A stretch of DNA of 46,930 nt from Phycisphaeraceae bacterium. GTDB lineage: Bacteria; Planctomycetota; Phycisphaerae; Phycisphaerales; UBA1924. Position numbers and translations under genes: made by a program. The notes under the pieces are model-generated. The model had not been told where the DNA came from, made no database searches, and saw only the letters and a program-made list of their open reading frames with translations. Each line of letters opens with the position of its first letter. Within the stretch, counting starts at the first letter, position 1. The DNA is taken from positions 1 to 46,930 of the forward strand of contig JAJTHN010000047.1 of the NCBI GenBank assembly GCA_021297895.1. The letters are read 5' to 3'. This document shows, one piece after another, positions 1 to 46,930 of the stretch.

Positions 1-3
1 ATC

Positions 4-40
4 ACAGCGACGAGCCCAACAAGGGCTCGTCGCTGTTTTT
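4..40 (+). terminator. Rho-independent terminator of an upstream gene
   Basis: A perfect 14-bp stem (4-17 with 23-36) closes a 5-nt AACAA loop and runs into a T5 tract at 36-40. The T tract is on the + strand, so it should end a + strand gene lying before the window. The downstream gene on the opposite strand ends at 132, so the site could also protect it from readthrough. Confidence 0.85.
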
Positions 41-131
41 GAGGTGCGGACTTTGTCGTTCAGGACGCCTTGTCCCGAATCGATGTTCTCGTTCGTCAGT
101 GCCCCGCGAAAAACCTCGCGGCGCTCGGGAC

Positions 132-854
132 TTAAGCCCGACGGCGTCGAGCCGCGATCAGGCCCATGCCCAGCCCGGCCAGCGCCGCCGCGGCAGGGGT
201 CGGGATCACCGCGACCTGATCCTGATTCGTCCCGTTTGCGATGCCGAGCAGCGAGTGGCTCATCGGCATACTCGTGCCCGCCCGCGCAAAGCCCAGGAAG
301 GTGTTGAGATTGTTCATCACGCCGCTGGTCAGGGCCGCGTTGTTGGTCCGTCGCGCGGTGAACTCGCCGCTGGTGATGTCCAGGCCCGCGTTGGCCTTGG
401 TTGAGTCGAAGTCGTTGACGATCTCCCAGATCGCCAGCTGGAACGCTGCGGCGTAGTCGTTGGAGGTGTTCCACATCAGCGGCGCATTGCCGACGTTGGC
501 GAACAGGCTCTCGAGCGCCGAGGCCCGCATGACCTTGTCGCCAAGGATCGCCGGTGCGGTGTTGAGTTGAACGACGTCGAATGCGCGGTTCTGCCCGCTG
601 ACGACCTGCGCCAGATCGATGCAGAAGGTCACGAAGTTCCCGTTCAGCCGGGGATCCGTGTTGGTGGGGCTGGTGATCGAGTGTCGCAGTTGCCCCGCGA
701 ACACGTCATTGGTCGTCGTCCCGAATGTCACACGGACATTCGAGCCCAAGCCCGTGCCGTTGTACTTCATCATCACCGACTGGGCCATCGCCGGGGCGGC
801 GGCAAGGGTCGACAGCGTCAGAATCGTCAGGGCGGTCATCGCGCGGCTGGTCAT
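132..854 (-). CDS. Secreted PEP-CTERM-like protein
   Basis: A 240-residue exported protein of unknown function. The start ATG at 854 is preceded by an AGGAG-type ribosome site, and the frame upstream of it is open only by chance. Residues 1-25 form a signal peptide ending in PAMA-QS. The extreme C-terminus reads VIPTP, then a glycine/alanine-rich hydrophobic stretch, then RRRRA. This is the tripartite layout of PEP-CTERM sorting signals, with PTP in place of PEP. By family knowledge such proteins are exported, anchored and processed by an exosortase; none is encoded in this window. The middle contains FVTFCIDLAQVV and FQLAIWEIVND, phrases common in PEP-CTERM cell-surface proteins that resemble thioester-domain-like proteins. 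The gene is monocistronic and divergent from dnaE. Confidence 0.85.
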   Translation of the reverse strand: MTSRAMTALTILTLSTLAAAPAMAQSVMMKYNGTGLGSNVRVTFGTTTNDVFAGQLRHSITSPTNTDPRLNGNFVTFCIDLAQVVSGQNRAFDVVQLNTAPAILGDKVMRASALESLFANVGNAPLMWNTSNDYAAAFQLAIWEIVNDFDSTKANAGLDITSGEFTARRTNNAALTSGVMNNLNTFLGFARAGTSMPMSHSLLGIANGTNQDQVAVIPTPAAAALAGLGMGLIAARRRRA

Positions 855-1159
855 GGGCTCTCTCCTGCTTGCGGACTTGTGTGGCCCCGCCGGACTCGGG
901 CCCTTTCGGGCATGTCCTGCGGGGAATGAGCCATGAAGGTGCCATTGGTTCACCCACCGGGCGAGGTGTCCGCGCAGTTTTCCGCCACCCGCGCCCGTCT
1001 GGGAAAGACGGGCAAAGCCGCGCGGATCATCTCGGACCTGCGTGTGGAAACACTGTCGCTCTCGCCGTGAATTCCGGACTCGGCAAAGGGCCGAGAACCT
1101 CGCTCGCTCCGCCGCGGTACCATGCCCGTTGTCCGTTGCGGGGGGCCGCAGGAGGCAGC
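855..1159. other. Divergent promoter region between the PEP-CTERM gene and dnaE
   Basis: This 305-bp stretch has no gene of its own. It holds a strong hairpin at 993-1013 (8-bp stem GCCCGTCT, loop GGGAA), a small GCCC-GAAA-GGGC hairpin in the leader of the - strand gene near 899-910, and a TACCAT hexamer at 1118-1123 that could be the -10 element of dnaE, giving a leader of about 30 nt. No convincing -35 was seen. An extended dnaE frame runs through here but is not supported by a ribosome site. Confidence 0.45.
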
Positions 1160-4100
1160 ATGGCACAGCAGACGTCCACGACCCCGGCGGCGGAGCCCGC
1201 CGCGGCCGCCGCAGCAACCCCCGTCTTCGCCCACCTGCATCTGCACACCGAGTACTCGCTGCTCGACGGCGGAAACCGCCTCGACAAACTCATGGATCGC
1301 GTCAAGCAGCTCGGCATGAACGCCGTCGCCTGCACCGACCACGGCAATCTCTTTGGCGCCGTGGGCTTCTACGCCGCCGCCAAGGAGCGCGGCCTCAAGC
1401 CCATTCTCGGCGTCGAGGCCTATGTCGCTCCCGGCTCCCGCAAAGACCGCACCCACACAGGCAACGGCGACGGCGGCGCGCACCTTGTCCTGCTTGCGAT
1501 GAACAATGACGGGTGGCAGAACCTGCTCCTGCTCTGCTCCGAGGCGTATCTCACCGGCTTCTACTACAAGCCCCGCATCGACCGCGAGCTGCTCAGCCGC
1601 CACAGCGAAGGCCTCATCGCCATCAACGGCCACCTCGGCTCGGACATCGGCGATCTTCTTCTGGCGTTCCACAACTCCAGGGACACCAAGTACTGGGACG
1701 CTGCGGTCGACAGTGCACGCTGGCACGCGCAGGTCTTCGGCGGCGCTCGCACCGATGATCAGGCCCGATTCTTCATCGAGCTCCAGCACCACATCCCCGA
1801 GCAGAACGCGATCAACCCGCTGCTGATCAAGCTGGCCCGCCAGGAGGGCCTGCCGCTGGTGTGCGACAACGATGCGCACTTCCTCCGCGCCGAGGACCAC
1901 GATTCGCACGACACGCTCGTGTGCATCAGCACCGGCAAGGGCAAACTCATGCCCGACCGGATGCGGTACCCCAAGGAGCTGTACGTCAAGAGCCCCGAGG
2001 AGATGGCCACGCTCTTCGCCCCCTACGGCCAAGCCGGCGAAGAGGCTCTGGCCAATGCCGCGAGCATCGCCCAGCGCTGCAACGTGACGCTGCCGCTCGG
2101 CGCGAACAACGCGCCCGCCGTCGAGATCGATCTGCCCGACGCATCATCGCTCCCGGCGCTGACCGACCCGAAGTTCAAGGGCGATCTGACCGCCTGGTAC
2201 GCCGACTACTGCGCCAAGTTCCTGCTCAAGCCCTTCCGCGGCGGCGCGACGCCCGAGCAGCTGGCCGCCAGCAAGCAACGCTGCGACGCCGCTCTGCGGA
2301 TGCTCGCCGAGGCCGGCTTCGCATGGCGCTACGGCGCGTTCCCCGTTCGCAAGCCCGACGGCACCCCCGGCGATGAGAAGGTCGCGCGTCTCGATCGTGA
2401 ACTGAAGATCCTGGCCGACAAGAACATCAGCGCCTACTTCCTGATCGTCTGGGACTTTGTCAACTGGGGCCGCCAGCGCGGCATTCCGGCCAACGCCCGT
2501 GGCTCCGGCGTCGGCACCATGGTCGGCTACACCTTGGGTCTCTCCAACGCCTGCCCCGTCCAGTACGGCCTGCTCTTTGAACGCTTCACCGACCCCGACC
2601 GGAGCGAGTATCCCGATATCGATATCGATCTCTGCCAGGACGGCAGGGCCAACGTTATTAATTACGTCCGCGAGAAGTACGGTCACGTTGCACAAATCAT
2701 TACATTCGGGACGCTCAAGGCCCGCGCGGCGATCCGCGATGTCGGCCGCGTGCTGGAGATGCCGATCCCCGAGGTCGACAAGGTCGCCAAGCTCGTCCCG
2801 GAACAGCTCGGCATCACGATCGAGAAGGCCCTGGAGGCCGAGCCCGATCTCCGCGCGCTCTACGACCGCGACGCGACCGTCCGCCGTCTGCTGGACAATG
2901 CGCGCAGCCTCGAGGGCCAGGCCCGCCACGCGAGCGTGCACGCCGCGGGTGTTATCGTCGCCACGCGGCCGCTGCACGAGATCGTGCCGCTCTATCGCCC
3001 TGCTGGCACCGAGGACACCGTCACGCAGTGGGACGGCCCGACCTGCGAGAAGATGGGCCTGCTGAAGATGGACTTCCTGGGCCTGCGCACGCTCAGTGTC
3101 ATCGAGCGCTGCAAGAAGCTCATCCGCGACGGCCTGCCCGAGGCGGAGATCTGGGCCGCCGTGGGCCGGCGCGCGGAGTACGAGAAGTGGCACAGTGGCG
3201 AAGTGGCGCCGCTGCAGAGGGACAAGAACACGCCCGTGCTCCCTCCCGCTCATCCGCTCGATCTCGACCGTCTCGACTTTGCCGATCAGCGGGTCTTTGA
3301 GATGTTCCGTCGCGGCGACACCACCGGCGTGTTCCAGTTTGAATCCGGTGGCATGCGTCGCCTGCTCACGGAGATGAAGCCCGACCGTCTCGAGGATCTC
3401 ATCGCCGCCAACGCGCTCTTCCGTCCGGGCCCGATGGACCTTATCCCCGATTACAACCGCCGCAAGCACGGCCAGGACAAGGTGCCGCAGGTTCACGAGA
3501 TCGTCGATCGCTACACGTCCGAGACCTACGGCGTCATGGTCTATCAGGAACAGGTCATGCAGATCGTGCACGGCCTTGGCGGCATCAAGCTCCGCGACGC
3601 CTACACGCTCATCAAGAACATCTCCAAGAAGAAGCACGACAAGATCGAGAAGGAACGCCCCAAGTTCGTCGACGGAGCGCAGAAGCAGGGTCTGACGAAG
3701 AACCAGGCCGAGGAACTCTTCGAACTCATCCTGAAGTTCGCCGGCTACGGCTTCAACAAGTCCCACTCAACCGGCTACGCCATCGTCGCGTACCAGACGG
3801 CCTACCTCAAGACGTTCTTCCCCAATCAGTACATGGCCGCGTTCCTGACCTACGAGTCCGGCGCATCGCAGGTCTCCGAGTGGGTGCCGTACCTTGAGGA
3901 TTGCAAGAACACCCGGTTCATCGATCCGGCCAGCGGCACGCCGATCAAGGTCGGTGTCGAGGTCCGCCCGCCCGACATCAACCTCTCCGATCACGACTTC
4001 ACCGTCGTCTTCGCCCCCGATGAGCCCCGCACCTCGCGGCACGGTCACATGCGTTTCGGCCTGGGCGCGATCAAGGGCGTCGGCGACAAGGCCATCGAGA

Positions 4101-5188
4101 GCATCGTGCGCGAGCGGTCGGTCAAGGGAGCGTTCACGCCGTACGCATCGCTCTTTGACTTCTGCGAGCGCGTCGGCGTCGGCTCCGCCGGCAGCGTGAA
4201 CAAGGCCACGATCGAGGCCCTTATCAAGAGCAGCGCGATGGACTGCCTGCACGGCCGCCCGTCGCGCAGCGCGATGGTCGCCACCATCGACGCCGCGGTG
4301 CAGGCCGCGGCCGCCGCTCAGGCCGACAAGGCTTCGGGCCAGGGCGCGCTCTTCGGCATGGGCGGGCCTGATGCCGCACAGGCCGCGCCTGCGACGCTCG
4401 CCAAGGCAGCGCCGTGGAGCGAGGCCGAAACCCTCGCCGGCGAGAAGGACGCGCTGGGCTTCTACGTCTCCAGCCATCCGCTCGATGAGCACCGCGCGAT
4501 GATCGAGCGACTCGGCAATTCCTCCAGCAAGCGCGTCCGCGAGCGCGAGCACCTGCAGGATGCACGCATCACCATCGCGGGCCTCATCGCCTCGGTCCGC
4601 ACCATCGTCAGCAAAACCGGCCGCAATGCCGGTTCGAAGATGGCCATCTTCGCGCTGGAAGACAAGGAAGGCACCATCGAGTGCGTCGCCTTCAGCGAGG
4701 TCTACGCGCGATCCGCCGACTCCGTCCGCGCCGACCAACTCGTCTTCGTCCGAGGCAAGGTCGACTACAACCGCGGCGAGCCGCAGATCGTCTGCGATGA
4801 GGTCCTCCCGCTCAAAGACGCCGGCGCGAAACTCGCCAAGCGCATCCGGCTCATCGTCGACGAGAACCGCCTTAACGGCGGCGCTCCGGAGGCGATCGAT
4901 CGGGTCGCCGGCCTGCTCAAGCACAATGCCCCCGCCGCCGCAACGCCCGCACCCGCCACGGGCGTCGCGCCCCCCGTCACGCTCAGTGTCGAACTGAACA
5001 TCCGCACGCTCTCGCCAAAGGCCAGCGTTCTGGTCGAAGCGGGGAACAGCCTTTCCCGCGTCAGGTACTCGCAGGAACTCATCGATGCGCTCTCGCGACT
5101 GCTCGGCGAGCAGAATGTCGAACTCCGCGGAGGCCCGGTCGAGGCTCCCAAGCCCGATTCCAAGCCCTGGGCACGCAAGGGCGGCTGA
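1160..5188 (+). CDS. dnaE: DNA polymerase III alpha subunit (replicative polymerase)
   Basis: The 1342-residue catalytic subunit of the replicative polymerase. The start ATG is placed by a GGAGG site 4 nt upstream (1151-1155). Residues 23-31 (HLHLHTEYS) and TDHG open an N-terminal PHP domain whose other metal motif, DNDAH, is also present. The polymerase active site PDIDIDL puts catalytic aspartates at D486 and D488. A helix-hairpin-helix region follows, then an OB-fold (MAIFALEDKEGTIECVAF). An internal QGALFG at residues 1061-1066 matches the beta-clamp-binding motif that is QADMFG in E. coli. Length is a little above the usual 1160. A segment of about 35 residues near 660-700, between LKMDFLGLRTLS and FEMFRRGDTTGVFQFES, is longer than in E. 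coli and includes a short stretch of the 8-bp repeat found between genes elsewhere in the window. Identity is certain. Confidence 0.97.
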   Translation: MAQQTSTTPAAEPAAAAAATPVFAHLHLHTEYSLLDGGNRLDKLMDRVKQLGMNAVACTDHGNLFGAVGFYAAAKERGLKPILGVEAYVAPGSRKDRTHTGNGDGGAHLVLLAMNNDGWQNLLLLCSEAYLTGFYYKPRIDRELLSRHSEGLIAINGHLGSDIGDLLLAFHNSRDTKYWDAAVDSARWHAQVFGGARTDDQARFFIELQHHIPEQNAINPLLIKLARQEGLPLVCDNDAHFLRAEDHDSHDTLVCISTGKGKLMPDRMRYPKELYVKSPEEMATLFAPYGQAGEEALANAASIAQRCNVTLPLGANNAPAVEIDLPDASSLPALTDPKFKGDLTAWYADYCAKFLLKPFRGGATPEQLAASKQRCDAALRMLAEAGFAWRYGAFPVRKPDGTPGDEKVARLDRELKILADKNISAYFLIVWDFVNWGRQRGIPANARGSGVGTMVGYTLGLSNACPVQYGLLFERFTDPDRSEYPDIDIDLCQDGRANVINYVREKYGHVAQIITFGTLKARAAIRDVGRVLEMPIPEVDKVAKLVPEQLGITIEKALEAEPDLRALYDRDATVRRLLDNARSLEGQARHASVHAAGVIVATRPLHEIVPLYRPAGTEDTVTQWDGPTCEKMGLLKMDFLGLRTLSVIERCKKLIRDGLPEAEIWAAVGRRAEYEKWHSGEVAPLQRDKNTPVLPPAHPLDLDRLDFADQRVFEMFRRGDTTGVFQFESGGMRRLLTEMKPDRLEDLIAANALFRPGPMDLIPDYNRRKHGQDKVPQVHEIVDRYTSETYGVMVYQEQVMQIVHGLGGIKLRDAYTLIKNISKKKHDKIEKERPKFVDGAQKQGLTKNQAEELFELILKFAGYGFNKSHSTGYAIVAYQTAYLKTFFPNQYMAAFLTYESGASQVSEWVPYLEDCKNTRFIDPASGTPIKVGVEVRPPDINLSDHDFTVVFAPDEPRTSRHGHMRFGLGAIKGVGDKAIESIVRERSVKGAFTPYASLFDFCERVGVGSAGSVNKATIEALIKSSAMDCLHGRPSRSAMVATIDAAVQAAAAAQADKASGQGALFGMGGPDAAQAAPATLAKAAPWSEAETLAGEKDALGFYVSSHPLDEHRAMIERLGNSSSKRVREREHLQDARITIAGLIASVRTIVSKTGRNAGSKMAIFALEDKEGTIECVAFSEVYARSADSVRADQLVFVRGKVDYNRGEPQIVCDEVLPLKDAGAKLAKRIRLIVDENRLNGGAPEAIDRVAGLLKHNAPAAATPAPATGVAPPVTLSVELNIRTLSPKASVLVEAGNSLSRVRYSQELIDALSRLLGEQNVELRGGPVEAPKPDSKPWARKGG
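3187..3207 (+). repeat. 8-bp-period repeat inside dnaE
   Basis: Two complete octamers and a partial third (GTGGCACA, GTGGCGAA, GTGGC) lie in the dnaE reading frame and encode part of EKWHSGEVAPL. The same octamer type occurs in intergenic DNA at 39301-39319, 44187-44234, 44361-44395 and 46813-46873. Short, so chance similarity cannot be excluded. Confidence 0.5.
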
Positions 5189-5227
5189 GAGCCGCGGCAG
5201 AGTTCCGTGCGGTGCGAGCGACATCGG

Positions 5228-5233
5228 TATGCT
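5228..5233 (+). promoter_or_regulatory. -10 hexamer TATGCT, likely leaderless start of the M28 gene
   Basis: TATGCT ends 6 nt before the ATG at 5240, so the expected transcription start coincides with the start codon. There is no Shine-Dalgarno sequence and no good -35. Part of a pattern shared by several genes here. Confidence 0.45.
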
Positions 5234-5239
5234 GCGGCG

Positions 5240-6433
5240 ATGAACACCGTGCTCCTTTTCGCTCCGCTCGCGATGGCCGCCGCGACCTTCGCCGCGCAGC
5301 CGCCAGCGGCGCCGGTCCCCGCTTCGGCACCCGCCAAGGCGCCCGCAGAGAAAGCCGCGGACCCCGCGCCGCCGGCGTGGCACACGATCACCGCTGATTC
5401 GCTCATGGCGATCATTCGAGAGTTGCCCGCGCAGCGATCCGGCGGCGGACGGCCGATCGTTCCCGAAGGCACGAAGCCGCCGGCGCTCGATGACGCCCAC
5501 CGCCAGGGGCTCGTCGATACGCAGTGGCTGCTCGCCCGCAAGGCCATCGATCTTGGCTACGAGGTCCGTCTCGAGCCCGTTCCGCACTCCCGCCGCGGCG
5601 AGCGGCGAACGTGGTCCTACGCGAACGTGGTCCTCGAGCTTCCCGGCTGGGGCGAACTTGCCGATGAGATCATCATCGTCGGTGCGCACTTCGATGCGGT
5701 ACCCGGGACTTTCGGCGCCGATGACAATGCCACGGGTGTCGCCGCGGCCCTGGAGATCGCGCGCGTGCTGAAGGATCCGGCCTTCTCGCGCACCTCGCCC
5801 CGCCGAACCGTGTTCTTCTCGCTCTTCACGCTCGAGGAGGCCGGACTCATCGGTGCCAGCCGGCATGTCGACTACCTGACCCTGCGCCGCCTCATCCCGA
5901 CGATGGATGCGCCGCCGGAGGCAAAGGAACGCATCGCCGCCGGACCGCGCGTGGTCATGATGCTCTCGCTGGAAATGCTCGGGTTCTACTCCACAGAACC
6001 CGGCAGTCAGCGGAACCCTCTGGCGATGCTCCCCGGCGCGCCGAACCTGACCGTCGGCGACTTCATCGCCCTGTGCACGCACAGCACCCACGCTCCGATC
6101 AACGCGCGTCTGGAGCGGGCCATGCTCGCGGCCGAGCCGCTCGTGCGGACGGCGCGCATCGACCAGTTCCCGAGCCCGAAGGTCCCGATCTTTCCGCCCG
6201 ACCTGCTCCGCTCCGATCACGGTCCGTTCCTGGCCGCCGGCGTGCCGGGCATCATGGTTACGGACACGGCCAACTTCCGCAATCCGCACTATCACACCCC
6301 GGGCGACACCCCCGAAACGCTCAACGCGCCGCTGTACGAGCGCACCGTCCGCGCTCTGGCCGGCGCGATCTGGAACATCGCGCTCGATCCGGAGCCCTTC
6401 CCCGCGCCCTCGGGACAGCCGCCTCAGCCGTGA
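5240..6433 (+). CDS. Exported M28-family metallopeptidase (aminopeptidase-like)
   Basis: A 397-residue zinc peptidase of the M28 clan. The N-terminus (MNTVLLFAPLAMAAATFAAQ) is a signal peptide followed by a Pro/Ala linker to about residue 47, so it acts outside the cytoplasm. The M28 metal ligands are visible in order: H150 in GAHFDAVPG, the aspartate in FGADDNATG (about 161), the Glu pair in FTLEEAG (199-200), the Glu in LSLEMLGFY, and the His in NPHYHTPGD near the C-terminus. The family removes N-terminal residues from peptides; the substrate is not predictable. The start follows a TATGCT hexamer by 6 nt. Its stop overlaps the stop of the convergent pyruvate-kinase-like gene (6424-6433). 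Confidence 0.9.
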   Translation: MNTVLLFAPLAMAAATFAAQPPAAPVPASAPAKAPAEKAADPAPPAWHTITADSLMAIIRELPAQRSGGGRPIVPEGTKPPALDDAHRQGLVDTQWLLARKAIDLGYEVRLEPVPHSRRGERRTWSYANVVLELPGWGELADEIIIVGAHFDAVPGTFGADDNATGVAAALEIARVLKDPAFSRTSPRRTVFFSLFTLEEAGLIGASRHVDYLTLRRLIPTMDAPPEAKERIAAGPRVVMMLSLEMLGFYSTEPGSQRNPLAMLPGAPNLTVGDFIALCTHSTHAPINARLERAMLAAEPLVRTARIDQFPSPKVPIFPPDLLRSDHGPFLAAGVPGIMVTDTANFRNPHYHTPGDTPETLNAPLYERTVRALAGAIWNIALDPEPFPAPSGQPPQP

Positions 6434-7923
6434 TCACGCCCCGCGACCGCGGCGTAGCCGCTGGCAAGCCGGAGTTTGCGCATCACCGGCGTCTTCTTGT
6501 TCGCGTGGCCCTGCATACGACGGATGATGTCGTCCAGTGTCGCCACCGCGCGATCGATGTACGGACCTTTGTTCAGCATCACGCACTCGGCACGCTGGCT
6601 CATCGCCGCGTCCGTAACCTCCGCCCTGCTGGCTCGTCCCTTCTTGGCCAGTTGCTCGAGCACCTGCGTCGCCCAGATCACCGGCATGTGCGCCGCTTCG
6701 CAGAGCCACAGGACCTGCTCCTGCACCTCCGCCAGCCGCTCGTACCCGACCTCCACCGCCAGGTCCCCGCGCGCGATCATCACTCCGGCCGATGCGCACC
6801 GCATCGCCTCTGTCAGCAGCCCCGGCAGGTTGGCGAATCCCTCACGCGTTTCGATCTTCAGCACCACCGGGAGGTCCGCACGCCCAAGCCGCTTCAGAGC
6901 ACGGCGCAGTGTCGCCGCGTCCCGCGGCGTGCGCACGAACGACATCGCCACACCATCGGCATGCCGCGTCACGAAGCGAAGATGCTCGAGATCCGTCCGC
7001 GACAGGGATGCCGTCAGGATCTTCGTCTCGGGCATGTTGATCCCCTTATCCGCTCGGATCTTCGAGCCCTCCGGATCGGCCCGTTCGATCCGGACTCGGG
7101 CCCAACCCCGTCCGACGCGCACCACCGCGGCCCCGACCTTCCCATCGTCAAACCAGACGGGCGCATCAACCCGCAACGCCGAAAGTGCCGCCGACAAGGT
7201 GCAGATGACGCGAGGTCCCGTTCCGGCCCTGCCGTCCGCGCCGCGCCCGGTGGTCAGTACCACCTCATCGCCGGGACGCACCACCAGCGCATCGCTCATC
7301 GCTCCGGTCCGCACCTTCGGTCCCGCCAGATCCATGATCACCCTGCACGATCCCGGACGCCGCCCGAGTCGCCGTTCGGCCGCACGAAGATGCCCGATCA
7401 TCGCCCGCCAGTCCGCCGGGCGATCGTGCGCACAGTTGATCCGCGCGGCATCCATGCCCCCGCGGAGCAGCCGCACCAGCAGCCCCTGATCCCTCGCCGC
7501 CTCCTGCGGCAAGGTCACCATGATCCTCGTCCGCCGTCCCGATCGTGTCGGCCCGAGCAGCCGCTGCGCCGCGTCCTCCAGAATGCGCCGCCCTTCATCC
7601 AGCGTGACGCCCGATGCGCCGACACGCACCGGTTCGCCCAGCATCCGCCCCAGGTTCGCAAGTACGGCATCAACGTTGGCCAGCACGTGCGACTCGCTTC
7701 TGCCCAGGCTCGAAAGCCCCAGCCGGGCCAGCGGATCATGCAGATGCCGCAGGTCCTGAGCACGCAGTGTCAGATAGTGCAGCAGATTCTCCAGGCTCGC
7801 CCGCCTGCTCCTGGGCACCCGCGACACCACCGCCGCGGCCGCCGCACGGGTCATGCGCCCGCGGAGCCGCAGCAATTCCCGGCGAACACCCGCGACCGCC
7901 AGACTGTCCTCGGTCCGGTCCAT
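6424..7923 (-). CDS. Pyruvate-kinase-like protein with an N-terminal extension
   Basis: A 499-residue protein whose residues 134-480 follow the pyruvate kinase barrel: RINCAHD at 161 (RLNFSHG in classical enzymes), MDLAGPKVRTG at 197-207, VVLKIETREGF with the catalytic-type Lys, GVMIARGDLAVE, and ATQVLEQL followed by the regulatory-type RAEVTDAAM. Two things differ from classical enzymes. About 130 residues of helical sequence (SRRASLENLLHYLTLRAQDL and on) precede the barrel. The conserved MLSGETA turn is MLNKGPYI and the C-terminal allosteric domain is missing, the chain ending about 30 residues later. This fits a known divergent pyruvate-kinase-like subfamily; enzyme activity is not proven. 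The ATG at 7923 is preferred because TAGCAT ends 7 nt before it. Confidence 0.85.
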   Translation of the reverse strand: MDRTEDSLAVAGVRRELLRLRGRMTRAAAAAVVSRVPRSRRASLENLLHYLTLRAQDLRHLHDPLARLGLSSLGRSESHVLANVDAVLANLGRMLGEPVRVGASGVTLDEGRRILEDAAQRLLGPTRSGRRTRIMVTLPQEAARDQGLLVRLLRGGMDAARINCAHDRPADWRAMIGHLRAAERRLGRRPGSCRVIMDLAGPKVRTGAMSDALVVRPGDEVVLTTGRGADGRAGTGPRVICTLSAALSALRVDAPVWFDDGKVGAAVVRVGRGWARVRIERADPEGSKIRADKGINMPETKILTASLSRTDLEHLRFVTRHADGVAMSFVRTPRDAATLRRALKRLGRADLPVVLKIETREGFANLPGLLTEAMRCASAGVMIARGDLAVEVGYERLAEVQEQVLWLCEAAHMPVIWATQVLEQLAKKGRASRAEVTDAAMSQRAECVMLNKGPYIDRAVATLDDIIRRMQGHANKKTPVMRKLRLASGYAAVAGRDHG

Positions 7924-7930
7924 CGGCGCG

Positions 7931-7936
7931 ATGCTA
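7931..7936 (-). promoter_or_regulatory. -10 hexamer TAGCAT, likely leaderless start of the pyruvate-kinase-like gene
   Basis: On the - strand TAGCAT is followed by CGCGCCG and then ATG. No Shine-Dalgarno site is present. The same 7-nt CGCGCCG link stands between the hexamer and the start codon of holA. Confidence 0.4.
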
Positions 7937-8082
7937 GTGACCACGCCCCCGCTCGCCCGGCTCCGAGCCCCGCCAACGCTCGCCTTTGCGGGCTTTGCCG
8001 TGAAATCTTCACGCTCGGCAACCCCATACGGGTCAGTGCCGGACGCGCATATCCTCACCCCCATCATCTCGGGAGCCCATCC

Positions 8083-8553
8083 GTGTCCACGCACCTGCCC
8101 GCGTTCCTCTCCGCCCTTCGCTCCGCTGCCGAAAGGGCCAAGGTCTTTGGCGAGATCACGCTTTCGCCCCGCATGCTCTCCTGCGCCGCCCCCGCCAGCG
8201 CGGCCCCCGCCGAGTACCGGATCGAGCTTGAGTCCGATGGGCTCTGGCTCTCGCTCAAGACACCCGACCGATACCTCAGCCAGTCCATCGAGCAGGATCT
8301 GGTCCACACCGGGGACAAGATCCACGATCTGATCTGCGATGAACTCATCGATGTGGGCCATCCGGACCCGCGACCGTACCCCGTCGAGCACTTCCGCGAC
8401 ACGGCCAAGCTCTTTACCTTCCGCACGCGTCTGAACATCGACCTCGGCGTGCCGCCGAGCGATCACACCGTTGACGCCACCTTCAAGCATCTGCTGGCCT
8501 TTGAGGCGGCCTTCAGCCACCTTGGCGATATGACCAGCGATGGCGACGACTGA
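8083..8553 (+). CDS. Small conserved-looking protein of unknown function
   Basis: A 156-residue soluble protein that I cannot assign to a family. It starts at GTG, chosen because GGGAG lies about 8 nt upstream and a TATCCT hexamer at 8050-8055 gives a leader of about 20 nt. The sequence is acidic and has ordinary protein composition (YRIELESDGLWLSLKTPDRYLSQSIEQD, broken here at the family-like core, then GDKIHDLICDEL). It has no signal peptide, membrane segment or metal motif. The frame is distinct from the long spurious frame that precedes it. It is divergent from the pyruvate-kinase-like gene and convergent with the next PEP-CTERM-like gene. That it is a real gene follows from the start context and the codon bias. 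Confidence 0.7.
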   Translation: MSTHLPAFLSALRSAAERAKVFGEITLSPRMLSCAAPASAAPAEYRIELESDGLWLSLKTPDRYLSQSIEQDLVHTGDKIHDLICDELIDVGHPDPRPYPVEHFRDTAKLFTFRTRLNIDLGVPPSDHTVDATFKHLLAFEAAFSHLGDMTSDGDD

Positions 8554-8599
8554 TGCGTCGGTGACTCCCGCCTCGGTGCCACTGTTATCCGCCCGTAGA

Positions 8600-8636
8600 G
8601 CCAAAAAGACAACCACCCCGACTCGCGTCGGGGTGG
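8600..8636 (-). terminator. Rho-independent terminator of the second PEP-CTERM-like gene
   Basis: A perfect 10-bp stem (8613-8622 with 8627-8636) closes a TCGC loop. On the - strand the stem is followed by TTGTCTTTTT. It lies 29 bp after the stop codon of the - strand gene and may also stop the + strand gene that ends at 8553. Confidence 0.85.
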
Positions 8637-8664
8637 CTGGTGTGTATCAGCATTGATACAGGGT

Positions 8665-9762
8665 TCAGTGGCGACGGCGGAAGGCCATCACACCGCCCAG
8701 ACCCAGCAGGGCCGCGGCGCCCGGCGTGGGAACCGCGCGGAACTCGGCCCACTCGACGACCAGCCGAGCCGTGCCCTCGTAGCCGGGGCCCATGCTCGCG
8801 CGAGCGTCGGCGTTGCCGAAGTCGCGATTGAGCGTGATGATGTCGGCCAGCGCCGAGTACGTCAGGTTGAACGTGCCGCCGCTCTGCACGAGGCTCGACA
8901 GCACGTTGTACGACTTGGTGAACGAATAGCCGACGCTGTTGGCCGTCAGGCCCGCGCTGGGCTCGGCAACGAACTGTCCCTCAACGAACACCGCGTCGAT
9001 GCCGCCCGAGCGGCCGACCGTCGGGTTGCCCGAAGCGTTCGAGGCGTTGAAGCCCCAGGCGATGTCGTAGCTGCCGCTGCCGGCGTTGTTGCCCTCGACG
9101 ATGGCGTTGACGCGGATCGAGTTGCCCGTGCTGGCGATCCCGCCGAAGGCCGACGTGAAGAAGCCCGCGCCGATCGTCGCGTCGACGAAGAACTTGCTGC
9201 GGCCCGTGTTGCCGCCGCCGATGACCTTCAGCAGCATCTGGTCAGCGCCCCAGCCAAGGCCGACTTCGAGTCGGGCCGCGACCGGCACGCGAACGATCTG
9301 GCCGAACGTCGCGATGCCGCCCGCGTCGGGCGCGGTGTTGTTCCAGTGGTTCAGCGAGACCTGACGCTGCTCCGTCGCGGAGCGCGGGAAGTTCGAGCCG
9401 GCGCTGGTGCCGCCGTAGCCGAAGTTGTAGTTGCGGAAGCCCGCCGGGCCGGGGGGCGAGCCGGTGCCGAAGTTGCCGAAGATCTGACGCTGCACGTACT
9501 GCTGCGCCGAAACGTCGCCGCCGGTGAACCACGGCGTGCCCGGCTCATCCATCACGCCGAACGACGTGTCGGTGAACGGGCCGGTCGTCTGACCGTTTCC
9601 GCCGCCGCGCGGCGTACCCTGAGGGCCCGTGTCATACGAGCCCGTGCCGACCGCCTGCCAGGTCCAACCGCTCGGCAGCGTGGTGTTGCTCGGGGCCGCA
9701 ACCGCAGAGCCCGCGCACGCCGCGACGAACGCGGCAGAAACAATGATCAACTTGAACAGCAT
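8665..9762 (-). CDS. Secreted PEP-CTERM-like protein
   Basis: A 365-residue exported protein. The ATG at 9762 follows AGGAG by 8-9 nt. Residues 1-22 (MLFKLIIVSAAFVAACAGSA) plus VAA form the signal peptide. The body is rich in Gly, Asn, Ser and Thr with beta-type segments, as in PEP-CTERM surface proteins. The tail reads AVPTPGAAALLGLGGVMAF followed by RRRH, a PEP-CTERM-like signal with PTP. It is monocistronic, with its own promoter (9820-9847) and terminator (8600-8636). The function is unknown; by family analogy it is a cell-surface or matrix protein handled by an exosortase encoded elsewhere. Confidence 0.87.
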   Translation of the reverse strand: MLFKLIIVSAAFVAACAGSAVAAPSNTTLPSGWTWQAVGTGSYDTGPQGTPRGGGNGQTTGPFTDTSFGVMDEPGTPWFTGGDVSAQQYVQRQIFGNFGTGSPPGPAGFRNYNFGYGGTSAGSNFPRSATEQRQVSLNHWNNTAPDAGGIATFGQIVRVPVAARLEVGLGWGADQMLLKVIGGGNTGRSKFFVDATIGAGFFTSAFGGIASTGNSIRVNAIVEGNNAGSGSYDIAWGFNASNASGNPTVGRSGGIDAVFVEGQFVAEPSAGLTANSVGYSFTKSYNVLSSLVQSGGTFNLTYSALADIITLNRDFGNADARASMGPGYEGTARLVVEWAEFRAVPTPGAAALLGLGGVMAFRRRH

Positions 9763-9819
9763 TTCTCTCTCTCCTCTGTGCGAGACGCAACCTGACCCGG
9801 ATCTCCCGGGCCTCTCCCC

Positions 9820-9847
9820 ACTATAGGCCAAGAGAAAACCGACGCAA
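9820..9847 (-). promoter_or_regulatory. Sigma-70-like promoter of the second PEP-CTERM-like gene
   Basis: On the - strand a -35 TTGCGT (9842-9847) and a -10 TATAGT (9820-9825) are separated by 16 bp. The predicted start lies about 50 nt before the ATG at 9762, leaving room for the AGGAG site. This is the best match to the classical consensus in the window. Confidence 0.6.
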
Positions 9848-9901
9848 TACTCGCGCTCTGGTTCGAGTGGTCCCCGGGTGAATCACCGATCACCGGCGTC
9901 A

Positions 9902-9921
9902 AACTACGAAATATCGTAGTT
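9902..9921. promoter_or_regulatory. AT-rich dyad (operator or terminator)
   Basis: A perfect 8-bp inverted repeat AACTACGA/TCGTAGTT with AATA between. It lies 33 bp after the stop of the fucose-synthase-like gene and about 55 bp before the -35 of the PEP-CTERM-like gene. On the - strand it is followed by only TTTGAC, so a terminator role is weak; an operator is equally possible. Confidence 0.4.
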
Positions 9922-9953
9922 CGCCAAGGACAATCTGGGCAACTTTGGCGATG

Positions 9954-10919
9954 TTATCGGGCGTTCGCCCGATACCAGTCGATCGTCCGTCGGAGGCCTT
10001 CTTCAAAGCCGACTTTGGCCTGCCATCCCAGCAACTTCTTGGCCCGCTGGGTGTCCAGGCACCGCCGCGGCTGGCCGTCGGGCTTGGTCGAATCCCAGAC
10101 GATGTCGCCCTTGAAGCCTGTCAGGCGGACAATCAGCTCGACCAGGTCCTTGATCGTGATCTCGAAACTGGCGCCGAGGTTGATCGGCGTCGGGTCGTCC
10201 ATCACCTCCGCCGAGCGCAGGATGCCCTCCGCGGCGTCTTCGGAGAACAGGAACTCTCGGCTGGCCTTGCCCGTTCCCCAGCAGACGATCTGCTTGTCGC
10301 CGCGATTCTGGGCCTCGATGCACTTGCGGATCAGCGCGGGGATGACGTGGCTGGACTCGAGGTCGAAGTTGTCCTCCGGGCCGTAGAGGTTCACGGGCAG
10401 GACATACGCCGACTTCATGCTGTACTGGAGCTTGTACGCATCGAGCATCTGCCACGCGGCCTTCTTGGCCACGCCGTACGGTGCGTTGGTCTCTTCGGGG
10501 TAGCCGTTCCAGAGCTCATCCTCGACGAATGGGACGGGCGTGAACTTGGGATAGGCGCAGATCGTGCCAACTTGGACGAACTTGCCGCCACGATCGACCA
10601 TGCCGTCGGCGCGGGCCAACTCGATGAGGTGCAGCGCCATGGCCATGTTGGCGAAGAAGTAGCGACCGGGGCTCTTGCGGTTGGCGCCGATTCCGCCGAC
10701 TTCCGCCGCCAAGTGGATGACCACATCGGCCTTTTGGCCGGGGAAGGCGTCCTTGTACAGGCGGGCCACATCACCCTCGCGGGTCAGATCGAAGTCCTTG
10801 CGGCGGGGCACGAAGATGTGCTGAGGCGATACGCCGCGCGCGTGAAGGCCCTTGACGACACACTTGCCCAGAAACCCGGCGCCGCCGGTGACGATGATGC
10901 GCTTGCCCTTGAGGTCCAT
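9954..10919 (-). CDS. fcl: GDP-L-fucose synthase-like NAD-dependent epimerase/reductase
   Basis: A 321-residue short-chain dehydrogenase of the extended type. The nucleotide-binding motif TGGAGFLG is at 11-18 and the catalytic Tyr-Lys pair at Y148 and K152 ([10 protein letters not shown]). The regions [30 protein letters not shown] and [18 protein letters not shown] follow GDP-L-fucose synthases closely. That enzyme converts GDP-4-keto-6-deoxymannose to GDP-L-fucose with NADPH for surface glycans. No GDP-mannose dehydratase gene is in the window. The gene lies 46 bp behind the methyltransferase gene at 10966-11607 and is probably cotranscribed with it. Confidence 0.87.
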
Positions 10920-10965
10920 ATTGGGCGGAGGGTATGCGTCGTGGGCGTCGCTGCGTGATTCGAGA

Positions 10966-11607
10966 TCAGTGCGGAGCGAAGAACCCGGCGGTATCGGTCA
11001 CGCCGTCACTGGTCCAAGTCCGCCGCCATGAGGCGGTGGCGTCCGAGAACTTCTGCCAGAGCGGGCCATCGGGCGGACCGTCGGCGCGGAGGCTGGCGGG
11101 GGCGTGGGTGGGGTGAGGCAGGTGACGGTTGACGTTGTCGACCAGAATCAACCCGCCGGGCCGGATATGGGCCAGGGCCCACATCGCCGCGTGATCTCGG
11201 TTGATGCCGTCAACCAGGATCACGTCGGCCTTTCCATCGGGCGAGTGGGCGGCAAGTGCCGCGTCCACGGGCGCGATGTAGCTTTCGGGTGTGCGTTCCA
11301 CGCGGAGGTACGTGACGTTTTTCAGGCCTTTGGCGGCCAGTTCCTTGGTCACGTGGGAATGCCACTGTTCGTTGTGCTCCGCCGAGATCACGTGCGCGGT
11401 GCGTCGCGCAAACCACATGGTCGATCTCCCGGAGCCGAACTCAACGAGGACATCGGTTGAGCGCAGGTACCCGGAGAGAAAGTCGATCATCGTCCGGGTA
11501 AGCCACGGCGCTTCTGGGTGGGCGCGCTGATAGCGCGAGAGCATGAGGCGGTTGACGACATACCGAGGAGTCCAGTGCGACTTGAGCATGAGGCCAGTCT
11601 CCGACAT
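10966..11607 (-). CDS. SAM-dependent methyltransferase-like protein
   Basis: A 213-residue class I methyltransferase-like protein. The SAM-binding motif I appears as VEFGSGRS (E56, G58, G60). ISAEH follows as the likely acidic end of strand 2, and [20 protein letters not shown] then [11 protein letters not shown] as later strands. The substrate is not predictable, but its place upstream of the fucose-synthase-like gene and back to back with an FkbM-type gene suggests glycan decoration. The start is uncertain: ATG at 11607 is used, while ATG at 11589 has GGAG 9 nt upstream and would remove six residues. No transmembrane segment. Confidence 0.75.
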
Positions 11608-11719
11608 CGGGAAAAGTGCGGTGCAGGTTTGCCGCGGCGGGACAAAGCCGCATGGGTCTCTCCTGAGACCATACCACAAGAAGGAGACCAGGACATATCA
11701 TTCCTTCAAATCAATTCCA

Positions 11720-11747
11720 TTGCAGTACCTAGGTAGTGTGGTATTCT
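11720..11747 (+). promoter_or_regulatory. Putative promoter of the FkbM gene with a palindrome in its spacer
   Basis: TTGCAG (11720-11725) and TATTCT (11742-11747) are 16 bp apart in the most AT-rich part of this intergenic region. The perfect 10-bp palindrome TACCTAGGTA at 11726-11735 fills the start of the spacer, where a repressor or activator could bind. Roughly 100 nt separate it from the start codon. Confidence 0.35.
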
Positions 11748-11850
11748 CCCGTCTATGGCGAGCACACCTTCACATATCGGTGTTTGGAATCGGTGCTAAC
11801 GGCTGCTCGGGCGGGTTATTCGATTGCCGCTGCGGCTGATTCCGCCGGCG

Positions 11851-12537
11851 ATGGTTGTGAGGGTGGTTCGCGGCCCGTTGGTCGGTGCTCGGTGGATCGC
11901 GGGTGCGCACATTCATGGCTGCTGGCTCGGGACGTACGAGCGTGACAAGGCGGAGCTCTTTGCGGGCATGGTGACGCAGGGCGGTGTGCTCTACGACATC
12001 GTGGCGAATGTCGGGTACTACGCGATCATGGGTGGGCGATGTGTCGGCCCGTCGGGGCAGGTGTACGCCTTCGAGCCGGTGCCGCGGAACGTCGGGTTTC
12101 TGCGTCGGCACATCGAGATCAATGGTCTGCGGAATGTCAGCGTGATCGAGGCCGGCGTGAGCGATGCGCCGGGCGAAACGACCTTTGACCTTGGGCCGAA
12201 TCCGGCGATGGGTCACATCGCTTCCACGACGGCGGTGCAGTCGGTGGGCAGGTCGCTGACGATTCGGCTTGAGTCCATCGACGATCTTCTGAACAAGGGG
12301 CGGCTGCGTCCGCCGAACTGGGTGAAGATCGACGTTGAAGGTGCTGAGGAGCTGGTGCTGGCCGGGATGCGCGGCTGTCTGATGGCCCATAAGCCGACGA
12401 TCCTGCTGGCGACGCACAGCCCCGCGCTGCACGCCTCGTGCGACGCGACGCTTCGGGCTCTGGGATACTCGACGCGCACGCTTGAGGATCCATCCGTGTT
12501 CGACGGTCGGGGCGAGCTTCTGGCGACACCCGCCTGA
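11851..12537 (+). CDS. FkbM-family methyltransferase
   Basis: A 228-residue SAM-dependent O-methyltransferase-like protein of the FkbM family, which modifies sugars or polyketides. Recognisable parts are YDIVANVGYYAI at 48-59 (motif I), VYAFEPVPRNVGFLRRHIEI, and WVKIDVEGAEELVLAGM, all typical of the family. The first glycine of motif I, normally D-x-G-A-N-x-G, is Val51 here, which is unusual. ATG at 11851 is taken as the start; a TTG at 11824 in frame is possible. It is divergent from the other methyltransferase and is followed by a flippase, consistent with a small surface-glycan locus. Confidence 0.82.
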   Translation: MVVRVVRGPLVGARWIAGAHIHGCWLGTYERDKAELFAGMVTQGGVLYDIVANVGYYAIMGGRCVGPSGQVYAFEPVPRNVGFLRRHIEINGLRNVSVIEAGVSDAPGETTFDLGPNPAMGHIASTTAVQSVGRSLTIRLESIDDLLNKGRLRPPNWVKIDVEGAEELVLAGMRGCLMAHKPTILLATHSPALHASCDATLRALGYSTRTLEDPSVFDGRGELLATPA

Positions 12538-12642
12538 TGCGGGCGTGATGTGCCGCGCTGCGAGAACCGCGCGGTGGCGGGGTGCGTAGACGGTGGGGGA
12601 GGGGGCCGGGCGTCGGGACGGACGCGGGCATTCCTGTCGGGC

Positions 12643-12648
12643 TATGTT
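12643..12648 (+). promoter_or_regulatory. Possible -10 TATGTT for the flippase gene
   Basis: The hexamer lies 42 bp before the GTG at 12691. If used, transcription begins near 12655 and excludes the upstream GTG at 12550 as a start. No good -35 is visible. Confidence 0.25.
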
Positions 12649-12690
12649 GTCGCCCCGGCGCGGGCTCGCCGCGCCACGGAGCGGCCACGC

Positions 12691-14349
12691 GTGACGACCG
12701 GTGAACCGGACAACTCGGCGACTGACGGATCGGCTCCCAGGCCCGGCGGTACGGGCTCGACGTCCGCGGCGATGGGCCAGACGGTTGGCCGCGGTCTGTC
12801 GGTCGCGCTGCTCTCCAACGCGGGGGCCAAGGGGCTGGCGATCATCGCGCAGGTGGTGCTCGGGCTCTGTCTGACGCTCGAGGACTTTGGCCTCTTTGCG
12901 CTGACGCTGTCGGTGCAGATGTTCATCCAGACATTCCGGGACGGCGGGGTGCGAGATTACCTGGTCACCAGAGCGCAGGATCACGACCGGCTCATCGGGC
13001 CGTGCTTCTGGCTGGCGATGACGATCAACGTGATCGTCGCGCTGGCGCTGGGGATCGCCGGGCACATCATCGCGGCGATTTATGTTCATGGCGACTTCGG
13101 CGCGCGGGCGAGCGAGTTGCCCCTGCTGCTGTGGCTGACGGCGGTCGCCGTACCCATCTCCACGATCCCGTCGGTGCTGCTTGCGAAACTGCGCATCGAC
13201 CTGCGTTTCGAGGCGATCGCGTGGATGACGATCGTCAAGTCGCTGGTGCAGTACGCCGGTTCGATCTGGATGGCGCTGGCGGGCTTCGGCGTGCTTTCGC
13301 TGGTGGTGCCGCTTGTGGTCGCGACGATCGTTGAGGCGGTCATGGCCTGCGTGCTCAACCGGGCGCAGCCGTGGCGGAGTGCGCCGAATGTGAGGATGTG
13401 GGGCCCGGTGATGAAGGACTCGGGCTGGCTGATCGCTTCTTCTGCCGCGTGCGGCGTGTCGAACTTCGGCTACTACCTGCCCGCGGGGTACTTTGTCTCA
13501 TCGGCGACGATGGGGGCGTACTACTTCGCCGTATCGCTGCTGATGCAGGTCGAGACGTTCCTAACCAGCGCCTTGCAGAGCACGATGCTCCCGGTGCTCG
13601 TGCGGCTGAGGAACGAGCGTGAGCGTTTCGCCGAGGCGGCGCTGCGTCTGACGCGCTCGCTCGTGCTGCTGTGCACGCCGCTGACGCTCGGTCTGGCGGC
13701 GGTGTTTCCGCTGCTCGATGCGCTGATCTGGAACGGCAAGTTCCACACTTCCACGCTTGTGCTGATCGTGCTGGCGGTCGGCTATCCGGTGCGTGCGGTG
13801 ATGGTTGTCGTGCCCTGGTCCGTGCTGCAGGCGCAGGGGCGGTTCAAGGAACTCTTCTTCATGTGGCTACGCAACGGCATCGGCATGGCGCTGGCGTGCC
13901 TGGTCGGTGCGCTGTGGTGGCGCGAGTCACCGCTGGGCATGGCGATCGTCGTGTCGACCTTCCTGCTCAGTTCGTCGATTCTGAGCGTGGTGGTGACGCT
14001 CCGGCCGTTCGGGCCGCGGGCTGGCGTCATCGCGTGGGCGTGTGTCAAGTCGCTGAGTCTCGGCGTCGTGTCGATGGGGGTTGCGCTGGTGGCCGAGGTG
14101 GTCATCGCGCCGATGCTCGGCCGCGCGTCGGTGTGGATGAACCTCGAAGTGGTGCTCGAGCGTCCGGAGGAGTGGCTGTCGTTCGAGATGCTGTCGCTGG
14201 TAACGCACGCCGCGGCGATCGGCGCGGTTGTCGCGGGGGTGTACGCCGTGCTGGTGCGCATGCTGGCGACCAAGGACCTGCGCGACTTCCTGAGCGTCGC
14301 GCCGGCGAAACTCGGCGGGCTGGCGCGGCGGGTGATGCTGCTGCGTTGA
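12691..14349 (+). CDS. Oligosaccharide flippase (Wzx/MOP-type membrane protein)
   Basis: A 552-residue polytopic membrane protein with about 12-14 hydrophobic helices, beginning with GLSVALLSNAGAKGLAIIAQVVLGL after a hydrophilic N-terminal tail of 27 residues. The phrase LTLEDFGLFALTLSVQMFIQTFRDGGVRDYLV, cut here only as a description, is the amphipathic start typical of polysaccharide exporters of the MOP superfamily (RfbX/Wzx, lipopolysaccharide O-unit or teichuronic acid transport). Such proteins flip lipid-linked sugars across the inner membrane. The GTG start is chosen because GGAG sits 9 nt upstream; GTG 12550 and ATG 12772 are alternatives. Its substrate is probably the glycan made with the neighbouring enzymes. 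Confidence 0.85.
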   Translation: MTTGEPDNSATDGSAPRPGGTGSTSAAMGQTVGRGLSVALLSNAGAKGLAIIAQVVLGLCLTLEDFGLFALTLSVQMFIQTFRDGGVRDYLVTRAQDHDRLIGPCFWLAMTINVIVALALGIAGHIIAAIYVHGDFGARASELPLLLWLTAVAVPISTIPSVLLAKLRIDLRFEAIAWMTIVKSLVQYAGSIWMALAGFGVLSLVVPLVVATIVEAVMACVLNRAQPWRSAPNVRMWGPVMKDSGWLIASSAACGVSNFGYYLPAGYFVSSATMGAYYFAVSLLMQVETFLTSALQSTMLPVLVRLRNERERFAEAALRLTRSLVLLCTPLTLGLAAVFPLLDALIWNGKFHTSTLVLIVLAVGYPVRAVMVVVPWSVLQAQGRFKELFFMWLRNGIGMALACLVGALWWRESPLGMAIVVSTFLLSSSILSVVVTLRPFGPRAGVIAWACVKSLSLGVVSMGVALVAEVVIAPMLGRASVWMNLEVVLERPEEWLSFEMLSLVTHAAAIGAVVAGVYAVLVRMLATKDLRDFLSVAPAKLGGLARRVMLLR

Positions 14350-14416
14350 GGCGAGCAGACCGAACGGCGGCGAGCAGTGCTCGTCGTTTCCGAGAGCGTT
14401 CAGCGAAAAAGCGGGC

Positions 14417-15808
14417 TCAGCGGGCCGGGGTGGTGCTCGGCGAACTGCCCGCGTTCGTGAGTTTCGGGTCGGCCACGATCGTGATCGGGATCGTGCGCTG
14501 CGCCTGCGTGCCCGCGGCGATGTCCCGCACCGTGACCTTCAGTGAGTAGGTCCCGATGCTCAGTGTCGCGGGCAGTTCGATGCGCTGGGTCAGGAACCAG
14601 TCGCGCGGGGGCGTCCGCCCGGCTTCGCGGGCGACCTGCTCGGGGCTGTGCCAGGCGAGCGTGCCGTCGGCGTGGTAGAGGCTCCACTGCTGGCCGAGGT
14701 GCACGAGGTAGCGGGCCTCCGGATCGGCGTTGGCCGGCGGTTCGCCCGCCGCGGGTGACGAGCCGCTGAGCTCGGTCACGCTGAAGCGGTCGACCTCCGT
14801 GTACAGAATCGCCCGCACGGGACGCGCGGCCAGAAACGTCGTTGTTCGGAACGGGGTGAAGCGGCCGAAGCCATCGACGCGTGTGCACAGCACCGCGCTG
14901 GGAATGCTCAGGCTCTTGAGGGCGGCGCTGCGTCGCGCGGCCTCGTCGAGAAGTTGGGCGATCGCACGGGCGTCGAGGGTGGTGTTCGTCGCCGGGGCGG
15001 TGCCGGGTGTCGGGCCGCCGGTGGTCAGCATCGAGCGTGTGAGCGATTCGACCGCGTCCAGTGCCGCGAGTTGCTGCGGCGAGAGGCGGGCCCGTACGCG
15101 TGAGAGTTCGGCGGCGCTGGCGGTGTCGGGCGTGCCGGTCTGGGTGGCGATGCTCGAGACCATCGCCAGCGACAGGGCCAGACGCAGGTCGGCATCGGGC
15201 GCGGGCGAAGTCGAGTCGCCGGGGGCGGCGAGCGAGCGGGCGAGTTGGGCGATCAGCGCCTCGCGTTGCTCGCCGGTGCTTGCGGCGGCGGTGCCCTCCG
15301 CGGCCGGGGTGAACGCCGGCGTGGTCGTCGGCGCTTCCGCGGCGGCCGGCGAAGGCGATGCGAATGCGCTCGATGGGAGGGACGAATCGGCCGCGCTCGC
15401 GTCGTTCGCGATGGTGGTCGACGCGGGCTCGGGCTCGGTCGGCGGTGGGGGGGCATCCAGCCGCGGGCGGCGTGGCTGGTCGGCCCGCGAGGCGCGGGTG
15501 GGTTCGGCTGGCTCGCGCTCGGGCTGGGGATCCGTTGTCGCGATGGGCTGGGCGAGGGCGTCGAGCTTCGCGCGGCGCTGCGGGTCCACACCCGCGAAGG
15601 TCTCGCGGAGGCCCTCGGCGATCGACGCGTCGCCCTGGGGCGAGGCCGCCGATTCCGGCCCGCGATCAGCCGTGGCCTCGGTGGTGCTTGCGCAGCCAGC
15701 GAGCAGCGAGAGTGCGCAGGCTGCCAGCGCGGAGGCTCCGCGAGAGCACGTCTTCCGCCGCGATGCGGCGGCGCGGGTGTTGAGATCGTTCATCGGCGTG
15801 ATCGTCAT
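14417..15808 (-). CDS. Lipoprotein of unknown function
   Basis: A 463-residue predicted lipoprotein. ATG 15808 follows AGGAGG by 6 nt, an excellent site. Residues 22-39 are a signal peptide with lipobox LAGC (acylated C39). Residues 40-190 are a low-complexity linker rich in Pro, Ala, Ser and Thr. Residues about 190-300 look helical (EALIAQLARSLAAP, ALSLAMVSSIATQTG, SRVRARLSPQQLAALDAVE). The last 150 residues appear to be a beta-sandwich (ILYTEVDRFSVTEL, YLVHLGQQWSLYHADGTLAW, LSIGTYSLKVTVRDIAAG). I do not recognise the family. It lies convergent with the flippase gene and 126 bp downstream of holA on the same strand. Confidence 0.75.
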   Translation of the reverse strand: MTITPMNDLNTRAAASRRKTCSRGASALAACALSLLAGCASTTEATADRGPESAASPQGDASIAEGLRETFAGVDPQRRAKLDALAQPIATTDPQPEREPAEPTRASRADQPRRPRLDAPPPPTEPEPASTTIANDASAADSSLPSSAFASPSPAAAEAPTTTPAFTPAAEGTAAASTGEQREALIAQLARSLAAPGDSTSPAPDADLRLALSLAMVSSIATQTGTPDTASAAELSRVRARLSPQQLAALDAVESLTRSMLTTGGPTPGTAPATNTTLDARAIAQLLDEAARRSAALKSLSIPSAVLCTRVDGFGRFTPFRTTTFLAARPVRAILYTEVDRFSVTELSGSSPAAGEPPANADPEARYLVHLGQQWSLYHADGTLAWHSPEQVAREAGRTPPRDWFLTQRIELPATLSIGTYSLKVTVRDIAAGTQAQRTIPITIVADPKLTNAGSSPSTTPAR

Positions 15809-15933
15809 CCGGGGCCTCCTGCCCGCTGGCGGTGCGATCGGGAAAAGGGCCATCCTGGCCCACGGCGGGACGTGTCGGCGCGGGCGCACGGGCAGCCCGG
15901 GGCCAGCGAACCGACTATTGGTCTATCGGCCGA

Positions 15934-17094
15934 TCACCCGCCCAGCCTTGCAAAGTGCAGGGTCAGCATCTCGAGGTTGCGGATCTGGTCGCCTTCGCCG
16001 GACTTGTTCTTGCGGTCGGTTTCGATGGCGTGGCGGAAGAGCTCGTGAGCCGCGGCCGGGGAAAGCCGCTCGGCGATGCGGAGAATCGAGTCGCCCGTTC
16101 TGCCCCAGAGTTTCACCTTTCCGGCCACGGAGCGGGGATTTTCGCCGCTGGCCAGGCCGCGTGCCGCGCCGTCGAGTTTGCGGGCCAGGTCGACGTACGC
16201 GATGCCGATGGCGACCGGATCGTGATCGGAGACTTCGAGCGCGCGGCGGAGCTGGCGGATGGCCTCGGCGGGGTTGCCGCTGAGGGCGTGGATCTGGATG
16301 TCCCAGAGTTGCTCTTCGCGTGAGTCGCCGACAAGCGCTCGGACCATTTCGCGGGTGATGGTGGGTCTGGGTGTGGCCTTGTCCGCCGGGCCGGACTTGA
16401 CGGCCGAGGCGGGAACGGGTGACTCGGCGTTTTCGGCTGCGAGCACCGCGAGTTTGTCCAGATCGCTGTCCAGCCGCGCCATGCTCACGCCGGAGAGGTT
16501 GATCAGTTCGGCCGCGGCATCGGGCGTGAGGATGCAGCCGTGATGCGTGCGGGCGCGGTCGGTGGCCCACCTGGCCGCCTCGAAAGCATCCATGGGCATG
16601 TACTTGACGATGATGCCGCCGGCGTCGGCGATGATCTTGTCGAGTTTGCCCGCGCGCCAGGTGCCGGCGCGAAGCACCAGTGTGCTGGCGGGTTCGGGCT
16701 TCTGGGCGTAGGACTCGAGCATGGCCCGTGGCGTGCGGGTCGAGGATGAGGGGGCGGCCGCGAGCGCCGGCGAAGCGCCGCCTTCGGCGGCAGCCTCATC
16801 CTCCCTTTCCTTCATCAGCAGGTCGGCGTTATCGACCACGACGAGTTTGTGCGTGGCGATGAGGCCGACGGAGCGGAGCTCATCGAGGACATCGGCAACG
16901 CGGGCGGAGTTGCCGTCGAAGGTGATCAGGTCGCACTGGCCGTGGAGCGACTCGAGCGCGGCGCGGATGGCGGAGGTCTTGTCGAGAATGAGGGAGCGCT
17001 CCTCGCCGTGAAGCACGGCGATGGGCGGCACACCCGCGGGGGCCTGAGCGGGGGCTGATGCGGCGGACTTGGATGATGCTGGGGCCTTGGCCAT
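15934..17094 (-). CDS. holA: DNA polymerase III delta subunit (clamp-loader)
   Basis: A 386-residue protein matching HolA, the clamp-loader subunit that opens the beta clamp. Visible family features are the N-terminal PIAVLHGEERSLILDKTSAI, the DLITFDGNSARVADVLDELRSVGLIATHKLVVVDNAD block (described, not one motif), LVLRAGTWRAGKLDKII, the VSMARLDSDLDKLAV segment, ITREMVRALVGDSREEQLWDI and the C-terminal collar-like helices. It is slightly longer than E. coli HolA (343) through an acidic Ala-rich insertion near residues 95-120. There is no ribosome site; TACGCT at 17102-17107 ends 7 nt before the ATG, so the mRNA may be leaderless. It is divergent from the kinase gene with only 51 bp between. 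Confidence 0.85.
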   Translation of the reverse strand: MAKAPASSKSAASAPAQAPAGVPPIAVLHGEERSLILDKTSAIRAALESLHGQCDLITFDGNSARVADVLDELRSVGLIATHKLVVVDNADLLMKEREDEAAAEGGASPALAAAPSSSTRTPRAMLESYAQKPEPASTLVLRAGTWRAGKLDKIIADAGGIIVKYMPMDAFEAARWATDRARTHHGCILTPDAAAELINLSGVSMARLDSDLDKLAVLAAENAESPVPASAVKSGPADKATPRPTITREMVRALVGDSREEQLWDIQIHALSGNPAEAIRQLRRALEVSDHDPVAIGIAYVDLARKLDGAARGLASGENPRSVAGKVKLWGRTGDSILRIAERLSPAAAHELFRHAIETDRKNKSGEGDQIRNLEMLTLHFARLGG

Positions 17095-17101
17095 CGGCGC
17101 G

Positions 17102-17107
17102 AGCGTA
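17102..17107 (-). promoter_or_regulatory. -10 hexamer TACGCT, likely leaderless start of holA
   Basis: On the - strand TACGCT is followed by CGCGCCG and ATG. With the + strand hexamer at 17134-17139 it makes a back-to-back promoter pair in a 51-bp region. Confidence 0.4.
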
Positions 17108-17133
17108 GGTCGGCCCGGGGCGGCCAGGGATGG

Positions 17134-17139
17134 TAGAGT
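17134..17139 (+). promoter_or_regulatory. Extended -10 TGGTAGAGT, likely leaderless start of the kinase gene
   Basis: TAGAGT with an upstream TG one base before it (extended -10) ends 6 nt before the ATG at 17146. No Shine-Dalgarno site is present. Confidence 0.5.
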
Positions 17140-17145
17140 CAGTGC

Positions 17146-18948
17146 ATGCTGGTGCTCACGGTGATTCAGGGGCCCGACAAGGGGCGGACGTTCGAACTGC
17201 CCGACGCCGAGCCGCAGTTGGTGGGGCGTTCGAGCGAGGCGCTGCCGCTGGCGGACAACACGGTGTCGCGTCGGCACGCGGAGCTGACGCCCGACAGCGG
17301 GCTGTGGTACATCCGCGACCTTGGCTCTCAGAACGGGACGTTCGTCAACGGGCAGAAGATCGCGGGACGGACGCAGCTGCGCGCCGGCGACCAGATCCGC
17401 ACCGGGGCGACGCTGTTCGTGTTCGGGCGCTCGCGTGAGCGGAGCGACCTTGATACGGTGCGGCTGGTGCCGGCATCGCAGATGGACTCGGCCGTGCAGC
17501 GGGCGATCGCCAGCAACGAGGACTCGGTGCTGCTGTCCGATGAGGACCCGGCGCAGCACGCGACGGATCACCTGCGGATTCTGTATCGGATCACGGCGCT
17601 GACGGCCCGTGCGCCGGATCAGGAGGAACTGCTCAAGGCGGTGATGGACGTGGTGTTCGAGGAGTTCCGTCCCGAACGCGGCGTGATCGCGCTGATCGAT
17701 CAGGGCGATCTGTCGACCATGCAGCCGGCGGTGGTGCGGTACGCCGAGAACGAGGGCGCGGACAAGCCGGAGAAGCAGGCGCCGCCCGCGCAGCAGCCGA
17801 CCGCGCAGCAGCCATCCGCGCAGCAGTCCACCGGGCAGAAGGGTGCCGCCCGGCAGATCCAGGTCTCGCGCTCGATCGTGCAGCACGTCGTGGCCAAGGG
17901 CGAGGGCGTGCTCTGCTCCAACGCCATGACCGACCCGCGATTCAAGGGCACGGACAACTCGCTCGGCGACAGCATCGCGCGGTTGAACATCCGCTCGGCG
18001 ATCTGCGCGCCCATCCGCGCGCGCGACCGGACCTTCGGCGTGCTGTACATCGACTGCTCGTCCGCCCACCGCACGTTCACCAGCGAGCAGCTGGCGCTGC
18101 TCAACGCCATCGGCCAGCACGCGGGGCTGGCGATGGCCAACGCCGAGCTGTACGCGCAGAAACTCCAGGGCGAGCGTCTGGCCGCGATGGGCGAGACCGT
18201 CGCGAGCCTGAGCCATTCGATCAAGAACATTCTCCAGGGTTTGCGCAGCGGCGCGGATGTTGTGGAACTCGGCCTGAAGAAGGGCGACCTTCAGGTCTCC
18301 ACCGGCGGTTGGGGGATCCTCAAGCGGAACCTGGACCGCATCATGTCGCTGACGATGAACATGCTCGCGTACTCGCGCCCGCGCACGCTGGAGGTCGAAC
18401 TGACGCGTGTCAACGCGCTGCTGGATGACTGCGCCGCGCTGATCCGCGACAAGTGCTCGTCCCGCGGCGTGGGACTGATCATCGACGCGGAGGCCGATAT
18501 GCCCCCGGTGCCGCTCGATGCGGGGCAGATGCACCAGGCGATCATGAACCTCCTGACCAACGCCGTCGAAGCGGTGGAGCCCAACACGGGTGTGGTGACG
18601 GTCAAGGCGGGCTTCCGCCCGGCGGGCACGCGCCAGCGCGACGGCTCGCGCAGCAGCGTCGGCGAACTGAGCATCCGCGTACAGGACAACGGCCCGGGCG
18701 TGCCGGCGGAGATGCACAAGCGCGTGTTCGAGCCGTTCTTCTCGACCAAGGGCCTCCGCGGCACGGGCCTCGGACTGGCGGTGACCAAGCGCATCGTCGA
18801 GTTGCACGCCGGGCGGATCGAACTGCTCAGCCACCCCGACCGCGGCGCGACCTTCACGATCATCCTGCCCATCGACCCGGCGCACATGGATCCATCGGCC
18901 ACGGCCCAGAGCAACAAGCCGCAGCAGGAGGCCAGGCGGTTCATGTGA
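17146..18948 (+). CDS. Soluble FHA-GAF sensor histidine kinase
   Basis: A 600-residue cytoplasmic kinase. An FHA phosphothreonine-binding domain fills residues 1-100 (VGRSSEALPL, SRRHAEL, DLGSQNGTFVNG). A GAF domain at about 140-340 is split by a Gln/Ala-rich insertion (residues 203-232). The kinase core has phosphoacceptor H357 in SHSIKNILQ, N-box N472 in NLLTNAVEA, DNGPG at 514, FEPFFSTKG and G2 box GTGLGLA at 539-545. There is no transmembrane segment and no receiver domain. No response regulator is next to it, so its partner must be elsewhere. The FHA domain suggests that input depends on a Ser/Thr kinase. It converges with vWA operon A. Confidence 0.9.
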   Translation: MLVLTVIQGPDKGRTFELPDAEPQLVGRSSEALPLADNTVSRRHAELTPDSGLWYIRDLGSQNGTFVNGQKIAGRTQLRAGDQIRTGATLFVFGRSRERSDLDTVRLVPASQMDSAVQRAIASNEDSVLLSDEDPAQHATDHLRILYRITALTARAPDQEELLKAVMDVVFEEFRPERGVIALIDQGDLSTMQPAVVRYAENEGADKPEKQAPPAQQPTAQQPSAQQSTGQKGAARQIQVSRSIVQHVVAKGEGVLCSNAMTDPRFKGTDNSLGDSIARLNIRSAICAPIRARDRTFGVLYIDCSSAHRTFTSEQLALLNAIGQHAGLAMANAELYAQKLQGERLAAMGETVASLSHSIKNILQGLRSGADVVELGLKKGDLQVSTGGWGILKRNLDRIMSLTMNMLAYSRPRTLEVELTRVNALLDDCAALIRDKCSSRGVGLIIDAEADMPPVPLDAGQMHQAIMNLLTNAVEAVEPNTGVVTVKAGFRPAGTRQRDGSRSSVGELSIRVQDNGPGVPAEMHKRVFEPFFSTKGLRGTGLGLAVTKRIVELHAGRIELLSHPDRGATFTIILPIDPAHMDPSATAQSNKPQQEARRFM

Positions 18949-18970
18949 CCGTGCCGGCCGACGCGGCAGC

Positions 18971-21526
18971 TCAGGCCAGTCGAGCGATTCGCCGCCCGAT
19001 CCACTCGATCGAGAGCAGGACCAGCACCGCCAGCAGCGCGGGCCACGTGTCCCAGAGCGTGCGCTGATCGGCGATGCCCTCGATCCGCACCTCGCGCCGC
19101 GGCAGCAGTCGCGGCAACTCGCTCAGTTCGCCCTCGCCGAGCACGCGCCCGCCGGTGACGCGGCTGAGTTCGGCCAGTCGCGCGTGATCCGTTTCCGGAC
19201 GCAGCAGTTCGTCGTCCGGGCGGACCACCACCGCGTCGAGCGACATCGGCGTCGCCGAGAGCAGCGCGTCGGTGACGTTCACGCGATACGCGCCCGCGCG
19301 CTGCGGCACCCATGCGCCGACGAATGTGCGCGAGCCCTCGCCCGGCCCGCCGCCGCCTACGGGGCGGAGCGTCAGGTCCGTCGCGATGCCCTGCTGATCC
19401 GTCGGCTCGACTCGAACGGCGATCGACGCGGGGCGGGCGTCGATGAGCGACTGGTCCACCAGTTCCACGCTCACGCGCACGGTCTGGCCCACCTCCGCAC
19501 GCTGCGGGCTGAGTTCCAGCAGCGCGGGGCGGCCGGAGCGCTCGACGCTCTCGCGGCCGAGAAGGCGGAGCAACTGCAGGTAGAAACGCTCGGGCAGATC
19601 CTCGCCGCGCCCGTAGCGCCAGCGCCAGACCTCATCGGTCGCGACATACACCACGCGCCCCGCACCGAAGCGCATGGTCAGCACCAGCGGTGTCGGTGCG
19701 CCCACGCCATCGACCGGCACGCCGAAGGCCAGCGCCTCGGCGCCGGGCTTGAGCCGTGCGGGCTCCAGTCGCTGGGCCCAGCGCAGCCGCGACCAGCCCG
19801 TCGCCGGGTCGCTGATAACGGCGGGCCAGAATGCGTCCGCACTCGCGGCTCCGGCGGTGGTCGTGTCGCCGGAGGAGACACTGACGCCCGCGCTGGCGGG
19901 GTCGGCGTCGCTCAGCCGCATGACGCCCAGCGTGCGCGACAGCGGCGCGGGCGCGACGGTCACGTCCCGGTCCCACGTGCGCAGCGGCGAGTCGCCATCG
20001 AGCGTCACGGGGAGCAGGTCGGCCAGCGGCGTGCCGCGCCAGGACTGCGGCGTGTCGCCCGGCCCGGCGATCCACATCAGGCCCGCACCGCCGACGCTCA
20101 CGCGTCGTCGGATCTGCTCGATCTGTTCCGGGCTCATGACCTCCGGGCCCATGTCGCCGATCATGATCACGTCGAACGCGTCCCACTCGCTGTGCGAAAC
20201 CGGCACGCTCTGGAGGTTGATCGAACCCTCGGCGAGGAACCGCCGGCCCGCCGCGAGAACGAGCGACGCGAATTCCATCGACCTTTCGCGCGAGAGGATG
20301 TTCTTGAGGAAGCGGTGCTCCCATCTTGGCGTGCCGTCAAGGGACAGGACGCGCATCGGGCGATCGACGATCGTCACCGCGACGCTCGCGCTGTCGTTGC
20401 CGGGGACAAGGTCCGGGCCGGCCGCGGTGCCCTCGCTGCGCACGCGAACCTGATACGAAGATCGACCCGCCAGCGAGGGCGTGGTCGTCAGCGTGACTTT
20501 CTGAGGCGGGCGCAGTGCCGAGGCCGATGTGTCGCCTTCGCTCGCGGTGTCCGTCGGCAGCGCGGGCCACTGCACCAGACGTTGATCGACGACGCGACCG
20601 GTCGCGGTGTCGACGAGTTCCACGATGCTTGCGCTCGCCGCGGTTCCGCCGCCGCGACGCTCGACGACCGCTTCGATCGGGACAAGGTCATTGGCGAAGG
20701 CCGCGCCGGGGCCCGTGGCACGGACGACGGCCAGATCCGCAAGCGCCGCCGCGCTGCCCAGCGGGAGCGTGAAGACCGGCACGCGTTCGGCGATGAGCCG
20801 TCGGACGAGGGCACGACCGGGCTCATCGGTCGATCGCCCATCGCTGATGAGCACGATGCCCGAGAGCGGCCGCGCCGCGGCACGCTGAAGGGCCGATTCC
20901 AGCGCCGCGCCGATGTTCGTCCGTTGGCCCTCCGGTGCGCTCAGGGCCCAGGGGCCGAGCGTGGCGGGGCTCGCGCTGCCGTTGCCCGAGCTGCCGTCGT
21001 TCGTGTTGTCGCGGCCTTCGCCGGCGTTCGCCTCGCTCGGGGGCAGGTCGAACGTCCCGCTCTCAAAGCCCAGCGGTACGAGTGTCCGTTCGCGTGCCAG
21101 TTCCGCGAACGCCGGCGCGGCGCGTTGCAGGGCCGAGCGCAACTGCTCCTCGCGCGTCCGCAGCGAATCCGAGCCCGCATCGGCCGGCGCATCGGTGATC
21201 GACATCGATCCCGAGCGATCGACCAGCACCAGCACCCAGTCGCGCTCGAGCGTCTCGATCGGCTTGATGAGTTTCGGACCCGTCAGCAGCAGCAGCACCA
21301 GCAGAAGCAGGAGCGCGCGAACGCCCGCGAGCGATGCCGCGGCCCAGCGCGGCGCATCGAGTTTGCGGTACGACCACCACGCCAGCGCACACGCGGCGAC
21401 CGCCGCGAGCGCCCACTCCCACGTGGCCAGCGGATATGTGAAGACCAGTTCCACGCCATCGCGCCCGGGCGTGAGTCCGCCGGTGCCGAACAGGCCGCTC
21501 AGCATGCCCGCGTCGTCAGTTCGCAC
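18971..21526 (-). CDS. vWA protein with a GATase1-like domain (operon A, third gene)
   Basis: An 851-residue membrane protein. Two N-terminal helices (residues 36-51 and 70-82) precede a vWA domain with an intact MIDAS, DRSGS at 103-107. A long middle region contains MRVLSLDGTPRWEHRFLKNI and DVIMIGDMGPEVMSPEQIEQ, typical of the class I glutamine-amidotransferase-like domain in these large planctomycete proteins, and a last helix WPALLAVLVLLSIEWIGRRI anchors the C-terminus. The GTG at 21526 is chosen as start because GGGAGG lies 5 nt upstream; it overlaps the previous gene by 11 nt, indicating translational coupling. ATG 21505 is the alternative. It probably works with the other operon A proteins at the inner membrane. 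Confidence 0.85.
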   Translation of the reverse strand: MRTDDAGMLSGLFGTGGLTPGRDGVELVFTYPLATWEWALAAVAACALAWWSYRKLDAPRWAAASLAGVRALLLLLVLLLLTGPKLIKPIETLERDWVLVLVDRSGSMSITDAPADAGSDSLRTREEQLRSALQRAAPAFAELARERTLVPLGFESGTFDLPPSEANAGEGRDNTNDGSSGNGSASPATLGPWALSAPEGQRTNIGAALESALQRAAARPLSGIVLISDGRSTDEPGRALVRRLIAERVPVFTLPLGSAAALADLAVVRATGPGAAFANDLVPIEAVVERRGGGTAASASIVELVDTATGRVVDQRLVQWPALPTDTASEGDTSASALRPPQKVTLTTTPSLAGRSSYQVRVRSEGTAAGPDLVPGNDSASVAVTIVDRPMRVLSLDGTPRWEHRFLKNILSRERSMEFASLVLAAGRRFLAEGSINLQSVPVSHSEWDAFDVIMIGDMGPEVMSPEQIEQIRRRVSVGGAGLMWIAGPGDTPQSWRGTPLADLLPVTLDGDSPLRTWDRDVTVAPAPLSRTLGVMRLSDADPASAGVSVSSGDTTTAGAASADAFWPAVISDPATGWSRLRWAQRLEPARLKPGAEALAFGVPVDGVGAPTPLVLTMRFGAGRVVYVATDEVWRWRYGRGEDLPERFYLQLLRLLGRESVERSGRPALLELSPQRAEVGQTVRVSVELVDQSLIDARPASIAVRVEPTDQQGIATDLTLRPVGGGGPGEGSRTFVGAWVPQRAGAYRVNVTDALLSATPMSLDAVVVRPDDELLRPETDHARLAELSRVTGGRVLGEGELSELPRLLPRREVRIEGIADQRTLWDTWPALLAVLVLLSIEWIGRRIARLA

Positions 21527-24269
21527 GCGTGCCTCCCGTCCCGCTCGCGCCGACAGCTCCGCCGGAGCCACCGATCATGGACCCGCCCGGCGTGATGCTC
21601 GCCCAGCGTGCCAACGCGAGTTCGATCAGCGCCAGCAGCAGCACGCCGGCCAGCAGAATCGGCCCCGTCGGGATCCCCGCGGCGATGCCCGCGCCCCACA
21701 GGCCCGAGAGCGACGTGGTCCGCACGCTCATGGAAGATTGGGCCGCCGGTGGCGTGTCGCCCGACGCGGTCTGGTCCAAATCCAGCCACAGCACCTGTGT
21801 CGCGCCGCGGTCGCGCTCGGCGCGGGTGAGATCATCGTCTCCGGGTGCTGCGGGGTTGGCAGCACCCGCCGCGCTCGCGGGCAGCAGACCGCTGAGCCAT
21901 TGCCCAACGGCCGCGCGGTTCTGCGGCGAGATGTCGGCCCCGCGAGCGTCGGGGTTGATCGCGACCAGCCCACGATCTCCGGCCGCAGCGTCGAACGCGG
22001 CGTACAGCCCCGCGCGCCGGATCGTCAGCGGCCGATCCCGCTGCGCCGCATCGAGCGTGATCGGCTGCGCTGCCGCACCCGGAGCGTCAGAGTTCAGCGT
22101 GTCGTTCGCGCCGCCGATCGGGCGGAGTTCTGTCGCTTCTGCGGGCATGACAAACGGCACGCCGGCGGTCAGCGTCAGCGCCGGGCGAGCACGCGAAATG
22201 CCCTGCCGCACCAGTTCCTGCAGCAGCGGGACCATCAGCGGCTTGGCGGGCAGATCGGTCCATGCCGTGTTCAGCGACACACCCATGTAGACGAACACCC
22301 CGCGCCCCGCGGCACCGGCTTGTGTCCCCGTCGGCCTCCAGGCGACGACCAGCGGCGGGCCGGGCTCGAGCCTCAGCAGCACCGTTGCGCCGCGATTGAC
22401 CTGGACCGGCGCGAGCGTGCGCATCACGCGCACGGGCGGGAGCAGGTCCTCGAGTTCCGCACGCACCGTCGCGAGCAGATCAATCGGCGACGCGTCGGCC
22501 GCGGGAACGCCCGGCTGGCGTGCGGGCGCCTGTGTGTTCGGCGGCGTGTTCGGCGATGTGTCCGGATTGTTCGGCTCCGCGGTCGCGTTTGACCGGCCCG
22601 CCGGGGTGTTGTTGCCGGTGGTGCCCGCATCGCGATTGCTATCGGAGCGAGCATCGGCTCGCGTGTTGACCAATCCTGGCGCGGGCGCCACCAGCCGGGC
22701 GGGTGCGCCGGTGCCGCCATCAGCCGGGGCGATGTCTCGAACCTCGCGCTCGATGGTCATCGGCGCGTTGAGCACGCGGACCATCGAGTCCGGCCACGCC
22801 TGCACGCCGGCATCCGCACCGGGCCAGATGATCACCAGCCCGCCCGTGCTGGCAAAGGTGTTCAGGCGTTGCCAGGCCTCATCATCGAGGCGTTGCGGCG
22901 AGAAGACCAGCGCCGCATCCAGCCCCGCGAGCCGCGCGCTGTCCACGCCCGCGGGATCGATATCGCTGAGTTCCAGCCCCGCGCTGCCGGCGAGTGTCGG
23001 ACGCAGCGCCAGCGCCGCCCACTGGCCCGCGGGGATCGAGTCCGGGTCGCGTGCCATCACGCCGACGCCGCTGGCCGCGCCCGCGGCGGGCTGCTCGCTG
23101 ATGAGCCCGATGCGCAGTGCCGTGCGGGCCTCGATCGGCGAGCGCTGCGTGTTGTCGGCCACGAGCGCATCGGCATCGATGCTGGCGCTGAGCAGCGCGG
23201 TGCTGCTCGCGCCGCCGGGCGGGGCGGGAAGCGACACGGTTATGACCGAGCTGCGCTGCCCCGGCTCGAAGCGTGCTTCGACGACCGACGCGGACCCCGC
23301 ACTCGTTCCGGTTCTCGGGCCGGAATCAGCACCGCCGGTCCGCTGCGCGTCGCTCCACGACAGCCGCACCGGAACACTCAGCGGGCGGTCGATCTGCGTG
23401 CCGGAGCGGATGAGTTCGACCGATGCGGTCTGCGCCAGCGCCGTGTCGCCGACCAGCGAGACCTGGCGCAGCGGCGCGAGCCGCGCGATGCCCACGTTCG
23501 ATGTTCCCGCCGCGTTCGGTGTGCCGGCTCCGGTCGCGGCCAGATCCCGCCCCGCCGCGGCGACGCGGACGCCCGCGGGCAGTCGCGCCAGTGGCTGCGT
23601 CAGTTCGGCGCTGCCCTGGGCAAAATCGCTCAGCAGGACCACGAGCGTGCGTGTCGGATCGATCGCCTCGGACGACGCCGGCGCGTCCGAACCGGATTCA
23701 GCGCGAGCCGCGCCGCTGATTCCGCGGCTGACCTGCGCGATCGCTCCGGGCCAGTCCGCCGCGCTGTCCGTCGGGGCGAGCGTGTCGAGCAGTTCGAGCA
23801 GACCGGAGATGCCGGTCGTCGGCGGCATGACGACCGCTTCGCTCGGCCCGGCCAGCAGCACGAGCCCCGCGCGGTCGCCCGCACCGGGATTCAGGTCCGC
23901 GAGGATCGTCCGAGCCGCGGCGATGTGACGCTCGAGGGCCGATCGCCCATCGATCGTCAGACCCGAAGCGATCGAGTTGTCGATGACCAGCACAACGCTG
24001 CGCCCGCCCGGTCCGGCGTTCTGCCCCACGCCAAGCAGCGGGCGGCCCAGCGCCAGCGCGAGCATCGCCAGCAGCAGGCACCGCGCCGCCAGCAGCAGCC
24101 AGCGCTGCACCAGCAGACGCCGACGCGTGCGCTTGAAGGCCTCCTGCACAAAGCGCATCGCCGCCCACGGCACCGGGCGACGCCGACGACGCATGAGCAG
24201 ATGGATCGCGATCGGAATCGCGATCGACAACAGCCCGGCGGTCAGGATTGCGGCGTTGAGAAAGGTCAT
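21516..24269 (-). CDS. BatA-like protein with a degenerate vWA domain (operon A, second gene)
   Basis: A 917-residue protein. The N-terminus (MTFLNAAILTAGLLSIAIPI, then a second helix LLLAARCLLLAMLALALGRP) is the double-transmembrane region of the aerotolerance/BatA N-terminal family. The vWA domain begins at LVIDNSIAS: D97 and S99 fit the MIDAS, but position 101, normally Ser, is Ala. A Thr/Asn/Pro-rich linker lies near residues 540-590. The rest contains a GATase-like region (GLVIIWPGADAGVQ) and a C-terminal helix (GIPTGPILLAGVLLLALIEL). It lies 46 bp behind the DUF58 gene and overlaps the next gene. The lost residue suggests that this copy does not bind metal as others do. Confidence 0.82.
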   Translation of the reverse strand: MTFLNAAILTAGLLSIAIPIAIHLLMRRRRRPVPWAAMRFVQEAFKRTRRRLLVQRWLLLAARCLLLAMLALALGRPLLGVGQNAGPGGRSVVLVIDNSIASGLTIDGRSALERHIAAARTILADLNPGAGDRAGLVLLAGPSEAVVMPPTTGISGLLELLDTLAPTDSAADWPGAIAQVSRGISGAARAESGSDAPASSEAIDPTRTLVVLLSDFAQGSAELTQPLARLPAGVRVAAAGRDLAATGAGTPNAAGTSNVGIARLAPLRQVSLVGDTALAQTASVELIRSGTQIDRPLSVPVRLSWSDAQRTGGADSGPRTGTSAGSASVVEARFEPGQRSSVITVSLPAPPGGASSTALLSASIDADALVADNTQRSPIEARTALRIGLISEQPAAGAASGVGVMARDPDSIPAGQWAALALRPTLAGSAGLELSDIDPAGVDSARLAGLDAALVFSPQRLDDEAWQRLNTFASTGGLVIIWPGADAGVQAWPDSMVRVLNAPMTIEREVRDIAPADGGTGAPARLVAPAPGLVNTRADARSDSNRDAGTTGNNTPAGRSNATAEPNNPDTSPNTPPNTQAPARQPGVPAADASPIDLLATVRAELEDLLPPVRVMRTLAPVQVNRGATVLLRLEPGPPLVVAWRPTGTQAGAAGRGVFVYMGVSLNTAWTDLPAKPLMVPLLQELVRQGISRARPALTLTAGVPFVMPAEATELRPIGGANDTLNSDAPGAAAQPITLDAAQRDRPLTIRRAGLYAAFDAAAGDRGLVAINPDARGADISPQNRAAVGQWLSGLLPASAAGAANPAAPGDDDLTRAERDRGATQVLWLDLDQTASGDTPPAAQSSMSVRTTSLSGLWGAGIAAGIPTGPILLAGVLLLALIELALARWASITPGGSMIGGSGGAVGASGTGGTRAN

Positions 24270-24315
24270 GAACGATCGATGCTTGCTGCGTCCGCTTTGG
24301 TTCCTGTACGGGTGC

Positions 24316-25347
24316 TCAGGTCGACTTCTTGAGTTTCATTCGTGCGTGGCGGAAGGCCAGGAACGCGCTCAGCGGCGGGCCCAGCCAGTCGTGCGTGTTG
24401 ATCACCATGTAGTCAAAGCCGAGCCCCCGCGCCGAGCGTTCGACCTCCTGCAGGTGCGCGTTCAGGGCCGCGAGATACTCGGCGCGGATCGCCCGTGGGT
24501 CGATCTTCAGCAGCCCCTCGCCCTCGAGCCCTTGAAGCGGTGCTTCATCGCGCAGCGAGAAGTCGCGCTCGGCCTGATCGAGCACCTCCACGATGATGCA
24601 GTCGTGCCCGCGGTAGCGGATGCGCGAGAGCGCCTGGCGAACCCGTGCCGCGTCCTCGAACAGATCGCTGAGGATCACCAGCAGGCAGCGGTTGGTCAGC
24701 CGCCCCAGCACCTGATCGATGACGCGCACGATGTCCGTGCTCTGCTCGACCGGGTTCATGCTCAGGGTCGAGACGATCTGCCTCCACGTTCCCGGCGCGC
24801 TGCTCTGCTTGAGGATCCGCTTGACCTCATCGGCGAAGGTCACCAGCCCGACACGATCGCCCTGGCGCAGGCAGATGTAACTCATCGCCGCGGCGACCGC
24901 GGTCGCGTGGTCGTACTTGCTCCAGTTCTCGCGACCATCGGGGCTGCGCGTGCGCCCCACGCCGCTGGCCTCGGCGAACGACCGCGACCCGTACCGCATC
25001 GATCCCGAGCAGTCCACCAGCAGCACCAGGTCGAGATTCGTTTCCTGCTGATACTGCTTGAGGTGCAGCTTGTCCGTGCGCCCGTAGACCTTCCAGTCCA
25101 GGTGGCGGATGTCGTCGCCCTGCACATACGGGCGGTGCTGCGCGAACTCCACGCTATAGCCCTGATACGGCGAGCGGTGCTGCCCGCTCATGACGCCCTC
25201 GACGATGTGCTTGGCGCGGAGTTCAAGCGTGCCCAGACGGCTGAGCGTCTGCGGGTGCAGGTAGAGCTGGGCGTCGCCCATGCTCCCCGCCCGGCTCGGC
25301 ACCACGCTGGGCTCTGCCCCGTCGCTCGTTGAACGCTCCTCCGGCAT
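24316..25347 (-). CDS. DUF58 protein (operon A, first gene)
   Basis: A 343-residue soluble protein of the DUF58 family, the usual partner of MoxR ATPases. The signature region GYSVEFAQHRPYVQGDDIRH followed by LDWKVYGRTDKL is at 63-94. A vWA-like fold starts with LVDCSGSM, giving a MIDAS D112-S114-S116. The ATG at 25347 stands 6 nt after a TACACT hexamer and lacks a ribosome site. It heads a three-gene operon with the BatA-like and vWA genes. No MoxR gene is adjacent, unlike operon B. Confidence 0.88.
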   Translation of the reverse strand: MPEERSTSDGAEPSVVPSRAGSMGDAQLYLHPQTLSRLGTLELRAKHIVEGVMSGQHRSPYQGYSVEFAQHRPYVQGDDIRHLDWKVYGRTDKLHLKQYQQETNLDLVLLVDCSGSMRYGSRSFAEASGVGRTRSPDGRENWSKYDHATAVAAAMSYICLRQGDRVGLVTFADEVKRILKQSSAPGTWRQIVSTLSMNPVEQSTDIVRVIDQVLGRLTNRCLLVILSDLFEDAARVRQALSRIRYRGHDCIIVEVLDQAERDFSLRDEAPLQGLEGEGLLKIDPRAIRAEYLAALNAHLQEVERSARGLGFDYMVINTHDWLGPPLSAFLAFRHARMKLKKST

Positions 25348-25353
25348 CGGGTC

Positions 25354-25359
25354 AGTGTA
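25354..25359 (-). promoter_or_regulatory. -10 hexamer TACACT, likely leaderless start of operon A
   Basis: On the - strand TACACT is followed by GACCCG and ATG. The divergent gene has the same arrangement at 25441-25446. Confidence 0.42.
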
Positions 25360-25440
25360 TGGGTTGCCCGGGGCGGGGCTGCCCGATCATCGAGGTGGTC
25401 CACACTTGGCCCCTTGGTGGCCCCGAGCGCTCAGGTGTGC

Positions 25441-25446
25441 TAGGTT
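25441..25446 (+). promoter_or_regulatory. Extended -10 TGCTAGGTT, likely leaderless start
   Basis: TAGGTT ends 6 nt before the ATG at 25453 and carries the TG of an extended -10. No Shine-Dalgarno site is present. Confidence 0.45.
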
Positions 25447-25452
25447 CAGGTC

Positions 25453-26259
25453 ATGAGCAATGGCAACAACCCGTACGCTCCCGATGCATTCAGCTCCCGC
25501 CAGCCCCAGAGCGGCCCGCAGGCCCCCGATCCCTTCGGTGACAACGCGCCGCGCATCAGCAAGATGGCCATCACCTCGCTGGTGCTTGCGCTGATCTGCT
25601 GCATCCCGCCTTTGCCGAGCATCGCCGTTGCCTTCGGCGCGGGCGCGCTCATCCGCATTCGCGGGGCCAACGGGCGGCTCACCGGCACCGTGCTGGCCAT
25701 CTTCGGCGTCATTCTGGGGCTGATTTTCTCGGCAATCCAGATCGCCTTCATCGTCGGCGCGGCACAGATCTACCGCAATGTCGATCGCTTTGTCAGCCAG
25801 CCCGCTCGACTGATCGTCGCCGATGTGGCCAAGAACGATCCGACCAACATCCGCGCACTTCTCGACCCCGCCGGCAAGATCACCGACTCGCAGATCACCG
25901 ACTGGTTCGCTCGCGTCAACAGCGAACTCGGCGCGCTCAAGGGCGAGAGCGTCCGCGGCGACGCGGCGATGGCTATCCAGGAGGCGGCTCAGAAGGCCGC
26001 AACGCTCGGCGCATTCCCGCTGCCCGCGCCGTTGCAGTTCAGTTTCGAAAAGGGCGACGCCGGGCTTGTGTTCTTCCTGCCCTCAGCCGACGTGGTTATG
26101 CGGACGATGTTCTTCGGCGCCGACCCGCGATCGCTGGTCACCGATATCGCCATGGTCACGCCCGATGGCAAAGTCATCCGCCTGCGCAACGGCGGCCTGC
26201 CCGCTTCGGCCAACCCGCCCGTCCCGGCGCCGCAACTGCCCGCACCATCGCAGCCCTGA
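25453..26259 (+). CDS. DUF4190-like membrane protein
   Basis: A 268-residue protein. Residues 1-35 are hydrophilic and Pro/Gln/Ser-rich. Two membrane helices follow (MAITSLVLALICCIPPLPSI and TVLAIFGVILGLIFSAIQIA) with the basic loop IRIRGANGRLTG between them, an arrangement typical of DUF4190 proteins. The remaining 160 residues are soluble (DVAKNDPTNIRALLDPAGKI, FSFEKGDAGLVFFLP, DIAMVTPDGKVIRLRNGG) and end in a Pro-rich tail. The function is unknown. It is probably cotranscribed with the HIT gene 11 bp downstream. Confidence 0.75.
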   Translation: MSNGNNPYAPDAFSSRQPQSGPQAPDPFGDNAPRISKMAITSLVLALICCIPPLPSIAVAFGAGALIRIRGANGRLTGTVLAIFGVILGLIFSAIQIAFIVGAAQIYRNVDRFVSQPARLIVADVAKNDPTNIRALLDPAGKITDSQITDWFARVNSELGALKGESVRGDAAMAIQEAAQKAATLGAFPLPAPLQFSFEKGDAGLVFFLPSADVVMRTMFFGADPRSLVTDIAMVTPDGKVIRLRNGGLPASANPPVPAPQLPAPSQP

Positions 26260-26270
26260 CCCTGACACCC

Positions 26271-26684
26271 ATGCCCGACACCATCTTCGGCAAGATCATC
26301 CGCGGCGAGATTCCCTGCCACAAGGTCTATGAAGACGACCGCGTGCTGGCGTTTCTCGATGTTTTTCCGCTCAGCCCGGGGCACACGCTGGTGATACCCA
26401 AGGAGGCGGTCGCGACGCTGGATCAACTCAGCGACGAGTCCGCCGCGGCCGTCGGCCGGGTGCTGCCGCGGATCTGCCGTGCTGTGATGAAGGCGACGGG
26501 GACCACGGCGTACAACCTGCTTCAGAACAACGGATCTTCGGCCCACCAGGCCGTTTTTCACGTCCACTTCCACATCATCCCAAAGGCCGATGAGTCGCAC
26601 GGTCTGGGGATCATCTGGAAGGCCGGCAAGCTTGATCCATCGCAGGGGGCGAACTTGGCCCAGCGGATTGCCTCAGCGCTCTGA
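26271..26684 (+). CDS. HIT-family hydrolase (HinT-like)
   Basis: A 137-residue histidine-triad protein. The triad HVHFH is at H97, H99 and H101, followed by IIPK. The N-terminal TIFGKIIRGEIPCHKVYEDD and the FPLSPGHTLVIPK stretch are typical of HinT/HIT purine-nucleotide phosphoramidases. Length matches the family. The protein should be a soluble dimer that hydrolyses AMP-lysine-type adducts. It is the second gene after the DUF4190-like gene; its stop codon lies in a small 7-bp hairpin (26670-26687) without a T tract. Confidence 0.92.
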   Translation: MPDTIFGKIIRGEIPCHKVYEDDRVLAFLDVFPLSPGHTLVIPKEAVATLDQLSDESAAAVGRVLPRICRAVMKATGTTAYNLLQNNGSSAHQAVFHVHFHIIPKADESHGLGIIWKAGKLDPSQGANLAQRIASAL

Positions 26685-26726
26685 GGCACGGCTCTGGGGC
26701 AGGGCTCTGAAGCGGGGCGATGAGCC

Positions 26727-26762
26727 AACAAAAACACCCGCGACCTGGGGAGGACGCGGGTG
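26727..26762 (-). terminator. Rho-independent terminator of rpmH
   Basis: An 8-bp stem CACCCGCG/CGCGGGTG (26735-26742 with 26755-26762) closes a 12-nt loop and is followed on the - strand by TTTTTGTT. It lies about 110 bp after the rpmH stop, so the transcript has a long tail. Confidence 0.75.
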
Positions 26763-26873
26763 CGTGAATTGATCGCACAGTGGACGACGAAGGGTCGTCG
26801 TCGATGTCGGTTCAACGAGCCGCGGACGGGGATGACGCAGCGGAGTGCGCCGGACGCCCGGAGCCGAGGCGGA

Positions 26874-27032
26874 TTACCGCATCGTCCACTTGTCGGCGGT
26901 GTTGAGCGTGCGCCCGAGGCTGCGGCGCTTGTTGAGGATCTTGCGACCGGACTTGGTCTTCATGCGGGCGCGGAAGCCGCACTGGCGCTTGCGCTTGATC
27001 TTGCTGATTCGCTTCTCGTAATGCATGCCCAT
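26874..27032 (-). CDS. rpmH: Ribosomal protein bL34
   Basis: A 52-residue basic protein of the large ribosomal subunit. The core KIKRKRQCGFRARMKTKSGR, then KILNKRRSLGR, matches bL34 over its whole conserved region (E. coli: KRKRSHGFRARMATKNGR). The N-terminus MGMHYEKRIS replaces the usual MKRTYQPS, and an eleven-residue tail TLNTADKWTMR extends the C-terminus. The ATG at 27032 has AGGA 10 nt upstream; ATG 27026 is an alternative. In most bacteria rnpA follows rpmH; here no rnpA-like frame follows, and a terminator lies downstream. Confidence 0.93.
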   Translation of the reverse strand: MGMHYEKRISKIKRKRQCGFRARMKTKSGRKILNKRRSLGRTLNTADKWTMR

Positions 27033-27104
27033 CGGAGAGTCATCCTGGCGCGCTGCGCCGTCAGAAGGGATCGCCCGGCCCGAGTCGCCTCGAAACGGGT
27101 CGAG

Positions 27105-27133
27105 ATGCTAGCGCGCTTTCCGTGCCGGGCCAA
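27105..27133 (-). promoter_or_regulatory. Promoter of rpmH
   Basis: On the - strand TTGGCC (27128-27133) and TAGCAT (27105-27110) are separated by exactly 17 bp. The predicted start near 27098 leaves a leader of about 65 nt before the ATG at 27032. Confidence 0.5.
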
Positions 27134-27355
27134 GTGGGAGGGGTCCGAAGAACCAGATAAGTGATTTCCCGCGCAAGTGTGAAGGTGAGGCGGTCTATGA
27201 TCGGCCGCATCCGGGGTGGCGGACGGAATCGGCGGAATCCTCAGCGGGGATCGGCCGATGCTGGAAGTGAGCCATGATCACCCCGAGCATGGACAACGTG
27301 ATGGCGGATTTGCCGGTGCGAGGCCGAGAGCGGCCCCGCGCGGGCAGGAGGATAC
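27134..27355. other. Intergenic region upstream of rnc
   Basis: Apart from a TATGAT hexamer at 27196-27201, which could be a -10 giving a leader of about 150 nt, and a GGAGG just before the rnc start, I see nothing defined in this stretch. Confidence 0.3.
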
Positions 27356-28162
27356 ATGACACCTGCGGACAAGGCTGCCCTTGAGCAGCGCCTGGGCCAC
27401 GAGTTCCGTGATGCGGAGCTCTTGGCCCTGGCGCTCCGACATGCGTCGATCGCCGAGAGCCGACAGAAGAGCAACGAGCGCCTGGAGTTTCTGGGCGATG
27501 CGGTGCTTGGGCTGGTGGCGTGCCAGCGCATTTACGAGAAGTTCCCCGACCTGCTCGAAGGGGAGATGACCAAGATCAAGTCGATGGTGGTCTCGCGGCA
27601 GACGTGCGCGCAGATCGGGACGGATCTTGGTCTGCAGGACCTGCTGTCGCTGGGCAAGGGGATGAAGTCGCCCGATGCGCCGTTGCCGCCGAGTCTGGCC
27701 GCGGCGGCGCTGGAGGCGGTGGTGGCGGCGCTGTACATCGATGGGGGGCTTGAGGTCGCGCGGCGGTTCCTGCTTCCGTTGCTCGATGAACGGATCGTGC
27801 GTGCGGCCAGCAGCGGGCATCAGGAGAACTTCAAGTCGATTCTCCAGCACCACGCGCAGCAGGCGTACGGCGCGACGCCGGTCTACAGCGTGCTGGAAGA
27901 GAAGGGGCCCGACCACGCCAAGCACTTCCATGTGCAGGTGCGCATTCAGGATCGGGTCTTTGAGCCGGCATGGGGCGCGAGCAAGAAGCAGGCCGAGCAG
28001 GCCGCGGCGCTTGAGGCTCTCCGCACGCTGGAGTTGATGGTGCTCGATGAGGCGGGGCAGGCGCACCTGGCCAAGGCTCGCAAGAGCAGCAAGCCGTCGG
28101 AAACGGAGACGGCGGAAAAGGCGGCCGGTTCGGCCCGCGAAGACGCGACACCTTCTCGGTGA
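27356..28162 (+). CDS. rnc: Ribonuclease III
   Basis: A 268-residue double-strand-specific endoribonuclease. The signature NERLEFLGDAVLG starts at N40, with E44 and D48 as metal ligands, and E120 in LEAVVAALYIDGG is the equivalent of E117 of E. coli. The residue three before it, D114 in E. coli, is Ala117 here. The double-stranded RNA-binding domain follows (NFKSILQHHAQQAYGATPVY, then KHFHVQVRIQDRVFEPAWGA and SKKQAEQAAALEAL). A 40-residue Lys/Ala/Glu-rich tail ends the chain. The ATG has GGAGG 5 nt upstream. It matures rRNA and processes mRNA. A stem-loop structure at 28199-28258 lies in its 3' region. Confidence 0.95.
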   Translation: MTPADKAALEQRLGHEFRDAELLALALRHASIAESRQKSNERLEFLGDAVLGLVACQRIYEKFPDLLEGEMTKIKSMVVSRQTCAQIGTDLGLQDLLSLGKGMKSPDAPLPPSLAAAALEAVVAALYIDGGLEVARRFLLPLLDERIVRAASSGHQENFKSILQHHAQQAYGATPVYSVLEEKGPDHAKHFHVQVRIQDRVFEPAWGASKKQAEQAAALEALRTLELMVLDEAGQAHLAKARKSSKPSETETAEKAAGSAREDATPSR

Positions 28163-28198
28163 GCGATCCGAACAGGTAACGACCTCAACGCAAAGGCC

Positions 28199-28258
28199 CG
28201 GCGAAGTTCTCGTTGTCGGGAGACGAAATGTTTGTTCAGATCCCCTCCCGACTTCGCC
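28199..28258 (+). other. Stem-loop after rnc
   Basis: GTCGGGAG (28215-28222) pairs with CTCCCGAC (28245-28252), and an alternative outer pairing GGCGAAGT with ACTTCGCC (28199-28206 with 28251-28258) competes with it. No T tract follows. It may be a terminator without U run, or a structured RNA end. Confidence 0.35.
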
Positions 28259-28428
28259 TTCCGCGGCGGGCTGGGTACGTTCACGCTCCTTGCGTTCGTT
28301 CACATCGCGGCGTGATGCCGTTGTGTGCTGACGCCCGGCTGAGGGGAGCACAGGGATCGATCGGATCGGCGATCGGCGCGCACGCGGCGTGAGCGCTCGG
28401 GGACTCTGGACAGAATCAGGAGCGGGCC

Positions 28429-29487
28429 ATGATGAAGATCAGCGATGCGGAGCGGACCGGGGTGGGACGGCTTGTCCGGCGGGGCTTTACGCTCATCGAA
28501 CTGCTCGTGGTCATCGCGATCATCGCGCTGCTGATCGGCATCCTGCTGCCCAGCCTCGCCAGCGCCCGCGACGCGGCGCGGCAGTCGGTGGGGCTGTCGA
28601 ACCTCCGCCAGTTGGCGACGATGGCCTCATCGCACGCGAACGACCAGCGCGGCCTGATGAGCACCGGCCCCTGGGACAATCGGCGCAACCGCTCGGCCGG
28701 CCCGCTGAACGCCAAGGGCTGGGTCGCGGATTACGTCAACGGCGGCTACGGCAAGGTCGGGCAGTTGCTCTCGCCCGCGGGCCTGTCGCGGGCCAGCCAG
28801 CAGCTCGCGAACAACCGCATCAACGAGGACCCGTTCACGTATGACTACGGCGACGGCCTCGGGCCGCGGCAGGCATCGTTCACGCCCGCGCAGGTCGAGC
28901 AGTTGATCTTCGAGGGGTACAACACGAACTACGCGCAGACGTGGTACATGGCGATGACCGACGCGGCGCGCGCCCGGCCGACGGACTTTGTGGGCATGGG
29001 CACGGTGGACCTGCGCGACCCGCGGTTCTGCGTCGGCCCGCTGAAGCTGGACTTCATCGTGAACGCGACGCCCGGGCGCGTGCCGTTGTTTGCGGATGGT
29101 GCGGTCAAGACCAAGAAGGTTGACGACCTCGTGGATATTCCGGGCCTGCGGACGCCGGGCGCCAAGGCGATGAACGATCCGCCCGAGCTGGGCGTGGTCA
29201 ACGGCGGCATCACATGGACGCGGCAGAACTACCGCGACTTCGGCCCGGTGTACGGCAACGCGAGCACGATCGGCGCGGGCGACCCGAACAACGAGTACGG
29301 CCACACGCGAAACATCGGCCAGTTCGGCTTCGCCGACGGATCGGCGACCGTGTTCGTCGACACAATCCGCGACGGCTTCTGGACGCCGGTGTTCGGCAAC
29401 GTCAACGGCGTGGCGACGGTGACGTATCCGGAGCTGGATGACAAGGTCTTCGGCGGGTGGCTGCGACGGACCGGCCTGGCGTTCTGA
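28429..29487 (+). CDS. Type IV prepilin-like protein (DUF1559-like)
   Basis: A 352-residue pseudopilin-like protein. The N-terminus has the prepilin peptidase motif [16 protein letters not shown] with cleavage expected after the Gly, followed by a hydrophobic helix ([20 protein letters not shown]). The double ATG at 28429/28432 has AGGAG 6 nt upstream. The large C-terminal domain is soluble, with [20 protein letters not shown], the H-x-G/FADGSV-like ending of planctomycete DUF1559 proteins. These occur in large families in planctomycetes and are thought to go through a type II secretion or pilus-like machine; no such machine is in the window. A hairpin without U run follows at 29503-29530. 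Confidence 0.88.
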
Positions 29488-29502
29488 GGCGGGCTTTGGA
29501 CG

Positions 29503-29530
29503 CCGGATCTGAGGCTTTGCGAAGATCCGG
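29503..29530 (+). terminator. Possible terminator after the prepilin-like gene
   Basis: CCGGATCT (29503-29510) pairs with AGATCCGG (29523-29530) around a 12-nt loop, 15 bp after the stop codon. There is no U tract, so it may stop elongation weakly or protect the 3' end. Confidence 0.35.
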
Positions 29531-29651
29531 ATGGTGGTGGTGCGCCCACTGAGACTGCGATCCCCATTGTGCGCGAAGACCGTGTCGTGGAGCGCTTTTG
29601 CTCTCGGAGAATGAGAAGCACGAGTTCGTCCCGTCGCTCCTCTTGCCGCTG

Positions 29652-30707
29652 TCACGGCTTCGGCTCAACGTCCTCGCCCGTGTTTGCGCGAGGCTTGATT
29701 CCGAGTGCATCGTACTCGAAGTCGAACGGCCACTCGAATCCCGCCCGGTCGCGTCTGAGCCGCTCCAGGGGCACTCTCGCCGTCGCCGCCCACTGAGCGA
29801 CCTCGCCGTTGACCATCGAAATGTGTATGCGGTACACAACGAAGATGCCGCTTCGGCCATCATCCTCGGCTGGAGCTCCGTTGATTCGCTCGATCAGATC
29901 CGCGATGTCCCGCACATGAACCATCTGGCGGATTGGCTCGATCGGATCGGGGCTAAAGTTGTAGATAGCAACGCGAAACGTGCCGACATCAAATTTCTGA
30001 ACGCGCGAGTACATTTCAAAGGTCACGCCGCTCGACCGCGTTGACTGCAACATCGGAGACCAAACAAACGACAATCTCCGGTCGAGCGCGGCGATCACGG
30101 GCCGATCAATCGGAGAATCAACCGGACTGACCACGATCTTCACACTGGCATTGAGCATTCTCTTGACGGCAGATCGGGGAGTCTCTGGATCGGCCAAAAG
30201 CCTCGCGAGCAGCACCTGCTCAGCGAGTGAGAACGCGCGGTCGAGTCTCCCCTCGACAATTCGAAGCGCAAGCGTGTTGAACCCGTCCAATGACGCGGCT
30301 TCCCGCGAGCGCACGGCCGCGACGATCATCCAAGGCCCCTCCCGCTGGCCCAGTTCCCACTCGGCCCGCGCGAGCGACGCGACGACGGAGCGAGGAAGCA
30401 GAGCGGTCATCACCGGATACATCAGGAACGCGCCGATGAACAGCACCGCTCCCGGGGTCAGTCCGTTGAGCGCGTAGACCACCGCCGGATGCCGCCGCCA
30501 GTCGGCGGGGTGCGCCAGCCACGGTTCGCCGCACTCGGCGCACCGTCTGATGCCGTCGGCGGGAGCGACAGAGGTGCCGTGGGCACACGATCGACACCGA
30601 CCTCGGCTCACGCTCCGCTCGCGGACAATCACCCGGGCGGCGGCGAACAAAGCCCAGGACGCCGAGAGCAGATAGAGGATGACTCCAATGTTCTCTCGCA
30701 AAGACAC
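29652..30707 (-). CDS. Membrane protein with an N-terminal zinc ribbon
   Basis: A 351-residue protein I cannot name. It starts at GTG 30707 (MSLRENIGVILYLLSASWAL). A first helix (8-25) is followed by a zinc ribbon C-x2-C-x15-C-x2-C (CRSCAHG, then CAECGEP), a second helix (GAVLFIGAFLMYPVMTALLP) and a large soluble domain ending in FEWPFDFEYDALGIKP. This is a common planctomycete layout. Base composition looks less GC-rich than its neighbours, and the Arg/Ser codons look different. It could be a recent acquisition, or just less biased. It converges with the prepilin-like gene. Confidence 0.72.
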   Translation of the reverse strand: MSLRENIGVILYLLSASWALFAAARVIVRERSVSRGRCRSCAHGTSVAPADGIRRCAECGEPWLAHPADWRRHPAVVYALNGLTPGAVLFIGAFLMYPVMTALLPRSVVASLARAEWELGQREGPWMIVAAVRSREAASLDGFNTLALRIVEGRLDRAFSLAEQVLLARLLADPETPRSAVKRMLNASVKIVVSPVDSPIDRPVIAALDRRLSFVWSPMLQSTRSSGVTFEMYSRVQKFDVGTFRVAIYNFSPDPIEPIRQMVHVRDIADLIERINGAPAEDDGRSGIFVVYRIHISMVNGEVAQWAATARVPLERLRRDRAGFEWPFDFEYDALGIKPRANTGEDVEPKP

Positions 30708-31107
30708 GCTCCACTGCCACGTCTGCAGTCACACAAGAACAAGTTGGTGGTCCAAGTACACCGCGTGAGAGTCACATTGTCCTCGTTTCCGCACCAATAC
30801 GCTTGCTCGCCTTTTCTGTGAGTCTTGCAATGATAACCGACTTCTGGTATCGCGGTGTGTGGGATCGCCTGATCTCCTTCGCGCGCCGCCGACTCGTCGG
30901 GCTTTGCGACGAGTCGGTGCGGACTGGCTTGGGGGCCCGATCTTCACCGCTTCGCCTCCGTGTCTGCAGGTTCAGTGGGTCCCGCGCTCCATTCCCCCTC
31001 CGGCTCGAAGACTCGCCATCTCTCCCGGTCGGAACCGGTGGAGGATCTGGCCGGGGGTGTGGCCGTCGCGTGGCGGCTCTATGCTCCGGGGTACCGGAGG
31101 CTTGACC
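30708..31107. other. Intergenic region with a hairpin and a REP-like element
   Basis: This 400-bp stretch has no gene that I accept. It holds a 10-bp stem hairpin (CGACTCGTCG at 30890-30899 with 30907-30916), the REP-like unit at 30992-31047, and a TATGCT hexamer at 31080-31085 that probably serves as the -10 of the next gene. Confidence 0.5.
30992..31047 (+). repeat. 56-bp REP-like palindromic repeat, copy A
   Basis: Begins with TTCCCCCTCC, has CGAAGACTCGCC in the middle, then a stem-loop around CCGGTCGGAACCGG, and ends GGAGGATC. The same 56-bp pattern occurs at 46638-46693 (inverted) and 46743-46798 (direct), with differences placed mainly so that stems stay paired. Confidence 0.75.
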
Positions 31108-31602
31108 ATGCTGATGCTGCGTGCGGTGACGATCTTGGTGCTGTGCCTGGTGTCGATGTGCGGCGTGGGGTGTGCCGCGGGGGACTCGCCAAGCAAGGGG
31201 TGGGACCTGACGCTGCGGGTCAGCCAGCCGGAGGGGAACAAACTGGTCTACTACAACCTCGCGCGCGACGGGCGGCTGGTGTATGTCGCGGGTTTGCAGG
31301 CCGGGAGGACGGAGATCGATCACGCGCGGCCGACCTGGGCGGGGAACTTCAGCGGCGAAGAGCTCGCGGAGTTGATCACGCTCGTGGAAGCCAATCAGGA
31401 GCCGTCAACCGTCAAGCCCGAGGCGGGCGCGGTGAACTACAAGGTCGTGATGACCCGCGGCGGGAATCTCTTCGCCCGGCGATATGTTTCCGGGCCGACG
31501 GCTTTCTTCAGCGAGATGGAGCGCCAGTTCAAGCGGCTTCAGCAGTCGCGAAGAGGCGGCGAACTCGACTTTGACCCGCGATCGGGCGCGGGGCGGCCTT
31601 GA
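31108..31602 (+). CDS. Small secreted protein, possible lipoprotein
   Basis: A 164-residue exported protein. ATG 31108 has GGAGG 7 nt upstream, and TATGCT at 31080-31085 gives a leader of about 20 nt. Residues 1-22 are a signal peptide ending in MCGVGCAAG; C22 is a possible lipidation site, though the lipobox is weak. The mature part (KGWDLTLRVSQPEGN, LVYYNLARDGRLVYVAGLQA, NYKVVMTRGGNLFARRYVSG, TAFFSEMERQFKRLQQS) looks like an alpha/beta domain of unknown function. It converges with the acyltransferase gene, 34 bp apart. Confidence 0.75.
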   Translation: MLMLRAVTILVLCLVSMCGVGCAAGDSPSKGWDLTLRVSQPEGNKLVYYNLARDGRLVYVAGLQAGRTEIDHARPTWAGNFSGEELAELITLVEANQEPSTVKPEAGAVNYKVVMTRGGNLFARRYVSGPTAFFSEMERQFKRLQQSRRGGELDFDPRSGAGRP

Positions 31603-31636
31603 ATGAGTGCGTCGCCACGAGGTGAGGGGCGAGCGA

Positions 31637-32803
31637 TCAAGCCCCTTCATCGCCCGGAAGCAGCGACTCGAGCATGGTGCCGTCGCGGGCGTCGATGAGG
31701 GCCAGGACTTCCTTGCGGACGTGGAGCTCGCCGCGATCTTCGACGACGGGTGCGCGGACGCAGCGGAAGCGTGAGATGTCGAAGTCCTTGCCCTGCTGGG
31801 GCTGGACCATGAAGACGCGCTGGGGGGCATAGGGCGGCACGTTCTTGTCGCTGCGAGCGACGAACGTTTCGACCCGGCAGACGGCCTCGAAGTGATCGCG
31901 GGGCAGTTCGAGGACCTGGCTGCCGTCGAGCACGTCGTATCGGCCGTGGTGCTTGAAGCCGAGTTTGAGGAAGAACGCGCGCGTGCGCTCGGCGCTGGCG
32001 CGGACCGAGCCGAGCGCGCTGCGGACGTGATCGGGGAGCAGGTGGCAGGGGATGGCGCGGAAGGGGTCGTGCTCGCCCGCGGACTGGAGGAACTCGCCGA
32101 CGAACTGGACGCTGCCGTCGCGTGCGCGGTTCTTGTAGCGGAGGCGGTCGACTTCGTCGAAGGCGCGCCCGCCGAAGAAGGCGCGGACGGCGTGTTCGTA
32201 GAAGGGGTAGACCAGCGCGTCGGGGGTGCTGGCGGCGGTGTCCTCCTGCGTGAGGGTGACGGAGCAGACGGTCTCGATGTGGGAGAGTTTGCGGAGCAGG
32301 TGCCGGAGCAGGAGCAGTCGCGAGCGGATGTGCATGGAGCCGATGCCCATGCCGCGGTGTTCCTTGCCGACGGCGTTGGCGGCGAACTCCATGGCGTGCT
32401 GGGGGCCGGCGTCGTATTCGAGTTGTTCGTAGTCGGCGGTGATGGGCTCGCGGCCGACGATGAACCGGCGTTTGCGGGCCTGGCGTTTCCAGACGCCCGC
32501 GGCCATGACCTCGAGTTTGCACTGGCCTACGACGCCGCGGCGCTCCAGGGTGCCGGCGCTGATCGCCTCGCTGCAGAGGTACAGCGGTCCCTGGTGCCAG
32601 GGGCTCTGGCCGGCGATGAGGGCCTGGCTGAAGTCGATGTCGTCGGCGACCTCCGCGGGCTGGCTGTGACCGATACCGACCTGCCGGGCGATGCGTGTCA
32701 GCGCATCGGTATCGGCGCGTGTGGCGGGGCGTACGAGCACGATGTCGGGCGGGGTGCTCGGTGCGGGGGCGGCGGATCGGTCGCTGTGCTTCGACGGGGC
32801 CAT
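31637..32803 (-). CDS. Arginine N-succinyltransferase-like (AstA family) protein
   Basis: A 388-residue protein of the AstA acyltransferase family (GNAT-related). It begins with the family start VLVRPATRADTDALTRIARQ, and includes VGKEHRGMGIGSMHIRSRLL, the acyl-CoA-type region, TPDALVYPFYEHAVRAFFGG and GFKHHGRYDVLDGSQVLELP. AstA transfers succinyl from succinyl-CoA to arginine in the AST pathway. None of the other AST genes is here, so the true substrate is uncertain. ATG 32803 has AAGGA 8 nt upstream; an earlier ATG at 32833 would overlap serA. It lies 26 bp behind serA and is probably cotranscribed with it. Confidence 0.75.
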   Translation of the reverse strand: MAPSKHSDRSAAPAPSTPPDIVLVRPATRADTDALTRIARQVGIGHSQPAEVADDIDFSQALIAGQSPWHQGPLYLCSEAISAGTLERRGVVGQCKLEVMAAGVWKRQARKRRFIVGREPITADYEQLEYDAGPQHAMEFAANAVGKEHRGMGIGSMHIRSRLLLLRHLLRKLSHIETVCSVTLTQEDTAASTPDALVYPFYEHAVRAFFGGRAFDEVDRLRYKNRARDGSVQFVGEFLQSAGEHDPFRAIPCHLLPDHVRSALGSVRASAERTRAFFLKLGFKHHGRYDVLDGSQVLELPRDHFEAVCRVETFVARSDKNVPPYAPQRVFMVQPQQGKDFDISRFRCVRAPVVEDRGELHVRKEVLALIDARDGTMLESLLPGDEGA

Positions 32804-32829
32804 GTCGTGGTTCCTTGGGGTTCGTCGAA

Positions 32830-34119
32830 TCACCAGAGGACGCGGGCGCGGACGGTCTCGGACATGTCGCGGAGCTCATCGAAGATCGCGCGGCCCTGCT
32901 GCGGCTCGATATCCATCACGACGTAGCCCAGGTCGCCCTGCGTACGGAGGTACTGAGCCGAGACGTTGACGTTGCGCGCGCCGACGACGTTGTTGATCTT
33001 CTTCATCACGCCCGGGACGTTCTTGTGCAGGTGGAGGATGCGGTGGAAACGCCGGGCGGGGGTGGTCTGGCCATCGGCCGCTTCGTGCTCGGGCAGCGTC
33101 TGCTCGGGCAGCTCGACCTCGGGGAGGTTGACGCTTCCGGTGGTGCTGCCGTTGTTGAGGAAGCGGACGAGTTTGCCGACGACATCCTCGGCGATGGAGC
33201 GCTGGGCCTCTTCGGTGCTGCCGCCGACGTGGGGCGTGAGGATGACGTTGGGCAGGCCCATGAGCTCGCTCTTGAAGGCCTCGTCCTTGCCGGCGGGCTC
33301 GTGAGGGAAGACATCGAGCGCGGCCCCGGCGAGCGCGCCCGAGCGGATGGCCGCGGCGAGCGAGGGAACGTCGACGACCTTGCCGCGGGCGTTGTTGATC
33401 AGGAACGCGCCGGGGCGCATGGCCTTGAGCTGCGCCTTGGCGATGAGGTTCACGGTGCCGGCGGTCTCGGGCACGTGGAGCGTGACAACGTCGCTCTCGC
33501 GGAGCAGTTCATCGAGGTTGCGGCACTGGCGTGCGTTGCCCAGCGGGAGCTTGCTGGCGATGTCGTGGAAGATCACGCGCATGCCCATCGCCTCGGCCAG
33601 CACAGAGACCTGCGAGCCGATGTGGCCGTAGCCGACGATGCCCAGCGTGCGCCCGCGGACCTCGTGCGCTCCCGCGGCTGACTTGTCCCACTTGCCCTTG
33701 TGCATCGCCGCGCTCTGGTCCAGCAGCCGTCGGTGCAGGGCGATGATCTCGGCGATGGTCAGTTCCGCGACCGAGCGCGTGTTGCTGAACGGGGAGTTGA
33801 ACACGCAGATGCCGCGTCCACGGCTGTGGTCAACATCGATCTGATTGGTGCCGATGCAGAACGCGCCGACGGTCAGCAGCCGCGGCGAGATGTCGAGCAT
33901 CTCCGGCGTGAGCGTGGTCTTGCTGCGGATGCCAAGCACGTGTGCGCCGCCGGCATCGGCGATGGCCTTGCGCAGCGCGGCGCCCTCCAGGGCTTTCTCG
34001 AACGTCGTGACGCTGAAGCCCTCGCGCTCAAAGACCTCGCGCGCGACCGGATGAATGCCCTCCAGGAGCACGACCCGGATCTTTTCTTTGGGGAATGACG
34101 TTTTGGGGCTGCTGGGCAT
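32830..34119 (-). CDS. serA: D-3-phosphoglycerate dehydrogenase
   Basis: A 429-residue enzyme of serine biosynthesis that oxidises 3-phosphoglycerate with NAD. The nucleotide-binding motif GYGHIG is at 163-168. Substrate and catalytic regions are GAFCIGTNQID, INNARGKVVD, AALDVFPHEP and the catalytic His in LTPHVGGSTEEAQ. A C-terminal ACT domain (about 355-429: HLHKNVPGVMKKIN, LGYVVMDIE) resembles that of the E. coli type, where serine binds for feedback inhibition. Length equals the short E. coli-type enzyme. On the - strand GATAAT at 34128-34133 ends 8 nt before the ATG, and no ribosome site is seen. Confidence 0.95.
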   Translation of the reverse strand: MPSSPKTSFPKEKIRVVLLEGIHPVAREVFEREGFSVTTFEKALEGAALRKAIADAGGAHVLGIRSKTTLTPEMLDISPRLLTVGAFCIGTNQIDVDHSRGRGICVFNSPFSNTRSVAELTIAEIIALHRRLLDQSAAMHKGKWDKSAAGAHEVRGRTLGIVGYGHIGSQVSVLAEAMGMRVIFHDIASKLPLGNARQCRNLDELLRESDVVTLHVPETAGTVNLIAKAQLKAMRPGAFLINNARGKVVDVPSLAAAIRSGALAGAALDVFPHEPAGKDEAFKSELMGLPNVILTPHVGGSTEEAQRSIAEDVVGKLVRFLNNGSTTGSVNLPEVELPEQTLPEHEAADGQTTPARRFHRILHLHKNVPGVMKKINNVVGARNVNVSAQYLRTQGDLGYVVMDIEPQQGRAIFDELRDMSETVRARVLW

Positions 34120-34236
34120 GAGGCCGGATTATCCCGTCCCCGCGGGGGGAAGTCTCTGGCCCGGGGGTGATTTCGGGTTTGCCGGGCGATCGGGCGGGGT
34201 TTGGTGTGATGGCGGCGGCGCGTCGCGGTCGGGTGA

Positions 34237-36411
34237 TCAGAACGCCACGCGGCGGTTGTACACCCACCACTCGATCATCAGCACCGCCAGCGCCACCAGC
34301 ACGAGCCACGGCCAGAGACGTCGTGCGCCGAGAGGCTGGGCATCGCCTTGGGCCTGAACGACCTTGCTGGCCAGCGCGATGCTGTCGGCGCTGGCCAGGT
34401 CGCTCTCGGCCGGATCGGCGAGGTTCGCCGCGACGGTGCGGCGGTTGGTTGTGCCATCGGTCGCGTCCTGCGGGCCGGGGGTGCCCTGCCAGGCGAGGGT
34501 GTAGATTCCGACATCGGCCACGGGGCCGAAGTTCACATCACCCGCGTCGCTCTGCACAAGGGGGACTCGCGCGCTGTCGGGCAGGGTCATGGAGATCTCG
34601 CGTGCATCCTGCGGCAGGCGCTGCGTGAGGGTCGAGCCCGGCCGGACGGTCAGGGCGTCTTCGCCGATCCCGCCGCGGGAGAGGTACTCGACGGCCTTGA
34701 CCAGGAAGAGCGGGTACCCGGACTGAAAGACCCAGTTGGACTGGACGGGGTCGAAGGTGGTGATGATCGCGCTGCGTGTAATGTCGGCGGCCTCGATGAT
34801 CAGCGGACCGTCCTGTCCCTCGGCCAGAACGACGGTCGCCCCGCCGACGTTGTCGGGCAGCACGGACTTTCGGCCCTTGTTGACGATGAGGTTCTCCAGC
34901 GATGCGGCGCGGAGGGTCGGGTGATCGCGTCGCCAGTTCAGCGCGACGGTCGCGCCGGCCTCGCCCTGATCGGTCAGACCGAGCGGCGGCGCGGGGATCG
35001 CGCCGAGCACCAGCGAGCGGCCGGGCGGGAGCGTGAGCGTCGGCGTGCCGTCGACCGTCCGCGTGGGGAGCCAGCGGTCCAGGACGACCAGGTCGTACGT
35101 CGCCAGGTCTTTGCTCTCGATGAAGGCCTGCGCCTGTGAGGGCGGGACGACCTGCAGCGGGCGGGCGAGGTTCATGCTGCGGAGCAGACGCGTGAGGAAG
35201 AAGTTGCCCTCGCTGACCATGGCGATGCTCAGCCGGCGCGCGGGCGGCAGGATGACGTACGCGACATCATCAACGCCCAGGGGGTCGGGCAGATCCTCGC
35301 CTGTGAGTGTGCCTTCGGGCAGGCCGACATCCGGATGGCGCAGCTGCACGGTGATCGATGCGCCCTCGGCCCGGGAGAGCTCGAACACCGCGCCGCGGAC
35401 CGACGGGACAAGCGTCTGCACCGCATCGGTGGGTGCCGCGGCATCGGGGCCGGTCGCGCCCGCGGCGGTCACGGTCTGCGCCGCCGGGAGCTCCACCGGC
35501 CGCACCGCGACGACACGCCCGTCGAGCGACAGTTGCACATCGACCGTGCGAGCGCGGCGTGACGTCGATTGCACGGCGACAAAGACGCTCACGCTCGACG
35601 GGGTATTGAAGTCGCGCTCGGCACGCACGCTGACGATGCCCAGGTTCCATGCATCAGACCGGCCCACGCGGTGGTACACGACCTGATCCTCGCGCTGGGC
35701 GCGGATGGTCGAAAGGTCCGGTATCCGACCGTCGCTGAACAGATGGACCAGCGCGCCGCCCTCGGTCTGCTCGTCGAACGTCACGGCCTTCCCGCCCTCG
35801 CGATCGTCGATGTGGATGCGTCGGCGCAGGTGGGCCTTGGCGAGCTTGAAGGCCTCGGCGAAGCTCGACGGGCTGTCCGTCGCGCTGATGTCGTTGATCA
35901 GGCGGCGGAGCTCGGCCTTGCTCGCGGTGAAGGTCGTGAGAATATCGGCGCTGGTGTCAAAGGCGATGAGCATCGCGCGGTCGCCCGCGCTGCCGAGCAG
36001 GCCCGGCTCTTTCATCGCGTCGACCATCTCAAGGGCCTGCGCCTTGGCGCGATCGAGCCGAGTCTGGCGTGCGCGTGGGTCGTCGGGCGAGCCGTCGGTG
36101 CTCTGCATGCTGGCGCTGCGGTCGATGATCAGGACCAGTTCCTGACCGGGCGTCAGCTCGCCGCGGATCTCGGGCTGGGCCAGAGCCAGCAGCGCGCCGG
36201 CCAGGGCGAGCAGCTGCAGCAGCAGGAGGATGTTCCTGCGCAGCCGCTGGAACGGCGCGTTGGCCTGCATGTCCTGGATGGCCTGCTTCCAGAGCAGCGT
36301 GGTGCTGACCTCGACATCGCGCCGTCGCAGTTTCAGGAAGTAGAGGATGAGCAGCGTCGGCACGGCGACGGCCGCGGCGATGCCGGCGAGCAGGGGCGTG
36401 AGAAAGGTCAT
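34237..36411 (-). CDS. BatA-like vWA membrane protein (operon B)
   Basis: A 724-residue protein of the BatA/aerotolerance type. The N-terminal double-helix region (MTFLTPLLAGIAAAVAVPTL and ILLLLQLLALAGALLALAQP) is followed by a vWA domain with an intact MIDAS, DRSAS at 97-101. The middle contains a second beta-rich and GATase-like segment (FIESKDLATYDLVVLDRWLP), and the C-terminus ends in a membrane helix (WPWLVLVALAVLMIEWWVYN) plus NRRVAF. Its ATG overlaps the stop of the DUF58 gene (ATGA at 36408-36411), so translation is coupled. It is a paralogue of the operon A gene at 21516-24269, with a complete MIDAS. Confidence 0.87.
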   Translation of the reverse strand: MTFLTPLLAGIAAAVAVPTLLILYFLKLRRRDVEVSTTLLWKQAIQDMQANAPFQRLRRNILLLLQLLALAGALLALAQPEIRGELTPGQELVLIIDRSASMQSTDGSPDDPRARQTRLDRAKAQALEMVDAMKEPGLLGSAGDRAMLIAFDTSADILTTFTASKAELRRLINDISATDSPSSFAEAFKLAKAHLRRRIHIDDREGGKAVTFDEQTEGGALVHLFSDGRIPDLSTIRAQREDQVVYHRVGRSDAWNLGIVSVRAERDFNTPSSVSVFVAVQSTSRRARTVDVQLSLDGRVVAVRPVELPAAQTVTAAGATGPDAAAPTDAVQTLVPSVRGAVFELSRAEGASITVQLRHPDVGLPEGTLTGEDLPDPLGVDDVAYVILPPARRLSIAMVSEGNFFLTRLLRSMNLARPLQVVPPSQAQAFIESKDLATYDLVVLDRWLPTRTVDGTPTLTLPPGRSLVLGAIPAPPLGLTDQGEAGATVALNWRRDHPTLRAASLENLIVNKGRKSVLPDNVGGATVVLAEGQDGPLIIEAADITRSAIITTFDPVQSNWVFQSGYPLFLVKAVEYLSRGGIGEDALTVRPGSTLTQRLPQDAREISMTLPDSARVPLVQSDAGDVNFGPVADVGIYTLAWQGTPGPQDATDGTTNRRTVAANLADPAESDLASADSIALASKVVQAQGDAQPLGARRLWPWLVLVALAVLMIEWWVYNRRVAF

Positions 36412-37355
36412 TGCACCAGCCCCTTTCTGCGCAGGTAGTCGAGCACGACCACGTCGGGCTGCACGCTGCTGGGGATCGTCTGCATGATGATCTCGCGCGC
36501 GGCACAGAAGTCGCGGAGACGGCTGCAGTACGCCGCGAGCGTCTGCTTGTACTTCTTCAGCAGCGGCGCGGTGATGGTCAGGTCGGTCAGGTCGGCGTCC
36601 TCGCAGTCCTTCAGCCGCAGGTCGCCTGCGATGTCCGGCTCGAGCTCCTGCGGGCTGAGGACCTGCAGCGCGTAGACATCAAACCCGCGGCCGACGAGCA
36701 GCCGCAGACCGGTCTCGTAGCCCTCCTTATGGAAGAAGTCGCTCATGACCAGCATGACGCCCTTGCCCCTGCGAGCGATGGCGATGCGCTTGCAGGCTTC
36801 GGTGAACGACGCGGGGCCGCCGGGCGTGAGCTGGAGCATGAAGCGGCCGAGGTCGGCCAGGCGTCGCCCGCCGCGAAGGTCGCGGACGCTGGACATGAGC
36901 TGCGGCGTTGGCTGGCCATCCGGCCCGAGGGCCAGCCCGGCGATGGCGGTGACGCTGACGCGGTGGAGATTGACCAGCCCGATGTAGCCGAGCGCGACAC
37001 AGAGCCGCTGCATGAGCAGGAACTTGGAAGGCTCGCCGCAGTCGCTTGAGGCGGAGGCATCGATGACGATGTGCAGGGCGAGATCCTCCTCCTCGAGGAA
37101 GAGTTTGAGGAAGAGGCGGTCGAGCCTGCCGAAGATGTTCCAGTCGATGTGACGCAAGTCGTCGCCCACGACGTACTGGCGGTGATCGGCGAACTCAACA
37201 CTCTCGCCGCGGCGCTTGCTGCGGCGTTCGCCCTTCATCTTGCCGGCGAGGACCTTGCGGCTGGTCAGATCGAGGGCGGACAATCGCGCGACGAATCTCG
37301 CATCGAGCAGCTCGTCAAGACGCGTGGGCCGGGTTGGTGTCGTGAGCTTGATCAT
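36408..37355 (-). CDS. DUF58 protein (operon B)
   Basis: A 315-residue soluble DUF58 protein. The signature GESVEFADHRQYVVGDDLRH then IDWNIFGRLDRL lies at 50-81, and the vWA-like domain starts HIVIDASAS with a MIDAS at D99, S101 and S103. Its start codon stands only 5 nt inside the boundary of the inverted-repeat unit at 37361; the frame upstream (LRATL) comes from that repeat and the purine tract, so its original ribosome site was replaced. No good Shine-Dalgarno is present. The gene is coupled to the BatA-like gene by ATGA. Confidence 0.88.
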   Translation of the reverse strand: MIKLTTPTRPTRLDELLDARFVARLSALDLTSRKVLAGKMKGERRSKRRGESVEFADHRQYVVGDDLRHIDWNIFGRLDRLFLKLFLEEEDLALHIVIDASASSDCGEPSKFLLMQRLCVALGYIGLVNLHRVSVTAIAGLALGPDGQPTPQLMSSVRDLRGGRRLADLGRFMLQLTPGGPASFTEACKRIAIARRGKGVMLVMSDFFHKEGYETGLRLLVGRGFDVYALQVLSPQELEPDIAGDLRLKDCEDADLTDLTITAPLLKKYKQTLAAYCSRLRDFCAAREIIMQTIPSSVQPDVVVLDYLRRKGLVQ

Positions 37356-37360
37356 GAGAG

Positions 37361-37391
37361 TTGCACGAAGGCGCGAAGACGCGAAGAAGAG
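37361..37391 (-). repeat. Inverted repeat of the GxxExxY unit, DUF58-side end
   Basis: A perfect 31-bp match to the reverse complement of 38124-38154. After TTGCA it is three 8-bp units (CGAAGGCG, CGAAGACG, CGAAGAAG). The 12-mer CGCGAAGACGCG inside it (37372-37383) also occurs in a REP-like copy at 46755-46766. Confidence 0.9.
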
Positions 37392-37404
37392 GGGAGGGAA
37401 GGGA

Positions 37405-37449
37405 GGAAGAAGAGGAAGAAGAGGAAGAAGAGGACGAAGAGGAAGAAGA
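37405..37449. repeat. Polypurine tandem repeat
   Basis: Five 9-bp units of GGAAGAAGA (one with GGACGAAGA) within an 80-bp purine tract inside the GxxExxY unit. The opposite end of the unit carries a pyrimidine-rich tract at 38065-38123, so the mirror-like pattern is preserved on both sides. Confidence 0.85.
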
Positions 37450-37510
37450 AGAGGAAGAGGAGAACTGGGGACTGAAGACTGGGGAGCAAGTTGGGGTTGG
37501 CGAGAACGTG

Positions 37511-38014
37511 CTATTGGGACGACCGTTGAGATTCGGGGACTGTGTGGTGGGGGGTGGTACTGGGTGGCGCGGCGTTGGGGCGTTGCCAGTGGGTGTTGAC
37601 GACTCGGCGCAGGCCGTCGCGGAGTGTCGCGCAATTGAAGTTCAGGAGCAGACCCAGCGGGAGATTGGCGACGTGGAGGTAACTGATCAACTGGGCGCGG
37701 TGAAGTTCATGGGTCGCCTCCACGGCCTTGAGTTCCAGCACGATCGCCTCGGCGACGATCATGTCGACCACGTGCGTCCCGATCTGGACGCCGCGATGGT
37801 GGACCGGCAGGCGCACCTGACGGGCGAAGGGAATGTGGGCGTGCGCGAGTTCGACGTCCATCGCATGCTCGTAGAGCGATTCGAGAAGTCCAGGTCCGAG
37901 GGATCGATGGACCGCGATGGCGCAGCCGATGACTTCCTGCGCGATCGACTCGATCTCTTCAGGCAGGCCACTCTCGATCCGAAGTTGTCGATCCGAGTTC
38001 AAGTCCATAGCCAA
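37511..38014 (-). CDS. GxxExxY-type PD-(D/E)XK-like protein
   Basis: A 167-residue protein. The defining motif G42-L-L-E45-S-L-Y48 is present, and the nuclease-like core follows: D84 (VVDMIVA), E94-L-K96 in LELKAVEA, and Q108 in AQLISYLHVAN, ending with GLLLNFNCATLRDGLRRVV. This is the GxxExxY/PDDEXK_3 family. Its biochemical role is not established to my knowledge; the fold suggests DNA cleavage. The ATG is at 38014 (ATG 38008 possible). The gene lies within perfect 31-bp inverted repeats and separates moxR from DUF58, in the same orientation as the operon. The 22-residue tail after VV appears variable. Confidence 0.88.
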   Translation of the reverse strand: MAMDLNSDRQLRIESGLPEEIESIAQEVIGCAIAVHRSLGPGLLESLYEHAMDVELAHAHIPFARQVRLPVHHRGVQIGTHVVDMIVAEAIVLELKAVEATHELHRAQLISYLHVANLPLGLLLNFNCATLRDGLRRVVNTHWQRPNAAPPSTTPHHTVPESQRSSQ

Positions 38015-38123
38015 CTCCGCACAGCGCCGCGTGCGATTCCCAAGTCACTGCCCGTTTTCTTCCTATTCACGTTCTCCTTCTGTCTCTCTCCCTTCTTTCT
38101 ATCTTCTTCGTCCTTCCTCTCCT

Positions 38124-38154
38124 CTCTTCTTCGCGTCTTCGCGCCTTCGTGCAA
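38124..38154 (+). repeat. Inverted repeat of the GxxExxY unit, moxR-side end
   Basis: The exact inverse of 37361-37391. It ends 14 bp before the moxR stop codon, so moxR is intact. Its three 8-bp units read CTTCTTCG, CGTCTTCG, CGCCTTCG on the + strand. Confidence 0.9.
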
Positions 38155-38168
38155 TCCGCGCCTTGGTG

Positions 38169-39200
<1,032 letters not shown>

Positions 39201-39316
39201 CGCAAGGTCTCCAGTGTTCGCGCCCGTGGTTGTGCACGGTCTCGTGTCGGTCTCGGTCCGGGTTCACCAACGCTCCGCATGCTCTACGTTCGTATCGCCG
39301 CCACCCTGTCACTCTG
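39201..39316. other. Gap between vWA and moxR genes
   Basis: 116 bp with the moxR ribosome site near the start codon and part of the 8-bp-period repeat at 39301-39319. No clear promoter was found. Confidence 0.35.
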
Positions 39317-39319
39317 TCA
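39301..39319 (-). repeat. 8-bp-period repeat at the vWA stop codon
   Basis: On the - strand it reads TGACAGA, GTGACAGG, GTGG. The stop codon of the vWA gene (39317-39319) is its first part. It is the same octamer type as in the repeat-rich regions at 44.2, 44.4 and 46.8 kb. Confidence 0.6.
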
Positions 39320-42300
39320 TTTCTTCCCCCCGTCGCCACCGTCGCCCATCTCATCCTGCGCCCGCTTCTTGGCCTTGAGCAGGCGCGACATGCCGCCTTC
39401 GCCATCGGCCGCGGGCTTCGGCTCCGATCGGGTCTGCACCGGCGCGGGCGAGCCGGGGCGGAGAACCTCATCGGCGATGTCCGTGCTCCGTCTGGCGGCG
39501 CGGAGTTCCTCGCGCGTGGCCTCGAACTTCACGCCCGCGCCCGTCGGCGTGGTGCCGGGCTCGAGCGTCACGCTCTCGCCCACGCGCGCCGGGCCGTCCT
39601 GCGTTCGGCGTGACATTTCCTGGCGCGCCTTCTCGCGTGCCGAGCGCAGGGCTTCGACCTGCTGGTTCGAGGCGGCCTTGCCGCGACCGAGCCCGGCGCG
39701 GATGAGCCGGGCGATCGCGGCGGTGTCGATCCGCACGCGCCGAATGCCCACATCCAGCAGGAACAGCGTCAGCGCCGCGATGAGCACACCCAGCCAAATC
39801 GGCCGCTGCGTCGTCGGCACGACAAGGCCCTGTGCGTCCCACAGCGCCGCGTCCTCCGAGTTCTCGCTCAGCACGCGCCCGCCGGTGAGCTGCGCAACCT
39901 GCTCAAGCAGCGCCGCGTTGTCGCGCAGCGCGCGGAACTCATCGGCGAACGGCCGCAAGATCGCCGACTGCACGTTGCCCTGCACGGTGCGCCCGTCGGC
40001 TCCGGTGTGCTCGTAGAGCATGTTGAGCATGTACGAGCCGGCCTGCTCGGTCGGCACGGTGGCCTCGTAGCGCCCCGGCCCGCGCTGGACCAGTTCGAAG
40101 GGCTCGCTGCCAAGGTCCGGGCGGACCAGGCGCGCACGCCAGCGTGCGAAGTTCATGCGGGCGCCGCTCTCATCGAGTGCTTCGACGACGATCTTGGTCG
40201 TGCCGCCCTGCTCGCTGGTGACCACGCGCACGTTGGGCGAGCCCGCCGGACGCATCACCCATCGCGCCTGCTGCTCCCAGAACGCGCGGTACTGGCCCCA
40301 TGATGGCCAGGCCGAGGCCCACCGCCCGCCCGTGTCGCTGGTGAAGGTCATCGCGCGGCCCAGGCCGTGCTGCCACTGGGCCATGATCGGGTCGTTCTCC
40401 ACGCCGCGCAGGATCACCTGCGAGAGGCCTTCGCGGTCGGCGCCGACGATGTACCCGCGCAGCGCCGGCAGCGAGCGGATGCCGCGCATGTTCTCAACGC
40501 CCGGATTGACCAGCGAGGGGACGATCGCGTCGCCCTCCCAGATGAGCGTGCGTTTGACGGTGCGGGCTTCCTTGATGAAGATCTCCGGGAGCGTGTTGAC
40601 CTGGTTGTCCCGGGTGATCTCGTGGTAGTTGCCGCCGGTGAGCGTCGCGATGCGGCGCATGTTCGCAAGGTCGGCGGACATCTCGCCCCACTGGTGCGGA
40701 AAGACGGCAACGGTCGAGATGCTGATCCTGGCCGCGATGAACTGCTGCAGCAGCGCATCGGTGGGGGGCGCGGGGTCGCCGTCGGAGATGATGACGATGT
40801 GCTTCTGCCCCGCGCTGGCGTTGATCAGTTCGTTGTACGAGGTCTGGAGCATCGGCTGGAACGCCGGCGCATCGCCGAAACTCAGCGCCGCCAGCCCGCG
40901 CATCGCCGCGGCCTTGTTGCCCAGCACCGAAAGCGGATGCACCAGCCCGTCGCCCCCGCCCAGCGGGTGCTCGACGATCCCGGCCATGTCGCGCGACGAG
41001 AGCGCGTTGATCGCCGCCTCGCTCGTCTTGCGCGCCCAGAAGTTGCCCTGCGGCATCTCGCACGAGTGCATCACCAGCATCAGCGCGCCGCGGGGCATCT
41101 CGCGCTTCTGCGGCGGGTCCATCTTGATCGGCAGCGCCTCGGCCAGCGGGCTGCCGATCCAGCCGCCGGCGCCGAAACTCTCATCCCCGCCGACCATCAG
41201 CAGCCCGCCGCCGAGGTCGTGCACGTACGAACGCAGCTCGCTCTGCTGACGCTGCGAGAACGCGAACGCCGGCGTGTTGACCAGCACGATCGCCTCGTAG
41301 GCCCCGAGTTCGGCCAGACTCGTCGGCGCGGCGGAGGTCGGACGCAGCTCGACCTCCAGCCGCGACTCTTCCAGCGCGCGGATCAGCGGCCGCGCCTCAT
41401 CGGGCCGGTCGCTGAGCACCAGCACGCGCGAGCCCCCGCCGACGAACGTCACGCCCAGCGCCCGGTTGTTCTCCGCCAGCGTGTCGGGGCTGGCCGCCTG
41501 CCCTGCGGGTACATCGGGCTCGAAGAGCGCCTCGTACCGCACCGGCCCGGTCGCCGCCGGAAGACGTACGGGCACGATCTCGACGTTGGTTCCCGGCAGC
41601 AGGCTCACGCGGCGCGAGAGCCCCTGCCCATCGGCGGAGATGTCGATCGGTTCGCCGTTGGCCAGCAGCGAGAGGCGCCCGCTCGTCGCCAGCGTGCTGT
41701 TGAGCACCACGCGCAGGTTCGCCGTCTCGCCGGAGCGGGCCGTGCCCGGGGCGATGATCCGCTCGGCGATGACCTCGCGATCGATGCGGAAGCGCCGCGG
41801 CAGCACATCGATCTTCACACCCGCCGCACGCGCCGCCGCCGCGGCCTGCAGCAGGCTGCCCGAGGTCTCGTTGCCATCGCTGATCACCAGCATCCGCGCG
41901 GCGCGGTCCCGCGGCATCAGCGCCAGGCCAAGCCGCACGCCCGCTTCGAGATTCGTCGCGTCCGTCGGCCCCGTGTCGCCCACGCCGATCGGCTCGCTCA
42001 CGCGTCGCGAGAGCGCCTGCGGCTGGCTCTCCCGCGCAACGGTGACCAGCGCCAGACGGTCATCCTGCGTCGTGCGCTCCCCGGCCACCCTGAGAAAGTC
42101 CTCAGCGCGCTTCTGCACATCCGGGCCCATCGACCGCGACACATCCAGCACCACGCTCACCGCCACGCCCTCGTTGCGCAGCAGCCACAGCGGCTCGGCC
42201 AGCACGCCCACCAGCAGCGTCAGCACCAGCACCCGCACCGCGATCGCCGCGATGCGCGTCCTGCTGGCCAGGCCCGAGAGGCTGCGGCGGCTGAGCCAGA

Positions 42301-42403
42301 GCGTCAGCGCCACCAGCACGGGCAGCAGCAGCCACCACGCCGGACGCTCGAAAGCGACCACGCCCAGCGTGCCCGTCCAGTCCTGTGCGCTCGGGGGCAT
42401 CAT
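39317..42403 (-). CDS. Large vWA protein with a GATase-like domain (operon B)
   Basis: A 1028-residue membrane protein. Helices at residues 23-37 and 50-70 precede a vWA domain with MIDAS DVSRS at 87-91. A GATase-like region (YEAIVLVNTPAFAFSQRQQS, LGGGLLMVGGDESFGAGGWI) lies near 350-420, followed by a second vWA-like segment (HIVIISDGDPAPPTDALLQQ, then ISTVAVFPHQWG). A C-terminal helix (LGVLIAALTLFLLDVGIRRV) is followed by about 120 charged cytoplasmic residues rich in Arg, Ala and Glu. Its ATG overlaps the stop of the NHL gene (ATGA at 42400-42403). It is a paralogue, by layout, of the operon A vWA gene. Confidence 0.87.
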   Translation of the reverse strand: MMPPSAQDWTGTLGVVAFERPAWWLLLPVLVALTLWLSRRSLSGLASRTRIAAIAVRVLVLTLLVGVLAEPLWLLRNEGVAVSVVLDVSRSMGPDVQKRAEDFLRVAGERTTQDDRLALVTVARESQPQALSRRVSEPIGVGDTGPTDATNLEAGVRLGLALMPRDRAARMLVISDGNETSGSLLQAAAAARAAGVKIDVLPRRFRIDREVIAERIIAPGTARSGETANLRVVLNSTLATSGRLSLLANGEPIDISADGQGLSRRVSLLPGTNVEIVPVRLPAATGPVRYEALFEPDVPAGQAASPDTLAENNRALGVTFVGGGSRVLVLSDRPDEARPLIRALEESRLEVELRPTSAAPTSLAELGAYEAIVLVNTPAFAFSQRQQSELRSYVHDLGGGLLMVGGDESFGAGGWIGSPLAEALPIKMDPPQKREMPRGALMLVMHSCEMPQGNFWARKTSEAAINALSSRDMAGIVEHPLGGGDGLVHPLSVLGNKAAAMRGLAALSFGDAPAFQPMLQTSYNELINASAGQKHIVIISDGDPAPPTDALLQQFIAARISISTVAVFPHQWGEMSADLANMRRIATLTGGNYHEITRDNQVNTLPEIFIKEARTVKRTLIWEGDAIVPSLVNPGVENMRGIRSLPALRGYIVGADREGLSQVILRGVENDPIMAQWQHGLGRAMTFTSDTGGRWASAWPSWGQYRAFWEQQARWVMRPAGSPNVRVVTSEQGGTTKIVVEALDESGARMNFARWRARLVRPDLGSEPFELVQRGPGRYEATVPTEQAGSYMLNMLYEHTGADGRTVQGNVQSAILRPFADEFRALRDNAALLEQVAQLTGGRVLSENSEDAALWDAQGLVVPTTQRPIWLGVLIAALTLFLLDVGIRRVRIDTAAIARLIRAGLGRGKAASNQQVEALRSAREKARQEMSRRTQDGPARVGESVTLEPGTTPTGAGVKFEATREELRAARRSTDIADEVLRPGSPAPVQTRSEPKPAADGEGGMSRLLKAKKRAQDEMGDGGDGGKK

Positions 42404-43824
42404 GGTGCACCCCCCGGCGCACCCCTAGGCCCGCCTGCGCTGCCGGTCGTGCTGCCGGTCGCGCTTGCGGCTTGGGCCGCCGCGCGTGCGTACCGATCCA
42501 TCGGCGACCGCGCGGCGCTCGGCAGCCCCGGGTCGAAGGTCGTCAGCCGGTTCGTCGCCGCCTCGACCACCAGCGCCCGCCCGCCGATCATCAGCGTCTG
42601 CCACGGATCACCCAGCAGGCCCGGCGCTCGCCCGGGCTGGCCCCATGTGCCAAGGCTCGCGCCCGTGTCGGGGTCGATGCGCTGCACGCGCCCGTTGCCG
42701 AACTCCGTCACCAGCACGCTCCCATCGCCCAGCAGCAGCAGCCCGCGCGGATGGCCGAACTCGCCGGGCCCGGTGCCGCCATCGGGCGTGCCGATCCAGC
42801 GCTTAAGCGTTCCATCGAGCGCGAAGACGCCGACGCGATGGTTGATGCTGTCGGCGATGAGCAGCGCATCGCGCACCGGATCATGGATGATCGACTGCGG
42901 GCGCATGAACTCGACATCGCCTGCACCACCACCGGCACCGGAACCCGTGCCCGAGCCGAAGCGGCCGAACGAAAACGCGAACCGCAGATCGGCATCGAAC
43001 GCCTGCACGCGGTCGTTGCCGCCGAACTCCCCGACGTACACCCGCCGCACGGTCCGCCCATCGGGCCCGACGAGCACGCAGACGCTGCACGGGTACGTGA
43101 ACTGGCCCGGCCCGCGCCCGAGCGTGCCGAACTCGGCCAGTTGCTCGATGGGCATCGCGCCGATGGCATCGCTGGCAAAGCGCACGCCGGAGGCCTGCAC
43201 CCGCACGCCGGGCGACCAGGCCGCGGGCGGATCGGGAATGCGGAAGACCACCACGCGGTGCTCGTGTGTGTCGGCGATGTAGATCGCATCGACACCCGCC
43301 GGCCCGAGCGCGCCGGGCGCGGGGGCGATGACCATGTTCGTCGGCTTGCCGTGGTCGGAGCGCGGCATCATGAAGAACTGCAGGCACTCCCCTGTGGCCG
43401 GGTCCAGCCGCTGCACGCGGCCGGAGCGGTCGATGACCCACAGCGTGCCGAATCGGTCCAAGTCGATCGCCCGCGGCGTGTAGAACTCCCCGGGCATCGC
43501 CCCGCCCTGACCGATGAGCCGCACCGACCGCAGATCCCCGCTCAGCCGCACCCCGTCGGCGGTGATGCGCGAGCCGGCACGCGGCCCATCATCGCCCGAG
43601 GTCGGCCCGCATCCGCCCAACAACAAGGCCCCCAACCCCGCCAACAACAACGCCGGCAACGAGGGCAACAACGGGGCCAACAACGGGGCCAACAACGAGC
43701 CTGGTAACGCGGCCCGCAACAAAGCAGGCCGCGCGGCCGGCACGCGCGCTGCGGACGCTGCCGCCGATCGCGCAAAGCCGCCGCGCGCGGTGATCCCCCG
43801 CCCGTTGTTGAGCGCGTGCCGCAT
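42400..43824 (-). CDS. NHL-repeat lipoprotein
   Basis: A 474-residue predicted lipoprotein heading operon B. The signal segment is Leu-rich with four-residue repeats (SLLAPLLAPLLPSLPALLLA) and a lipobox LLGGC (C72). The rest is a beta-propeller of NHL repeats: FYTPRAIDLDRFGTLWVIDR, VDAIYIADTHEHRVVVF, RVYVGEFGGNDRVQAFDADL, DALLIADSINHRVGVFALDG, FGHPRGLLLLGDGSVLVTEF. Such propellers bind proteins or ligands outside the cell. The start ATG 43824 gives a long signal region of 71 residues and is uncertain; the frame is open to 44007. A 15-bp tandem repeat lies just upstream. Coupling to the vWA gene by ATGA suggests that the propeller and vWA protein act together. Confidence 0.8.
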   Translation of the reverse strand: MRHALNNGRGITARGGFARSAAASAARVPAARPALLRAALPGSLLAPLLAPLLPSLPALLLAGLGALLLGGCGPTSGDDGPRAGSRITADGVRLSGDLRSVRLIGQGGAMPGEFYTPRAIDLDRFGTLWVIDRSGRVQRLDPATGECLQFFMMPRSDHGKPTNMVIAPAPGALGPAGVDAIYIADTHEHRVVVFRIPDPPAAWSPGVRVQASGVRFASDAIGAMPIEQLAEFGTLGRGPGQFTYPCSVCVLVGPDGRTVRRVYVGEFGGNDRVQAFDADLRFAFSFGRFGSGTGSGAGGGAGDVEFMRPQSIIHDPVRDALLIADSINHRVGVFALDGTLKRWIGTPDGGTGPGEFGHPRGLLLLGDGSVLVTEFGNGRVQRIDPDTGASLGTWGQPGRAPGLLGDPWQTLMIGGRALVVEAATNRLTTFDPGLPSAARSPMDRYARAAAQAASATGSTTGSAGGPRGAPGGAP

Positions 43825-43956
43825 GCTGCGCACGTCGGCCCCCACGAGGATGGCGACGCACTGTTCCTCGGCCGACGGAGTCACCCGTGCAGTATCGCAT
43901 GTTTCCCCGTGCGATGCGCGGGGGCGGGAGCGAGCGCGGCACCTTCGCGAACAATC

Positions 43957-44016
43957 CCCCACAACGCGGGCCCCCACCACGAGGGCCCCCACAACACGTG
44001 CCCCCACAACGCGGGG
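43957..44016. repeat. Tandem repeat, 4 x 15 bp
   Basis: Units start CCCCACAAC or CCCCACCAC and end GCGGGC-like. It lies just upstream of the NHL gene. The divisible-by-three unit keeps a frame open (VVGAR-like peptides), but this is unlikely to be translated. Confidence 0.85.
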
Positions 44017-44186
44017 CCGTTCACGCCGCCCGCCCCGGCCCGGCCCTGAGACTGATGCACACCGCGGACGTGGGGGATGAAGCGCCGACTCGTGACCGCT
44101 CCGCTCAGACGGGGCGATGGGCTGTCGCCATGGGTGGAGCGACGCTGCTCTGAGTGTCGCGGAACCCGAGGAAGGCGGCTGGCAGC

Positions 44187-44234
44187 GTGGCAGCGTGGCA
44201 GAGTGGCTCAGTGGCGCAGTGGCAGAGTGGGCGT
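44187..44234 (+). repeat. 8-bp-period tandem repeat, 6 units
   Basis: Six octamers in a row: GTGGCAGC, GTGGCAGA, GTGGCTCA, GTGGCGCA, GTGGCAGA, GTGGGCGT. An inverted block of the same type lies at 44361-44395, so the pair can fold back on itself over about 130 bp. Confidence 0.85.
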
Positions 44235-44360
44235 GGGGGCAGAGTGTGGCCTGGGGAGGTCGGCACTGCGTGCCGACGCATCGGTCCGCGGCCGAGCGTG
44301 ATGAAATGAAGGCCGTGGCCGCGACGTGCGCGGCCCCACGAGCACACGGCCGCTGCCTGT

Positions 44361-44395
44361 GTCACTCTGCCACGCTGTCACTCCGCCACCGCGCC
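44361..44395 (-). repeat. 8-bp-period tandem repeat, inverted block
   Basis: On the - strand it reads GTGGCGGA, GTGACAGC, GTGGCAGA, GTGACA. It is the inverse orientation of the block at 44187-44234. Confidence 0.8.
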
Positions 44396-44498
44396 ATTTC
44401 CTCGCTGATCCCGCGGACAAGGAACCGTGCCCGTGTTGATCGAGCGCCCGAACAAGAGCGCACCGGTTCGTCCCCATTCAACTCCCCTCGCTCCCGCC

Positions 44499-44533
44499 CC
44501 CACAGCCCACAGCCCACAGCCCACAGCCCACAA
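44499..44533. repeat. Tandem repeat, 5 x 7 bp (CCCACAG)
   Basis: Five units of CCCACAG, the last ending in A, followed by a degenerate continuation. It is a microsatellite-like tract in noncoding DNA, prone to slippage. Confidence 0.85.
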
Positions 44534-44555
44534 CCCCACACCCCCCGCAGCCCGT

Positions 44556-44588
44556 AAACGACGACCCCCGGCTTGCACCGGGGGTCGT
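44556..44588 (-). terminator. Terminator of the third PEP-CTERM-like gene
   Basis: ACGACCCCCGG (44561-44571) pairs perfectly with 44578-44588 around a 6-nt loop. On the - strand it is followed by only GTTTAC, so the U run is weak. It lies about 48 bp after the stop codon at 44636. Confidence 0.6.
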
Positions 44589-44635
44589 TCCAACGCACAT
44601 GATGAGTCGAGCCTCGCTCAAGGCCCGCTTTGTGA

Positions 44636-45859
44636 TCAATCCCGACGGCGACGCGCCGCGACCAGGCCCGCGAGCCCGAGCACACCGACGACGCCCGGCG
44701 CAGGGATGACCCCGAAGGCGTATCCCGATCGGCCGTTGGCCAGTTCGTAGTAGAAGGCGAAGCGGCCCGCATCGTTGAGGGCGGCGCTCGAGATGGCCAG
44801 CCGCCGCACCGTCGAGCCGAAGAGCGTGTCGCCGGCGCGGATGAGTTCGATGGTCAGGTTCCCGCGCTGCACGGCGATAAGGTCGAGCGGCGTGCCGAGC
44901 GGCGCGACCGATGCCAGGAAGAGGATGTCGCCCGAGTCATTGATGCTGATGTCGCCGCCGAGATTGGTCAGGGCGACGCCGTTGAGCGAGGGAGCCAGCA
45001 GCGAGCTGCTCGCGCCGTTGAAGTACACGATGCCCCGCCCGCCACCGACGCGCCGATCGCCGACGGCCGCGACGAGCCTGTTGCCCGAATAGCCGTAGCC
45101 CTGGATGTTCAGGATGCCCTGGGTGGGATCGAAGGCGTCGATGATGGCCTGCGGCGAGCCCGCGGGGAGCGTGACACTCCAGATGCGCGAGAGCGGGGCT
45201 GAGAACCGGGCCGTGGCGACGATGGATCGGCCATCATCGAGCACACCCACGCCGAGAATGCGGTTGATTTGTCCGGGCTCGATGCCCGACTGGTTCGCGA
45301 CGAAGACGGCGGGTTCGGCCGGGTTCTCGGAATAGATGGATCCGGTCGCGCCGTTGAGCGAGACACCGATCCTGCCATCGGTGCTGTACCCGCCCACGCC
45401 CAAGGGGACGTTCGCAACCGGCCCGAAGGTGGTTGTCAGGGTGACCGACGAATCCCCCAGGGCGACGCGGACGGCGTGCTCGACATTGCCGGAGACCGCG
45501 TTGGCACTGATCGAGTAGGCAACGCGCCCCGCGCTGTTGACCGCGAGATTGTTGATCCGCTGGGTGGTGCTGTCGAACACCACCCGCGGCGCTACGCCCG
45601 GCTGCCACACGACGATGCTCTGTGCGGTGGCGCTGACGTTGTTCGAGCGGGCGAAGGCGACGTGGTTGTCGTCGCTGACCGCGTAGCGACTCTGGTCAAC
45701 GACGTTCAGCAGATCGCCCACGCCGCGATCGAAGACCACCTGCGCCTGGATCGACGCCCAGGCCGACCCGCACGCCCAGAGCACCCCGGCCGCACCGACC
45801 GCAACGCCACAGCCCATCCGGCGCATCCCGGGGGATCCGCCACAATTCGCACGCACCAT
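44636..45859 (-). CDS. Secreted PEP-CTERM-like protein
   Basis: A 407-residue exported protein. ATG 45859 has GAGAGG 5 nt upstream. After a basic start, residues 15-37 (MGCGVAVGAAGVLWACGSAW) are a signal peptide ending AWA-SI. The body has repeated beta-propeller-like phrases: VSDDNHVAFARSNN, AVNSAGRVAYSISAN, YSTDGRIGVSLNG, SINDSGDILFLASV, ALNDAGRFAFYYELANG, each with an NDxGxxxF-type core. These are typical of planctomycete proteins of the choice-of-anchor type. The tail is VIPAPGVVGVLGLAGLVAA followed by RRRRD, a PEP-CTERM-like signal with PAP. Function unknown. Confidence 0.87.
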   Translation of the reverse strand: MVRANCGGSPGMRRMGCGVAVGAAGVLWACGSAWASIQAQVVFDRGVGDLLNVVDQSRYAVSDDNHVAFARSNNVSATAQSIVVWQPGVAPRVVFDSTTQRINNLAVNSAGRVAYSISANAVSGNVEHAVRVALGDSSVTLTTTFGPVANVPLGVGGYSTDGRIGVSLNGATGSIYSENPAEPAVFVANQSGIEPGQINRILGVGVLDDGRSIVATARFSAPLSRIWSVTLPAGSPQAIIDAFDPTQGILNIQGYGYSGNRLVAAVGDRRVGGGRGIVYFNGASSSLLAPSLNGVALTNLGGDISINDSGDILFLASVAPLGTPLDLIAVQRGNLTIELIRAGDTLFGSTVRRLAISSAALNDAGRFAFYYELANGRSGYAFGVIPAPGVVGVLGLAGLVAARRRRD

Positions 45860-45989
45860 GATGACCTCTCGTTCTTCTTCTTGGACAGAGCCTCTTCGGC
45901 CTGCTCGGCAAGTCCCGGACATTCACGCAAAGTCCCGGGGCCGGGCGGCCCGCGAGCCGCATCAGCGGATCGCCGCACCCCGCGCCGGA

Positions 45990-46012
45990 GTGTGTGCCAT
46001 TTTAGCACACAC
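45990..46012. promoter_or_regulatory. Dyad overlapping a -10-like hexamer
   Basis: GTGTGTGC (45990-45997) and GCACACAC (46005-46012) form a perfect 8-bp inverted repeat around CATTTTA. On the - strand the loop gives TAAAAT, a good -10 hexamer about 140 bp before the PEP-CTERM-like start. The -35 is poor. It may be a promoter controlled by a dimeric regulator. Confidence 0.4.
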
Positions 46013-46095
46013 CGGGCCGATTTCGAGCCGAACACCGCAAGTTTCGTGGCCGCCCTCGAGTTTCCGGATGGGTGAGGGGGCTGGGGCGATGCGGA

Positions 46096-46147
46096 TGGGG
46101 GGGCGGGGGAGAGGAGGGGCTGGGGTTGGGGGTGGGGGGTGGGGGGC
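46096..46147 (+). other. G-quadruplex-forming tract
   Basis: Seven or more runs of four to seven G separated by one to three bases, for example GGGGCTGGGGTTGGGGG, on the + strand. Confidence 0.7.
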
Positions 46148-46299
46148 TTGCCGTGTTCCGGTGGTTTGCAAGGGTGTCCGAGCACAGCCCTTGCCGCGCC
46201 GCCGGCAAGGGTCGTATGCCCGAAGCGGGCGCGTGGGCTGGGGCGGCGGCGGGGCGGTCCGGGCGGCCGAACGGGCACGCCGGGGGTGCGACGGACGGC

Positions 46300-46446
46300 T
46301 CCGGGCGTACGGCAAATGAGTCCGGGCGTGCGGCAGAGGTCTTCGGGCGTACGACAAATGAGTCCGGGCGTACGGCAGAAGCCTTCGGGCGTACGACAGA
46401 GGACTCCGGGCGTACGACAGAGGACTCCGGGCGTACGACAGAAGTC
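46300..46446. repeat. Tandem repeat, 7 x 21 bp
   Basis: Seven head-to-tail 21-bp units begin at 46300, 46321, 46342, 46363, 46384, 46405 and 46426. Each starts TCCGGGCG or TTCGGGCG and carries CGTACG (CGTGCG in one) at its centre, then GCAAATGAG, ACAGAGGAC or a close form. An incomplete eighth unit (TCCGTACGCCCC) follows and a degenerate one precedes. There are no unique spacers. Confidence 0.93.
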
Positions 46447-46637
46447 TCCGTACGCCCCTCTTGAAAAGGCCGATGTTCCGCGAACGCGGCGGGAAGTGAC
46501 AGCGAACGGCGGCGAAAATGTGGTAAAAAGTCGTGAAAGTTCGGGACTTGCCGAGGGGAGGGCTCAGGCTGTGTGGGGCGGCGGTGGGGTTGGGTTTCGA
46601 TAGGTTCGGGTACGGATGGGCGGGAGGACCTCTCTTC

Positions 46638-46693
46638 GATCCTCCCCCATTTCCCAATGGGGGAGGTGGCGAGTCCGCGAGCCGGAGGGGGAA
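46638..46693 (-). repeat. 56-bp REP-like repeat, copy B1 (inverted)
   Basis: On the - strand it matches copy A: TTCCCCCTCCGGCTCG at its start, GACTCGCCA in the middle, a stem-loop with an 11-bp stem (46641-46651 with 46656-46666) and GGAGGATC at its end. Confidence 0.8.
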
Positions 46694-46742
46694 AGACACG
46701 ACGGTCAGGCCGCGATTCCGGTGTTCAGTTCGCCCCCGCGAA

Positions 46743-46798
46743 GACCCCCTCCGCCGCGAAGACGCGGCACCTCCCCCGGTAGGAACCGGGGGAGGAGC
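46743..46798 (+). repeat. 56-bp REP-like repeat, copy B2 (direct)
   Basis: It contains CCCCCTCCGCCGCGAAGACG and a stem-loop with an 11-bp stem (46770-46780 with 46785-46795, loop AGGA). It faces copy B1 across 49 bp, making a BIME-like inverted pair. Confidence 0.8.
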
Positions 46799-46812
46799 TT
46801 TCTGATTTGTCG

Positions 46813-46873
46813 CCTTGCCACTCCGCCACTCTGCCACTGCGTCACTGCGCCACTCTGTCACTGCGCCGCTCGG
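46813..46873 (-). repeat. 8-bp-period tandem repeat, about 7 units
   Basis: On the - strand GCGGCGCA, GTGACAGA, GTGGCGCA, GTGACGCA, GTGGCAGA, GTGGCGGA, GTGGCAAG. It is the longest block of this family. Confidence 0.85.
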
Positions 46874-46905
46874 TCCGCCGCGTCTCCGCCCTAAACTTGC
46901 CTCTT

Positions 46906-46930
46906 ATGTCCACCCCGCCCCCCCCTGCCC
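46906..46930 (+). CDS. Start of a gene running off the window (partial)
   Basis: ATG at 46906 begins MSTPPPPA before the window ends. TAAACT at 46892-46897 ends 8 nt before it, the same near-leaderless arrangement as other genes here. Too short to identify. Confidence 0.35.

Follow-up and report, generated by a model that had tools for sequence, protein, structure and literature searches.

An inverted word-array unit with a GxxExxY nuclease-like gene in a moxR operon and its counterparts across prokaryotic phyla

The unit between moxR and DUF58

A unit of 794 bp lies between moxR and DUF58 in a 3.48-Mb genome of 84 contigs. It occupies positions 37361-38154 of contig C14, within the window, i.e., the whole 46.9-kb stretch of DNA that was analyzed. 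The features of the locus are the following:

36408 to 37355, minus strand: DUF58 gene, downstream neighbor and one wall of the slot (likely ATG at 37355)
37361 to 37391, plus strand: left inverted end, 31 bp, heptamer form CRCGAAG; read directly, found as an inverted pair and recurring in the genome
37373 to 37471, plus strand: purine tract extending from the left end into the unit, read in the sequence
37511 to 38014, minus strand: GxxExxY gene (TTG start at 38014 or ATG at 38008), predicted to encode a small RecB/Cas4-like PD-(D/E)XK protein
38070 to 38134, plus strand: pyrimidine tract mirroring the left purine tract, read in the sequence
38124 to 38154, minus strand: 31-bp right inverted end, inverse to the left one without mismatch
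38169 to 39200, minus strand: moxR (AAA ATPase), a host gene, upstream neighbor and the other wall of the slot (stop at 38169)

Each end of the unit contains three octamers, CGAAGGCG-CGAAGACG-CGAAGAAG. An earlier note on this DNA had described perfect 31-bp ends with three octamers each around a single GxxExxY gene, which direct reading and protein profiles confirm. Its coordinates are correct, as are the distances of 14 bp from the unit to the moxR stop and 5 bp to the likely ATG of DUF58, and the purine and pyrimidine tracts that it had noticed at the ends could be located as listed above. Extended without gaps, the arms comprise 68 nt at 82% complementarity, the longest among the 81 inverted pairs in the window, and the locus reaches an inverted-repeat score of 40.5. 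No Rfam family matches within the unit. A further gene of the operon is presumably BatA.

The GxxExxY protein

The gene matches the profiles PF13366 (PDDEXK_3; E 5.3e-38, 130.4 bits, cut-off 22) and TIGR04256 (GxxExxY; E 1.2e-37, 128.9 bits, cut-off 35). PF13366 is the sole match among the Pfam profiles, with no HUH Y1 transposase, and the library lines of the two profiles give no ends, repeats or function. The motifs follow the order GxxE...D...ExK...QxxxY, the last of which is also called the RecB motif. Five residues, E43 (of GxxE), D82, K94, Q106, and Y110, do not vary across 27 sequences, and E92 is kept in at least 90% of them, a pattern repeated in 33 other sequences. We take the D, ExK, and QxxxY residues to be the PD-(D/E)XK active site.

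A structure model of the protein (pLDDT 87.9) suggests an alpha-beta nuclease-like fold. Its top structural match is Cas4 SSO0001 (Z 7.8, rmsd 3.5, 101 aligned residues), a Z below 8 being weak when taken alone. The structural match lists are headed by Cas4, restriction-like and lambda-type exonuclease chains at modest scores (best Foldseek E 0.04), and a sequence search of the PDB returned one match that is not meaningful (E 0.47). The protein is predicted to be a RecB/Cas4-like PD-(D/E)XK nuclease. The likeness to the RecB, Cas4, and lambda-exonuclease nucleases lies in the predicted fold and the D...ExK...QxxxY residues; in contrast to those systems, the unit includes no helicase or CRISPR partner and is bounded by its own repeats. 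Of the 294 genomes in the phylum of the window, presumably Planctomycetota, 139 contain PF13366, and GxxExxY relatives are present across many bacterial and archaeal phyla.

The window's word in its own genome and family

At up to three mismatches, the genome contains 19 copies of the 23-bp end core, compared with a single occurrence of a reversed control pattern. Two of the 19 are the window's own ends, and the other 17 are spread over 11 contigs, none of them round another GxxExxY gene. The word forms four complete inverted pairs (on C14, C22, C35, and C81); contig C49 starts inside a purine tract, and the remaining ends have no partner within the stretch read, two lying close to a contig end. 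Of the 12 regions examined in this genome, 11 have purine tracts on the inner side of the ends, the exception being C70. The C22 and C49 units enclose paralogous ORFs with 74% identity over 229 residues and no match above the Pfam cut-off (at best 17.1 bits for the C22 ORF, cut-off 25), and no clear gene is enclosed by the pairs on C81 and C35.

PF13366 is represented in this genome by two genes, that of the window and a divergent one on C79 (L026, C79:15053-15397; 73.9 bits) without inverted ends. A PF13366 match is found in 99 of 100 genomes of the family, many of which have just one, of about 75-90 bits. The divergent type thus looks like a near-universal, single-copy core gene of the family.

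Other candidates were considered as owners of the window's word. The stretches read round the ends in this genome hold no four-helix-bundle gene, and the genome's own gene of that type was rejected as it carries other words. A RAYT was also rejected, the single good Y1_Tnp gene having palindromic repeats of its own. This Y1 transposase gene (L027, C71:143723-144067), 0.6 kb from one copy of the window's end on C71, is adjoined by palindromic repeats of the type GCCCCAGCGGGGC and constitutes a separate REPtron-like locus.

Allowing up to two mismatches, the window's word is found in 15 of the 100 family genomes, its own genome counted. Many of these matches come from tandem arrays of CACGAAGG, and a four-helix-bundle gene adjoins one such array (G359). 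Another genome, G360, holds 28 matches at the same stringency, and its own word-ended GxxExxY gene bears other words than the window's.

Inverted word arrays around GxxExxY genes

To score ends in general, the left and right 350-bp flanks of a gene were compared as inverted repeats, with a threshold of at least 16. The phylum of the window provided 140 distinct GxxExxY genes after removal of 10 duplicate hits, 134 of which have full flanks (6 with short flanks were left out). Inverted ends are present at 104 of the 134, compared with 30 of 600 mismatched flank pairs, 0 of 30 MoxR genes and 12 of 600 random windows. Nine divergent genes among the 134, classed as core-like, all score 11.5 or less. 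In f50, a second family of the phylum, 17 of 27 GxxExxY genes have inverted ends (1 of 28 was left out).

The pattern extends to other phyla. In a set made from the best 80 of 587 confirmed stretches, from which 3 with short flanks were left out, inverted ends occur at 57 of 77 genes against 98 of 600 mismatched pairs, the latter rate being high because words are common to several loci. This set includes Chloroflexota, Acidobacteria, Verrucomicrobia, Bacteroidetes, Proteobacteria, Cyanobacteria, Methanothrix, Methanophagales, and more; as it was seeded with GLLES-type proteins, the GFLE clade is under-sampled. Three CRCNRAG heptamers are found in 117 of 179 arms, and 268 of 289 intervals between heptamers measure 8-10 bp (8 bp in 124, 9 bp in 111, and 10 bp in 33). 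Both the end read and the word census give direct heptamer arrays with no GTAG-preceded palindrome. The window's unit is one case of a general pattern across bacterial and archaeal phyla. The expectation that other GxxExxY genes would be bounded by similar inverted arrays is borne out by the genes of the phylum, of f50 and of the best 80 stretches, and the opposite outcome, most such genes lacking flanking repeats, did not appear among the 134. At least four genes in the moxR slot have no detectable ends (L145, L181, the first copy of L184, and L194).

Genomes rich in ends tend to have the gene. Among the 294 genomes of the phylum, 57 are end-rich, with four or more period-8 ends and a count above twice that of the control. 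A PF13366 match is found in 49 of these and in 90 of the 237 others (Fisher p 3e-11, uncorrected for kinship), while 8 of the 57 have no PF13366 match whatever.

The purine-rich arms are low in complexity, and the arrays could in principle be an artefact of chance or composition. The reversed-pattern, mismatched-flank, MoxR, and random-window controls refute such an origin, to which we assign a negligible probability.

An old slot and its occupants

Twenty moxR loci of the family, that of the window included, hold GxxExxY in eight cases (one broken) and other content in five. In the remaining seven there is no GxxExxY and DUF58 lies 27-92 bp from moxR, measured between aligned parts. Relatives with moxR directly beside DUF58, which the earlier note had proposed to look for, therefore exist. 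The alternative that it had named, the same gene and repeats at this locus in all relatives with no other copies, does not agree with 8 of 20 loci and 17 further places of the word.

When PF13366 hits of about 95 bits and more are counted, plus six lower ones as controls, GxxExxY lies in the moxR slot of at least 30 of the 100 family genomes, and it is found in this slot in other genera as well. The moxR-DUF58 interval is an old slot, and a recent, unique insertion at moxR was rejected because so many genomes share the occupant. The proposal of a clean recent insertion consequently stands in part: the unit does sit between intact walls, whereas the slot is old and its occupants form nearly a single clade. 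The 36 moxR-operon proteins, which include copies after DUF58, are nearly one clade among 107 (3 changes against a shuffled mean of 30, 0 of 500 shuffles), in a tree of few columns and many unresolved forks. All 36 copies found read in the operon direction. Orientation of neighbors by longest ORF recovered 17 of 33 known co-directional cases and, being too noisy, was not used.

Elsewhere the sites are diverse. The 131 PF13366 genes compared are distributed over 65 sites, of which 50 were seen once; moxR-DUF58 accounts for 30 genes, a second site for 14, and a polA-like-adjoining site, the place after DUF58 and the core-like type for 5 each.

Among nine same-genus pairs at the same site, six keep an alignable gene. 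In the other three, the cores align over 0, 31, and 80 bp between flanks that are 81-91% identical, and the words differ. The pair L142/L184 aligns at 69% over 310 bp with a short BLAST word and is also a sister pair in the tree test. Sisterhood of L133 and L154, which occupy the moxR slot in the same genus, is rejected (AU p 0.0057); in two other replacement candidates it is not (p 0.134 and 0.12), and these two may instead have diverged fast. One pair thus supports replacement of the occupant, and two others are compatible with it. At the moxR slot of G360, whose walls are 84% (moxR) and 76% (DUF58) identical to those of the window, an inverted pair of the window's words encloses a different ORF with a weak, sub-threshold DUF2310 match.

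Two further observations concern gene content. In G298, from another family, a GxxExxY gene (L085) follows a moxR-DUF58 pair that is 45% and 34% identical to that of the window. In the f50 genomes, intact PF13366 genes are accompanied by many fragments and by copies with stop codons, a picture of high birth-and-death rate.

Gene-less ends and tests for mobility

Word arrays also occur without the gene. Gene-less hairpins of 101-103 bp are found in G133, G073, and G209, with words like those of the GxxExxY ends of the genus, and a 23-mer of the G133 gene unit, CACAGAGGCGCAGAGGCACAGAG, recurs exactly at two more places in G133, one of them a hairpin. A gene-less hairpin with GxxExxY words upstream of a groEL-like gene is common to three species (L362, L370, and L366, at about 1497-1608). 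Three hairpins fold as single-stranded DNA with z of -6.1 to -7.1. The names groEL, dnaJ, and polA used here for neighbor genes were assigned from translations and are presumably correct. G209 combines 13 end matches with a single PF13366 match (3.7e-22), which we classed as core type. Ends without the gene, which the earlier note had anticipated, are accordingly present at the 17 further word places of its own genome and as hairpins in other genomes.

Empty sites were sought in genus g24 for four G133 stretches. For a solo end (L371), both flanks are found in G073 without the end, the junction itself aligning badly. For L377, G023 alone has both flanks, separated by about 970 bp of other sequence. 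Of the remaining two stretches, one had its search obscured by a repeated domain, and the other had no match. In L128, the unit's right end and the start of a dnaJ-like gene are tandemly doubled in the right flank after 2932; the first gene copy is broken, as if the end had been copied along with its flank.

The unit has terminal inverted repeats as do classical TIR transposons and insertion sequences, from which it differs in the lack of target-site duplication. Among 101 elements, target-site duplications of k=4 number 9 compared with 9.3 in shuffled data, and there is no excess at k 3-8. Together with the lack of a base-level empty site for the window's copy, this result does not support the earlier suggestion that the unit moves as such. 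With one query protein, GxxExxY was found on 7 of 72,556 plasmid records and 0 of 50,697 phage records, a search in which distant clades may be missed. Plasmids and phages are therefore not evident vehicles of the gene.

Such scarcity on plasmids would suit an ordinary repair nuclease that is kept vertically, its arrays serving as regulatory binding sites and the dispersed copies being decayed or secondary. The slot-specific lineage (3 changes, 0 of 500 shuffles) and the six of nine same-site, same-genus pairs with an alignable gene are further points in its favor. Patchy presence, decayed copies and fragments, words that differ in one slot within a genus between flanks 82-91% identical, and the rejected sisterhood of L133/L154 argue against it, and we consider this explanation very improbable.

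Words track the protein

The relation between words and protein was followed in 179 elements, those with an inverted-repeat score below 14 being left out. The similarity of the ends rises with that of the proteins (rho 0.41, 15,867 between-genome pairs, 0 of 200 permutations). The same holds for the 64 cross-phylum elements alone, drawn from the best 80 of 587 stretches (rho 0.22, 0 of 500 permutations). The 64 within-genome pairs are not more alike in their ends (0.380) than pairs between genomes (0.421). A host-genome-specific repeat caught by chance was therefore rejected.

One residue appears to go with the words. Leu in G(L/F)LE accompanies RAG words in 163 cases and GAT/GAA words in 0, and Phe accompanies GAT/GAA words in 12 and RAG words in 1. 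This count leaves out 9 unclear words (L or F), 2 cases with residue M and 12 with no motif match, and its classes were set after the words had been seen. As the association comes partly from one clade and was classed post hoc, it is a lead and not a code. Both the covariation and the residue-word association can partly reflect common descent of gene and ends. The two results support the protein-repeat link that the earlier note had proposed.

These data also bear on whether the ends are moved by another machine, either a RAYT/HUH enzyme or host recombination, with GxxExxY as the commonest cargo of a cassette-like slot. The different ORF within the window's word pair in the G360 slot, the pairs of the own genome that enclose other sequence (ORFs on C22 and C49, no clear gene on C81 and C35), and the one good Y1_Tnp gene in that genome are consistent with this scenario. 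The Y1_Tnp gene (L027) is adjoined by palindromic repeats of different sequence, however, and covariation of protein and word across phyla is not expected of a passive cargo. We regard this scenario as distinctly unlikely.

Comparison with known systems

The REPtron, in which a TnpA_REP gene is accompanied by REP, iREP, or BIME repeats (PMC8266576), offers a close parallel. According to the REPtron and REPIN-RAYT papers (PMC8266576, PMC8049555), those systems share with the GxxExxY units inverted repeats that flank the gene and also occur as dispersed, gene-less, hairpin-forming doublets; in both, protein and repeat covary, the gene is low in copy number and rare on plasmids, and repeats are also present in genomes without the gene. 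In contrast, the REPtron enzyme is an HUH tyrosine enzyme and the repeat a GTAG-tagged palindrome, while GxxExxY is a predicted PD-(D/E)XK nuclease and has about three heptamers in direct array at each end. Since the HUH enzyme and GTAG palindrome are absent, the unit was not filed as a REPtron. The likeness to REP systems is one of logic only, as the earlier note had put it, because the ends are direct word arrays and not GTAG palindromes.

By analogy, the closest physical likeness appears to be the intervening sequence of 23S rRNA. In Coxiella, according to its description (PMC4990558), this sequence is removed by RNase III and three tandem heptamers precede its S23p ORF. Like the GxxExxY unit, the intervening sequence in that account has a single small ORF and inverted ends within about 0.4-0.5 kb (PMC4990558). 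The described intervening sequences lie inside 23S rRNA and encode S23p, a four-helix bundle (PF05635), whereas the window's unit lies between moxR and DUF58 and its PF13366 gene has another fold. PF05635 (23S_rRNA_IVP) genes themselves stand between inverted word arrays at 24 of 27 loci, compared with 7 of 300 mismatched pairs (set L202-L231, 3 of 30 short loci left out). The words of these arrays differ: TAGTTGT, GGTTCGTAGG, GGTCAGGG, and CAAGAACT.

This likeness raises an RNA-level or regulatory device, in which the arms would pair in the transcript, RNase III would remove the GxxExxY stem and the words would be kept for RNA structure or autoregulation. The RNA fold of the unit (z -6.15 against 20 shuffles, with an outer helix of 30 pairs), the excision of the Coxiella sequence by RNase III with its three tandem heptamers (PMC4990558), and the operon direction of all 36 moxR-operon copies found are in line with it. 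It does not explain why hairpins and single ends without the gene occur at other places of the genome or why the words track the protein, and seems unlikely to us.

No GxxExxY unit with repeats was found in the literature searched, which excluded bioRxiv and most subscription journals and names the family only in passing. The REPIN, REP, and intervening-sequence literature searched has nothing on GxxExxY, and the word sequences gave an unrelated mention only.

A candidate two-part element

The explanation to which we give somewhat better than even chances is a REPtron-like partnership, in which the nuclease and its cognate end arrays form a two-part, minimal, selfish or half-domesticated element. 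Such an element would consist of a small RecB/Cas4-type PD-(D/E)XK nuclease and inverse ends, typically of three CRCNRAG heptamers spaced 8-10 bp apart. The nuclease may recognize its own word array, most likely as the hairpin that both inverted arrays would form in single-stranded DNA, and nick or cut at the array. Host repair or replication would then copy the array into new intergenic places, and gene-less hairpins and solo ends would be its non-autonomous offspring. The gene would stay mostly in a few operon slots (moxR-DUF58, groEL/dnaJ-side, and polA-side), where it would be long inherited, decay and occasionally be replaced by a relative with other words.

A nuclease acting on its own array, with copying by host repair, would account for ends that track the protein and for gene-less hairpins, also in genomes lacking the gene. 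It would likewise account for the lack of target-site duplication, the scarcity on plasmids and the absence from phages as searched, and for a mainly resident gene with some turnover. Recognition, cutting, copying, and selfish benefit are what we infer from the observed association, its breadth, the covariation, the gene-less hairpins, the occupancy of the slot, and the one rejection of sisterhood. Several results count against the explanation: the 8 end-rich genomes with no PF13366 match, the abundance of the window's word in G360, whose word-ended GxxExxY gene bears others, the slot genes with no detectable ends, the lack of target-site duplication, the alignable gene in six of nine same-site pairs, the two replacement candidates in which sisterhood is not rejected, the scarcity on plasmids and in phages as searched, and the part of the covariation that may come from common descent.

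A wider reading, to which we give a little less than even chances, is a broad prokaryotic class of "word-array" mini-elements with at least two unrelated proteins (GxxExxY and S23p). Their words would be clade-specific (RAG or GAT words, depending on whether Leu or Phe adjoins the Glu of the motif), their hairpins would replicate, and many orphan repeats would be offspring. If this were true, short inverted repeats that lack an explanation in environmental genomes would in large part descend from the class.

GxxExxY proteins are small and common. If protein and arrays form a single unit, prokaryotes would broadly possess a replicator that resembles REPINs but relies on an unrelated enzyme of nuclease type, many orphan inverted repeats would gain an owner, and the old riddle of the 23S rRNA intervening sequence would be tied to a general class. 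The possible DNA-reading code of residue and word would then be directly testable with a small protein.

Other repeats in the window

The window contains a second kind of inverted word array, at 44180-44211 and 44357-44388, with 32-nt arms at 84% and GTGGCAG/AGTGGC words. An array of this type is also found at 46817-46881, and similar words occur on contig C79 (L025, 806-983). Close to the contig end, at 46238-46468, lies a tandem repeat of a 21-bp unit (e.g., CCGGGCGTACGACAGAGGACT) with about 11 units. Arrays of about 21 bp are apparently also present in the C22, C35, C49, and C79 regions.
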